A stretch of 64,000 bases of DNA from Sclerotinia nivalis (taxonomy: Eukaryota; Ascomycota; Leotiomycetes; Helotiales; Sclerotiniaceae): assembly GCA_029531795.1 (NCBI GenBank), contig JAPEIS010000010.1, positions 2,232,001 through 2,296,000 of the forward strand, given 5' to 3'. Below are positions 1-64,000 of this stretch, in pieces (the stretch's first letter is position 1; every line of letters starts with the position of its first letter). The translations under genes were made by a program, and so were the position numbers. The notes under the pieces are model-generated. The model was given only the letters and a program-made list of their open reading frames with translations, was not told the DNA's origin and did not search any database.

Positions 1-449
1 GGTGAATTTTTGAAAACGTCGTCATCGTGCGATCGCTCAGAGTGTGTTGCAGACCTCAATTCTCGTGCTAAAGAGACAGAACTTGGTGATTGATAATTTC
101 TGAAAAAGGGATCGTCTTTTATAGACGCAACAGAATCCCGATAACTTCGCGCGTGAAGGTCCAATCCTTCTTCCGAGTCGTCCTCTATCGGAGTCGAAAA
201 TCTCGTATCTAGACTACCGCTGCCACTACCCCTACTGAGAGGGACAAATGGTGCCGAGGCCGTTCGTGAACCCAGTCCAGGACGTGAGCGCAAACCAAAA
301 GTTGTTGAAGCGCCGGCAGATGGAGGGGAAACAGATAAAGCTCGAGAACTACGGTGAATTCGTTGTGAATCCGTTCGTAAAGGATTTGAGGATTTGGATC
401 GTTTCGAAGTCGTGCACGCTGGGAAACCACTGGCACCAACTTCATCCAT
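1..449 (-). CDS. N-terminal part of an unrecognised protein, cut by the left window edge
   Basis: Reading the minus strand from an ATG at 449-447 gives 149 codons without a stop up to the window edge. The predicted N-terminus starts MDEVGASGFPACTTSKRSKS. It is rich in Ser, Arg, Gly and Pro for about the first 85 residues, then becomes acidic (a run containing IEDDSEEGLD) and more ordered, with the phrase KDDPFFRNYQSP followed by an Arg/Ser-rich stretch. This resembles the disordered leader of a larger fungal protein. The open frame and codon quality support a real coding region; the frames overlapping it on either strand contain stops. I cannot name the family. The start codon is chosen because it is the only in-frame ATG at the 5' end. 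The promoter would lie at about 450-1,300. Confidence 0.6.
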   Translation of the reverse strand, partial: MDEVGASGFPACTTSKRSKSSNPLRTDSQRIHRSSRALSVSPPSAGASTTFGLRSRPGLGSRTASAPFVPLSRGSGSGSLDTRFSTPIEDDSEEGLDLHARSYRDSVASIKDDPFFRNYQSPSSVSLARELRSATHSERSHDDDVFKNS

Positions 450-3400
450 GTTGGGTATTGAAAGGTATTTATCTTAGTGTGCTCGGCGTGGTGCTGTAAA
501 TACCCGTGTATCGACTCGTATCTTTCCGCTCCCAGGAACTTGTACAGTAATCAAAAATCCCTTAATCCCTTTCCTTGGTAAGTCTGCAACATAAAATTGA
601 GGGTTTGAGACCTGTTCCCTGTCAAGGTTTGGTCGGCAAGTCGCAGCAATAGTGATTGCGGATTGTAAGACTTAACATGCTGTGGGGATCAGGGGAGGAT
701 CTGGGTTTTTCTCAGGAATTTATGTTTTCAAATCCCAGGGCATCATAGTTTGGAGGTTTGGCGGATTGGCGGATTGACGGATTGACGGATTGATGAAGGG
801 AGTATCCAAAGGGTAATGAATGTGTAGACTTGGCGGGTGGTAAAGAGCTTGTTTGCTCACTGGGCAGTCAATGTCCTGAAATAGTCTCTCTCGTATTGTG
901 GTTAGTAGTTAGTGGTTAGTGGTGTTTCTAAGAAGTAACTAGGAAACCTTCAGGACGCGGTAAATCTGGGGTGTTTTCATATATTTTTCAGAGCTTCAAG
1001 TAATCGGGGTAAATTGAAAATAAGGTATATGGGACAAACTATATGAAGCTTTTGGAATGCGACAACCAATAAACCCGCACGCGTGGCGGCGTTATTTGTT
1101 CATTATTATTTTTTGGTTCGTTATATCGTTCTTGCCTTTTCGCTTCAATGAATACGGAGTACCTGCCTAGGTAGAGGTAGTCTTTGACTTGCCCTCACTC
1201 AGCCATGGTGTATATATTAGTAGGTAGAATGTTGTTCAACTGTTAATCTTTTTATTCACTCCATACTTCTTCTTCTCTTCCCTTCTCTTCTCTCCCGATA
1301 TTCATCCAGCATTTGGGGTTTCCTTCAATCATAACTCTACTTTTCAGATTGGCCATATGGATGGATACACGTGAGATTGCAATTGGTTATGGACGATCTT
1401 CACCATTCTTACGAAGAGAGTATGTGGGATTGACAACTTTATGAAGAAGCTTACCTAGTATTTTAATCTTGGATGGTCTTCTTTCTATTGACTAGAAACA
1501 ACATGATCGCAAACACAGAAAACACACACAAAGAATCATTTCATTGCTCACACTTCCACCCACAAGCTCTTCTCCCACAGCTATATATTCATATAGGTCT
1601 TTTTACTAGTTCTACCATACATTTTACACGCATATATACACATATCCTATGCCAAAGATAAGTCTTTATATCATATCACAAGGCTGAATAATGAACTCGA
1701 ATCGTAATTTCATGTACTCCGTACAATACTAATGCACACCACAAATCCATGTCACATTATCACGACGACATGCTGCATGCAGTACGTACCTAGTAGCTCG
1801 ATCCATTAGGGGAAAAAGAAGTTGGGGCTCGAACACGGGCTGAGGTTACATTTCCATTGATGTGCAGGTTCAACGTTCCAGACAGGTACAGACAGTATCA
1901 TATGATCAAGATCAAATGGGAGATTGTACCATCGGTACATCTCAGCTACCCCCATAAAGTCTTAACAATAGATCTCCAAGAATTCCCAAGAATTTCCACG
2001 CTCTCAATTTTGTCAATAGCAACCTTAATTTTACTTGATACGAACACAGAGCAAAACTCATCGATCGCTGTTATGCCGTGTATGCGTCAATAACTCGTAC
2101 GTCTCCCGCCACAACAACCAGCCACAGAACCACATGATACCTATAAACCGCAGTATAATCCCATAGCACGGATACAGTCCCTCTCGATTCAGAATGGTCT
2201 GTATGTATACATCCAAAAAGGGATGAATCTCACGTCTCAAAGGTGGATGCAAGTTGACTGTGCTTACACAGGAAAACGGAGCAAAAGTTTGCAAAATTTG
2301 CCAAATTCCTTGTAAGATCTTACTATCAAGTGACTTCTATAACACTGGAGGAAATTCGACGTGTGACCGAGATCCGCAGATCTCAAAACAAGGTTTCCCC
2401 GGATGAAAACTGTATTTCTACCACAGCAATCTCATACTAGTCAAATCCGTTTGACATACATTTCATTTCTCTCATCTACGTCGGTTGGTGAAGACGACAA
2501 GTACTGGGAATGTTATATGGTCATCTTACGATATTACATAGCTAGTATGCCAGAAGAGAACGAAACTATTGTAGTACAAAGACTAAAGGTTATTTATCCC
2601 TTTGGAAGTTCTTTTCCTCTTAACCTCAAGTGGGTTCGGACTACTATTACACACTATCACGCTATGGGAATACAGTGCATTAAGCATTTTACTGTACCTA
2701 AGTGTACCCGTTAGACAAAAGCCTCGTCCAATCCTAAAGTTGCCTTGAGTGCCCGTCACAACCTTTTGTTACCCTACCTACCTGAAAATCAATCAATCTT
2801 CGTTTCTGACCTGTTTTTGAGGGAAAACTAGTACGTGTATACTAAGAGTACCTTGAACTATTCTCACAGGACGTGAACCGTCCCTCCCTTTAATCCAACG
2901 GACCCATCTCAAAACAGGCATCAATATTTTGCATGATTTCAGGAAATGAATTGAAATGCTTAGTGACTACTGTCAGCGTCATGTACGAATAAGTGGGCAT
3001 TGCTATCTATGTATAGATATATAGATCTCTTCATTTCCATTCTCATTCTCCTGTTTTGCTTTATTTTGCTACTTTTTCATCGTTCTACAATACATTCTGT
3101 TGCGTTACATTGTGTCAGGTTCATCGTTTAGAAATACCCTGCAAGGCAAAATCCCCTCGCATGATTTGGACGCCTTAGATTCCACAACCTTGAGTCACCA
3201 GGATTCAAGCTCAAAATCTCGAGCCTCCACTTCCTCATTTCCTTACACAAGCCCTCATTCCCCGTGCACAAACCCATCTAATTTACCCCATCTTCGCAAA
3301 ACCCCTTCACCCCACACATCTCATCCTCAATCTGGACTCGCGCCACTCCACTCACGCCATTTGAAGGGTCTCACCACTCGACATCACACATTACAGAGTT

Positions 3401-3638
3401 GACGCTACTAAGGTACCTGACTCTCTGCGCGACAGTTTTCGTACACCGCATTTTCGAGCTATTATACTTCTTCCGGCTACGCGCTGTGTTCCATCTGCTC
3501 GAAGCCTCCGGTTGTGGTCTCGTGCGAGGGTACACAGACACAGGAAACTTGCGACCGTTCGGATCGAGAAGTGTCTCAGTTTCAGAGGCACAGAGGCTAT
3601 ATTATCTATATAGAAGACAGAGCCAGGGATTTTCAAAA
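450..3638. other. Intergenic region between a divergent gene pair
   Basis: No coding region is supported here. Open frames of up to about 100 codons exist but lack codon bias or recognisable motifs. The stretch holds an 8-base tandem repeat (761-792), a GTTAGTGGTTAGTG-like short repeat near 900-925, a pyrimidine-rich tract at about 1,255-1,300, and TACGGAGTA-type motifs near 1,153 and 1,713. The last 400 bases before 3,639 probably contain the promoter and leader of the downstream gene. Confidence 0.6.
761..792. repeat. Minisatellite, four copies of an 8-base unit
   Basis: Four consecutive 8-base units read GCGGATTG, GCGGATTG, ACGGATTG, ACGGATTG. Two-and-two variation at the first base suggests stepwise duplication. 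Confidence 0.9.
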
Positions 3639-4612
3639 ATGGATACATCAGTCGTTGAAGCACCTATTCCTACTTACGAAGAATTGTGTTGCGTAAGTCA
3701 TCTCTCTCTATGTACAACCACAAATTATATATTACACAATCCTAACATCATCCCCAGAAATCCAAACCCTACAGAACCATGAGTTACCCACCTCGCACCC
3801 AACACCACCACATCAATATCCATGTTCCCCGCGCCCACTCAAAAAGAGGTGCTCCCCTCGATCCAGACGATCTCTCCCGCCGTCTCAGAGCCCACATTGC
3901 CCAACAAAAAGCATCCGCCGAACAACGTCGCGCAGCTCGAGTCTCAATGGCCACAGGCGTGTACCACCACGTCCCGCAAGTCGCCGCGCAGTCCTTTGAG
4001 CACACAGCTACACAGGAGAAACTCCATCAGGTGCACAAATTATCCGAGCCGGCGCTCAAGAATCTAGGATATTTATCTATTGATGAAGGAGCGGCGGGTA
4101 TTGGATCTGGATATGTATATCAGAAACCCACGACGACATTACAAAAAGCGCAAGTGATGGACCATGCGACGGCGGACAGGACCAAGACGAGGAATAGAAA
4201 TCAATATCAATGGACGCCGGCACTTGAACGCGCTGCGGAATTGGATGCGGAGAGAGATATGTATAGATGTCCTCGACGGACGTTTAATTCAGATGTACCA
4301 CTTTTGCATAAGAGTAGAGCTGTGATGAGACCAATGAGTATGGGAGATTTCTTACCGTGGGAAGAGAAGGAGGAGCCGAAGGAGGTGAAGAGGGAAAGGA
4401 ATGATCGGCATGATTGGACGCAGCGGGATGAGAGTGAGGAGACGAGACGGTCGATGAAGGAGAGGGTGGGTCCATTATTGTCGTTGAAACTTAGGAGGGG
4501 AAAAGTACATGATGGGTCGGGGGAAGAGATAAAGTTGAAGTCACCTGTGAGATCACCAATAAGGGTGAGCTTCTTTGGTATGTTCAAACGTAGTCCTAGT
4601 AATAGTAGTTGA
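3639..4612 (+). CDS. Uncharacterised 302-residue basic protein, two exons
   Basis: Exons are 3639-3692 and 3758-4612. The first exon (18 codons, MDTSVVEAPIPTYEELCC) joins in frame to the second through a 65-base intron with GTAAGT donor, CTAAC branch site and CCCCAG acceptor. An ATG at 3,779 would also be open, but the spliced upstream start adds 25 in-frame residues and uses excellent splice signals. The protein is hydrophilic and basic. It has an Arg/Gln/Ala-rich region near residues 55-85 that could form a helix, a central Tyr/Gly segment, and a charged Glu/Lys/Arg tail near 220-260. No signal peptide, membrane segment or catalytic motif is visible. It converges with the HIT-finger gene downstream. 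I do not recognise the family. Confidence 0.75.
3693..3757 (+). other. Intron of the 302-residue protein gene
   Basis: GTAAGT donor, CTAAC branch-like site near 3,742 and CCCCAG acceptor. Splicing preserves the frame between ELCC and KSKPYRTM. Confidence 0.75.
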
Positions 4613-4972
4613 CGAAATTATTTCATTTGTATTCAAGGGCATCTGGTTTCTTTCCAGAGTGTGCAAACATTTAACTTCTAACTTCATCGCATATTCCTGA
4701 GCTTAGTGTGTATGCGCTGATCCTATCTGGAGAAATTGATAACTTCATCCCACATTCCTATCTGCACAAAATGGATCCAGGAAGTTCTAAATTATGCTAT
4801 TTGTTATAACCTATTCCGAAGGTTAGCCTCATGCAATATATGGTCATTAAATAGAGTGCTCACCGAGTTCGCCTAGGCACATAGATTTGCTGTGTTCGTC
4901 GTACTACCGCCTTCTAAATGTGATGTTTCTGTGAGGCATAGACCTTTCTGGTATTCGTGCCTCCTAATCTCT
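4613..4972. other. Convergent 3' flanks
   Basis: 360 bases between two converging stop codons. It probably holds both 3' UTRs and polyadenylation sites. No other feature is seen. Confidence 0.6.
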
Positions 4973-5765
4973 TCATCTTCTCTTCTCGGATTCCAATAAT
5001 GCTCGAATAACCCGGGTGCTCTCAGCCAACGCCTCCTTTCGCAAAATATCAGCTGCTGCCTCCTCGTCCTCCTCGACTTCATCCCCGAGAAGTCGTAGAA
5101 CAAGTTCACAATACTCCCGCACGCCTTCGCCATCTTTTCCATAATACCCTCTTGCGCTCTTTAGAGCATTCCTCCCCTTCTCCCACCCTTGATCTTGATT
5201 CCATTTATGTGAGTTAAAACCTGTCGGACGAAGAGTTGCAGTATCGACTGCATCTAGGTGTGAACGCAAATTTGGGTATCTTATAAAAAGTTCTTTGAGT
5301 TCCTTCGAGTTGTTCAGATTTTCGAATGGACCTTTGGCGTTGGCTGCAGCTAGAGTTCCGGGCCGAGCTATCGATTTCTCTTTGGATATGGGCGAGGGAA
5401 TTTCAGTAGGAGGAGGGGCGGAAGTAAGTTTCTCCTTCTCCTCCTCATGATCGTTTGTATCAGCTTTATGTGCATTTGAACATTTCACAGAACAACTTTT
5501 CGAAGATTAGCACAGACTTCTTTTTCCTGGTCGCACACGAATATACTCACTACCGCACGTCACAATATTTGCATTTGTACTTGTGATTGTTCTCCTTACA
5601 GAGGACGCATAGTTTTGGGTCGACGGGTGTCTCGTCCATACTGATACGATTTGTGGGATCGATGATTTCAACTGGTGCCTCCGCTACACTGACACCGAAA
5701 TTGTTTTTGGTATCGATGGAACCGATTGCGTTACCACCTTCGGAAAAGGTTTCTATAGTATCCAT
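4973..5765 (-). CDS. HIT1: HIT-type zinc finger protein, Hit1/ZNHIT3 class
   Basis: Exons are 5765-5551 and 5495-4973, giving 245 residues. A zinc finger of the HIT type spans the splice junction: CVLC, then KYKCKYC, then YCSVKC and a closing His/Cys region. The 55-base intron (GTGAGT donor, CTAAT branch, AAAAG acceptor) splits the Tyr codon just before CSVKC. The C-terminal half contains the helical segment after the finger (ELFIRYPNLRSHLDAVDTA) typical of ZNHIT3/Hit1 proteins. These act in box C/D snoRNP assembly with Rsa1/NUFIP. The ATG at 5,765 gives roughly 55 residues before the finger, longer than the short leader usual in this family; a later Met just before DETPVDPKLC is an alternative start. 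The gene is divergent from NFU1. Confidence 0.85.
5496..5550 (-). other. Intron of the HIT-finger gene
   Basis: GTGAGT donor at 5,550, branch-like GCTAATC, acceptor AAAAG ending at 5,496. Without it the frame stops directly after KCKYCDVR and the finger is broken. Confidence 0.85.
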
Positions 5766-6357
5766 TCCTTGAAAGCCAACAGACTGGCCGGTCAATATGT
5801 ATACTTGAGGTTCTCTCAACAAACTAAAGAACCTAAAGAACGGACGAGAGAGGGACGTTGACTAGGAGCTGGTTCTCGTTGATTCATCGGAATTGTGTTA
5901 ACACGCACATACAGGTGAGATTGTACTTATCGCATTAAAGGGTGAAAACAAGTGAATAGAAATTCAATGGTAAGTAAAAACTGAAGAGGCAAGTTCGGGT
6001 GATGATAATTTGAGAAATGCATGGTTATTGCAAATCCCGTAGCCTTGTGGACGAAGGTCTTTAGAAAAAAAAGTTTTGAACCTTATCGGAGGTAGGGATT
6101 AGTGATGCCGATAAGGATGACCAATTAAAAGTGAGGTAATACCACCACTTGGTGCGTCATATAAATGCTTACAAAGAACTGTAGAATATCTAATAAATAC
6201 ATTTCAATCTTCACTTTATATTGTTATCATACCTATTATCACCCCCATATCGTAAATTATCATAAACTTCTCCTGAATATTCAATTTGGATGTTGCAATT
6301 CAATAACTAGATTATATTTAATTATTACTAAGCTAAAGCCTTCAAGTCAGCCGCACG
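5766..6357. promoter_or_regulatory. Shared upstream region of HIT1 and NFU1
   Basis: 592 bases separate the divergent start codons at 5,765 and 6,358. The part nearest NFU1 is AT-rich. No binding site can be named with confidence. Confidence 0.4.
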
Positions 6358-7358
6358 ATGGCATCAAAAAGAATCGTTCAGGAAGCAAAGTCATTGCTAT
6401 CCAAATCTCGACCGGGAAAATCATCATTCGCCATCTGTCCTAGAAGCTCGCAGAGATATGTACACCAAATCACAAGATTGCCAGCTATGACAGCTTCGAG
6501 TTCGAGGATAAGACCAACTCTACAACCTCTTCATCAACCATCTACCATGTTAAAGCCTGCAGCGATTGGTGGCAGTCGCAGTATCTTCATCCAAACAGAA
6601 GACACCCCAAACCCAGATGCGTTGAAATTCCTTCCCAATCATCCAATTTTACCACCCTCCCTCAATGCACCCTTCATCGAATACCTCAATCCCAGATCCA
6701 CGCTTGCGCCACCACACCCATCCCCGCTCGCCGCATCGCTGATGAATATTGATGGAGTTAAGTCTGTCTTCTATGGCGCGGATTTCATTACGGTCACCAA
6801 GGCAGACGATGCGAACTGGGCGCATATTAAACCAGAGATTTTCAGTCTCATAACGGAGGCAGTGACTTCCGGTGCACAGATTGTCAATATCACGGAGAAA
6901 ACGGGGGCAAGTGGCGAAGCGCCAGAAGAAGAAGATAGCTTAGCATACAACGAGGATGACCCCGAGGTTGTTGGAATGATCAAGGAATTACTTGAAACCC
7001 GCATTCGACCGGCAATTCAGGAAGATGGTGGAGACATTGATTATCGCGGGTTCGAGGACGGCATGGTCAAGTTGAAGCTCCGAGGCGCATGCCGAACATG
7101 CGACTCAAGTACAGTCACGTTGAAGAATGGAATTGAGGGAATGCTTATGCATTATGTAAGTATTCAGCTCAGATGACCATTTATGCGACAATGAGCTAAC
7201 AATGAGTGCAGATTGAAGAAGTGAAGGGAGTTGTACAAGTAATGGACGAGGAAGAGGAGATCGCGATCCAAGAATTTGCGAGGTTTGAGGAGAAGTTGAA
7301 GCAACAAAAGGGATCTGATGCAGTTGCATCAAGTAGCTTAGATTCTATTACAGGTTGA
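6358..7358 (+). CDS. NFU1: NFU1-type mitochondrial iron-sulfur cluster scaffold
   Basis: Exons are 6358-7155 and 7212-7358 (314 residues). The first ~75 residues are rich in Arg, Lys, Ser and Thr with few acids, as in a mitochondrial presequence. Next comes the Nfu N-terminal domain, opening SIFIQTEDTPNPDALKF and including the GVKSVFYGADFITVTK stretch. The C-terminal NifU domain follows, with TRIRPAIQEDGGDIDYRGF and the cluster-binding CxxC (GACRTCDSS, Cys 245 and 248). Splicing of a 56-base intron adds the conserved IEEVKGV strand and a Glu-rich tail; reading through the intron would end the protein a few residues after HY. Nfu1 delivers 4Fe-4S clusters to late-acting mitochondrial targets such as lipoyl synthase and respiratory complexes. 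Confidence 0.95.
7156..7211 (+). other. Intron of NFU1
   Basis: GTAAGT donor after codon HY, branch-like GCTAACA, acceptor TGCAG. Phase 0. Confidence 0.9.
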
Positions 7359-9227
7359 GCTCGGTACTTGGTTGAAGATGTATGACTTTGGGATCTGCTC
7401 GCATTGCACCGCGGATGTACAAGACATGTACAAAGAATGAGTTGTGGATTTTAACTGGAGAGGATTTTGTTTCACAGCATCGGCAATACCCATCAAGTTT
7501 TCTTTTGCCTTCTTCTCATTGACCAGAAGTTTGAGCATCCCGTCCCCCCCCCTGCTACTACTTTATGCAAATTCAATTACGAAGTACATATGCGCCTCAC
7601 TATATATCACTGTGATTATTTAAGTGGACAAAACACCGGGTCTCTCATCCATCAGCGAGGTGTGGTAAATTTTTCCGTGGCGAATCAAGTACGCGTTGAT
7701 GGAGTGGGCGTGGCTTTCCAATGTCACCATTCAGAGCTGCCAGGCTCCTTGGCTGTCATAGAAACTTGATAGATAATCGTATGGTTTTCTACTCGAATGA
7801 TGAGGAAGGTATATGCGCAGATGGCAGATTTGATGATATCGATGGAGGGGATGATGAAGGGTTGCCCTCTTTTGATTCTGCAAAATGTGATTGGAATGGG
7901 GAATAGGATGGCCTGTGAGTAGAGTTTTGCTTCCGGCTCGGCGGTGTTGCACAAACATGGAACGGTAATTTTCCAATTTCTCCCGCGATGGTAAAGGGCT
8001 AGATATTTTATGGAATACCGAGAGAGGGGAAGTTTTGCCGAATTGAACTGTCAGGGAAATGGGAATTATTTTAATGCCGCTTTTGGAAGATGAGGGGGCG
8101 TGAGGGGAAAGAAATGTAGAATAAATGAAAACTCAATTGGTATTTATCTGTATCTACCTATCTATATGTATCTACAGTACAAATTGTGAAATAACTTAGC
8201 TTCTATTACACTAAGTACTGCATGCAAAAATATATCGACTAGACTCTGATAGGGCAAAATTCTATTTTCTTTGTTACTCCGAGCCACATCGTATTCCCGG
8301 GTTTTTCTTCAAAACTTCCTTGTCATGCTTTTACCTTTTCTACCTTACAGAAGCACACTTTAGTGGAACCAATTCAAGGTTCGAGGATTATCATAGATCA
8401 GCAGAGCACGGGAAAAGCAAATCCGGGAGAAAAGAATCTGGGGTAGCTTAAGAGCCTGAAAATCCATCAGAATTTCGGAATCTTGTAACATGCTGCCATC
8501 GAGATCTCAAAATGAAAGAACTAATAAAACAGCATACGCCATCAAGATCTTTGTAACAATGCAAGACATCATTTTTCGAAACAAAAAGAGCATGATGGAA
8601 TAATTTATCGAATGAGATGATAGTGGCGTCGTCGTGGCAAAGGTTGGAATATTCATTATTTGGGGGGGAGAGAGATGCAAAGGCAAAGTAGGCGACCAGG
8701 TAAGGCAATAGAACTAAAGAGCGTAGCAGTTATTGCGCTGCAGTGATTTGATGTTGATGTATGTGTTGCAACTTCAGGATGGACTCACAACATAGACGTT
8801 AACTTCTCGTACTTTCAATCTATTTCCTTTTTCATTATCATATGAATGTTGAGATGAGTATAATAACGTGGTCTCCTATACCTGCAATGCTGGCACTTGA
8901 GATTCGCTTTCTGTAATAATAATTCAGTCAATTAATTCATCAAACGCTCTTTCATGTTACCGCAAGCATCGAGGCAAAAGTATCAATGATTTTTTGAATG
9001 TGACTTTAGCAAATGAAGCGGCATTAGATGTTTTCTCCTTTTCGATTAGTTGTCATACCCAATTGTTAAATTAAAACCGCAACCTGAGCTCGCGGGGGTA
9101 TTTGAGAAGATCGGTCGATTAATTAATTCATGGATATCTATTAGAAGGGATTCGAGGCCTCACTCCCTCAATTTCGGTCGGTCTGGATTCGTCACGTTGA
9201 TACAATGGTAGAATGAGAGAGAAAAGG

Positions 9228-9268
9228 TACCTGAGAGTACGGAGTAGGTATTTCCGTACTCTCAGGTA
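9228..9268. repeat. Perfect 16-base inverted repeat with 9-base loop
   Basis: Left arm 9228-9243 starts TACCTGAGAGTACGGA; the right arm 9253-9268 is its exact reverse complement; the loop is GTAGGTATT. It includes the TACGGAGTA core seen elsewhere in the window. It lies far from any gene I can support, so a terminator role is unlikely. Confidence 0.9.
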
Positions 9269-9328
9269 TTTCTTGCATCTGATCTTGTCTATCACTTTCT
9301 TTACCTTTCGTATCTGAGATACTACTTG

Positions 9329-9377
9329 CATACATACATACATACATACATACATGCATACATACATACATACATAC
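9329..9377. repeat. CATA tetranucleotide microsatellite
   Basis: About 12 tandem CATA units with one G substitution (CATGCATA) near the middle. Apparent Met-Tyr-Val-Cys frames across it are a by-product of the repeat. Confidence 0.95.
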
Positions 9378-9900
9378 CGTACACATCTTTACCAAGGCAC
9401 TTAATACCAACATTACAGCATTGTACATGCAAACTTGTCGATCATTAACCTCACAAGACATCCTCATCTATATAGTTGAATAAACACCTAAGTAAGTTAG
9501 CTGTAGTTATATAGGTACTAGGTATGGTCAACCTTCTGCATGGATAATTACGTTTGCATGGCCTGATGAATTTCAAGAAGAACTACTCGCTAACTCCTCT
9601 ATCCATCTCCACTCATAATTTGGACACCCAATGAGACGTACTTCAATGGATGCTCTCTCGCACTCAGGTCTCTCCTCTCTACTCTCTATACCTAAGTGGT
9701 TCCCATTTGAAAAAGAAGCTCCATTTGTTCTGACTTGCATATTCAAGAGAAAATCCAATGCTGCCTTATGATTTAATATGTTAAGCCCAAGTGTTCCCCC
9801 TCTTTTTACATTTTTCTCTCGGTGCCGTACGGAGTACTCTCCCTCTCTTCCTCTTCCTGTCCGGGTTTCCATTGACAAAACCAGCTGCTTGCCTTTACCT

Positions 9901-12711
9901 CGTTCTCTAATCCGTATTCTAATCCTTCTCATTGCCACTTTACCTAGACACTTCTAGCCTCGTCCACATACTCTCCTACCTTACCCATACTTCGTTCATA
10001 TCATCTATCATCTATCAGTGCGTCTCTCTCTCTATCTCTTTTTACCACCACCTTTTTACCTCACATCATTTACCAGTCTCTCTCTTTACCACCATCTCAA
10101 TTAGCACCTCCACATCCACATTCAAACTTGACCCCATAATTCATATACCTTATTCATCCATCCGAGTATCCATCGACGCATGCCCTTGAATTTCTTGTGG
10201 TGGCCCTCCACTTTAACGCAGAACTAATTGTTTTCCCCCCCTTGTCTACATATGTGGCTCTTTTACCAATTAGATCTTTCCATACATTAAATTTAGAAAG
10301 TTAGTAGTTAGAACCCTACTACTTCCCTTGCTCTCCACGCCCCCTCGAACATCGGACCCTTGTGCCAATTGTAGCGCTAAGGCCTCCCTCAGTTCTTGTC
10401 TTGTTCCTCATCTTGATCCATTCGTCGGTCATCCATCTTTCCTTAGGAGATCCTTACTATTATATTACATTTACAAATACCCCTTCTTTAAGCTCCATCT
10501 TTGTTCCATCAATATATCAATCCCATATACATACATACTTTATATCTCCCCCCCCCCTCCAAATCATTAAACAAAATTATTCTTCAAGGAAAAGACATTG
10601 GAAATTATCTTCAACGGAGATTTCCATTTTCTTCCTGGTTGAGTTTCGTCATCGTACCAAAAAAAGAAAAGAGAAAGACCAATCATTTAGTCCTCTATTG
10701 TCGCACATTGAAAACGTACAAGCATTTTTTTAACTCATTTCTTATTTTGCCGTGTTCTTGTTCTTTGAAGGTGTCTTATCGCGTGTTCACCATAGGCAGC
10801 TTTCCCCGCATCAAGGTTGCGCCTCAGCTCATCTTTCGATCCCTCGAAACTTATTTACAAGCTTGTTAACTTCGCCGCATAAGAACTTCAAAAACTTGCA
10901 TACTTTGCCAGAACCTCACCTCACCACTGTCTTTCAGAAAAAAACAAATCCTCTTAATCCTTAACGAAAAGTACATATCGTACATTACTCATATCTTGAC
11001 AAGAGAATACTTTTACGCGTCAAAGATATAATATTCGTCTATTCTCCCCTCCGGAGATTCATCCTTCAACATTCTGGAAAAGAGAGCTTTGGCCTTTCGC
11101 GCCTTTATTCTTCCCACGACAATGGGCTACGCATAGTCCTGGCGACACAAAGCCTTCACGAATTTGAAATTCCGAACGCATGCGCAGAAGGTTTTGACTT
11201 TCGACCTGCTGTTTGTTTCAACAACGGCTAGTTCGAGCGATTATTGAGAAATAGACGGTATTTGGATTAGGTTTATAAATTTGAGAAAGAGAAAGCGGCA
11301 TTAGAAGAGTTTCATCATTTTATGCGGAAACCGCGATTAAAGCAGGTAGGTGAGCTTCTTCTGCCAATCCTTCCATCTCAACTCCCTCAGCCTTGACGGG
11401 GTTTTGTGTGGGAGTTACTCCTATTGCGACTCGAGGGGTTTGAAGCTGACATGTCGATCTACTAGATAAACAGATAATAATTGTAGTTTGAAAGTTTGGT
11501 TCCCTTGGTCGAGTTTATCTCACACCCGGTGAGTTTATACTTTTCCTACTGTCGAGTCAAGCAGAGAGGTATCCGATCGACCGGGTATTTCCTTCTTCCG
11601 AATGGTCAGGTTAAAGGGTGGATTCAACCACAACAATTGTTCAGGATTGGCGCAATCAAATATCAACATCCAGAAATATTGTTTCTTGGACAATTCAATG
11701 CTCTGAAATCTGGGAAGCACTTGCTCGAGATATCCAATCCATATTGCGACTTCTGGAGAATTCTTTGAGAATCGACCGCAGAAGATAATCGGCACATATC
11801 TCGCGGTTGAATGAGGTACCTACCTACCTAGGTAGCATCATCTAATTCACTTTACCGGCTATCGGCGCACCTGAACTCGGAAAGTCTATCTACGTCGTAG
11901 AACGATGAAATCCTGCTTCGTGGTTTCTGGATCCCTCGTCCCAGTTCGCTGCCTAGTCTAGATACATTTTCTGGTTTTGTTGAATGCTTACGTACTCGGG
12001 AAAATTATTGACACCTCAACCCTTCTCTCTTTTCTCTGTACAGTTTTTCTTAATTACTGACGAAGATTTGCGCAGTATTAGTTATTCGCTTCTTGTGCGC
12101 CAGTATCGAAACTCGGTCCGCTTCTCTCTCCTTGCGGGGCACACCAGAATTCACTCGCATTCACATCTGAACTTGGGCCTCTTTCAGCTCTTACACCTAG
12201 ATACCTATTCACACCCCTTTCTATCAAGTCGATTTCCTATTCTTGGTCAATTTCACAGATTCGCTTACTGTCGACCTACCCCCCTTTGTAAAGCAGATTT
12301 CATCCAGAAGTTCGGCCATCTACGAAAATTAGTTTGCTCAAATCACTAGTTTATCCAACCTCAGACACGACCATTTGTTAATTTGGTAAGTTTTCACATT
12401 TTAGCTTGCTGTTATCCTTCGATCTATTTGGAAATTTATTCCTTTGGCTACGGTCTACCGTCCTCTATCGCATATATTCAATTATTAGACCGACTGCATC
12501 TCTAGCGGCTTTCTGTTGTGGCGACCCCTCTTATTTTCGTATGATTCACTTGCTGCTTACATGAGCATATGGTATTCAACTTTAAGCGTTTGAGGACACT
12601 CTTTCAAATTGCCGTACCACAAGTCCTACATACGATTGTTCACATTAGATTTAAACATAGAGCAGCTTTCTTTCCTCTTTACAGAGAACTAATAGTTTCT
12701 ACACAGTCGCC
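9901..12711 (+). promoter_or_regulatory. Long pyrimidine-rich upstream/leader region of the PSP1-domain gene
   Basis: About 2.8 kb before the ATG at 12,712 is repeatedly T/C-rich on the plus strand (for example 10,020-10,110 and 10,480-10,560), typical of ascomycete promoters and long 5' leaders. No start codon is followed by a convincing protein. A probable leader intron lies at 12,386-12,684. Whether the transcript starts near 10 kb or near 12.3 kb cannot be told from sequence alone. Confidence 0.4.
12386..12684 (+). other. Probable 5' UTR intron of the PSP1-domain gene
   Basis: A strong GTAAGT donor at 12,386 and a pyrimidine-rich acceptor (CTCTTTACAG) ending at 12,684, 27 bases before the start codon. 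Length 299 bases. Inferred from signals only. Confidence 0.45.
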
Positions 12712-15512
12712 ATGAGTTCAAGCAATAATAAGATCGGAGCTGGTGGCAAGGCCAACCAATCTAATCCTTCGTCAATCACATCAAGCAATCCTTCCCTTCT
12801 CCTCGGTAAATTCAATGAGCGACGCTCAACACCAGATTCGGAGGCTTTGGCAAGCTCCGATGATGAACCCGACCGACAAGACACCCAACAGCCAGTTAAC
12901 CCACCCCAAAAGCCACCCACGCGCCGAGCCTCATGGTTGAACGACACCACTCAGTCTGGAACGCAGCCGAGAAAGGGCTCGTTCGCAAGCAGCAGTATGT
13001 CTCCAACAGCCTCACACCCTAGTACTCCCTCGGCCGACTCCAACGCTTGGGGTCCTCATGCCCAGGTAGCTGCAGGTCGTGGACATACGAGCTCGAGCTC
13101 GTTCCCATGGGGTAGTGGCATTTGGAACAGCGAGTCACGTAAGGAGCCACCCTCTAGATTGACCGAAGTTCTACCATCGCCAACATCTTTGCACCCACCG
13201 GGCTCCGCTGGCAATGGATACTTTCCTAACGAAATGATGAGTCAACGAGATCCCTCTGTAAACCCCACCATTCCCTTTTCAATTCCTCTACATCCTACTC
13301 CAAAGACGTACCGATCTCAGTCATACTCAGTTGGTCAGCTCGATCCAGATACTAGTACTGGCCCATCACCAGCAGCTGTTCCAGCGGCTTCAGGCCGGGG
13401 ACGTGGCATAGGACATTCCGGATTGCAGCATCGACCATCTCGACCAAGTATGCTGAGCGAGATGACCGAGGGCGGTCTCGGAAAGGTTAAAGAAGTTGAG
13501 GATGACGACGATGAGAGTACTAACAGTTCTTCTCATGGTACTCAAGTTCAATCCCAAGAATCCAAGACTATCGAATTGTTAGCTAGAGAGAATGCTATGT
13601 TACGCCAGCAAAATTACCAAAACTTACGCCTTCGACCTCGATCTTCAACGTCCAATGCTTTCGGTCTTGGTAATGGTTATGGCTTGCAAGAAGAATCTTT
13701 ACCCGAAGAGTCTGACTATGCAATTGATGAACTTGATGAACTCAACGATTTACAGGATCCATCCAAAGCAATGTTAGGACGAAGAATGAGCGAGTATGGT
13801 ATTGGTGGTGCACAGAGAGTCTCGCCATACACTCTTGAGAACAGAAAGCTGGAGAATGTCAAAAGGGCTTTTTGGCAGAGCTCTCTCGGATTTGGCGGAC
13901 TTTCCGATATCCCGCAGAGCAGGCGTCACTCTTTCGCTGATATACCTGCTCGACAAGGTTCTGTTAGCTCTATTGCTGGTGGCGAGCCGTTGTCACAACT
14001 TGAAAGCAGTATCCAGGAGAGTTTGTCACCAAATTCGGGTCGGTATAATGAAGGCAATGGATATTCTACAAACGATCATGGTAAGCAATTCTCCTTTGAT
14101 CCTTGCGTGCGTTTTAAATGTTAGAATTCGGTGCATAGGTTCATATACTCATACTAATTGGATGTAGCATCTTCATACTTTGGAAATTATGCTCCTCAAC
14201 CAGGTCGCAATGCCGATACTTTCACACCTTCGGCCTTTAATCCCTCCCCATATCCTTATGGAAACGCCAATCAATATCCTGGTGGCCGCCCCTCATCACC
14301 TCTCCGAAGCATGTATGGCGTTCCACAACCTCGACATAACCAACTACTCTACATTGTCTTGTTCAAATGTTCTCGAGCAGATGTCTTCTACGTTCAAGAA
14401 GGCACTGGTCTCTCTGTCAAACCTGGAGATCTCGTGATTGTCGAAGCCGATCGAGGAACAGATTTAGGCACCGTCGCTAAGGATAACGTGGACTGGGCTA
14501 CTGCGAAAGAACTCAAAGAGCATTATGCCGAAGAACACTACAAGTGGCTCATGATGTATTCTCAGGGTGCTGTAGGCAATACTGATGGAACAGGTGCCGG
14601 TTTAATGGCTACCACGAATGGTATGCAAGGAAGTGCTGTGGGCGGCATGGGTCCACCAAGTCAGCACGGCATGCAAGAACCTAATCCAGGAGAGATCAAG
14701 CCCAAGATCATCAAACGCCTTGCTCAGAACCATGAAATACAGGCTTTGCGCGATAAGGAAGGAAACGAAGCAAAGGCCAAGCGTGTTTGTACGCAGAAAG
14801 TGAAGGAACACGGTCTACATATGGAGATCTTGGATGCCGAATTCCAAATGTAAGTCAACTAATGATCTCACCTACTAATCTGATAACATAAGCTTACCAC
14901 CTTAAACCTAGGGACTGGAAGAAGCTCACATTCTATTACTTTGCTGATGCCTATATCAACTTCAATTCTCTTGTCACCGATTTGTTCAAAGTATACAAGA
15001 CAAGAATTTGGATGTCGGCGATCAATCCCGCTTCCTTCGCAAGTCCTTCTCTTGGCTTGCAAGCACCAAGCGGTATTGGACCTGGAGCTGTGGGTGTTAA
15101 CAGAACCACACAAAGTGAGCGTCGACCACAACAGGCCGAACAGCCACAAACATATAATACAACACAAGCAGGACGAGGCTACCAAGGCGTATTCGCACAG
15201 CCATTCCAGTCGACTTTGGACAGAAGTTCAGCAGCCGCCCCTGGTTTCCAGCCTCAAGGTTATACTTATGGATATTCTCCATTTGGATCTACCAGAAATG
15301 TTGGTACTGCAAGCGCGTATGTTCCTTCGATGATGGACCCTTATACTGGCTTTCCAAACACGACCGATTACCAGGCACCTGGTCGATTCCCTTCTCCTCA
15401 TGGCACTACCCCTACTCATGATGGTAGCGAATACGGTCGACAAGGTGGGCTTGTCGGTCAATCCGACGGTTGGATTGGAGCTTTCCAAGGCTTGTCTATG
15501 GGAACTCGTTGA
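12712..15512 (+). CDS. PSP1 C-terminal domain protein, 883 residues
   Basis: Exons are 12712-14080, 14168-14849 and 14912-15512; phases match and no stop intervenes. The first ~510 residues are low-complexity (Ser, Pro, Gly, Asn), with an acidic patch near residue 265. The PSP1 domain lies at about residues 515-715. It starts LLYIVLFKCSRADVFYV, includes the GDLVIVEADRGTDLGTV strand pair, and ends in the DWKKLTFYYFADAYINF and RIWMSAINP segments. The second intron falls inside this domain between FQM and DWKK. A Gly/Gln/Tyr-rich tail of about 165 residues follows. Yeast PSP1 was found as a suppressor of DNA polymerase alpha defects and associates with P-bodies; related trypanosomatid proteins bind RNA. 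A role in mRNA metabolism is likely but inferred. Confidence 0.9.
14081..14167 (+). other. Intron 1 of the PSP1-domain gene
   Basis: GTAAGC donor, ACTAATT branch near 14,153 and GTAG acceptor; 87 bases; splits a codon after its first base. Confidence 0.85.
14850..14911 (+). other. Intron 2 of the PSP1-domain gene
   Basis: GTAAGT donor, CTACTAATC branch and CCTAG acceptor; 62 bases. Restores FQM-DWKK inside the PSP1 domain. Confidence 0.9.
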
Positions 15513-17056
15513 GTTTATCTTTCGATCATACCCTACGCATGCTGTCGGCTTTGTTCTTCGGCAACAATGAACAATTCCACAAGAATCACAAACTTTACCT
15601 CTGGTCTTGATATCCTTTTTCATTTCCAGCTGGTGAGTTTAGCCACGGGATACTCCTACAGAACTGGAGCCTAAATACATTTTGCTTTTGTAATATATCA
15701 CAGACGCCCTTCCCCACCGACCCTGTTCTTAATTCCTTGCATGTTCTTGACGAGCATGCTCGTCTACACATTCGTTTGATTTATTTTCATATTGCGTTGC
15801 GCCAGGCGGCGCGCTGTTTTATGGGTCAGGAGAACCTCAATGCTATGAAGACATACTGGAATGACCTTTTCGGAAACGCTACAATTTCTTTGCAATTTGA
15901 TAGAGGGTAATTGAGAGGGTTTCATTCAGAATAGGGATTCTTCTGGATTTACTACATAATCGGAGACAGGCACAGGATTCGTACACAACACACTGGACAT
16001 ACTTTTCTTTTCTTCTTCTCTTCGTTGATAACTTTTTTTGTTTCTCGGTTAGTTGGGAAGACTACACCTTTTTGCATCTTCTGATTGCAGCGGCCTGACG
16101 CGTTACCACGACTTAACGAAAAAATAAGTTTCAAGAACTCAATTGATAGATAGATCTTTCCAAATCCGGCGGTGTCAAGTGGGAAAAAAAGAAATTGGGT
16201 AAATTTGCAAAGGATAATGGATGGATGCATGTTTCATTACTTTTTTCTTTCTGAATTCTGATTCTTTTCTGACCTGATTTGTTACCTTTTTGTGTGTTTC
16301 TCTTCTTCTGCGATTTAAGGTCGTTGGGTATCAAATATGGTGGATGGAATTGAATGGAATGGAATCATATTTGATGCATGTTTATAGGTTTAAGGGACAT
16401 GGATGCAGGATCGGTAGCAAGAATGAAATTCATACACTGAGTTACTTATTTTGATGCGTGGTGTTTGATGTGTGACGTGATGGTGATGGTGATGTATATT
16501 CCTACGTGACACCAAAATATATATGAGATCAACAACATCCCCCTATCATACTCCCAAACCTTAGATATTGTCTTCTATATAAATCTAAGTACCACATTAC
16601 ACCTCGTCGACAAACACGCCAAACTCGAAAAGCAGAGCATGCCGGCGCCTCGTGGTGTAGCGGTTTACTGTCGCCCCATAAATGGGTGGCTAGGTTTTTG
16701 CTCGTCTCGTTAATCGATATTTTGATTGTAGTGGGTGAGGAGAGGGTATGGTGGTGGTAATTGTGGTAAGAGAGTGTGTTGGGAAGGAACGTTTTGAGGG
16801 TCCGTCCTCCTGCGATTTTCGTTACCTTGAGGATGATGGAGAGGGTGGCCCACTTTCGTTCACTTTCAACTTAAACTCATACTGCGGCTTTTCTTTCGGG
16901 CTTTGTTTTTGATATCCATACATTCGAATATCGTCTCTTCTCGGAATTGATACTTCATTTCATTATCTGGAATCTTCTTCGATAGCATCTCGTCTTTGAA
17001 ATCATATCTATCTAAAATCCATCCCATCCCCTCCATTCATTTCGACCATCGCTACC
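15513..17056. other. Intergenic region between the PSP1-domain gene and the lysine-rich gene
   Basis: Contains the 3' UTR of the PSP1-domain gene, a short GGAAT-rich run near 16,345-16,365, a tRNA-like fragment at about 16,647-16,701, and a promoter-like pyrimidine tract just before 17,057. No coding frame is supported. Confidence 0.6.
16647..16701 (+). other. tRNA-like 5' fragment, probable relic
   Basis: GCCTCGTGGTGTAGCGG resembles a tRNA acceptor strand plus A box. It is followed by a 7-pair hairpin (GTCGCCC / GGGTGGC, seven-base loop). No B box (GGTTCGA) and no matching 3' acceptor strand follow, so a functional tRNA is not supported. A diverged SINE-like or tRNA relic is possible. Confidence 0.2.
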
Positions 17057-18324
17057 ATGGTCAACAAATCAAAACGCAAGTCCGAAGGTAAGCCTTCAAG
17101 TCTCTGTATCTTTTTTCGGTTTCAATCCAATCATTTACTTTGAGGGGGGTGGGGAATAATCTAACGTTTATTTTTGTCGCATTGAAAAGGTGATTTGCCG
17201 AATTCTAAGTCTAGGGTTCGTAAGAATGATTCGTTCAAGAATGTAGTGGATAAAATGAATGATTCGGATCATGAGGAGGATTCTAGTTGTGGTACGGATC
17301 AGTCTGATAGGAAAAAGGTGAAGAGATATGGTAAAGAGAAGAATAAAGAGAAGAAGGCGGATCGTGGTGAAGATTCCAGTGGTGTTACAGACCATTATGA
17401 CAAAAAGAGTCTGAAGAGAGATGGTAAAGAGAAGGGGGAGGAGAAGGAGAAAGGAAGAAGGTCGGAGCCTGTACGCGTTAGGGTCAGAGAATTAGGAGGG
17501 TTGGGAGAGGATGAAGTTGAGGATGAAAATTATGAGGATCCGGGACGGGAGGAGAGCAAGTATGTGATTTGTTCGATTTCCTGTGATTATAATTTTACTA
17601 CAAGGTGTATTCGATTGGGGAATGTGTACTGACTTATTGGTTCAAAGTGAATTTCTGGAGCTGGACAATCTTGAGAGGAAGAAAAAGAAGAGTGCCGAAA
17701 GAGCGAAAGCGCAGTTTATGGAGAAGTTTGTTGGGGTCGTGGAGAGAGATGCAGAAGGTTTCAAGAAATTGGCGGCGGAATTGGAAAAGGAATGGTAAGT
17801 ATACTTTTATATTTGGGTATACTTGCCTGCGTATTGACTGGAATAGGTTGGCCGAACAGAAGAAGTTTATAACCAGCTTCCATGCTACTTATGCTTTGGC
17901 ATCGCCATTCAGAATCGAAAAGAAAGGTGCGAAACATGAGAGTGACATTCATGATTTCGCCTTGAATCATGGAAAGGGTCAAGATATGATTGCACGGGCT
18001 TTGGAAGTAATTTCTCATTTCGACAAGCTGGCTGAGAAGAATGTCGCGAAGGAGTTTGACGGATTACTTGGTAATGAATGGGGTAAAGAGGATGAGCAGA
18101 TTGCGAAGATGCTCGAACTGGGAAAGACTGTAGGGTTGAATAAGTTCGAGTGTATTATCAATGCTTCAAAGCCGGAGGAGACTTTGGATACGGATGCGAT
18201 TGAGGTCTCGAACAAAATCTTCCCGGTTGTTGAGGAGGGGAATTCTATTGGATGGGGAAAGGAGGCAAAGAAACATCAGAGGGCGAATAGGAAATTGCTC
18301 CAGGCTTTTGAGAGCAAGGTTTGA
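17057..18324 (+). CDS. Lysine-rich unknown protein, 341 residues, four exons
   Basis: Exons are 17057-17087, 17190-17559, 17648-17794 and 17847-18324; all junction phases agree. The ATG sits in a good context (GCTACCATGG). Residues 1-135 are strongly charged, with repeated Lys/Glu/Asp/Arg runs and two copies of a Glu-Asp-Ser-Ser-containing motif, suggesting a disordered nuclear-type segment with basic clusters that could act as localisation signals. Residues ~140-190 are predicted helical/coiled (KKKKSAERAKAQFMEKF). The last 150 residues look globular with acidic helices. No family is recognised. The upstream gene is far away and eL15 follows in the same orientation. Confidence 0.8.
17088..17189 (+). 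other. Intron 1 of the lysine-rich protein gene
   Basis: GTAAGC donor, TCTAACG branch near 17,160 and AAAAG acceptor; 102 bases. Confidence 0.75.
17560..17647 (+). other. Intron 2 of the lysine-rich protein gene
   Basis: GTATGT donor and TTCAAAG acceptor; 88 bases. Needed to join the charged N-terminus to the EFLELDNLERK helix; the in-frame read-through has a stop. Confidence 0.75.
17795..17846 (+). other. Intron 3 of the lysine-rich protein gene
   Basis: GTAAGT donor, TTGACTG branch-like site and AATAG acceptor; 52 bases; splits a Trp codon. Confidence 0.8.
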
Positions 18325-19023
18325 ATGATGATGAGAGGAGAGTCATAGAAGAGCAAGGGAAGAGTTACAGATTTTGCTTGTAATTTTTTAGACTTCGCTA
18401 TGTTAGCTATTAGTACATACATCCTAGCTGTACTATCGTACTGTCTTTCATCTTCTTTAAGATGCTACCACTAGCTATGAAATGAATACTATACACATGT
18501 AGCGAACTTGGCTGAATATTACATCGACAGAGCCGCAAAGTCTCGGGGGAAAACTAATTTCATTGTCATACGAATTCGGATCAAAGTAACTATTGCTAAT
18601 TCGTCCATTTGGTTACATATCACAAAGGCCTAATGAGTTCTCCTGAGGTAAGATATTTGACATTTGAAAGGGAATGAAATAGAACACATGGGATTTAATT
18701 AGGGAAATTTATAGTTGAACGCCTCTTGGAGCCTCTGGATCTACCAATAGTTGTCTCTTTCGGACTACCATTTGAGGAACTGATTCTAAAAATTATCTGA
18801 TTTTATTCACAGAGCTAAAGCATGATGATCAAACAATGAGGTGAGAAAATGCAGTGGGGAAAATTGTTGATGTATTTGATGCCTTAGGCTTAAACTTACC
18901 CGAGCGCACTAAAAAAAGATTCCCACAGTTCTATTTGGAAAATGAAAAAACTCTCGAACTTTTCTTTCACGACAACGCCAATCGACAAATTCCGAGCCAC
19001 GACAACTCCCAAAATCATTCAAG
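18325..19023. other. Intergenic region and eL15 5' leader
   Basis: Holds the 3' end of the preceding gene and then the promoter of eL15. A pyrimidine tract typical of ribosomal protein genes is not obvious. The last ~100 bases (about 18,920-19,023) are probably the eL15 first, non-coding exon. Confidence 0.45.
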
Positions 19024-19208
19024 GTTAGTAAACCGAGTTCGTTCGAAAGACATATGTTAGATTGAACATCTGCGGCAAGGAATGGATTTCTGGAATTGCA
19101 GATGTCGATCGGAATTGAGTGTCTTCGACTTTTCCTCACAGCTTTACCACAGCTCCAACTTGAAGGTTTTCAAAGAACCAATGCTAACATGATCTGTTCT
19201 CCAAATAG
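19024..19208 (+). other. Probable 5' UTR intron of the eL15 gene
   Basis: Donor CAAG|GTTAGT at 19,024 and acceptor CAAATAG ending at 19,208, immediately before the ATG. A start codon directly behind an acceptor implies that an upstream untranslated exon exists. Confidence 0.6.
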
Positions 19209-20053
19209 ATGGGTGCTCTTAAATATCTCGAGGAAATCCAGAAGAAGAAGCAATCTGATGTGCTTCGATTCCTTCTCCGTGTACGATGCTGGGAGGTAAG
19301 ATAAAACTACGACCCCAAGAGACGATCTCGATCGATTTCAATTATTCGAAAATTTGGTCTTTTTTTGGACAAGCAAATTGGAATATTGTGGACATCTTTG
19401 ATGTCTCTGCTATACACTCGTTGAACTTAGCTGAGAGTGCATAATATAGCTCCGACAATTGAACGTCGTCCACCGTGCTTCCCGCCCATCTCGCCCAGAC
19501 AAGGCTCGCCGTCTCGGCTACAAGGCCAAGCAAGGATACGTTATCTACCGTGTCCGTGTTCGTCGTGGTGGTCGCAAGCGCCCAGTTCCAAAGGGTGCCA
19601 CCTACGGTATGTTGAATCCCGCATTTGTTGGAGGAGAAGTTCCTTCAGGAAAACCGGATTTACTAACCCAATTTTCGCGTTATAGGAAAGCCAACCAACC
19701 AGGGTGTTAACCAACTTAAGTACCAAAGATCCCTCAAGTCCACCGCTGAGGAGCGTGTCGGTCGTCGTTGTGCCAACTTGAGAGTTTTGAACTCCTACTG
19801 GATCAACCAAGACTCCACCTACAAGTACTTCGAGATCATCCTCGTTGACCCTCAACACAAGGCCATCCGCCGCGATCCCCGTATCAACTGGATCGTCAAC
19901 CCAGTCCACAAGCACAGAGAATCTCGTGGATTGACCGCCACCGGAAAGAAGTCCCGTGGTCTCGGAAAGGGTCACGGATTCAACAAGACCACTGCTGGCC
20001 GCAGAAAGACCTGGAAGAAGCACAACACCCTCAAATTGCAAAGATACAGATAA
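19209..20053 (+). CDS. RPL15: Cytosolic 60S ribosomal protein eL15
   Basis: Exons are 19209-19295, 19450-19606 and 19686-20053 (203 residues, matching the ~204 of the yeast protein). The sequence follows the eL15 family end to end: [68 protein letters not shown], and the basic tail ending NTLKLQRYR. One deviation at the first junction is Glu-Leu-Arg-Gln where yeast has Glu-Tyr-Arg-Gln. The protein binds 25S rRNA in the large subunit. Codon choice is markedly biased toward C-ending codons (GTC, CTC, AAG), as expected for a highly expressed gene. Confidence 0.98.
19296..19449 (+). other. Intron 1 of eL15
   Basis: GTAAGA donor, AATATAG acceptor; 154 bases, the longest coding-region intron here apart from those in divergent genes. 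Confidence 0.9.
19607..19685 (+). other. Intron 2 of eL15
   Basis: GTATGT donor, TACTAACC branch site and TTATAG acceptor; 79 bases; splits the Gly codon of TYG-KPTNQ. Confidence 0.95.
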
Positions 20054-21046
20054 ATGTAATCAGGGGTTGGATGTGTGTTATTGCTTACTTCAGCAATGGG
20101 TTGAATGGATTGTTTTATGGCCTCGTGGCGCACTGGTAGTTAATGCAAAAATGCATAGCTTTTCCATCATACCCAAAACTTTTATGAATTTACGAATCTT
20201 CCACAATGTGAAAGTATCATGGACCCCTGGATACCTTATTCGGTGATAAGTGAAAATGCGAATACGTTTGATCAAGTTTCGGGCTAATTTTGTTCTCTCA
20301 AAAGCCAAGATATGATTATTTTCCCTGAACATCATTCCCCTCCCCATATATATTTCATAACAAATTTTAAGACCCCACAAACATTTGACACCAATTCCAA
20401 ATTTCTAACTTTTCAAGCTCGTATCAACATATCTCGTATTCATTCTTTCTCTATTTCTTCTCCTACTAAACTAGGAAGATTTTCTGGGTTTCTTGGCAAA
20501 GGAACGGCGCTTCCGTTTTTAAACCATTCCCGGGACGAATAATGATGTCCATCGGTTTCATAAGACGAACAGAGACATTCAAACTGCCAATTATGCATAA
20601 ATTAGTACTCCAAACCCACGCATTTCTGTGGGGATAACTAGATACCTATCAATCTCAATATGGATTGAGATGAACCTGCAAAATTACATTACCACTTTAT
20701 ACGATAATGGTAAATAAACAAATCTATGTTTATTATGATTAAACCCCCCCCTTGAAATTTTGAAGCAAAGGTCGAAATATACTTCAACATTACTTACATT
20801 CACTAATTATATGTTAATTTCTATGAAGGAAGTTTTAGGAAAGAGCCCGAGACCTATCCCCCCCTAGAGTTCAAGCACGAATGAACGGACGGACTATCGA
20901 TTACGAAAACGAAAGAAAGCTTGGATATACACAAGAAGGGAACTGCTCCCCTCGCACAACATTACAACCAAACTCGCAGATACTTTTGGAGGACCTGATG
21001 GTCAAACTAGAAAGCCTGCACTTCGCAGACAATTTGAAAATATAAA
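20054..21046. other. Intergenic region downstream of eL15
   Basis: eL15 3' UTR, then a tRNA-like fragment at about 20,120-20,160, then the promoter region of the HECT ligase gene. Poly-C runs occur near 20,745 and 20,860. No coding frame is supported. Confidence 0.55.
20120..20160 (+). other. tRNA-like 5' fragment, probable relic
   Basis: GCCTCGTGGCGCACTGGTAG closely resembles the 5' half and A box of a fungal tRNA-Trp, and shares its first nine bases with the fragment at 16,647. It runs into ATGCAAAAATGCAT and has no anticodon arm or B box of the expected form. Not a functional tRNA as read here. Confidence 0.2.
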
Positions 21047-24000
21047 ATGGCACCTTGGTCTAGTCGCCTACTTAATTCCAGCTCGCGGGTAGAATCTGGC
21101 TCGAGCATTGCTCCCGTTGGTCCAGCGCCAGAATCACCGAACAAAAATCGGGGAAGAGCTAGGGTTACGGAGGCAGATATCTTGGATAATGCTTATGGTA
21201 TTCCGACTTTAACTACGGCTGCTCAGCATGGTCGACCAGGCCCCTCGAGTTCTAATCCCTCAAGTTCGTCAAAACCGACGTCGAGCCATGGGAGATCTAT
21301 GAGCCATCCTTTTCCATCGTTGTTCAATAGTAAGAAGAAGGCGACTGCGCCGGCGCCGCCTGGCGTTGGATTTTTTGATGATGACGATATATCGCCAGAC
21401 AAGAATACAGGGGCCAGGTCTTCGAGGGTGCCAGATAAGGATTTCTTGACGGGAAAGTGTATGACTTGCAATTCGAACGTGAGTTGGCCGAAAGAAATCC
21501 AGGCATTTCGATGCAAAGTTTGTACGACAGTGAATGATCTTCAGCCATACACACCGGCCCCAAATGATGGGCGCAAAATGTCTGGGCCTGGTAAATCTAC
21601 GACTCATTCCGGGTTGAATAAACCTCAAGTTTCTAGAGGTACGCGATTAGTGAGATGACTTTTTGTAGGCCTCATGTCTGACTTTTATAGTTGCGCCATT
21701 ATCTGTTGAAAAAACTCGGAGACTTGCTGAAAGATGTATAACTACCTACCTGATCAATCGACTAAAGCATGACGAAGCCGATACCTCGAATACGTTGTCA
21801 AGTTCGCCAAGATCACCTACATGTGGAATAACGGAATCCCCCCCAGAATATGAGCACCCCAGGCATTTCACAAATCAACCAGGCTCACAAGCAGTTCCAA
21901 TTAGACCTCCTCCCCCAGGCTACGGAAAAGGCCCCGGGGATCGCCCTAGCATGGACAATGACAAACGGCCAGGTTCACGCTCAATTCCATACTCAACTTC
22001 ATCCCCTGGAAGCTTTCTTGGTTCCCATATGGAAAAACGTAGTCGAATGGGCTCTGGTACCTACACTAAACCATTGGCTATTCAACCACCAAGTAGAAGT
22101 CCTCCAAACCCGCCAGGCAAATTTGACGAAACTATGCACGGAAGACAAGATAACGTGGCCAAAAATCTCTTTAGACCTTTGGAAGAATATATTATAGCAT
22201 CATTTAGCCAATTTGATTGTATCAATACTTCATTCAGTACTACGCGTCAAAATCCTAATCCTAGGGCAGGAAGTCAGAGTAATCTAAAGGCTTTTATGGC
22301 CACTATCCCGGACGAGAACGATCCACAATTAGAAACTCCTTTGGAAGAACTCGATCCCAGAATGTTAATGCTGGGAGATATAGCAGAGAATGGTTCTTGG
22401 TGGACTGGAAATCAGAAAGAAACACCCGAGAAGAACCGTTCTCAAAGGCCTGGAGACACAATACGTACGAATCCTCACTGTGATCTAACTACAGTTAAAT
22501 CGCCGCGTATCGACTGGCCTGACCTCAATGAATGGTATCACGTCGTGTCGAATCCGGGAAGGATTTGGCATCGCAAATTGGAGGAATTGACATCACGTCG
22601 ATCCAGCCCAGTCGTGCAAGCGCCCAGTGATGGAGAGCTTGCCGAGATTGAGGATACAATTACCGAGGCCCAATCACATCTTCAAAGGACGGTATTGAAA
22701 GCTACAGAGGGACTATTGAAACGTCCGGGACGTCCTCTGAAAGAACCTGATAATCTCCGATTTCTTTTGATTATCCTAGCCAATCCCCTTCTATACCCGG
22801 GAAACGGTACTCCTTCGAGAAATGCAGGATCGAGAGTGCCACCGAATGAGCAGAGACCCGAAGCTGGTGATCTCAATGTCCCCAAAAGTAGAGGACAGCC
22901 GCCTTCTAAACCACCGCCGAATGCAACAAAAGGAGCCTCTGGTCAACACTCGGGAATCATCAAACGCATTGTGGGATTACTTTCAAATACTCCGAATGAA
23001 TGTCATCATCATATAGTTTCATGGTTCGCTAGATATCCGGAAGGCCACTTTCAGCGAACCACAGAATTGGTTGGCAGCTTTGTCACTTACAGGCTTACCA
23101 GGCAGCATGGGAAGCCTCGCGAGGTTGATAAACCTGATCTTACTTCTGGCTTGATTCCCCAGATTAGTACCAGTGCATCCCATAATAATGTAGCAGCTTT
23201 TCATGCGGTTCTTCAAGCTGGACAGAGTACCAATAAGAAAAAGGATACGAAGCCGAAACCTGTTATATATAGTGATGATTGGCAGATCAAGGCAGCTGCT
23301 AGGGTGATGGCACTTCTTTTCTCGGCTAACAATAGTGGGTTACATAAGAAAGGGAAACTACTAAGTAGCGTTCAGTCGCCAACCGAGTATTTGTCGAAAA
23401 GTACGGAGCCTAGTATGGGAACTCCCATCAGGGCTCTGGCTGCACATGGACAGATGCTGCCGACTAGCCACTTTTACAATACCTTACTCGATTATTCCGA
23501 TCTGGTTGCTGATTTTGAGGCTTGGGAAAGTAAGCGTAGCAAATTTGCTTTTTGCCAATATCCATTCTTTCTTAGCATTTGGGCAAAGATTCAGATCATG
23601 GAGCATGATGCTCGTCGTCAAATGGAAGTGAAAGCGAGAGAAGCATTCTTTAATAGTATCATGACACGTAAGAATGTCAATCAGTATCTTCTTTTGAAGG
23701 TCAGACGAGAGTGCTTGGTAGAAGATAGCTTAAAGGGGGTTAGCGAGGTTGTGGGAACTGGTGGCGAGGAAATCAAAAAGGGGTTGAGGATAGAGTTTAA
23801 GGGCGAAGAGGGTATTGATGCTGGTGGCTTGAGGAAAGAATGGTTTCTTTTGCTTGTAAGAGATGTATTCAATCCTGATCATGGTATGTTTCTTCTTTGA
23901 TGCGGTTCAGAAATGTAATTAACCATAAGCAGGCATGTTCTCGTACGACGAGGACTCTCATTTCTGCTACTTCAACCCTAATAGCTTTGAGACGACCGAT

Positions 24001-24855
24001 CAGTACTTCCTTGTCGGGGCGGTGCTTGGTTTGGCTATCTATAATTCAACAATTCTCGATGTGGCGCTACCTCCTTTCGCTTTCCGAAAATTGCTCGCTG
24101 CCGCTCCAGCTGCAGCTCCCGGTGCAACATCACATGCGAAACCCTCTATGACATATTCTCTTGAAGATTTAGCCGAATTTCGACCAGCTCTAGCTCATGG
24201 TCTGAGGCAACTGCTCGAGTTTGATGGAGATGTCGAGGCAACGTTCTGTCGGGATTTTGTAGCAGATGTCGATCGATATGGACAAACAATACAAGTGCCC
24301 CTCTGCCCTGACGGCGACAAGAAACCGGTGACGAACTCTAACCGAAGAGAGTTTGTAGATCTTTATGTCCGGTATCTTTTAGATAATGCCGTAGCTCGAC
24401 AATTCGAGCCCTTCAAACGTGGATTCTTCACCGTCTGTGGAGGAAACGCATTATCACTCTTCCGGCCCGAAGAAATCGAACTTTTGATCAGAGGTTCCGA
24501 CGAACCCTTAGACATTACTTCTCTCCGCGCAGTGTCCGTGTGTGAAAATTGGGGCGCACCAAATGCTGCAGAACGCGAACCAGTGATCCAGTGGTTTTGG
24601 GAATCCTTCCAGAAAGCAGATCCGAAGGATCAGAGAAAACTTTTGAGCTTTATTACAGGCAGTTCTTGTATTCCAGCCATGGGCGCAACGAGTTTGGTTA
24701 TTAAATTGAGTTGTTTGGGTGATGATAGTGAGAGGTTCCCCGTGGCGAGGACGTGCTTTAATATGTTGAGTTTGTGGAGATATGCGTCTAGAGAGAAGCT
24801 GGAAGGGAAACTTTGGAGAGCGGTGCATGAGAGTGAGGGGTTTGGGCTGAAGTAG
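21047..24855 (+). CDS. HECT-type E3 ubiquitin ligase (Hul4-like), 1,235 residues
   Basis: Exons are 21047-21638, 21691-23883 and 23933-24855, all phase-consistent. Residues 138-159 form a CxxC...CxxC zinc ribbon (CMTC and CKVC). Residues 180-840 are mostly Pro/Ser-rich linkers and helical repeats. The HECT domain occupies about 875-1,235: IEFKGEEGIDAGGLRKEW, the YFLVGAVLGLAIYN helix, a NKRREF-equivalent NSNRREFVDLYV, LLIRGSDEPLD, and the catalytic Cys at about residue 1,203 in RTCFNML, followed by the HESEGFGLK end. It receives ubiquitin from an E2 on that Cys and transfers it to substrates. The N-terminal zinc ribbon and size fit filamentous-fungal Hul4 relatives; the exact orthology is inferred. 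Confidence 0.92.
21639..21690 (+). other. Intron 1 of the HECT ligase gene
   Basis: GTACGC donor and TTTATAG acceptor; 52 bases. Joins VSRG-region to VAPLSVEKTRRLAERC in frame. Confidence 0.8.
23884..23932 (+). other. Intron 2 of the HECT ligase gene
   Basis: GTATGT donor and AAGCAG acceptor; 49 bases; falls within the HECT domain between NPDH and GMFSYDED. Confidence 0.9.
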
Positions 24856-25383
24856 AGTTTAGGGTGACATGAAAGATGGAGTGGTATGTGTTGATGGGGC
24901 AATGATCGGGATAGAAAGAGAAAGGAAGCGTTTTAGATAGAGTGCCGGTGATATTTATGTTTGGTGGAGACGGCGTCTTTATTTTGTATTCAGTGGAGCG
25001 CTAAGGGTTTTGGTGTTGGTATTGGCGTTGCATCTCGATTGTCTTATGGGAAGTGGACAATTGAGTACGTGTATGAGCTTCTTGGAATTGGGCTGAATTG
25101 GACCTGATGCAAAGATTGCATGCCTTTTACATAAAAAGCAGAGTCATCCACCGAGATTAGATGAGACGAGATAATATCTTTTTTCGTTATGATCATTCAT
25201 ACATCGCTTCTCTCGTTCCTTACGTGCGTGGCCATTACCATGACCACCTTTTGCTAGATACATTGATGTATTCTTTTGGTTTTCGTTTTCCCATCATAGT
25301 GAGTATTCCTCCTCAACGCCTGGTATATATACAACATATTCTACACCCAATATCCATTTATCCTCTTTCTACCCCTCCCTTTT
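24856..25383. other. Convergent 3' flanks of the HECT and mL61 genes
   Basis: 528 bases between converging stop codons. Nothing beyond expected 3' UTR sequence is seen. Confidence 0.55.
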
Positions 25384-26218
25384 CTATGTTTCAGCAGAAG
25401 CAGCAGCCACCTCACCTCTCGCCTGATCCAGAATTGCCTTCTCGGCCCGGATCTTTTCATTAACAGCCGCACTCAATATCGAATCCTGTTCACTCTTCAA
25501 TTTCATTGCCGCCAGATCCTTCATCATCTGTTTTTCAGCTTCGGTAGGCAGAACTTTCTTGGCTTTCGTCAGTTCCATTAAGTCATAGAGGATGGCATTA
25601 TCGTCCCGATGTTTACAATCAATGGTTTTGGTGTAGGTTGTTAGAGCACCCGAGGCGGAGGGTGTAGCGGGATTGGAGGCGGTGCTGTTTATGGGGGGCG
25701 GAGAGGAGGCTGCTAGGTCGGGGTTGGTGAAGTGGATGGTTAGGGTTGCGGGGGCGGAGGTGTCTTTCGTTCGGTTTACCGTCATGGGGACTGCGGGGTT
25801 GTGGTATTTGAGGCGGGGAAGACATTTGCGCCAGAATTGTCTGCGGAGGATGGGGTTTAGCTGTTGGGTTTGAGATGAGGAGGAGGGAAGATAAGGAGTA
25901 GAGGGCAAATGGAGGGAAGTAGATGGAGGGGGAGGGGATATATACTTCGGACCGAGATGCCCAGCCAGTCCATAGGCGAAGTCCATATGTATCCTCGTAA
26001 CTTCTGGTGGGAGAATTGCTGCACCGGGTCCTAGTCGTATGCCGAGTAACTGAGCAGAAGCAGGAAAGTCAATTTCGAATCTTCCAATAATAATATCATT
26101 ATGGGGATTTCTTTACCTTCTACATTACGAATTATGTTAGCATTTGCGATCATTGTGGAATGAATATTAGAGTACTTACAGAGTTAAGCTTCGCCATCCG
26201 CTTTAATAAGTTCACCAT
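25384..26218 (-). CDS. MRP49: Mitochondrial large-subunit ribosomal protein, Mrp49/mL61 type (L51/S25/CI-B8 fold)
   Basis: Exons are 26218-26180 and 26049-25384 (234 residues). The first exon encodes MVNLLKRMAKLNS, a basic leader; the spliced second exon opens with LLGIRLGPGAAILPPEVTRI, in frame with the rest. The L51/S25/CI-B8 fold is indicated by that Leu-Gly-rich strand, then LRRQFWRKCLPRLKYHNPAV and the Thr-Leu-Thr-Ile-His-Phe strand. A Lys/Glu/Ala-rich helical C-terminal extension (about residues 165-234) is longer than the yeast protein. The product should be part of the mitochondrial ribosome. Assignment to mL61 rather than mS25 is an inference from the leader and spacing. The gene is head-to-head with GEP3. 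Confidence 0.75.
26050..26179 (-). other. Intron of the mL61-type gene
   Basis: GTAAGT donor, TGCTCAG acceptor, 130 bases, phase 0. An internal ATGTAG|AAG|GTAAAG arrangement could in principle define a 3-base microexon encoding Lys; a single intron is simpler. Confidence 0.7.
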
Positions 26219-26451
26219 CTTGAATATGTGAAGGTCGATACAGTAAATTGAATATACTGTACAGGATCGTGGGGTGAGGTTCTGGAGGAGCTTGACTTGT
26301 GAATATATTTCTGAGGTTTTGAGACTAGCATTTTGAACCCTGTCAATTAAAAGTTCCGACCTCCGACCAAATTTATTTTTTTGGAGGGACGAATATCTAA
26401 CGAATCTGTCTGCGCGCAATTTGAAAACGATGCATACTACGATCTGTTGAT
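26219..26451. promoter_or_regulatory. Compact bidirectional promoter of mL61 and GEP3
   Basis: Only 233 bases separate the two divergent start codons, so both core promoters and leaders must share this stretch. Both products serve mitochondrial translation. Confidence 0.6.
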
Positions 26452-28608
26452 ATGCCACTCTCTACTTCTGGCAGATTTGCCCTAAGATTCTCAAGGCAAG
26501 CGGAATGTGCGGTTGCTGAGATACCTACTTTCCTTTGCCCGCTACTTGCGCGAAGTTTGCAACTCTCTAAACTGGTCCTCAATCAACCACGAAAGAATGT
26601 TCAATTACAGCGAAGATATGTCCAGTCGCAGGCTCAACCGCAAGCTCAAGTCCTGGAAATAGCGGAATCAACTTCTGGTGCCCCAGCGCAAGCTTTACCT
26701 AAGTTGCCATCGCAATGCGCCGGATGCGGTGCATTATCACAGACAACCGTCGAAGATGAAGCGGGCTATTTTTCGTTGACAAGGAGGTCTATTAAGGAAT
26801 ATTTGGGGACTTCATACACGGCGAAGAAGGCAAAGGCCACAGCAGAAGATGAAATAGTAAAGAGAGCCCTGGAAAATGTCGACAGTACGATTCTCGAAAC
26901 TCTAGGGATAGAGAAATCTGCAGCTACAACTACAACTACATCCATGGAACCACCAGTATGCGATCGATGTCACAATCTCAAGAATCATCAAACGGGTGTT
27001 TCTATATATCATCCTTCCGTAGAAGCACTTCAACGAACGATCTCTGAGTCTCCTTATAAATACAATCACATATATCATGTCATAGATTCCGCAGACTTCC
27101 CCATGTCTTTTATCCCCGCTCTGACCAAAACATTAAATGTGACGCCCCAAAGATCACACAATCGGCGTTCGAAAGCAGGGAGATTTTATAGTGATAGGAA
27201 AACTGAGGTTGATTTTGTGATTACACGGTCGGATCTTCTGGCGCCAACAAAAACGTTGGTTGATGGAATGATGCCGTATTTGACAAGTGTGTTGAGAGGT
27301 GCGCTGGGGAGGGCGGGAAAGGGGGTTCGCTTGGGAAATGTTAGGTGTGTTAGTGCGGAAAGGGGTTGGTGGACGAAGAAGATGAAGGAGGATGTTTTTG
27401 AGAGGGGCGGGGGTAATTGGATGGTGGGGAAGGTTAATGTGGGAAAGAGTCGGCTTTTTCATGAAGTGTTCCCAAAGGGGAGGGGTAGGAATGAGGTGGT
27501 TATTGGGAAGCCTCTTTTAGTAGATGCCCCAAAGGATGAAGGAGAGCCGGAGGTAAGGACTATTGGAGAATCCCAGTCTTTGCTGGTGGATGCAGACACT
27601 GATAACAGTGTTACAAATGAGGCTACTCCGCCTACAGTCTCTTACACACCAATGGTGATAGAATCACTGGACGTGGAGGAGGAATTGGAAGTTAAGAAGG
27701 AATCACCAGAGGATGAATCAGATGACACGATGCCACTTCTTCCTCCGGCACAGCAAGAAACGGCGTATCCCTCAATGCCGCTTGTGTCGTCCCTTCCTGG
27801 TACGACAGCATCGCCAATTCGAGTACCATTTGGTAATGGAAAAGGAGAGCTTATCGATCTTCCTGGGCTATCAAGGGGCGAACTCGAGCTTCACGTACAG
27901 CCAGAGCATCGAAATTCGCTTGTAATGAGATCCCGGATAAAACCAGAACAAAACGTGATGAAGCCTGGTCAGTCATTGGTACTGGGTGGTGGTCTCATCA
28001 GGATTACACCCATAGATCCAGATATTATTGTGATGGCTTATGCTTTTACATCTATAAAGCCTGACCCTCATTTGACATCCACTGAAAAGGCTATCGTTAT
28101 GCAAAGTAGAGGTAAAGAGCCGTTCATTGATAACATTACGATTCCTGGAAGTGAAGAGAAGATCGCTTCAGCTGGAATTTTTCCTTTAAAGTGGGATGTC
28201 ACGAAGGCACGTATAGGCCCAGCCACGAAGTCATTGTTTCATGGGAACAAATTAGATCAACTCCCCTTCCAGATCCTTTCTACAGATATTTTGATTGAAG
28301 GGTGTGGATGGGTTGAACTTGTTGCACAAGTTAGCAAGAGGCGTCTTATGAAGGAAGACACAATCAAAAATGATACAGCACAGGATACAACCTGGAGATG
28401 GGGAGATGAAAAGGAAGTAGTAGACGAAATGCCATGGCCATCAGTAGAAGTTTTTACTCCCGAAGGCAAATTTATCGCTGCTAGGAGACCTATGAATGCA
28501 TGGATGCTCAACGATAAGAAGCAGACGAAGATTAAAGCTAGGCCTAGGCGCAGTATGAAGGGATTTGAAAAATCGAAAAAAGCTAGGGCGAGGCTAGCAG
28601 GGGCATAG
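26452..28608 (+). CDS. GEP3: GEP3-type mitochondrial GTPase-like protein, circularly permuted
   Basis: Single exon, 718 residues. A presequence-like N-terminus rich in Arg and Ser is followed by two zinc-binding CxxC pairs (CAGC at 89-92, CDRC at 170-173). GTPase motifs then appear in permuted order: a G4-like TRSD at about 258-261, then G1 GKVNVGKS at 326-333, G2-like PGTT at 449-452 and G3 DLPGL at 469-473. This order and the zinc domain are typical of YqeH/Gep3 (Mtg3) proteins, which assist maturation of the small mitoribosomal subunit; GEP3 was named from a genetic interaction with prohibitins. A long acidic insert between G1 and G2 (about 360-445) is unusual. A basic tail rich in Lys/Arg ends the protein. 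No intron is needed. Confidence 0.92.
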   Translation: MPLSTSGRFALRFSRQAECAVAEIPTFLCPLLARSLQLSKLVLNQPRKNVQLQRRYVQSQAQPQAQVLEIAESTSGAPAQALPKLPSQCAGCGALSQTTVEDEAGYFSLTRRSIKEYLGTSYTAKKAKATAEDEIVKRALENVDSTILETLGIEKSAATTTTTSMEPPVCDRCHNLKNHQTGVSIYHPSVEALQRTISESPYKYNHIYHVIDSADFPMSFIPALTKTLNVTPQRSHNRRSKAGRFYSDRKTEVDFVITRSDLLAPTKTLVDGMMPYLTSVLRGALGRAGKGVRLGNVRCVSAERGWWTKKMKEDVFERGGGNWMVGKVNVGKSRLFHEVFPKGRGRNEVVIGKPLLVDAPKDEGEPEVRTIGESQSLLVDADTDNSVTNEATPPTVSYTPMVIESLDVEEELEVKKESPEDESDDTMPLLPPAQQETAYPSMPLVSSLPGTTASPIRVPFGNGKGELIDLPGLSRGELELHVQPEHRNSLVMRSRIKPEQNVMKPGQSLVLGGGLIRITPIDPDIIVMAYAFTSIKPDPHLTSTEKAIVMQSRGKEPFIDNITIPGSEEKIASAGIFPLKWDVTKARIGPATKSLFHGNKLDQLPFQILSTDILIEGCGWVELVAQVSKRRLMKEDTIKNDTAQDTTWRWGDEKEVVDEMPWPSVEVFTPEGKFIAARRPMNAWMLNDKKQTKIKARPRRSMKGFEKSKKARARLAGA

Positions 28609-29127
28609 GGGAAAATAATAAGAGCGTACATAGCAGGTGTCAATTTTAAAACAATACCCCTCCTACTCTAGTCAATGAAAATTACACACCATATGTGCTT
28701 TCTCAATAAGACCATACCAAACCAATAAGTCTGTGAGGAAGGAACAACCTACCCAAATACTTCTTAGAAGAAACAGCGTTTTGCATACACTTGTCCACAT
28801 ATAATCCACCTCGTTTTCTTTTTGTCTTCTCTTCCTCTTCTTCTTCTTTAAATCACTACAACAAATTTTAGTACATATCTTATATAATTTTTTGGGCAGT
28901 ATTTGAGCTCACTACCTCTTGTACTTCAGCGATTCTTCACTCGGTTTTCACATTCACTTCATTCAGTAATTGCCCTTCGCTCAATATCTCTCAATTCGTT
29001 GTTTTTCTTAATCCCTGGATTGCTCTTCTAAATAGGGACATTCAAAAATCCTGATTTACTTTACTGAACTGGGACAATCAGAAATCCTGATTTACTTTAC
29101 TGAACTAGGACATTCAAAACTGCGACA
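28609..29127. other. Intergenic region with a 36-base tandem duplication
   Basis: 519 bases. T/C-rich around 28,820-28,850. The end carries a 36-base unit repeated at 29,035-29,106, directly before the next start codon. Confidence 0.6.
29035..29118. repeat. 36-base tandem repeat, two full copies and a partial third
   Basis: Copies at 29035-29070 and 29071-29106 differ at two positions; a partial copy (AGGACATTCAAAA) follows to about 29,118. It lies just before the predicted ATG at 29,128, so it would be in the leader or promoter. Confidence 0.9.
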
Positions 29128-29663
29128 ATGTCTCCCACTCGATCCGGAAGCAATTCTTCGGTACCACATGAAGCTATTCATACTTGCGAGCAGGGTCGGT
29201 ACTTGTTTAATTGTCCATTCTGATTTTGATGAATTGCTAATGAATGGTAGTATGGGATGAGTCTGGACCAACCTTCATACCTACCAGGGACTACACCGTA
29301 CCTTGTCCACCCGGATTGCAAGTCTCCCTTCGGTATATATGGAGTCCAGAGTGTGAAGCTTGTGTCGGTGTGGAGGACGGAGAGGGCAGCCAAGAGGATA
29401 TCGTAATACACAAACGCAAATGGAAGAATTGGAATTGGAACTGGGACTGGAATTGGAATTGGAACTGGAATTGGAATTGGACCTGGACTTGGGATTGGAC
29501 TTGGAACTGGAAAGTCGGAGGCAAGGACAGTGAAGATGGCGGCAAGGATGGCAGAGATGACTGGCCTCAGCTGGGTGCAGCGAGAAAAAGATATTCTCCA
29601 ACCTTGGGTTCGGGTCAAACAAAATTTCTGAAATGGATATCAGGCCTGAAACCATTGTGTTGA
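29128..29663 (+). CDS. Unknown 159-residue protein with a Trp-Asn repeat
   Basis: Proposed exons are 29128-29194 and 29251-29663. A 56-base intron has a weak donor (GTCGGT) but a good branch (GCTAATG) and GGTAG acceptor, and gives a phase-consistent frame. The N-terminal ~60 residues look normal (including PCPPGLQVSLRYIWSPECEAC). About residues 80-110 are a striking block with 15 Trp alternating with Asn, Thr or Asp, encoded by a TGGAAY-type hexamer repeat at 29,421-29,513. A Lys/Gly/Asp-rich tail follows. The antisense frames of the same DNA read as Pro-Ile/Pro-Val or Phe-Gln repeats and one of them is 146 codons long, so strand assignment is uncertain. I do not recognise the protein. Confidence 0.45.
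29421..29513 (+). repeat. Hexanucleotide repeat encoding Trp-Xaa dipeptides
   Basis: Units such as TGGAAT, TGGAAC, TGGGAC and TGGACT in tandem for about 93 bases. The repeat stays in frame in all copies. Confidence 0.9.
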
Positions 29664-29983
29664 GAGGAGGTTAATGAGCATAGCGACGGGAGCATTCACT
29701 AAAGGAACAGTTTGTAGCAAGCGAAAAATTAATTATTCACAACTTTAAAGATAGTACTTTGTCGTGATTATATTATGTTATTTAAACAATCACAGTTATA
29801 TCTGCCGAGACTTCTGGATGGTGTTATCATAGTACTTAATCATACTTCCCTTTTGTCAACATTATGTCCTCAACAAATACTCACAAAAATTCACTCTGCA
29901 AAATAAATCTCAAAACACATCCAAAGACTGAAGCTTGAATATACAATACTAACATTATTTTCCCTCCAGGCAACTTTATAAAT
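29664..29983. other. Intergenic region with a possible upstream ORF
   Basis: 320 bases, AT-rich. A 24-codon upstream open reading frame (29,864-29,938) precedes the start of the next gene by 45 bases. Confidence 0.5.
29864..29938 (+). promoter_or_regulatory. Possible upstream ORF of the 411-residue gene
   Basis: ATG TCC TCA ... TGA, 24 codons, ending 45 bases before the main ATG. If the transcript includes it, it could reduce main-frame translation. It could instead be removed by a leader intron ending at CCTCCAG near 29,969. Confidence 0.25.
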
Positions 29984-31219
29984 ATGGATGGAAACAATTC
30001 TAACATAGGCGATAACTCCTTTTCGATTCTCGGTAAGCACATACCTCCAAAATCGAAGAGATTCATTACCACGGCAACAGCACCACCTGTGGCGCCACTT
30101 CCTTCTCTTCCACCAGGCCAAGATGAGAACAAGTGGACTACTAGAATTGAAAGGCTCAGCGCTGAAGAACGATCCAATTCAGTCATCGATTACTATGCAG
30201 AAGCGCTGTTATACAAGCACAGAAACCAAGAAAGAGATGTCTATCCCGTGGAAGAGAGTAATTCTGATTTGGAACGGGAAAGACCACTATGTGGATGCGG
30301 ATTGAAATCATTGTCCAACGAAGCGCGCCAGAAGCAGGAAACAGGAAGCCATGCTATTGACCGCGATAACAGCATATTTCCGAGCAAACAGGGTGATCCC
30401 ATCAAAGACGAAGGTGTCGCGGAAGACACCAACTCTGGTCATAACACAAACGATAATCGACCCTGTATTCATATTGACATGGCTGACGTGGGAGAGAGGT
30501 TGGCAGTCTTAGACGCTGCAGAATTAGGAGCAATGGAAGAGAGAAAGCAACAAGAGAATAGAAGTCTAGCCGAGCAGACTCTATTGCATCTCCCAGAGAG
30601 GGACAGGCGACTGGAAGAAGAACTGAAGCATTCTGCGGGTATGAAGGAGAGTCTTTTGGTGAAGCTAGACAGTGATACACCATTAGCTTCAAAGCTTGAG
30701 GCGGTAGAAATATTCTTCGATGCGGTAGGAGAGGAGACTGAGAAGGTAAAGGGTTGGACAAAAGAACTTCGGGAAGCGGAGGCGGATATTGATCGTGGTT
30801 ATGATGGAGATGGTGAGGAGGAAACGCCAAGCGAAGAGACGTATGTCGATGAACAGGCCATATTGGAAACAAGTACGAAAATCCCATCACCGCAAGCACA
30901 AGAACAGGGACAAATCATCGGCAAAGCCTTAACACATTTGCACGTAAAGAAAGGAAACGTCGAGGACGAAGAGCAGGTAGCCCAGGCAAGTTTACACATG
31001 GAGATAGAGGAGACAGATACAGGCGAAATTATGTACCCCACAGCAGCTCGAGCAGTCCAAAAACTACGATTGGAAAATTGGAGTAGCTGCAGCGTAGCTG
31101 GCTCAGACACTAGTGACTATACTGGTGTGGGGCCATATTCACCAACCAAAGACAAAAATACCACAGAAGCCTATACAGCAGAAGAATTTGAGATTTTCTC
31201 GCCACCTACGTGCAATTAG
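29984..31219 (+). CDS. Unknown acidic 411-residue protein
   Basis: Single open frame starting MDGNNSNIGDNSFSILGKHI. It is Glu/Asp-rich throughout. A segment at about residues 165-235 is rich in Glu, Gln, Leu and Arg (HLPERDRRLEEELKHSAGMK) and probably forms a coiled coil. A second acidic stretch lies near 250-300. The C-terminus is Ser/Thr/Tyr-rich (DTSDYTGVGPYSPTKDK). No signal peptide, membrane helix or catalytic motif is visible. Length, codon use and the absence of stops on this strand support a real gene. I do not recognise a family. Confidence 0.75.
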   Translation: MDGNNSNIGDNSFSILGKHIPPKSKRFITTATAPPVAPLPSLPPGQDENKWTTRIERLSAEERSNSVIDYYAEALLYKHRNQERDVYPVEESNSDLERERPLCGCGLKSLSNEARQKQETGSHAIDRDNSIFPSKQGDPIKDEGVAEDTNSGHNTNDNRPCIHIDMADVGERLAVLDAAELGAMEERKQQENRSLAEQTLLHLPERDRRLEEELKHSAGMKESLLVKLDSDTPLASKLEAVEIFFDAVGEETEKVKGWTKELREAEADIDRGYDGDGEEETPSEETYVDEQAILETSTKIPSPQAQEQGQIIGKALTHLHVKKGNVEDEEQVAQASLHMEIEETDTGEIMYPTAARAVQKLRLENWSSCSVAGSDTSDYTGVGPYSPTKDKNTTEAYTAEEFEIFSPPTCN

Positions 31220-31541
31220 TCGATAGAGAAGACGAGGGCGGAGCATGAATGTGAGAATTTTGAGCACGCAGAATGTTGTATATTAGCGCTGCAGATATAG
31301 GAAGCCTGCGGGATTTTAGCCAATAAACAGAGGATAAAACCTAAGTATCACCATGCATTCGTTCTGCACAAAAGGTGAATTAAAATCGAATGTTTTCTTT
31401 ATTCCTAGCCCTACCCTTACTCACCAACGCCATTGTAATGTCCAAGCACGGTAAGACATGCTCTTAATATGAGACAGCCGAAAAGTGCATCTGTAGCCAA
31501 CCCATAAGCAGAAAGTTTTTTTTACCAACAACTCTCTCCCC
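31220..31541. other. Convergent 3' flanks
   Basis: 322 bases between the acidic-protein gene and NHP2, which converge. Nothing else is seen. Confidence 0.55.
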
Positions 31542-32320
31542 TTATACTCTAACATTCCTGCCCTCCTTCTCCACAACCTTAACCAAGTCCTTATAGACAT
31601 CCTTGAATTCTTCCTCGCCCTCGATCTTCTCGGCCTTCTTTGCGCCCGACCTCGCTTCTGTGACCATTACCACACTCGTAGGTCTCTTTGTGTTGCCTGC
31701 TGCTCCTAACTCGGCTCTGCTGGTTACGAAGATGTATGGTACGTTGTGATCTTCGCACAAGATTGGAATGTGAGAGATGACATCCATTGGCGAAATATCT
31801 GCGGCGAGGATAACGACACCAGGGAAAGCTATATTGCTGGCACCTTGAGGAGATTTGCGTAGAGCTTTAACGACTTCCTTTACACCACGCTTGAGAGTTT
31901 TGTTTTTGGCAGCTACGACCAGACACACCAATTAGTATTTTTTCCTTATCGAAAAGAATGCGTCTACATTGTGAACGGCGCAAAAATTGGAAAGAGGAAA
32001 GAGCGAATTGGTTTACCTTTCTTAACACTTTTAAGCACCTTCTTTGCAACCTTTTCATCGGCCAATGGGTTTGCGAATGGAACCAAAGCTCCTACTGGTT
32101 TGATTTCGGGAGCTGCACCTTCCTTATCCTCCCCAATTACAATGTCCATGACTTCGATGGCCTCGGGCTCCTTAGTAACTTCGGCAATGGCAGCAGCTAC
32201 ATTGTCTTCACTAAGCTTGACCTTCTTGTCCTTCTTGGAAGATTTCTTGACACCGTCGACCTCACTTCTCTTCTCCTTCTTCTCCTTCTTGTCGCGTTTT
32301 TCGGATTTATCTTTGCCCAT
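31542..32320 (-). CDS. NHP2: H/ACA snoRNP protein NHP2 (L7Ae family)
   Basis: Exons are 32320-32017 and 31912-31542 (224 residues). Residues 1-40 are a Lys/Glu/Asp-rich nuclear-type leader (MGKDKSEKRDKKEKKEKRSE), much longer than in yeast NHP2 (156 residues). The L7Ae/L30e fold follows: PFANPLADEKVAKKVLK, the RNA-contacting KNKTLKRGVKEVVKALRK, GVVILAADISPMDVISHI, and CEDHNVPYIFV. The 104-base intron is needed to join KKVLKSVKK to AAKNKTLKRG. NHP2 is one of four core H/ACA proteins guiding rRNA pseudouridylation and is part of telomerase RNP in some eukaryotes. Confidence 0.95.
31913..32016 (-). other. Intron of NHP2
   Basis: GTAAAC donor at 32,016, TACTAATT branch site and CGTAG acceptor ending at 31,913; phase 1. 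Confidence 0.9.
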
Positions 32321-32890
32321 TATGAATATTCTTAACTTCTACTTTCGAAAGAATATTTAATGTATAATACAAAATTGTTGGTGGTGGGAATTGGATAATT
32401 TTGTTGTTTTGCGATGAAATTCAAGCTTGAGGGTTCAGAACTTTTTTACAAAATGTTCGGCGGGTCAGTTCGCACTAGGCTACATCGGGAGCTGCTATAA
32501 AAACTTATAAAATGCATGCCTGGCCAAATGGAATTGATAAAATGACCTGGGTATTTTATTTTGACAATTAGTATCAAAAGGTTTGACATAAGATTTTTGG
32601 ATTTCTTCACGGGTGTGGAAATTTCTATCATATCTTGCTCTATTCTTGACCTCATTCATATCCGAATCATCACGTCGAAATTCCTTCACAGATAGCAACA
32701 AGTTACACGCTGCCTGCTTGAATAGAGATAGTTTCTAAGAACCATGCATTGAAAAATCCCAGTCTAATACTGTACACCCCAATTTTGTTCCTCGACTTTC
32801 CCATAGCCACCAAACTTCTTCAATTTTGGAGGATCAGCGAAAGAGCAACACCAAATACTGCTTAGTATGTGGCCATGTACTTTCCAGGCT
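32321..32890. other. Intergenic region between NHP2 and QCR8
   Basis: 570 bases covering the NHP2 promoter and the QCR8 3' end (both genes on the minus strand). Nothing specific is recognised. Confidence 0.5.
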
Positions 32891-33596
32891 CTATTCCTCC
32901 CCACCACCATATTCCAATCTTCCTGGCTTAGAGTTCAGGTATTCATTTCTACCGAAAGTAGTTAGAACGTAGTATAGGTTGTATCGCCAACAACTAGACA
33001 AACCTCTCAATAGCCCATTCCATGGCAGTGTATGCAATAATAAATGGTGGTGCAACGTAAAGAACTTGGCCACGGAATCGTCTCCAGGTGTTGAAGATAG
33101 CTGCGTTGAAAGCGCCGGCAAAGGGACGTTGTCGATTGGAGCTGAGTGCGTATGATGCGACACCCTTCTGGGGTTGGGAGCCTGGTTATCCCACTATCAG
33201 TCAACTGTTCCTGCTCGTTTCTCGGTCCCGCAATTCATCTCATTCTGTCAATTTCCGCTCAGGCGATCCGATTTTCATCTCCTCCTTGACCTCGTCAAAT
33301 CTCCATTTGCGTCTCGCTGGGTTCGTGTGTGTCGACATTATGTGCCAAATGTTGCTGGAAAAAAACAGGAATGTCGGGCAATCATAGGGAACGATCTCTA
33401 GACTCACCCAAGTTACCCCATCCACCAAGGTATCTGTAGAAATAAACATTAGCATGCCATTTATGTTAAAAGCCATACCGTGAAGACCCGTGAAGATTCT
33501 TTCTCATTCACAACGGAGACCCGGGTGAAATACTCACTTTCCATACTTTCCAACCTCTCCATCACCACCAGATCTAAGAATTGAAGTAGGTTTCAT
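32891..33596 (-). CDS. QCR8: Cytochrome bc1 complex subunit 8 (ubiquinol-binding protein)
   Basis: Four exons: 33596-33538, 33433-33408, 33181-33004 and 32948-32891, giving 106 residues with consistent phases. After splicing the sequence has the family signature: GKYLGGWGNLG, then QKGVASYALSSNRQRPF, then FNTWRRFRGQVLYV, a hydrophobic membrane helix (APPFIIAYTAMEWAI) and the short charged tail NEYLNSKPGR. Yeast Qcr8 (94 residues) has the same layout. The second exon is only 26 bases. No single open frame covers the gene, so it is easily missed. The subunit sits in the inner membrane within complex III. It is head-to-head with PHB1. Confidence 0.93.
32949..33003 (-). other. Intron 3 of QCR8
   Basis: GTTTGT donor, TTCTAACTAC branch and GGTAG acceptor; 55 bases; phase 2. 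Confidence 0.85.
33182..33407 (-). other. Intron 2 of QCR8
   Basis: GTGAGT donor, TTGACTGA branch-like site and TAACCAG acceptor; 226 bases, the longest coding intron in the window. Confidence 0.85.
33434..33537 (-). other. Intron 1 of QCR8
   Basis: GTGAGT donor, GCTAATG branch and TCTACAG acceptor; 104 bases; phase 2. Confidence 0.9.
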
Positions 33597-33859
33597 TTTG
33601 AAAGTCTGAATGCCAACTGAAGATTCAATGAGTAGGTATTATTCTTGAAAACAGAAGTTCTGATCCAAGAAGTCGGACATCGGGTCATTATCGCCAAGCA
33701 ATCATCCAATTATCCTTGTCGCTACTAGCGCGAAATTCCTCCAAAAATGTCAAGCTGCAATGAGGAGCCTCAACTCCGCACTGAGCTTCTAGATATCCCG
33801 CCTTCGAAAAGTACATCTCGCACATCTCCATTTCCACTACTCACAAGACAATATACAAA
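33597..33859. promoter_or_regulatory. Compact bidirectional promoter of QCR8 and PHB1
   Basis: 263 bases lie between the divergent start codons. Both products reside in the mitochondrial inner membrane. No transcription factor site can be named from sequence alone. Confidence 0.6.
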
Positions 33860-34751
33860 ATGGCGCAATCTTTGAATAACCTTTACAAGCTTATCGTTCC
33901 CCTAGGAATCGGTGCTGCTGCCATTCAGTCCTCTATGTATGATGTTAAGGGTGGCTCTCGAGCAGTTATCTTCGATCGTTTGTCCGGAGTCAAGGAAACA
34001 GTCGTCAATGAGGGTACACATTTTCTAATTCCTTGGTTGCAAAGAAGTATCATCTATGATGTACGCACGAAGCCAAGAAATATTTCAACGACAACTGGAA
34101 GTAAGGATATGCAAATGGTCAGCTTGACATTGAGAGTTCTACATAGACCTGAGGTTCAACAACTACCTAAAATCTACCAGGTTTGTCGCCGGTCTTTCCA
34201 TGTTTGTAAGTAGTTTAAATACTAATATGCAGTAGAACTTGGGTCAAGATTATGATGAGAGAGTTCTTCCATCCATCGGAAACGAAGTCCTCAAGTCCAT
34301 CGTCGCTCAGTTCGATGCAGCCGAACTTATCACCCAACGTGAAGCAGTCAGCAACCGTATTCGATCGGATCTCCTAAAGCGTGCCCAAGAATTCAACATC
34401 GCACTTGAAGATGTCTCAATTACCCACATGACATTCGGTAAAGAGTTCACTCGCGCCGTCGAACAAAAGCAGATCGCTCAACAGGATGCCGAAAGAGCGA
34501 GATTCATTGTCGAGAAGGCAGAACAGGAAAGACAGGCAAATGTCATCCGCGCAGAGGGTGAAGCAGAGAGTGCAGACACTATTAGCAAGGCTGTTGCAAA
34601 GGCAGGAGATGGTTTGATCATGATCAGAAGAATTGAGGCCAGTAGAGAGATTGCGCAGACGTTGGCAAGTAATCCTAATGTCACTTACCTGCCCGGTGGT
34701 GGTGAGGGTGGTAAAGAAGGTGGTGGAAAGTTTTTGCTTGGCTTGAGATGA
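33860..34751 (+). CDS. PHB1: Prohibitin-1
   Basis: Exons are 33860-34180 and 34236-34751 (278 residues). A hydrophobic N-terminal segment ([15 protein letters not shown]) anchors the protein. The SPFH/prohibitin domain follows: [64 protein letters not shown], then the coiled-coil region with [13 protein letters not shown]. The tail is Gly-rich ([11 protein letters not shown]), ending LGLR. PHB1 forms a ring with PHB2 in the inner membrane and affects m-AAA protease activity and respiratory complex stability. The splice acceptor must be CAGTAG|AAC rather than CAG|TAG, because the latter would give an immediate stop. Confidence 0.97.
34181..34235 (+). other. Intron of PHB1
   Basis: GTTTGT donor, ACTAATA branch and GCAGTAG acceptor; 55 bases, phase 0. 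The first AG of the acceptor region must be skipped to avoid a stop codon. Confidence 0.9.
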
Positions 34752-36060
34752 TTATGACTATTGGGACCAATGTGGAATGGAATTAAATGAAAAAAGCGGA
34801 AATGAATCTTCTGTGTACTATTAGGAATTAGGAACATATAATATCCCCTCTGAGCTGGAAAAGCGCCCTCCCTGTTGTACTTTATACGTGGTATGTGCCC
34901 TTTGCTGTTTGTTGTTCCACTTTGTGCTTATTTCTCTTATATGCATCAAGCAAAGTGCGATCAGGAAATGAATGCCAATAGCTCTGACTTCCACTATATG
35001 CACATCACATAAGCAAAGTTGGAGTCAATCTGGTTGCGCCTTTCGGACAAGAGATACAATTTAGATACAGTCTCCCGCCGCCTTCCGCCATACCCTCATC
35101 CTAACATTCCAAGTTGTTTTACTCTTCCCCATGGCCTCTTCCCTCTCTTTCTTTATCATTCCAAACGGTACCAGAATGAATTTTTTGAAAGACATTGTCC
35201 TATCTTAATCTCGTCCTCAACTCGAAAGACTAATCCACGAGAATTATTACATTATTCCATGCCAAATCTCAAACCAAGAATCTAAACAAGATCGTTTAAT
35301 ACAAATAATGATAGTTGTTCTGCTATTCGAAGTGCTCAATATAGTAAAATAGCAATACATGGTTACTTAAGATTGACTTGGGATTGAACTTTCCAGCCAA
35401 TGTCATCTTAAATCGTTCGAGTATCCGGATACTGCTTTCCCTACAGATATCTACTGTCTGTGAAACAATTCTTGGGCCATTTGAAATGTTGATGGTTTGT
35501 TTATACAGAAAAACCAACAGTTACCAAGGGGATATGTAAGCTGGCACACAGAGGCTGGTGGGGCACATATTTGTTGTCGTTGTTGGACCTATGTTGGAGT
35601 TAGTATCGGCACCTCGATATCGAAGTCTGTTGGCACAATATGTTCAGATATTGTGCAATTTGATCGTTTTCACGTCAATTGTGTCGTCCGGCCATGAAGT
35701 ATCTTTCTCCTCCTTAATATAATAGTTTGTTCCAGTGGGCTTTAAGTCTTTATAGATGTTTAGCTCATTCATGGAATTTTTAGATAGCATTCCCTAGTGG
35801 AGACTCATTTAGATATGACTTTATGTGCAAAGGTCGTTCCCAACAAAAGGCAACTTTTTACACCTTCCATAACTGGGTCGTAGCCGATCCCGGTTATGGA
35901 CCATGCTACTCTAGGTTACATTATCGAGATAGTATACATTCTATCTTATATCATTCTCCTGCCTTCTGATTTCCAAAGATAATATATACATGATCTTCCG
36001 TTACTTTCTTCTGTTAAACATAACTGTGTTTACATTTGCTTCTCTTGTGCAGAATCAGTT
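34752..36060. other. Intergenic region between PHB1 and the P450
   Basis: 1.3 kb without a supported gene. It includes an imperfect inverted repeat at 35,867-35,899 (arms CCATAACTGGG and CCCGGTTATGG, 11-base loop) of unknown meaning and becomes AT-rich toward the P450. Confidence 0.55.
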
Positions 36061-36468
36061 ATGCATTTCATAATCGGGGTCCTACTTTATACTGTTTTTA
36101 TCAGTCTATTTGTATATTTTCGTCAAAAATGTAATTCGTATCGTGCTTTTGAGGCTGCTGCCAAGCAGTATGGCTGTAAAAGGGCCAAGAAATACCCTCA
36201 CCATGACTCAATCTGGGGTACTGACCTAGTGAGGGAGAGAACGAAGGCCGTTGGCGAAGGTCGTCAAATGGGCTTGTTCATGGAACAAATCAACAAGATC
36301 GGAAAGACTTTTGAGGAAAATTTCTTTGGTACCAAAGTTATCAATACCGTAGAAGTTCGTAACATACAGCAAGTTTGTGCTCTTGCCTTCGAAGATTATG
36401 GAAAGCCAGCTCAAAACTTCTTCAAATCATTTCTGGGTGATGGAGTTCTCTCGCTAGATGGTAAAGCA

Positions 36469-36526
36469 GTAAGTTCAACCATGCCTCATGTACTCATTCT
36501 CAGTAGATGCTGATCAAATCCACTAG
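36469..36526 (+). other. Intron 1 of the P450 gene
   Basis: GTAAGT donor and CACTAG acceptor; 58 bases; phase 0; joins DGKA to WKHSR. Confidence 0.8.
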
Positions 36527-36676
36527 TGGAAGCATTCCAGAGATATCGTAAAGCGCATCTTTTCTAGATCAGAACTTTCCGATTTAGATACCCTCGGTTT
36601 CCATGTCGATAGATTCCTTGATCTCGTTCCAAGTGATGGGAGCACAACCAATCTTCAAGAACCACTGCATAACTTG

Positions 36677-36731
36677 GTAAGGCGCAACACATTCGAGTGG
36701 ATCTATGGAATATTGATGCAATGTGATTCAG
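36677..36731 (+). other. Intron 2 of the P450 gene
   Basis: GTAAGG donor and GATTCAG acceptor; 55 bases; phase 0. Confidence 0.75.
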
Positions 36732-37426
36732 TTTCTTGATCTTTCAACCGAGTTTCTTTTTTGGGCAATCTATCGATGCGCAACTGCCTCATGATCCAAA
36801 CCATTCTAAGGATTTACTCGAAGCCTTCAATGGTGCCCTTGCGGGTGTGGGCAAACGGCGATTAGCAGGAAAGCTCCAATTTCTTTACTTCCTCGACAAA
36901 AGCTGGAAGAGAGATGTCAAGGAGGTTTACACTTATGTCGATACGCATGTCAAACGAGCGCTTGATGAGGGGCCCTCCGAGAAGAAGGGTACCAGCGGTG
37001 GACGTGTAACTCGTCGACACATTCTCCTCAATGAAATGGTCCAGCAAATCAAGGACCCTATTGAACTCCGCTACCAGCGTATGAATGTTTTCATGCCTGG
37101 ACGTGACACAACTTCGGTACTCGTTGCGAACTGCCTGTTTCATCTTGCAAGGAATCCAGAGATATGGACTCAACTTCGAGCTGAAAGTGTTGCGCTCGGT
37201 GAACAGCCTCTTGCCTTCGAGCTCTTGAAGTCACTGCATTCCTTTCGACATGTTCTCTATGAAAAACTTCGTCTTCAAGGCCCTGCGGGCTGTTCCCAAC
37301 GTCTCGCGCTCAAGAACACCATTCTTCCGCTGGGTGGCGGCCCAGACGGCAAGTCCCCTCTGCTTGTAGAGCAGAGAGATGTGGCTGCTCTCAACATCTG
37401 GGGTCCTAATCATGATAAGGATATTT

Positions 37427-37564
37427 GTAAGTATTGCCTATTCCTTCGTATTCCGAATGTTTTTGTCCGAAAAATGGATCATCATTTTCCGATCTGATAC
37501 CAGATCTTGACTTTTGCCATAAATATCTAGAGTGAAGACGACTACTGACATTTGGCATTCATAG
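37427..37564 (+). other. Intron 3 of the P450 gene
   Basis: GTAAGT donor and TTCATAG acceptor; 138 bases; splits a Trp codon to give HDKDIWGNDVDEF. Confidence 0.8.
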
Positions 37565-37833
37565 GGGGCAATGATGTTGATGAATTTAAGCCACAAAGAT
37601 TCATCGATAAAAAAATGGGTTGGGATTTTACTCTCTTCCTTGGTGGTCCTCGCATCTGTCCTGCCCAGCAACAGGTACTTACACAGTCTGTGTATCTGCT
37701 GGTAAGAATGACAAGAAGGTTTGCTAGGATTGAGAATAGGGACCAGGTTTTGGAGTATGTTGAGATGGTAAGAATGACTACGGAGAGCCGCAACAGGGTT
37801 AAAGTTACACTATTCGCTTCGGAAGTAGAATAA

Positions 37834-38862
37834 ATCAACCATCACTCTAAATACATACATTAGTATATAGTAAGGCACCCTCTTAATAAAAGGTTAAAAG
37901 CATAAATTTACCGGATTTCAATCCTGATTTTCTCTAATAATGACATTCCAGAGACGAGTAGTATTCCCTGTACTGGACCTGCGAGGCATCGTGGCTATGG
38001 TGTAGATATGGAACAGAAAATATTTGATTGTTAAGAGAAGAAAAAATCGAATCACGAGAAAAGATCCGTCATTTACAATCTTCCTGTGCATAGCATTTCT
38101 ACCTTCGGAAGCCAACAGAATTATCAATTATATATAATCATTCAACCGCTCAGTCATGATCAACATTGCTGTTTACTCAACTGTGGCGTTGACGTACTAG
38201 GGTAGGTACTGCGCCACTCGCAACATAGGGCATTACTTCTCGTGACGCGGAGAAAAAAAACCGAACACAAACATTCAAATTTGAATTAAGACTTTGAAAA
38301 GTATTCAAATTTGAAGAACTATATGGTCATGGTATCTGAACCGGCATATTGAAAAGTATTCAAACCCGGAGGATCGTTTATTGACAAATCTAAAATGGAA
38401 GTGGAAGAGTGGAGAGTTGTTATGAGGCCTACTCGAATTTGGTGTTGGATTTTTCCCTAGCCGCGAGAGGATTCTATTAGATATTAAAATCAATGAAATA
38501 GTTTGTAGGAATTAAATAAGTAGGAACTTTGGTGATATTAGCCCAAGTAAGCCCAAGTAAGCAAGTAAGCCCAAGTAGGAGCTGATCATACGTATCTAGT
38601 AGGCATCCAAGGAACGTAGGTTGTGTCCTACCATTATTCCGATAGCTCGGCGGAGGAACAAGGAACAAGAAAGATGACAACAGACATGAGCATTTAAATC
38701 TATTAATTCCCTCTATTGCACATCCTCGTGTCGAGTTCAACCAATTTCTTTACATTTCCCATTTGCCCAAAAACAACCAACGCGGTACAACAAGGTCCTT
38801 GAGCAAAAACGCATCATATTTTTGACTGCCGGCCGATCCACCTTCATACCTCAATACCCAAT
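37834..38862. other. Intergenic region with short repeats
   Basis: About 1 kb. Two related copies of GAAAAGTATTCAAA occur near 38,300 and 38,350, with ATTCAAATTTGAA palindromes at about 38,275 and 38,303. An AAGTAAGCCC repeat lies at 38,543-38,577. No gene is supported. Confidence 0.55.
38543..38577. repeat. Short AAGTAAGCCC tandem repeat
   Basis: Three to four units of an AGCCCAAGTA-type 10-base repeat, one shortened. Confidence 0.8.
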
Positions 38863-39540
38863 ATGAAAGTGGTTCTCTCTGGTAGTACAGGATACATTGG
38901 GGGTGAAGTTCTTACCCAATGTCTGAATCATCCATCCATAACTTCTGTTGTTGTCCTCACTCGTCGAGATCCTGAAGGCGCGGCCGAAAACCCTAAAGTC
39001 AAAGTTATTGTTGTGAAAGACTTCATGTCGTATGATGAGTCTACTACCAGCGAATTGAAAACTGCCGATGCCGCTATTTGGTGTTTGGGCACATATAATG
39101 GGGATGAAAAAGTCGATATTGAATATCCTCTCACATTTATCAGGGCAATCAAAACACGGCCTCTTGGGTCAACACAATTTCGATACGTCCAACTGGGCGG
39201 TGCCTTTACGGTACCACCTCTGGAAGAAGGTCGAGAAGAACGGTCCTTGTGGTACTATGCTAGCGGACGTCGAATTAGAGGCGCAGCAGAGGCAAGGGTT
39301 ATGGAGTCTTCGGAAGATGGCGCCCAGGGTGCATTCACGGTTTACCTCGTCAAGCCAGGAGCAGTTCTGCCCAGAAGAGGAGCCATTCTTCAGTGCATCT
39401 TGGGTAGCTCTTTATCCATCGGGATTGGTCATCTTGGAGCCACGATGGTCGACCTGGCGGTGCAGGGAAACGACAAAAGAGTGTTCCAGAACAACGACAT
39501 TTATCTTCATAAGCCTACTCTTGAAACCCAAATACAATAG
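38863..39540 (+). CDS. NAD(P)-binding Rossmann-fold protein, atypical SDR (HTATIP2-like)
   Basis: Single exon, 225 residues. The N-terminus is a classic dinucleotide-binding strand-loop-helix: MKVVLSGSTGYIGGEVL with GxxGxxG. It continues with SVVVLTRRDP (second strand with Arg residues that would favour NADP), AAIWCLGTYNGD (third/fourth strand), FRYVQLGGAF and a Tyr-containing active-site region (WYYASGRRIRGAAEARV) lacking the usual YxxxK spacing. This is the pattern of small atypical short-chain dehydrogenase/epimerase-like proteins such as HTATIP2. The substrate is unknown. It is the last intact gene before the AT-rich transposon block, whose border lies less than 200 bases from its stop codon. 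Confidence 0.8.
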   Translation: MKVVLSGSTGYIGGEVLTQCLNHPSITSVVVLTRRDPEGAAENPKVKVIVVKDFMSYDESTTSELKTADAAIWCLGTYNGDEKVDIEYPLTFIRAIKTRPLGSTQFRYVQLGGAFTVPPLEEGREERSLWYYASGRRIRGAAEARVMESSEDGAQGAFTVYLVKPGAVLPRRGAILQCILGSSLSIGIGHLGATMVDLAVQGNDKRVFQNNDIYLHKPTLETQIQ

Positions 39541-40199
39541 TCCTTTCCATCTCCTCATTCCTTCCAAGCCATGGCAGATGACCAAATCACTACAGATTGT
39601 CTCATTTACTTCATGCCCTGAATTACACTTACTTCTAAGGTTTCTCTCCTTCATTTATTAGTCTTTCTCTCTATATATTCATCAAGAGATCATATAGTCT
39701 AGACTTTCAATCTATAGAGATACTTTCCATTAGTTTATATATAATATATGATTAGAGTATCAATTATAATATAGTAAATACTCCGAATAACAATTTTTTT
39801 AAATTTCGATACTCTATATAACAATTAGTAATATTACTTTTGATCTCAAATATTATTTAAGTATAGATCTATAAATAGATTTATAAATCAAACTTTAATA
39901 TATAAAAATATTAATTCAAGATTCATATCTAAATTAATTTAAATTCAAATCTCAATAAAAAAGAATAAATTTTAATAGAATTTTATTAATATAAAAATAA
40001 ATTATAAAATATTTCAAATCGTGAAAATTCAATTAATTATTATTTTTGTTATATTCGACAATATTAAATAAGATTTTATTAATAAATAATCTATAAAGCT
40101 ATAAATTATTATAAAAAATTATATTAATTTTGTTCCGAATCTGAATACGAATCAAAGGAAAGCCGAAAACGGGCTGATATCGAAGGATTTTATATATTA
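39541..40199. other. Border of the AT-rich block
   Basis: Base composition changes from mixed to strongly AT-rich at about 39,700. The stretch has no supported gene or repeat; it could be decayed transposon sequence. Confidence 0.6.
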
Positions 40200-41015
40200 A
40201 ATCAAGCACTCTAGTTTCCGACCATCCCTTCATTCCAATCACCATTTTATACCAAAAACTACGATTTTCATCTATTAATAATTTTACAATGAATTAATAT
40301 AATTAAATGAACTTTTAATTATGAACTTTTTATATGAATACAAAGAAATATTGAGAATTTCAGATTTTTTTCAATTTTTTTTCGTGAAAATATTAAAGGT
40401 TGAATTTTCAATTTTTAATTTGTATATAATTTATATACAAATTTAAAAAATATAAAATCTTGAATAGTTTTTCAACAAAAATTATTAAAAATAAAATAGT
40501 AATTTTTATAAAATCCTTGAAATATATTATATAAAATAGATTTAATTTTAAAATTTTATTTTTTATAAATAATGTTTTATTATCAATTGAATATTTATTT
40601 ATATAAAATTTTATATAGAATAAAATACAAATATTAATAAAAGATTATTTATAAATTATTTTATATAATAATTTGATTCATTCTATATATTATTATTCAA
40701 ATATTTCAAAAAAATTAATAGTTTATTTTTAATTATTTTTGTTGAAAAGTTATTTAAGATTTTGATGATTTTTCAATTTGTATATAAATTATATACAAAT
40801 TAAAATTCGAAAATTCAATCATTAATATCTCATCGAAAAAATTTATGAAAAATCTAAAATTTTCAAAATTGATTTATATTCCTAAAAAGATTCTATATTC
40901 AAAATTTTATCTAATTATATTCATAAATAAAGAAATTAAAAATGCCAAAAATCGTAATTTTTGATATGGTTGATGATCGGAAACTAGAGGTGGTCGGAAA
41001 CTAGAATAGTTGATT
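40200..41015. mobile_element. Whole-length palindromic (foldback) element, 816 bases, flanked by TA
   Basis: Terminal inverted repeats start AATCAAGCACTCTAGTTTCC on the left and, read from the right end inward, AATCAACTATTCTAGTTTCC. Similarity between the arms continues inward through the TTTGTATATAATTTATATACAAA segment to a perfect central palindrome ATATAAAATTTTATAT (centre between 40,608 and 40,609). The midpoint of the proposed ends is 40,607.5. The element is thus one long imperfect hairpin. TA lies on each side (40,198-40,199 and 41,016-41,017), as for Tc1/mariner/pogo-type insertions. There is no coding capacity. Confidence 0.75.
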
Positions 41016-41017
41016 TA

Positions 41018-41934
41018 GTTTGAAAAATTTTCATTATATATATATACAGGATTCTTTAATAGAATTAAAAAAGACAATGAAAAGTTTTATAATCTTTTTT
41101 AAATCTATTGTTATTCGAATATTAGTCGATTATTTACTATGATTCTTACAAATTTTGATCAAATTTTGAAAAAATTATAAGTGATTTAGTTTCATTTATA
41201 TATCTGTAATATTTTTAAATGCAAATTGAATCATTATTCTTAGAAATTTTATTCAAAATTTTACCTAAATTAATAATTTCTAAAGTATAATAACTAATCA
41301 AAATTATAAATTATAAATCTTTACTAAATAATTTATTTTTCAAAATTTATTCTCAGTACTAATTTTTTTAATTTAATATATTGATTTTTGAAAAATATAA
41401 TTTTTTATAAATTTTATTGATTATTGATATTTATTTAATTTTATATATATTATTATGAAATGATAATTTATATTAGTATATTTCAATTGTTTATATTAAA
41501 TTTCTAAAAAAGAAAAAAGAAAAAATATTAAAAGTTTTTTATATAAATATAATTCAATAGTATTATAATTAAAAAAATTTATTATTGAAATAATTTTTTA
41601 GAAAATTTATTATTATTATTATTATTATTATAAAAGATCAAAAGCAAAGTAATAAAGATTATATAATTTTTTAATTATTTTTTTAGTTAATATAAATATT
41701 TTATTTTTGGTTAATTCGATAAAAACTATTAAAATATAATAAATAAAATAAATAATAATAATATCTATAACAAAAAGATTGAAAATATAAAAAGAAAATC
41801 CAAAAAAGATGGAAAAATTAATAATAAAATCTCAAAAGGAAATAAAAATAAAAATAAAAGAACTTAAAATAATATAAAAAGAAAATTTAATATAAATAAA
41901 TAAAAGTAAATAAAATAATAGAAAAAGAATTCAA
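41018..41934. other. AT-rich stretch between the palindromic element and retrotransposon A
   Basis: About 0.9 kb, almost entirely A and T with an ATT trinucleotide run near 41,610-41,630. No feature beyond composition can be supported. Confidence 0.6.
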
Positions 41935-42147
41935 TGTTACGGGGTCCCTGTATAGAATATACGGAGACTGTTGGGTTTCCGATTCATACGGATCAGCCTT
42001 CGGATAAGTATAGGCTAGCCCCCGTCGGGACTAGTGCTATATATAAATATATTTAAAAGATTATTTTTATTATAGAATCGTAGTTTTTTGAACTATATTT
42101 TATTAATAAAAGTTATATCTATTATTCTGTTTATTACTTTTATAATA
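41935..42147 (+). repeat. 5' LTR of element A
   Basis: 213 bases, start TGTTACGGGG. It keeps more G and C (for example GGCTAGCCCCCGTCGGG) than the 3' copy, so the two copies have mutated unequally. Confidence 0.9.
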
Positions 42148-42391
42148 TTATATAATTTCGATTTATTTATATCGATATTTTTATAATATCGTTCCGTTTG
42201 TATTTGTTTAGCTAATTCGGTTTCTTTGAAGAATTCGTTATTATTGTAATCGACAATATTGTAATTTGATATTATTACTTTATTTCTTTTTATAAATATT
42301 ATATAGAGATAAAGTAAAAAGTAATTAATTTACAAATTGTAATTCAGAAGCTTATTCTCGATTTGCAAATCGAGAAAGTTATATTTGTATA

Positions 42392-43386
42392 ATGGAAGAA
42401 GAAGAATAACAAATTGATTATCTATCTAATTCAATTTCATTTTGCTTTTATTATCTTATTTGTTTCGATTTTTATTAATTTGATTGACTTTTCGCTCTTA
42501 ACGCTCACTACAAATCCATTTGCCGCTTCTGTTTTGTTGAAACCCCAATTGAATAAAAAGATATCTAATCCTATATTATTCGATGAAACGAAAACCAATT
42601 TCGATTGTTTTATCGATCAAATACAGAATAAGATATATATCAACTTTGATTATTTTACTTTTCTGTATTTCTATTTGATTTATATAATTTATTGGATCTA
42701 TTATTATACAAATTCGATTATATAATATCAAAGGATAATTTATTAAATTCATCGATTATAAAAATCTATTACAAATATTGAAAAAAGTTTATAGAAATTA
42801 GAATAAATGAATCGAAACTCGAAAATTTCTAATGAATTTAAAATAGAAAAACCAATTATTCTATATCTTCTATACTGAATTCCAAAGATTAATATTAGAA
42901 ATTGTAATGATTAATGATAATAATACCTTAATGATTTTATTAGAATAAACCTTATTGAATAAACTAAAGAATCAGATTATTATTATTGAATTATCTACAA
43001 ATAGTATTAATATATTTATTGTATTTATATAGATATTGAAGAACCGCCGATTATATTTGATAAGATCGATCAATTCCAATTATAATCTAATTGTTCTATT
43101 ACTTTGTACTACTATTCAGAATCCGAATTTTGTTAATTATACTTCTATTTTATTCTTGAATACTACTAATCGATCTTTTGCTTCTATTATAATGATATCT
43201 ATCGAAGATTTAATAGATCTCAATTTTCAAAGATATATTAATAAATATAAACGAAAAAAATACTTTTGTTATAAATCTATTGATTATTATATAAAAGATT
43301 GTTCGTTTTCAAATAATCGTTTAATACAAACAAAAACTAATCTTATCAATTTTGTTCTATTATTTTTTATTTTGTTCTCTGTTTAA
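42392..43386 (+). pseudogene. gag relic of element A
   Basis: Starts ATG GAA GAA GAA GAA then TAA. Open stretches show a hydrophobic/charged capsid-like pattern. Near 43,250-43,310 the order KYFCYKSIDYYIKDC matches a CCHC zinc knuckle in which two Cys and the His have become Tyr, as expected from G-to-A or C-to-T changes. Confidence 0.55.
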
Positions 43387-44359
43387 ATTCAATTATATAT
43401 AATATTATTATATAATCTATTCTCTTTTGATTCTTTAAATTTAGGAAACGAAATCCGTTTAATATAAATTATTATTAAATGAAAATATTATATATATTAT
43501 ACTTATTCGTTGTTATAATTCGAAGTTTATCTTTCATTAAAAAAATAAACAATCAAGTAAATCTAATAATATTATTTATTATTATTCTATTAATATTTAA
43601 TCAATTTTATTTTATTTATATTATAATAAATAATAAATATAAAGAATATACTTTTGCAAATCGAAATTGAATTAAAGTTATTAAACTCTTGATTTACAAA
43701 TTATTTATTCTATTCGAAATTCTTGGATTCAATAAAAAAATACTATTTGAAAATTAAATAGATTATTATATTCTAATCGATCTACAAATCATTAATCATT
43801 ATAAGAAAGGATTAAAGATTTATATTATTGAATTAATTTATTATCCGATTGTTTTAGAGTTAATTTGATTAAAAAAATATAATCTCTGTATCGGATTTGT
43901 ATTTAATATTTTTTATTTCGATAACAAATTCTATCAGAAGTTCTGTAATACATTTGTATAATTATCAAATGTTCAAATTCTATCTAATATTTTTATTAAA
44001 GTCTATCTTGTTTATTTATTATTTTGTTCTAAAACTTTATAGAAAAAAGATATAATAAATATCTCAATTTGAATTTGTTTTATATATGCTCAAAAAGATT
44101 ATAAAATATTTCAAATCAATATTGAATTGATTAATCGAATCCTAAAGAAAAAAGAAGATTCTATTTTTGAAAGTTTATCGATTGAGTTCTGTTTGTAAAT
44201 CGATATCTTTTCTTTATATAATATCAATAAACTATTTTTATATTATCTATACAATCATAATATTCGATTACAAAATAGAATTAAACTACTATTTGGAGTT
44301 TTATATTCAATATTCTGGAACAAACTAAAAACTTTACAAGAATAATTAAAGGAAAACCT

Positions 44360-45496
44360 AATAAAAGAATTCATTAAACCAAATTCGTTTGCTTTTGCTT
44401 TTGCTTCGCTTGTTTTGTTTATCAAAAAATCCAATAATGATCTTCGATTCTGTATAAACTATTATATATTGAATAATCTATTTGTAAAAGATTAATATCT
44501 ATTATCTTTGATTAAGGAATTCTTGAATAATCTAAAGAGAATGAATTACTTTATAAAGATAAATATTATCTCTACTTTTAATAATATTCGAATCAAAAAA
44601 GGATAAGAATATTTGATTATATTTTATATTTGATTCAGTTTATTCGAAATTTTGATTATATTATTCGGATTAATCAAAACCCCAACGATATTCCAACGAT
44701 TTATTAATGATATTCTAAAAGAATATCTGAATATATTCTATATTGTTTATTTGAACGATATTCTGATTTACAATAAAATCTATTTGGAATATATAATATA
44801 TATATAGAAAATATTAAATATTTTACAAAAAACCGGATTATATATCAATTTATCAAAATATGAATTTCTAAAACTTGAAACGAAATTTTTAAATCTAATT
44901 ATAAATCGAAAAAGAATCCGAATAAACCCAATCAAAATAAAAACAATAATCAATTAAAAGATATTAAAGAATCTAATAAATATATAAATATTTATAAAAT
45001 TCAACAATTTCTATTAATATTTTATTTATAATTTCTTTTTGATCATTTATCTAATAGTAAATTTAATCAAAAAAAATAGTTTTTCAATAGAACTCCATCT
45101 ATAAAAAAACATTCTCGAATTTGAAGATTATATTTACAGCAATATTTGTATTAATCTTTTTCGATTAAAAGAAAAATATAATTCTAAAGATAGATATATT
45201 AGATTATATATTTATTAAGATTTTTTGGTAATATAATAATAAAGGGTTTTTAAAATTTGTTATATATTTTTCAAAGAAATATTCGATTATTGAATATAGC
45301 TACAAGATTTACAATAAAGAATTATTAGCAATTATCTATTATTTCGAAGAATAACAATTTGAATTAAAAAGCATCTCTTCTTCGATCAAAATTATTATAG
45401 ATTATAAGAATCTGGAATACTTCACTATAATGAAATTACTAAATCATTATCAAATTTGTTAATCCGAATTCCTATCCCATTTCAATTTCAAGATTA
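44360..45496 (+). pseudogene. Reverse transcriptase and RNase H relic of element A
   Basis: Reading the plus strand through stops gives a reverse transcriptase core: FQRFINDILKEYL, then YLNDILIY in place of the catalytic YLDD (Asp to Asn), then the thumb KYEFLKLETKFL. An RNase H segment follows (KELLAIIYYFEE, then DYKNLEYF, then the FLSHFNFKI stretch), where a palindromic element interrupts the frame at 45,497. Confidence 0.75.
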
Positions 45497-46157
45497 AGTC
45501 TAGTACCCTACTTTCGGGCCACCCCCTCTTTTGGGCCACCGTTACCACCAAAATTAACGATTTTTCGAATTTATAACTTCACGAAAAATCAATATAATCA
45601 ATTGAGATTTAAATTGTTAGTTCTTTATATAGTTATTGATTAATATTGAAAATATTAGAATTTTCGCGATTTTTAATAAAAAGTTATTAATATTTAAAAT
45701 TTCGAAGTTTTAATTTGTGTGTGATTTTGTGACAACTTTTTAATCAATTTGTTAACAAATTTTATAAATCTAGATAAATCAATAATTACAAATTATAATA
45801 CTATTAAATAATATATTTTTGAAAGCTTTAAAGATCAAAGAATCATTTAAATTTTATGATTTATTTTTAATTATTTTTATTGAAAAGTTAGTCAAAATTT
45901 CCAAAAAAAAATGAAATTTGTATAGGATTTATATACAAATCGAAAATCGAAATTTCAACATTTTATTTTCAACGATTCAAATTGTATAATATATTTCTAA
46001 ATTCCTGATTCTATATATAATTATATAAAGAATCTATAACTAAAATTTCAATTAATTATATTAATTATTGGTAGAGTTATTAATAGGTCAAAATCGTGAT
46101 TTTTGGTGTAAATGGGTGGCCCAAAAGAGGGGTGGCCCGAAAGTAGGGTACTAGACT
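45497..46157. mobile_element. Whole-length palindromic element inside retrotransposon A, 661 bases, TA-flanked
   Basis: Near-perfect terminal inverted repeats of 43-44 bases: left 45497-45540 starts AGTCTAGTACCCTACTTTCG; right 46115-46157 is its complement with a one-base gap. TA flanks both ends (45,495-45,496; 46,158-46,159). The tips are GC-rich and unmutated while the interior is AT-rich and itself an imperfect palindrome (for example TATAAAGAA...CAATT...ATTATATT segments matched in inverse near 45,640 and 46,050). The tips and internal motifs resemble the element at 40,200. No coding capacity. A Fot1/pogo-type non-autonomous element is likely. Confidence 0.8.
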
Positions 46158-46472
46158 TATATGCTATTCTGAAAAGCAAAAAACGAAATCTGATATCTTG
46201 ATTAGAAAATTAAAGAATTTACTTAAAGAAAAAATATACGTTTTCTATATTAGAATCAAATTATTCTGAAAATTAAAAACTTGAATATAAATTTATTCTT
46301 TATTGTTAAACTAAAAAAAAAGATTCCGTTTTGCAATTACAATTTATAATCAATTCAAAAAGAAAAGGAACGAATTGATATTTATTTATAAAATAAATAA
46401 ATCGAATATCCTTAATAAAATTATAAGAAAAAAAAAAGGAACGAATTAGCATTTATTTATAAAATAGAGAAA

Positions 46473-46892
46473 TTGAATTTTGAATTCGCTTACTTTATTC
46501 TTGATTTGAATTCCAAATCTATACTATCTATCTTTATTTCTTCATCTATTTTATTTAAACCCTTTATTTTTATTGATTCTGAAAAGATTAAGATATTTAT
46601 TTTATTTGAACTCTTTAAAGAATTGAAAATCCTGTTTATCAAAATCTATTTAACTGATCCTTTTCCATTATCGATTTTGAAAACTTTAAAAAAGAATACT
46701 TCTAAATACTTATATATTATTTTGATCAAATATATTAAAAATAATAATCTACTATATTATTATAGAAAGTTTTATATTCCTAATTATAATCCTCTAAAAA
46801 CAAAACTCTTTCGAATAATTTATAATTCTTTTATTGTTGAATATCTATATTGTATTTACATTTTCGAATTATTATCACGAAACTATTATTGA
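46473..46892 (+). pseudogene. Integrase zinc-binding (H2C2) region relic of element A
   Basis: A 139-codon open stretch ends IYIFELLSRNYY followed by a stop where Trp would be expected in the typical LLSRNYYW motif. The middle part (NNNLLYYYRKFYIPNYNPLK) matches the linker of gypsy pol before the integrase zinc domain. Confidence 0.7.
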
Positions 46893-47482
46893 TCTAGATA
46901 TTATAATTATATTTCCCATTAGATTTACAATTACTATAATTGCTATTAAACAATTCTGAACTATAAAAACAAAAAAGAGTTTTATATCCTTTTTCGATTT
47001 TGTAACAAATCTAGAAAGATATCTCAATCGATTTCATTATTTATCTTTTGAAGAGTTCTAAATACAATATAATATTCGTAATAATCAATCGATTAATCAA
47101 AATAAAGCATTTTCTACTCTATCAAAAAATCTACAATTCTGAAAAGATATCCTATTTGTTTTTGAAGTATATATAAAAGTTTTATAACCTATTCTAGATT
47201 ATTATATCTAATTATAAAATCCAATTTATTTTTGATTTCTAGAAATATATCTATAAATAATTAGATATTATTTCGAAATTATCGATAGTTTATTATTTTG
47301 AAATCAATAAACAAATAAAAAAAGCAAATATAATACTCAAATAATATCTTTATTTATATATATCTTATTTGCAAAATGATTGATCCGAATAATTATCAAT
47401 CATTAAATTCTCAATCAATTCCATTTGATCCGAAAATTCCTATTTATTATCATTCTTTGCTAATTACAATTTTCATTCTCGA

Positions 47483-48105
47483 ATGGATTTCGAATCTACT
47501 ATATTCTCTAATCAACCTAAAATCCTAAATACTAAAGAATTCATCAAAAAGATAAAGTTAATTATTATTCATCTGAAAACCGAATTAATTATTAATCAAA
47601 CTCATTATTCAAAAAATACCAATTCCTATCATTTATCTATTTATCATTATCAATCTAAAGATCTAATCTAATTTAATATTAAAAATATTTGAACCTTTCG
47701 TTTTTAAAAAAAACTAGATTAAAAAAATCTAAATCTTTTTTAAATCCTGGAAATTATAAGCTTATATATATATAAATTGAAACTTCTGATTTTTATAAAG
47801 AATTATTTAATCTTTTATATTAATTTATTATATTCTACTAATAATAATTCTATTCTTGATCAATATAATCTATCCCTTCTCTTTATCGAAATCGAAAATA
47901 TTAAACAATTCGAAATAAAGAAAGTCTTGGATTTCTATTGAAAACATCAAAATTATAATAATCTTTATCTAAAATATATTATCTATTAAATAAATTACAA
48001 TATATCTATTGAATAATCTATAAAGTATTTGAAGAATATTCAAAAACTAATCTATAATTATCATTATTATTACTTTAATAAACCTAATCCCTTTAATCGT
48101 TTCAA
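47483..48105 (+). pseudogene. Integrase C-terminus and chromodomain relic of element A
   Basis: 47,483-47,671 encodes the helix-rich post-core segment (FIKKIKLIIIHLKTELII, then HYSKNTNSYH). After several stops, about 47,908-48,105 reads QFEIKKVLDFY, NLYLKYI, and YHYYYFNKPNPFN, the layout of a chromodomain with stops at likely Arg, Trp and Gln codons. Confidence 0.6.
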
Positions 48106-48133
48106 CAAAGTTCAATCCTAAAAAAAAAGATAT

Positions 48134-48346
48134 TATTACAAGATCCCTATATAAAATATACAGAGATTATCAGATTCCTAATCTATATATATCGGCCCTT
48201 GAATAAATGTAGACTAGCCCCTATCGGAGTTAGCACTATATACAAATGTATTTAAAAGATTATTCTTATTATAGAATTATAATTCCTTGAACTACATCTT
48301 ATTAATAAAATTTATACCTGTTATTCTATCTATCGCCTCTATAATA
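48134..48346 (+). repeat. 3' LTR of element A
   Basis: 213 bases, start TATTACAAGATCCC, end ATAATA. Same length as the 5' LTR without gaps. Confidence 0.9.
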
Positions 48347-48436
48347 TTTAAAGAAAAAAAAATATATTTTTATATTACTTAAATATATTTATTTTGAAAA
48401 ATAAAATAGTAGATAAAATAAAAAATTAAAATATTA

Positions 48437-50975
48437 AAAATTATTTTTTTCAGAATTGAATAATTTTTATATCAAAATGTAGCCCTATATCAGGGGAATA
48501 TAGTGAATTAATCTTTTTTTCGAAAATATTTATTCAATCTTTTTTAATTTAAGAAATAAATTTTTCTTCAAAATATTTTGAAATATAGATGGTCAAAAAT
48601 CAAAAAATGATATTTCATATAATATACTCCCTTTTTGTATTATTACTATTACCCTCTTTTTTGTTGTCGTTTGTATATTTACGATTACAAACTCTTGTTA
48701 TCGTTATCTTGAAATTATTCAAAAGGTATAAATTATATTTCTGAAGAGTATAATTTATAGATTAATTTATAATATATAAATGAAATTGTAGGAAATAATT
48801 TTAAGATTTTATTCAAACTTTATTTCTATATTATATAAATATAAACTACGTTTGAATTAAATTACTTTAATATTATAAATAATTCAAAATGAAGGGTTCA
48901 AATAATCTCAAAAAAACTATGTATAAGTATTCAATCAGAATCTTTAGTTTTTAATGAATTCAAAGATTTTAGTCAAAAGGAACAAAAAGTTTTTGATCTT
49001 GATATTTGGTATAGTCTTTTTGTATAGAAAGAAGAAGATTCTAATAATTCAGATATTAATCTTAATTCTATTCAATCAATCTTTAAATCTTTATCCTTTT
49101 GGAAACATTAGAGTATCCTTTCTTTCAATGAAAATACTTTTATGAAATTCGAAAAGTTTAATTCGATTTTCATTAATACCCATAAAGAAATCGTCTCTCT
49201 AATCTTCTATACCTCGAAATCTGTATCATTATTACAAAAGTCCCGAATTACACAATAAAGAGAAAAAATTGTAACCGAAAAGCAAAAAAAAGTTGATTTT
49301 AAATCAAATAAAAAACAATCTAAACTTTCTTTTGGCCCTCCTAAACTATTACAATATAAATTTCAAAGATTTCAAATATTACCATTTCCTTTTTGATAGC
49401 AATTTCAACATCTATCTCTATTGTCTATTCATTCATTTCCATTTTCATTTCTACTACCATTTGGCAAACGAAAACAAAAAGAGTCTAATGAAGAATACCA
49501 AAATGATTTAAAAGAAATGTTTAAAGAAGAGAATAACTTTGTTGATATACAGATATATAAAGTAGTTATTATAAATCTTTTAAATGAGTATTTGGAACTC
49601 TTATATAATGTATTAATAGTTCCTTTTAATGGAATTAATGATATCAAAGATAATCAAAGATTCCGGACTCATTTAATATATCGAAAAGTGTTTGATAATA
49701 TTACTATACAATTTAAAAGAATCATTCAAGAAAAATTTGTAGTAGTATATACTTATTTCGATCTTTAATATCTTCAACTCTACCTTCAAAATATACTTAA
49801 ACAAAGAGAATATCGAATTAATCGAATTGAAGCATCACAAAAAGTTACTTCGATCATATACAAAACTACTAATAACTATACTCTTGTTCGTCGAATTAGA
49901 AATATGTTTCTTTATTATCAGATATACCGATCTCTATCAATATAAACGAAAAATAGAAAAAGAAAAAATATATTCTTTTTAGATAACGAAAAAATATTAA
50001 AAGTCTACAAAACATAATTGAATCAATAAGAAATAGATACAATGATATTGTTCTTGTTTATCAATACTATCAATAAAGAGATTCGTCTATATCTTATAGT
50101 TATTCTAATTAAACCTTTGATTGTAATAATTGATTATAAATAGTTATTAAAGTATAGCTTTAATCTATTAGAATCCAAAAAGGATATTTATATTGATGGT
50201 TATAAATATCTAAATATTATTGAATATCGATAAAAGAAATTTCTTCTAGTAATGGAAAAGTATAATAAATTAACCATTAATTTCGACGAAATTAATAAAG
50301 AATAGATTGAAATACTATCTACTTTCATAATGAATCTTGTATATATGTTTTCGATTTTCGAAAGCATATTTGGTTAGGAAAAGATCAATAAAAGATACCT
50401 AAAAAAAGAAAAGGAAAGCTTATTTACATTTCAGATTTCATTAATATATATAGAAAATTTGTAATAAAGAATAAAAACGGAGATATTGTAAAAAATACAC
50501 AGAAAATCATTTATTTTGATATTCAAAGAGATCTATAATGAAATAACGATCAACTATATATACAATTCAAAGAAGTTATAATTATATTCAACAAAGCACA
50601 TTCAAATAAGATTAAAATATTTGTATTTAATCAATCCTCTATCTATGCTTTTATTAATGATAAAGCATTGAATACTTTCAATATGAATATTAATAGTAAA
50701 GGTGTTTAAAAATTAATTAATTTATATAAAATAATACAAGATACAAGATTTTACCTTTTTACAATAAGCCCGATAAAGACCAGATAAGCCCGATAAAAGC
50801 TTAAACATACAGACTTTTTTCTCAAAATATTTTGAAATATATATATTTCTGATAAATTGTATTAAAAATAAATTACATACAAATTCAAATTTATTTTTGC
50901 TTTAATGAACTCCCTTAGATCAGATCTATATTTCGGTATAAAGTTTATAAAATTCTGAAAAAAATAATTTTTTTG
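48437..50975 (+). mobile_element. Decayed DDE-type DNA transposon (probable)
   Basis: Inverse-matching ends: ATTATTTTTTTCAGAATT near 48,440 and its reverse complement near 50,951-50,972, with further weaker similarity inward to about 100 bases. Between them are ORF fragments; 50,170-50,700 reads (through stops) ESKKDIYIDGYKYLNIIEYR, KFLLVMEKYNKLTINFDE, and AFINDKALNTFNMNINSKG, an arrangement I associate with fungal DDE-superfamily transposases. Superfamily assignment is from memory and uncertain. The ends are approximate. Confidence 0.4.
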
Positions 50976-50979
50976 TATG

Positions 50980-51639
50980 TGGTTGGGTGATGAGAACTGC
51001 AATAAATATTATTATCGAAATTTCTGATAAATTGGAAATTAAAAAAAAAGATCAGAATTTCAAGATTCAACTTTGTTTTAAAAATAAATATATAAAACAA
51101 ATTTAATTACAAAATCTATTCAATAATTATAATTAATTAAATTATATTTGAATCTAATTATTATTAGTATTATACAAATTATATAATAATTTAAATAAAT
51201 AAAATAAATATTAAATACTAAATTTTTTAAGTGAAAAAAAAGTATATTTTATTAATATTATAAGTTTATTATAAAATATTGTATTATATTTATTATATAT
51301 TATTATAGATCTTTAAATACTTTTGTTATTATTAAGAAAATTATCACGGGATAATATAATCACAGAGTACGTTGAAGGGATCGAGGAATAAATGGTATAT
51401 ATGATTGATAAAATGAAATTGAATTGAATGATTTGCTTTCGATTATATAAATCAAGAGTAATATATATAGATTAAATAGGAATTATTTAATCGATAAGAT
51501 ACTTTAATTAGATTAGATTTCGAATAGTAATATATCAGGATCGATTTGATAATTGTAAAGATTGATAAAGTCTAAAAAAGCCTGAAGATTAATAAGAAAG
51601 AGAATATATAATGATTATAGATCAATAATAATATGATTA
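50980..51639. other. AT-rich stretch, target of element B insertion
   Basis: No coding frame. TTATCACGGGATAATATAATC near 51,349 and a similar TTATCACAGGTAATTATATAA near 58,674 flank element B at some distance and may be ends of an older short element that B entered. Confidence 0.4.
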
Positions 51640-51644
51640 GATAT

Positions 51645-51807
51645 TGTTACGGGTTCATCTCCCTTCATCTGCACGTGATCATATGTGCCTTAGGCACATA
51701 TGCATATACTCACTTCTATATAGTCAGGTCATCTCCTTGACCTTCTTCTCTTTTTCGTAGTACAACAATAGATCAAATCTATATATACCTTTTCCCTCAT
51801 TGTGATA
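51645..51807 (+). repeat. 5' LTR of element B
   Basis: Begins TGTTACGGGTTCATC; contains a palindromic core around CATATGTGCCTTAGGCACATATG. 163 bases. Confidence 0.95.
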
Positions 51808-52087
51808 GTTTGTACTACTCTTTCAAAGGCTTCGTCATTTTACGAAGTGACCTGGCTTTACCAAATCATCTGTAGACTTCTGTATCTGTTTTCGATTGCT
51901 TTTATGCTATTGTAATTCGTTTGTTTTTGTACAATTGTATTTCTTATTTGCTTTTGTGTAGCTTTTGATCCCTGATTGCTTTTGTGTGATTGTATTTATT
52001 TGTAGGCTTCTGTGTCTGTTTTTGATTGCTTTTGTGCAATCGCAAATTCTTTATCGATTATTTTGTGTAATTGTAATTCTTTTTATA

Positions 52088-53358
52088 ATGGTTTTCGGTT
52101 CTATATTTGCTGGTAGTGCGACTTCTATTTCTATCGAAGGAATTCGTATCGAAATCCAACGAGTCTTCGGCCAATGGTCTACTATTATACAAATCCTAGC
52201 AGAATTGGATGCTCTAGTGATGCCAAATCTTGTTGTCGGTTTTAACGAACAAACTGTTTATTTGAATTATGTTTTCTTTATCATCGAAGATTGTTTTACT
52301 ATTCAAGCTATTTATATTGTTATTCAAACAAATAAGATCGAGGAATTCAAAGCGGAAAACGTTGAGCTTCTTTGTATTCTAGTCGGCAAGTAAGTTCAGC
52401 TAGATGCCGGTGATATTGTTACTAGTCAGAAACCGATCATTCTTTATCAAATTCAAAAGGACCCGTTCGTTTTTAAAGGCGAAAGATTTAATATTCTTGT
52501 TCGATAAAAGGATTATCAGTCCTGGAAATTAGGTTTGCAATTTTGTTGGATAGTCGACTTACAACTTTTTGTTTTCGAACAAAAGAAGATTAGTTATGCT
52601 ATTAGTTTTCTCGATGGTCAAATGTGATAAGAGTGTATTACGGATATCATTAGATTCGTTGATGATCTTATTTGCTTTGATTCTGTTGTTTCGTTTTTGG
52701 CCAAATTGGATAAATTATATATCTCTGTGGATATCGAAAGGGAAGCCTTGTTCAAATTCGATAAGCTTTTTATAGGTTCAAAAGAATCCTTTTCGGTTTT
52801 CTTTTTTATATTGTTTTATTTTGTTAATTTTTGCTACAAGTTTGATCGCGAGATTGTTAACGCAATGAAACAAAAGGTTATGGTTCTTTTTCGAACTTTG
52901 GTTATTAGTGATTCGAATTTTTGCGCGGTTGATGATGTTGATGATTGGTAAAAGAAATTCTTTATTTGGAATTAGAATCTTTGTGACGCTGAGTATTATA
53001 ACAAAAATTCTGGTAAAGTATTTATTATTGATGGTGACCCTATAGACCTCGATATAATGAAACAAAAAGGATAATAGAAAAAGGATTTGCAAAATAAGAA
53101 AAAGAAGTTTAATCTTGTGGTTTTTTGCAATTGTTGTGGTAGGATCGGTTACCTTCAGATTGATTGTTATGTTATTTATGATGTCAATAGTAATCTTTTT
53201 TCTGGCAAATAAGTTTTCGTTAATATCTTTTTCAATCGTAATACTGTTGTTTCAACTAATTCGGTCTTTGATCAATATATTGCTGTTCCGGTTTTTCGAG
53301 GTGCTAATAGGTTTAATAATAATCGCAATGGATTTCGAGGAGGATATATTGGTAATTG
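52088..53358 (+). pseudogene. gag relic of element B
   Basis: Starts ATG GTT TTC GGT at 52,088 in frame 2 and continues in that frame through several stops. Capsid-like pattern (KGERFNILVR, SWKLGLQFCW, ISFLDGQM, then DLICFDSVVSFLAKLDKLY). A CCHC zinc knuckle is at 53,126-53,167 with the His replaced by Tyr (C-N-C-C ... Y ... C). An Asn/Arg/Gly-rich tail follows. Confidence 0.75.
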
Positions 53359-53499
53359 AGTACAAAACCAATAATATTTGAATCAGGTATAATGGTAAGG
53401 CTATATCGAATCAGAGGAGGTTGTCTTTATATCCAATTCAGTTAAGGAAAGTCTTGAATAAGGAAAAGATTAATTTCTACGAAAAATTGCTTGTAGAGG

Positions 53500-56400
53500 A
53501 ATACTAAGGGTAAAAAGGTAAATCGAGGAATGGATAGAGATAAGTTATTGTAGTTCAATTTTATAAATAGCAAATCTTTATTTGTAAAAACTATTATATT
53601 CTTTGTGTATGAAAATCCTTTTACTGTTACAAGTCTTATTGATAGTGGATGCTTTGGAGAAGTCTTTGTTGATCGTTTTTTTGCTTTCAAATATAATATC
53701 GAAATACAATTCTTATTTCATCCTTGCGAACTCCGATTTGCCGATGGAAAGATCGCCGATAGAATTACAGAATATTTTGTGATGGAAATCGCTATGGGGG
53801 ATTATTATGAATATTGATCTTTTTATATTATTTAATTTTTATCAGAGATATTGTTAATCTTTAGTTTATCATGGTTATAGCGCTACAATTCTATTATCAA
53901 CTGGATGGAGATGAATTTAATATTCTTTTCAAACTATTGTGCTTCCAATTGCTTGGTGTGTTATGATTCAGAGTCAGTTACTGCATCAACGATTCCATCT
54001 CCGATCAAGGAACAAAAGGATCTAGCAAAAGTTATTTTACAATAAATCGTTGATGTTATCGAATCTTTAAATAAATTCCTTATCGATTCTGATATAAAAA
54101 CTAAATATATAATTTATAAATACTGTTCTCTATATATCGAGGATTGTCCAAAGGACAATATCGATTGTTTATTTATTCAAACACTTTCTACTTTTAAAAG
54201 AATTTCTTATAAAAAACCTTTTATTGAAGAGATACCAGATGAAGATTATATATTACAATCTGACGATTCTTCTATTGATCTCGAATTTCAGCAAGGTTTG
54301 ATGCTTGGTATAAATCATTATCGAACAAAGTACTACGGAGAACCAAATAATCAAGTACAGATGATTCCCAATTGTCCGCGTCCAAAATCGATCTTAAAGA
54401 TTGCAAATCGGTGTCGATCTATTCACAATCTAAAAAACCGTTTGCCTCTATTTTCTATTGGGGAACTCTTTATATCTATTTATAAAGATACAAATCCAAA
54501 TATAGATGATATTTGTTGGTTACAAGTTTTTAGCTTTGTTTCGTTTTGTTAATAAGATAATATTCGGGTTATTCGATTGATATAGAATGAATTGGATATT
54601 GTATAGAAAACTATTGAGCAAGATTATCTGTGATAAGTTATATTGTTTTCGATATTCACAGAAGGGGATTTTCGATCGATTTTACAAGGGTAAGGCAATA
54701 TAATAGAGATGCTTTTTAGAACTCCATCGCAACTTTATGATTTTATATACGATTGTTATAAGTCGTTCCATTTGCGAAAGGTCTCTGAAACTGATATCGA
54801 TAAATTTTTAATCGGCAAATTTTCCCTTAGTGATGATCAAATACGACAAAGGTTTCCTATATGGTTATAAGATAAACTTTCTGCCTTCCTTCTATGTTAT
54901 ACAGATAAATTGCTGTTTCGTCGAATCTGGGATTACAAAATTGAATTGATATCCGGTAAAGAGCTACCTTATTTCAAAAACCGCCTTTTATCGTCAATGG
55001 AGTTGGTAGTAGTACACAAATAGCTTGATGATAATCTCTCCAAGGGGTTCATTCGGGAATCGAGATCGCGATGCGTTTCTTCTTTGCTATTGGCTGCCAA
55101 GCCGGAAGGGGGGGTCCGCATTTGTCAAGATTATCGAGAACTAAATAACGTTACTATAAAGAATCGTTATCCATTATTCATCGTTCGCGAAATACTGGAT
55201 GCTCTTTACAATGCAAAAATTTATACCAAGCTTGATATCATTGTAGTATTCAACAAATTGCGAATCGCCGAAGGGGATGAATAGAAAACTGTATTTATTA
55301 TTCGTTTTGGTCTTTTTGAATCTCTAATTATATTTTTCGGTCTTTGTAATATGCTTGCATTATTCTAATATTATATCAATCATACATTTTTCGACGAATT
55401 AGATAAATATTGTATTGTATATCTCGATGACATTTTAATCTACTCCGATAATCCTGTAGAGTATAAAAAGCATATTTACTAAGTAATTCAAAAGTTAATA
55501 GATATTGGATTACAAATTGATATTAACAAATACAAATTCGAAACTACAAAGACAAAGTATTTGAGTTTTATCATTACAACCGAAGGTATCGAAATGGATC
55601 AAGAAAAGGTCACAGCTATTATATCTTGGGAATTGCTTTTATATATAAAAGATTTACAACGATTTCTTGGTTTCGTTAATTTCTATTGATGTTTTATAAA
55701 AGATTTTTCAAAGATTTGTTGCTTTTTCAACGATCTCTTGCGGAAGAATATTATATGGGATTGGACTATAAATTATACAAAGGCTTTTGACGCTTTAAAA
55801 AGAGCTTTCACAATAACGCCGGTTTTGGTATACTTTGATTACAAGCAGAAAACTGTTTTGGAAATCGACACTTCCGATTGGATTTCAGGAGGAGTTCTCT
55901 TGTAATACGATGATGATAACGTTTTGTATCCAATCGTTTACTTTTCATCTAAGTATACAGCAGTAGAATGCAATTATAAGATCTACGACAAAGAACTACT
56001 TGTTATTATCAAAGCAATGGAAGAATAATGCCCAAAACTTCAAGGCTCACAAAAGAAGTTCGAGATTCTTATTGATTACAAGAACCTCGAATATTTTATA
56101 ACTACAAAAGCTCTCAATCAATGGTAAATGCGATAATCTGAATTTCTGTCTCAATATAATTTCCGTATAATCTATCGATCAGGAAACAAAGCTATTCGAC
56201 CAAACATACTAAATAGAAAATACGAAGATCAACTGTATCGCTCTGATTCAAATGATGAATGTCTAAAGAATCGAGAACGCGTTGTCCTCCCTCAAAACCG
56301 TTTTGACAACGACCTTTATAAGAATTTGATTGAGTATATCAATTTGGCATTAATGAAAACAATAGTATCACTTTACAATCAATCAATTGATGCTTTAATC

Positions 56401-57936
56401 GATACAGCGTATATTAGATCCGACATTGCAGATCAACTTATCTTTACTTTTAATGATTCATCGATAATTAAATAACCAAAAAAGCATTATAAAACCCTTC
56501 GGATCGCTATGCAAGATTGTTCGGTCCAAAATAATAGAATTTACTATCGGGATAAGATTTGGGTTTCACTAGACGATGAGTTCAAACTCCAAATTATTTA
56601 TCGAACTCATTCTTTTGGTTCTGCTGGTCATTTTGGTCGAATTAAAACGATCGATTTTGTCTTTTGTATATATTGGTGGTCTAATATGTATTTGGAGATC
56701 GCATTCTATATAAAGGCCTGCGAACTTTGTATTCGTATCAAATCGTCCAAATCGATATCTTCCGGATTTTTGAAACCGCTGTCTGTCCCTTTTCGTATGT
56801 AGTCTGATATCTCAATCGACTATATTATACCGTTCCCGGATTGTATTCGTTATAATTCTATTTATAAATATATCTTGATGATAATCTACAGGTTAACCAA
56901 AATGAGATATTTCATCGATATATATACACTAACGATAGAGGAGCTAATCAATACTTTTATCAATCGTGTTTATATACTTTATGGATTTCTGAACAATATC
57001 ATTTTCGATCGAGGAATGTAGTTCGTATCAGGATTCTGGTTACAACTCTCGGAGCGATTGGAAATTATTTTAAAATATTTTTCAGCTTTTCATTCTCAAA
57101 CAGATGGTCAGATTGAATGTATTAATTCGGTTCTGAAGTAGTATTTATGAGCTTTTGTTAATTATTATCAAAACGATTGATTGGATTGATTATCTTTAGT
57201 CGAATTTGCATCCAATAATTTGGTTTTTGAAACAACTAATTGCTCACCTTTCTTCGCCAATTATGGCTTTAATCTATATCTAGACATTGAACCTAATAAA
57301 CCTTGCTTACCGGATATGACTCTAATACAAAAACGGGAATTCTTTAAAGATAATAGAACTACAGATCGTATAGAATATATCTTAAAGCAACTTCGTGTCT
57401 TTATATAGTAAGCAATTGTTATTTATGAAGATTATACTAACCGCCACCGCTTTGATTCACCTCGCTATACGGCTAGCCAGAAAGTCTTTGTCAATACCAA
57501 GAATATAAAGACTTCGTATAAAGCAAAAAAGCTAAATGATAAATAGATCAGTCTTTACAAGATTATCAAAGTTTATCTTCGTATTTGTTTTGTTCAATTG
57601 TCTAAGAACGTTAAAATCTTCTCTGTTTTTTATTATTCTTTTTTACTTTCAGCTTATACCAATCTTCACTTCCTGGCTCAAGCAACGATTAACGAGTCCG
57701 AATCCCTGACTACACGGAACAGAATTTTGAAGCGGGACGATGATGAGGATGAGTTTGTTCAGAAATGGATATTTGAAGGGGTTCTAGATAATTACGATGA
57801 GGATGATCATCATTATTTGGTCAAATGGAGATACTACACGCCAATTTGGCAATTAGTTAATGATTTAAAGGATAACGAGAAGGTTCTTATCGAATATCAT
57901 CGCTTTCATTCAAAGAAGCCAGGGCTGCCAGTTTAG
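53500..57936 (+). pseudogene. pol relic of element B: protease, RT, RNase H, integrase, chromodomain
   Basis: One frame throughout, interrupted only by stops. Protease: SLIDSGCFGEVFVD near 53,630 (Asp-Ser-Gly). RT: PEGGVRICQDYRELN at 55,100, LDALYNAKIYTKLDI, then catalytic YLDD at 55,420-55,431. RNase H: LEIDTSDWISGGVLL near 55,860 and [16 protein letters not shown]. Integrase: zinc-binding His/Cys set (HSFGSAGHF, CELCIRIK) at 56,600-56,740; catalytic Asp in SDISIDYI near 56,810, Asp in IFDRGM, Glu in QTDGQIE near 57,110. Chromodomain: about 57,740-57,915 (WIFEGVLDNY, HYLVKWRYYTPIWQ, IEYHRFHSKKP). Gag and pol are in different frames, so a frameshift or internal start would have been used originally. 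Confidence 0.9.
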
Positions 57937-58233
57937 GTTCTAAAGCATTTCGATACTATTATATTGCAACCGGAACCACAGAATTTGCAATCGGAGTCAT
58001 ACAATGCAATTGTTATACCTACTCTACGAAAATCCACTCACACCAAGATTGTTCGCTTCGTCTAAAGGTATATTATATATTATAACAATAAGGGATATAA
58101 CATCATTAAAAGATATCACACGTTTTTTTGTTCAAAAACCTAATTGAGGAAAGAGATCTATATTTTTTTCTTTATTTTTCTTTATTTTTTAATACCCATT
58201 TGGGGTCAAATGGGTTTCTTGAAAAGGGGGTAC

Positions 58234-58396
58234 TATTACGGGTTCATCTCCCTTCACCTGCACGTGATCATGTGTGCCTTAGGCACACATGCATACACTC
58301 ACTTCTATATAGTCAGGTCACCTCCTTGACCTTCTTCTCCTCCTCGTAGTACAACAATAGATCAAACCTACACATACCTTTTTCCTCACCGTGATA
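58234..58396 (+). repeat. 3' LTR of element B
   Basis: Begins TATTACGGGTTCATC, 163 bases; retains C at 12 of the 15 positions that differ from the 5' LTR, so it is the less mutated copy. Confidence 0.95.
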
Positions 58397-58401
58397 GATA
58401 T

Positions 58402-58876
58402 TATATAATTATTTATAATATATCTTTTAGATCGAGAATCGATCTATAATAACAAAAGAATAACAATATATTTGTTATTGGGATTATAGAAATTATATTC
58501 TTTAAGAAATGAATCGAATAAAAAGGTATTGAATTTGAATTATTCTTTTTTTATATATATAAACTTAATAAAGAATTAGAATATATAAAATAAGAGATAA
58601 TTATTAAACAAATCAAAATACGAATTACAATGGATTTATTAAATAAACTCTAAATGTGAATAATATAAGTTATTATCACAGGTAATTATATAATATTTAA
58701 AATTTATTCTAAACTTTAATTTAACAAATAAATCAATTAATTATCTATTAAATCATTAGTTTTATTCTTCGTTATCAATCTTCAAACGAAATATAATCAA
58801 ATCAATCAAACTCGATATCGATAGGAATTTTGGAAATATTTTATAGTAATTCAAATCAAACAAAATATAAATGAAG
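58402..58876. other. AT-rich stretch between elements B and C
   Basis: No coding frame. It is the continuation of the sequence into which B inserted. Confidence 0.5.
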
Positions 58877-59112
58877 TATTACGGAGGCAGCAGACAGAAT
58901 AATAGAAATCACTTTTATTAATAAGATGTAGTTCGAAGAGCTATGTTTTTACAAAAGGAATGTTTCCTTAAATACATTTGTATATGCTAGGGCTCCGAGC
59001 CCTAGCGTTTTTACAGAGTACGATCATTGAATGTGCTTCGCTCGGTGTTGGATCGGATAAATGAAGCTTATTAAAGGGATCGATTCAATAATCCAACCTT
59101 GATCTTGTAATA
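58877..59112 (-). repeat. 3' LTR of element C
   Basis: On the minus strand begins TATTACAAGATC, as in the 3' LTR of A. It ends with GAATAATAG...GTAATA-type sequence corresponding to the A LTR 3' half (TATTAATAA, AGTTCGAAGAGC). The 5' part (U3) differs from A and includes CTAGGGCTCGGAGCCCTAG, a GC-rich palindrome. The upstream boundary at 59,112 is inferred from a GTAATA end motif. Confidence 0.7.
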
Positions 59113-59149
59113 ATATTTTTTTCCTTAAGGTCGAATTCCGTTGAGGTAG

Positions 59150-59400
59150 TTATGGAGGCTAAATTTATCAGAATACCTTTGATAGTAATTCTAGATCAAT
59201 TTTCAAACATTGTTTAGGTAATCAACAAACTTTTCGATCGGTTTATTGTAGCCGATCTATCGGACGATATATTTCAGACAAGGGCTATTACGATTGTAAT
59301 ACTTTTAATAGGAATTCAAGACTTCCTTTATTTCGAATTGTTCAATTCCTTTGATTTCAATAGAAGAAAAAGGCAGATTATATTGATTAAGAATAGAATC
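59150..59400 (-). pseudogene. Chromodomain relic of element C
   Basis: Reading the minus strand gives IEQFEIKEVLNSY followed by a stop and a KYY...LKYI segment, matching the chromodomain relic of element A. Confidence 0.5.
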
Positions 59401-59574
59401 ATTATAAATAAAATGTAATAAGTTTATATAAAATATAAGATGATTTCTTATCAAGATAGGTAGTTCGAGTTTATAAATATATATATTTATAATTTGCAGG
59501 ATTTAGAACAGATTTAGATTCTTTCAATCTAGTTTCTTTTAGGGTTTCAGGATTTTGATGTTTTTAGTATTCAA

Positions 59575-59796
59575 CTAAATCAGATTATTAGGATTGTAAT
59601 AGCGAATAAAAGTATAATGGATATTGGTATTCTTTGTATAACGAGTTTGGCTAATGATCAACTTGGTCTTCAGGTATTCAACAATCAGGGATATTTTCTT
59701 GACAAATTTTTCGGTATTTTGAATGTTAGGATGGTTAGTAACGATAAATAATTCAAATTCTATATACAAATAATAGTTATAATTTGTAAAGAACAA
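59575..59796 (-). pseudogene. Integrase C-terminal relic of element C
   Basis: An open stretch with FVKKISLIVEYLKTKLIISQ and RYTKNTNIHY, colinear with the element A segment at 47,483-47,671. Confidence 0.7.
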
Positions 59797-60354
59797 AATT
59801 AAATAGGAATTTTCAGATTAAACAGAATTGATTGAAAATTCGATAATTGATAATTATTTGAATTAATCGTTTTGTAGATATGAGATATATAATCGGAGAT
59901 ATTATTCGAATATAGTATTTGCTTTCTTAATTTGTTTATTGGTTTTCGGATGGTAGGTTATCGATAATTTCGATATTGTATTCAAATGTTTATAGATGTA
60001 TTTCTAGAAATCAGATATAAATTGAGTATTACGATTGGATATAATCGTTGATGGTAGATTGTGTAGCTTTTAGATATATTTCAAGAATAAATGGATTACT
60101 TTTTCGGAATTATAAGTATTGTGATAAGGTAGGAAATGTTTTATTTTAATTAATTGATTGATTATTATAAATATTGTATTGTAATTAAAACTTTTCGGGA
60201 GATGTATTATGAAATCGATCGATATATCTTTTTATGTTTGTTAGGGGATTGGGAATAGGCGAAGGATATTTTCTTGTTTTTTATGGTTTGGTATTGTTTA
60301 ATAGTAGTTATGATAATTATATATTCAATAATTGATGTAATTATAATATCCAGG

Positions 60355-60981
60355 TTAATAATAGTTTCGGAATAGAAGCTCAAAAATATAAATATAGTGT
60401 AAATGATTTGTAGTAGGGGAATTGTAGACTAAACGAAATAGTTCAGCTTTCAAATTATTGTAATTAAGAACGAAAAGTTTTTTATGATAATATAATAGAT
60501 TATTATTCTCAATGTATCCGGATAAGGTAATATAAAGATATTTAGATGCTTTTTCTATTAAGGTTTTTAGAATAGATATAAGTATAAAGTTGGATATATA
60601 TGTTTCAGTAAATAAAGCTTTCAATTTCTCCGGTAGTTCGAATAGCAGATCGGGGATTACAATAGATATCAAAGGTTAATTAGGCAAAGTAATAGAAGCA
60701 GATAATAGTTTAGGGATCGGTAGAGTTTTGGGGATAGATAGAGTATTAAAAGTAAATGGGGAATTAGGGATAAACAGAATAGATTTGGGGGCTGAATGAA
60801 TTAAGCGAGTTGGATTAGATTCTTTCGGCGATTGATGGGATTGATTATAAGTAGTGATTGTAAAACGAATTTTTTTCTTTAGGGAATCTATTGAATCAGA
60901 TGAAATAAGTATAGATGAAATAGATATAGAAGTGGAAATGGGTGTAGAAAATAAAGCGGGGTTAAGGTTTTCCGATTTCAA
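60355..60981 (-). pseudogene. Integrase zinc-binding region and Ser/Pro/Ile linker relic of element C
   Basis: 60,355-60,672 parallels element A 46,473-46,892 and ends ELLFRNYY. 60,676-60,981 is a Ser/Thr/Pro/Ile-rich linker preceding it (ISTSISISSILISSDSIDSL), which is less degraded than in element A. Confidence 0.7.
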
Positions 60982-61099
60982 AATCGTTTAGTTTTGATGT
61001 AGGAGATATTCATTTCTCTTTTTAGATAAATTCTTTGATTTTCTGATTAGAATATTAGATTTAGTTTCTTGTTTATTTAATCGATAGATAATCTTGAAA

Positions 61100-61970
61100 T
61101 TGAATCGAAATAGAAATTCAAATTAATGGGTTTAATAGTGGCTCAGTAATTTAATAATCGTAAAATACTTTAAATTCTTATGATTTGTGATTATTTGGAT
61201 TGGAGATAATGTTTCTTTTAATTTTGGATGTTATTCTTTGAAATATCGAATAATGATTAGTAATTCTTTGTTATAAATCTTGTAATTATATTCGGCGATC
61301 GAATACTTTTTCGAGAAATATGTAATAGATTTTAGGATTCTTATATTATTGTATTGAGATAACATTTTAGTAGATATAAAATCGAATATGTTGGTCTTTA
61401 CGATTATGTCTTTTTTCTAATCGAAAGTGGTTATGATTGGTGTTTTAATAAATGTTGTTTTCAGAGTAGAAAAAACTTTTGTATAGGTAGGATTTTAGAC
61501 AAACGGAATGTTTTTTTGAGTTAGATTAACTAATAGATGTATGATAAATGAAAAACTATAAATAAATCATTGATAAAAGTTACTAAATCTGATAAATGCT
61601 TGTATATCTGTTAGATGGATTAGGGTCTTTTATTCGATGATTATTTTGATCTTTGTGGAGTTCATTTGGATACTTTTTTGATCTATAATAAGACTTAGGA
61701 ATTTGATTTTAGGTTTCAAGAAATCGTATTTTTTCAGATTTGTATATAGATTAGTTTTCTTTAGGACTTTCAAAATCTTTTGAATATAAGTAATATGTTT
61801 AGAACGAGTTTTATTGTATATTAGAATATCATTTAGGTAAGTAGTATAGAATATATCTAGGTACTTTTGTAAAGTATTATTGATAAAACGCTGGAATGTG
61901 GTGGATATATTGATCAATTTAAAAAGTATGATTAAAGTTTCAAATAGATCGAAATGGATATAAAAAGTAA
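61100..61970 (-). pseudogene. RT and RNase H relic of element C
   Basis: 61,630-61,917 holds FQRFINNTLQKYLDIFY and YLNDILIY (RT, catalytic Asp replaced by Asn) and the thumb segment KYDFLKPKIKFLSL. Downstream on the minus strand, about 61,100-61,350 reads KELLIIIRYFKE and NHKNLKYFTI, the RNase H end. Confidence 0.75.
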
Positions 61971-63166
61971 TTAGATATTTTTGTTTTTCTTTAATTTTTA
62001 TATTGTTAAATGTAAAGATGATATTGATCTTTGTAAAGAACTTTATTTTTTTTAGATTGTTTAAAGATTCTTTAATAAGTGGTAATGGGTAATGATCTTG
62101 TATTAATAGATTATTTAGAATTTAATAATCGATACAAAATTATAATCCTTTATTAGATTTCTTAATGAACAAAATAAACGAAGTAGAAATGGACGAATTC
62201 GAATAATTAGTTTTTTAAAGCGATAAATTTGTTTTGGAATATAAAATAAAGAGTTTCAAATAGTAATTTGGTTCTTTTTTTTTAGATAAATATTGTAATT
62301 GTATGATCGATGTGGGGATAGTTTATTAGTGTTTCGTAGGGAGAATATATCAATTCAGGATCGGAATTCCTTAAACAAATTAGATGAAATAGGGTCTTTC
62401 CTTTGAGATAGAATATCGTTAATCAGGTTTATAGTAATCTAGAATATCTTGTAATTATAATGAATATATACTATATAGGTTTTTATTGATATAAATATAA
62501 TGTTTTTATTTTGAAGAGTATTCAAATGAAAAGGCAGATATACTGGGTAAGCTTTCGATGGGATATTCTACAATACTTTTATATAGGATGATTATAACAA
62601 TGTATTACAGAATTTTCGATAGAATTTGTTATCGAATTGAAATATATTAAATGCAAATTCGATATAGGGATTGTACTTTTTTAATTATACTAATTCTAGA
62701 ATAATCGAATAATAGATTAGCTCAATAATATAGATTTTTGATTTCTTTTTGTAATGATCATTAATTTGTAGATCGATTAGAATGTAACGATTTATTCGGT
62801 TTTCAGACAATATTTTTCTATCGAATTCAATGATTTCGAATAGGATAGGTAATTTGTATATTGGGAGTTTAATAGTTTCAATTCAATTTTGGTTTGCAAA
62901 AGTATATCCTTTGTATTTGTTATTCATTATAATATAAGTAGAATAGAATCGATTAAATATCGATAGGATAGTAATAAATAATATCATCAGATTTGCTTAA
63001 TTGTTTATTTCTTCAATGAAAGATAAACTTCGAATTGTAGTGATGAATAGGTATAATATATATAGGGTTTTTGTTTGATAACGATTTATACTAAACGGGC
63101 TTTGTTTCCCAAATTCGAGGAACCGGAAGGGAATAGACTGTATAGTGATATAATATATAGTTGAAT

Positions 63167-63517
63167 CTAGACAAAGAACGGAACAGGGGATAATAGAATA
63201 GAATTAATAAAACTAATTCTAATTTGTATAGAACGATTATCTGAGAACAAATAATCTTTTATATAGTAATCGATAGATCTACAATAGAAGTATTTCTTTT
63301 GTTTATATCTATTAATATATCTTTGGGAATTGAGATCCATTGGATCTTTAGTAGATATAATTGTAGTAGAAACAATAGATCGGATAATAGTCTTCGAGGA
63401 CGGAACAAGAGTATAATTAATAGGATTCAGGTTTTGAATAGTAATATAAAACAATAAAACGATTGGATTACGATTAAAGTTGATCGATTCTATCAGATAC
63501 AGATAATGATTCTCCAA
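63167..63517 (-). pseudogene. gag C-terminal relic of element C
   Basis: 116 codons colinear with element A 43,036-43,386: LYLIESINFNRNPIVLLFY and a zinc-knuckle remnant YFYCRSIDYYIKDY, where most metal-binding Cys/His have become Tyr. Confidence 0.7.
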
Positions 63518-64000
63518 TGTTTATACGAAAATAGTGAATATATCGGTATTATTTGTAAAAGGTTCAATGATAACAATTTAGTTCTTTAATTTACTTGATA
63601 AAGCTTATTCTAACAGGATAATCAAAATATTGTTGTTATCGGTTATCTCGGTTTCCAATATTAATCTTTGAAACTCAATATAAAAGATATAGAACGATTA
63701 GTTTTTCTATTTCAGATTGATTAAGAGTTTTCGGGTTTCGGTTTGTTTGTTTTAGTTTTTATAAGTTTTTTTTAGTATTTGTAATAGATCTTTATAATCA
63801 GCAAATTTAACAAATTATTCTTTGATATTATATAATCGAATTTATATAGTAACAGATCCAATTAATCTTTCAGTTATGTAAATTAGATAGGAATACAGGG
63901 AAATGAAGTAGTCGGAATTGGTATACATTTTATTCTGTATTTGATCAACAAATCGATCAAGATCGATTTTCGTTTTATCAAATAATATAGAATCAGATAT

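Follow-up and report, generated by a model that had tools for sequence, protein, structure and literature searches.

What kind of element is an 816-bp stretch of AT-rich DNA whose two halves are inverted copies of each other, and how has it kept its symmetry? Long palindromes are unstable. Why they persist, and how non-autonomous elements keep both of their ends matched to a transposase, are open questions that such a locus addresses. The element lies in a stretch of 64,000 nucleotides that we analysed as a whole (the window; G000:C10:2232001-2296000), from a genome of 50.3 Mb in 31 contigs. GC content per 2-kb bin is 0.38-0.48 before 40 kb of the window and 0.15-0.33 beyond. NFU1 is encoded in the window, 96% identical to the protein of Monilinia fructicola and 92% to that of Botrytis paeoniae, which makes a host near Monilinia within the Sclerotiniaceae probable. 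The AT-rich block also holds inverted repeats at 42687-43990 / 62563-63866 (1304 nt at 77%) and 47003-48145 / 59101-60243 (686 and 441 nt, 72-73%), which are perhaps old transposon copies in opposite orientation.

Structure and insertion site of the window element

The preliminary description had read the element as one long palindrome between TA dinucleotides, and the alignments bore this out. In local alignment the left arm and the reverse complement of the right arm scored 337, against a mean of 40 and a maximum of 63 in 300 mononucleotide shuffles, and a mean of 28.8 and a maximum of 69 in 50 control windows of 816 bp (41.1-63 kb, second family copy excluded). The inverted match covers the whole way between the tips and the centre, with 76-80% identity between the arms depending on the alignment; a global alignment gave 319 identities and 82 mismatches (319/401), and another 324/399. 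Nor does the likeness sink to that of shuffled AT-rich sequence beyond the outer ~60 bases: the innermost 155 + 155 bp are 77% complementary, without a spacer. A perfect central palindrome exists, as had been described, but it measures 18 bp, not 16, and its axis lies one base from the exact midpoint (Table 1). RNA folding predicted one long hairpin of -237.3 kcal/mol (20 shuffles: mean -116.4, sd 5.59; z = -21.6), and the ~400 paired bases claimed for it come down to ~320 matching positions because the arms are imperfect. No ORF of at least 200 aa overlaps the element.

The flanks of the element (40080-40199 and 41018-41109) are part of a repeat, with relatives at C7:1243257, C14:2099786 and C6:1568537. 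Four relatives spanned the junction; the one aligned base by base is an empty site that crosses it with a single TA (Table 1). Other copies were examined with 27 joined-flank queries against the loci fetched, which yielded a junction-spanning relative for seven. Clean single-TA empty sites were found for L008, L015 and L019. That of L020 is consistent with a single TA but lies within a TATATA stretch (relatives 74% and 65%), and the relatives of L009 (small deletion), L021 (poor alignment) and L027 (relative without TA) gave no clean TA junction. With element ends placed by searching for a TAARTN-type motif near the border of the self-match, TA was present at the ends of 27 of the 28 elements examined, with TAAGTC or TAAATC on each side.

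Table 1. Positions of the window element and its parts, of the second family member in the window, and of the high-identity tracts (columns of the arm alignment)
Feature	Position	Strand	Remarks
Palindromic Fot1/pogo-type MITE, subfamily A	40200..41015	.	816 bp, GC 15.6%; locus L006; sister L007 at 94%
Target-site duplication, left TA	40198..40199	.	single TA at the same place in empty-site relative G000:C7:1243257-1243412
Target-site duplication, right TA	41016..41017	.	
Left terminal repeat	40200..40241	+	including its TA, 36/44 first bases as in L089 (transposase-bearing)
Right terminal repeat	40974..41015	-	including its TA, 35/44 first bases as in L089
Palindrome left arm	40200..40608	+	
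Palindrome right arm	40609..41015	-	
Perfect central palindrome	40600..40617	.	18 bp, axis 40608/40609
Second family member, subfamily E	45495..46159 (L088:996-1660)	.	665 bp, shortened near centre, 98% identical to L038
L008 tract	columns 104-319		95% inside, 66% outside
L009 tract	columns 57-282		98% inside, 76% outside; columns 1-56 also 0.91 alike
L011 tract	columns 4-83		97% inside, 73% outside
L017 tract	columns 180-326		98% inside, 68% outside
L019 tract	columns 150-320		92% inside, 68% outside
D tract	columns about 4-190		96-100% inside, 79-84% outside
L013 tract	columns 302-404		87% inside, 72% outside

A dispersed family and its partners with transposase remains

A search of the same genome returned at least 100 family matches (40 of 51 candidates scored). 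Among the 39 loci fetched, 19 showed one continuous inverted self-match of 765-842 bp. Of a 663-bp class, six copies (five further loci and a second place in L013) had an inverted self-match of 663-671 bp, and the remaining 15 loci were truncated, carried inserts or had no long inverted match. When the genome was searched for the pattern of one end sequence, 54 places were found at no more than 3 mismatches, and none with the backward control. The family is dispersed, in several copies and of near-constant length, as a MITE is.

Subfamilies were named from ends and core: A (the window copy, L007, L008 and L009), B (L011 and L012), C (L015, L017 and L019), D (eight insert-free copies, mean identity 97.3%), E (the 663-bp class, shortened near the centre) and F (L013). 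Nine E copies were compared, those from L081-L088 being L082, L083 and L088 only, with a mean identity of 97.2%. Between subfamilies, mean arm identity is 0.66-0.77. Subfamily E looks like a recent burst. Flank GC is 0.26-0.44 at five E copies (L035-L039) and 0.17-0.25 at eleven D-type copies, perhaps a matter of age or of target choice. Inserts of ~217 bp (L028, about 1378-1594) and ~285 bp (L031, about 1277-1561) sit at nearly the same element place (query 587-597) in two D-type elements, and others lie close to the centre in L033 and L034.

Similar ends flank elements of ~1.8-2.1 kb, and all nine of those read (L089-L095, L100, L101) contain PF03184 (DDE_1) matches. Over the first 44 bases, L089 is matched at 43 by L009, at 40 by L007 and at 36 by the window copy; L014 (D) matches L100 at 43/44 and L038 (E) matches L093 at 41/44. 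Over the first 31 bases, L017 (C) is identical to L093 (31/31) and L011 (B) agrees with L092 at 30/31, and L013 (F) has no good partner for its ends (best 25/31). The partner groups around L089, L090 and L100/L101 are 67-73% identical to one another, about as the MITE subfamilies are, and the ends of the helpers appear to have diverged alongside those of the MITEs. Degenerate Fot1/pogo-type elements with ends matching different MITE subfamilies lie at G000:C2:1736201-1738023, C11:292904-294985, C4:2377035-2378858 and C12:1983373-1985196, among others.

Beyond the terminal repeat, some MITE arms are weakly similar to the subterminal stretch of a partner (about 64-177 bp). This similarity was above the best shuffle for both arms of L011 (one barely), the left arm of L017, the right arm of L009 (barely) and both arms of L038, and not for the right arm of L017, the left arm of L009 or L014, in a comparison that favours the real arms, as these were scored against both ends of each partner and the shuffles against one. 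In all nine partners read, the PF03184 stretch is either interrupted by stops or surrounded by short open frames, so no working helper transposase was found among them; ORF listings gave none of at least 120 aa in L090 and L091 and none of at least 100 aa in L089. For L089 one end was found, and a second was sought and not found. These partners are assigned to the Fot1/pogo type from PF03184, from the TA and from the motif that is doubled in their ends, and we take the end letters to resemble published Fot1 ends. Inserted at TA, and with ends in common with transposase-remnant elements, the window element is therefore a palindromic, non-autonomous Fot1/pogo-type MITE.

Mosaic identity between the arms

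Mere ageing of a single palindrome should leave the identity between its arms constant over their length, or give related copies one shared pattern of unevenness; neither was observed. The arm alignment comprised 24 copies, with 48 arms. The arm tables omit L010 (one end not found), the insert-bearing L028, L031 and L034, and the truncated or non-palindromic L023, L025, L026, L029, L030, L032, L033 and L040-L044. For the whole-arm alignment and trees the E copies were divided into arms at mid-length, which misaligns these arms since E is a shortened derivative; E was accordingly omitted from the AU, segment-tree and best-tract tests. A best-tract permutation test on the 18 non-E copies gave p of 0.0015 or less in 14 (L008, L009, L011, L012, L017, L019 and the eight D copies), 0.0025 in L013 and about 0.03 (0.0285) in L015. 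No significant tract was found in the window copy (p 0.40) or its sister L007 (p 0.50); the window copy is an aged member of the family. As copies of the same subfamily inherit the same event, the 14 strong copies count as about five events (L008, L009, B, C and D). Identity in the tracts is mostly 95-100%, and their positions differ between subfamilies (Table 1): the B and D tracts begin at the tip, and the L008, C and F tracts lie inside the arm.

Different segments of the same arms tell conflicting histories. Between columns 104 and 282, the two arms within L008 and within L009 are 0.95 and 0.97 identical, compared with 0.88 and 0.89 for the same arms between the two copies, while at columns 331-441 the within-copy values are 0.64 and 0.62 and the between-copy values 0.85 and 0.82. 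In the segment trees, built without E and three D copies, the arms of L008 are sisters at 111-220 (98/95), as are those of L009 (95/88), and at 331-441 L008_R groups with L009_R (99/96) and L008_L with L009_L (86/83); at 1-110 and 221-330 these pairs were poorly resolved. L011 and L017 keep at 327-441 an old arm split common to B and C (alpha-alpha 0.93, beta-beta 0.94, within-copy 0.55/0.59), and the arms of each are 0.98 alike elsewhere, at 1-83 in L011 and at 180-326 in L017. We relied on segment trees and quartets because the deep branches of whole-arm trees shifted with program and row set, the placement of the L015 and F arms changing with them.

Sites pairing the arms by copy and by arm numbered 17/23 for L008/L009, 15/35 for L011/L017 and 17/36 for L012/L019, with 2, 3 and 4 swapped sites, respectively. 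The two kinds fall in largely separate blocks (p = 0.0002 per pair, the floor of 5000 permutations), and for L008/L009 and L011/L017 their segregation persisted when the aligner was run with three different settings. Transversions alone gave the same segregation (8/13, 6/25 and 8/23 for the three pairs), which excludes C-to-T decay as the source of the blocks. Recombination between different copies of the family, not between the arms of one copy, could also leave mosaics, and the genome holds many similar copies. We consider this unlikely, as each arm of L008 and of L009 is, at columns 111-220, most closely related to the other arm of its own copy, and a foreign donor would need to have converted both arms alike.

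Alternatively, each subfamily may have built its palindrome anew from a single-armed precursor, with no later conversion. Subfamily D lends this some substance: its arms form one group in whole-arm trees (100/100) and in the four segments (89/86 to 100/100), and of arm-specific differences D and B/C have none in common when oriented alike and two when the orientation is swapped. An AU test was run with four of the eight D copies and without E, F and L015, its groups having been named only once the first tree had been seen. It rejected assigning one D arm to each of the two arm lineages of B/C, whichever way they were paired (p-AU 1.6e-7), and in the case of L006/L007 (the A lineage) rejection was modest (p 0.03 and 0.01). 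Against new palindromes stands the centre, which is homologous: across the 14 aligned copies the symmetry axis lies either at column 418 or at column 423, out of 831; with its position so nearly constant, the palindrome is most simply ancestral. L008/L009 and B/C also keep old inner arm divergence and yet pair by copy elsewhere, which contradicts the idea for these subfamilies and leaves it improbable. For D, because its arms group together in each of the four segments, a whole renewal of the palindrome is equally as possible as conversion. Since just 2 of 106 off-majority substitutions in the eight D copies recur in both arms of one copy, conversion after the D burst was at most rare. Conversion is thus episodic, or limited to source copies.

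Probable arm-to-arm gene conversion, and known systems

Taken at the level of sequence comparison, the mosaic, the conflict between by-copy and by-arm segments and the homologous centre carry the signature expected of gene conversion between the arms, which would have taken place in about five lineages. We regard it as very probable that the family is one of non-autonomous, fully palindromic MITEs mobilised in trans by Fot1/pogo-type transposases, and that one ancestral palindrome later underwent conversion between its arms in several lineages. This reading draws on what the sequences show: the structure, the insertion at TA, the family, the ends in common with transposase-bearing elements, the mosaic tracts and the conflicting segment trees. 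Transposases of the Fot1/pogo type (Tc1/mariner superfamily, TA target) would recognise the common ends and move the MITE in trans. The subfamilies would descend from one palindrome with the same centre, and in several lineages segments of one arm would have been copied onto the opposite arm. Such copying would wipe out arm divergence in tracts, including the terminal repeat in some lineages, and would preserve both the symmetry of the element and the match between its ends. Its route may be a hairpin or cruciform intermediate, or repair of the gap that excision leaves. Repair inside a hairpin or cruciform would account better for the internal tracts (L008, C and F) than would gap repair working inward from the ends, and copying that starts at the tip, as the B and D tracts and the likeness at columns 1-56 of L009 suggest, would re-match the ends.

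The preliminary description had also raised a role as a source of dsRNA and small RNAs. That the palindrome is maintained in order to silence related transposons in this way seems to us doubtful: the single hairpin predicted from folding would suit such a role, and the near-perfect palindrome Made1 is described as yielding microRNAs in the excerpted text of PMC1784062, but positions 39000-64000 of the window gave no Rfam match at gathering score, and conversion would account for the symmetry without selection. A single old palindrome whose arm segments became alike without conversion, through unequal rates or hairpin selection, is hardly credible: AT-rich, low-complexity DNA is hard to align, and identity between subfamilies does vary over the arm (0.57-0.85 across ten windows with data), but the tracts occupy different columns in each subfamily, arm-to-arm identity at columns 41-160 is 0.98-1.0 in L014 and 0.68-0.70 in L007, and the by-copy sites stay in blocks with transversions only.

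Tests did not bear out separate origins of the palindromes, differences in rate or classical RIP. The neighbourhood had been called RIP-mutated, a label that found no support in the classical CpA sense. Compared with L007, from which the direction of change was assumed without an outgroup, the window copy has 38 GC>AT and 8 AT>GC transitions, and these showed no CpA preference. The classical test values, judged by thresholds given in the excerpted text of PMC4188875, were 0.79 and 1.81 for the window element and 0.85 and 1.21 for the block at 40-64 kb; among seven further copies, L038 was borderline (0.90 and 1.04).

Gene conversion between the arms suggests a further idea, which we put forward tentatively and hold to be rather less probable than not. 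Long palindromic MITEs might renew their symmetry by arm copying that is coupled to transposition, with a hairpin or a gap-repair intermediate as its route, so that one lineage can switch its Fot1-type helper family. If so, a change suiting a new transposase at one end could spread to the other end. With its diverged, converted and centre-shortened members at known places, this dispersed family would document, in nature, how conversion between the arms has acted on a small mobile palindrome, a record in which hairpin-repair and gap-repair models become testable.

Among known systems, the Fot1/pogo-type elements of ascomycetes (Fot1, Flipper of Botrytis) are like the window element in their TA target and in having ends with a doubled motif, and the ends are common with the ~1.8-2.1 kb PF03184-remnant elements of the same genome. 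Unlike these elements, the window MITE has no coding capacity that we could see, and its inverted repeat reaches the centre. Foldback elements of Drosophila consist for the most part of long inverted repeats, with arms made of short tandem direct repeats. Long inverted repeats make up most of the window element as well; it differs in its TA target and Fot1-type ends. A Foldback identity was rejected, as no tandem repeat family was listed in the arms apart from a 15-nt motif doubled at the right end.

Ordinary MITEs had been contrasted with the window element as having a unique middle, which is true of many. Palindromic MITEs are known all the same, an example being human Made1, a mariner-type MITE that is almost all palindrome and would fold into a single hairpin; the term used for these elements in PMC1784062 (in excerpt) is 'nearly perfect palindromes'. 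The arms of the window element meet at the centre in the same way, almost without a unique middle. Made1 measures 80 bp with 37-bp arms, compared with ~800 bp and ~400-bp arms here, and the excerpted text of PMC1784062 makes no mention of arm-to-arm conversion for it. Sex-chromosome palindromes are kept alike by gene conversion between their arms, according to the excerpted PMC3403216 and PMC7023750. The likeness to our family lies in this conversion; the difference is that those palindromes are stretches of chromosome, whereas here a mobile element is concerned, in which conversion could also re-match the terminal repeats. Related literature on gene conversion with TIRs, MITEs or palindromes includes, as far as its excerpts go, PMC3733652 and PMC3315735. 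Among the matches listed from the open-access literature, no paper dealt with a 'palindromic MITE' or 'fully palindromic' MITE, and none joined palindromic MITEs with arm-to-arm conversion, which does not imply absence from print. Palindromic MITEs, and conversion between the arms of palindromes, are thus already known; what appears unexpected, judging from the aligned copies, is the mosaic of arm identity within a MITE family.
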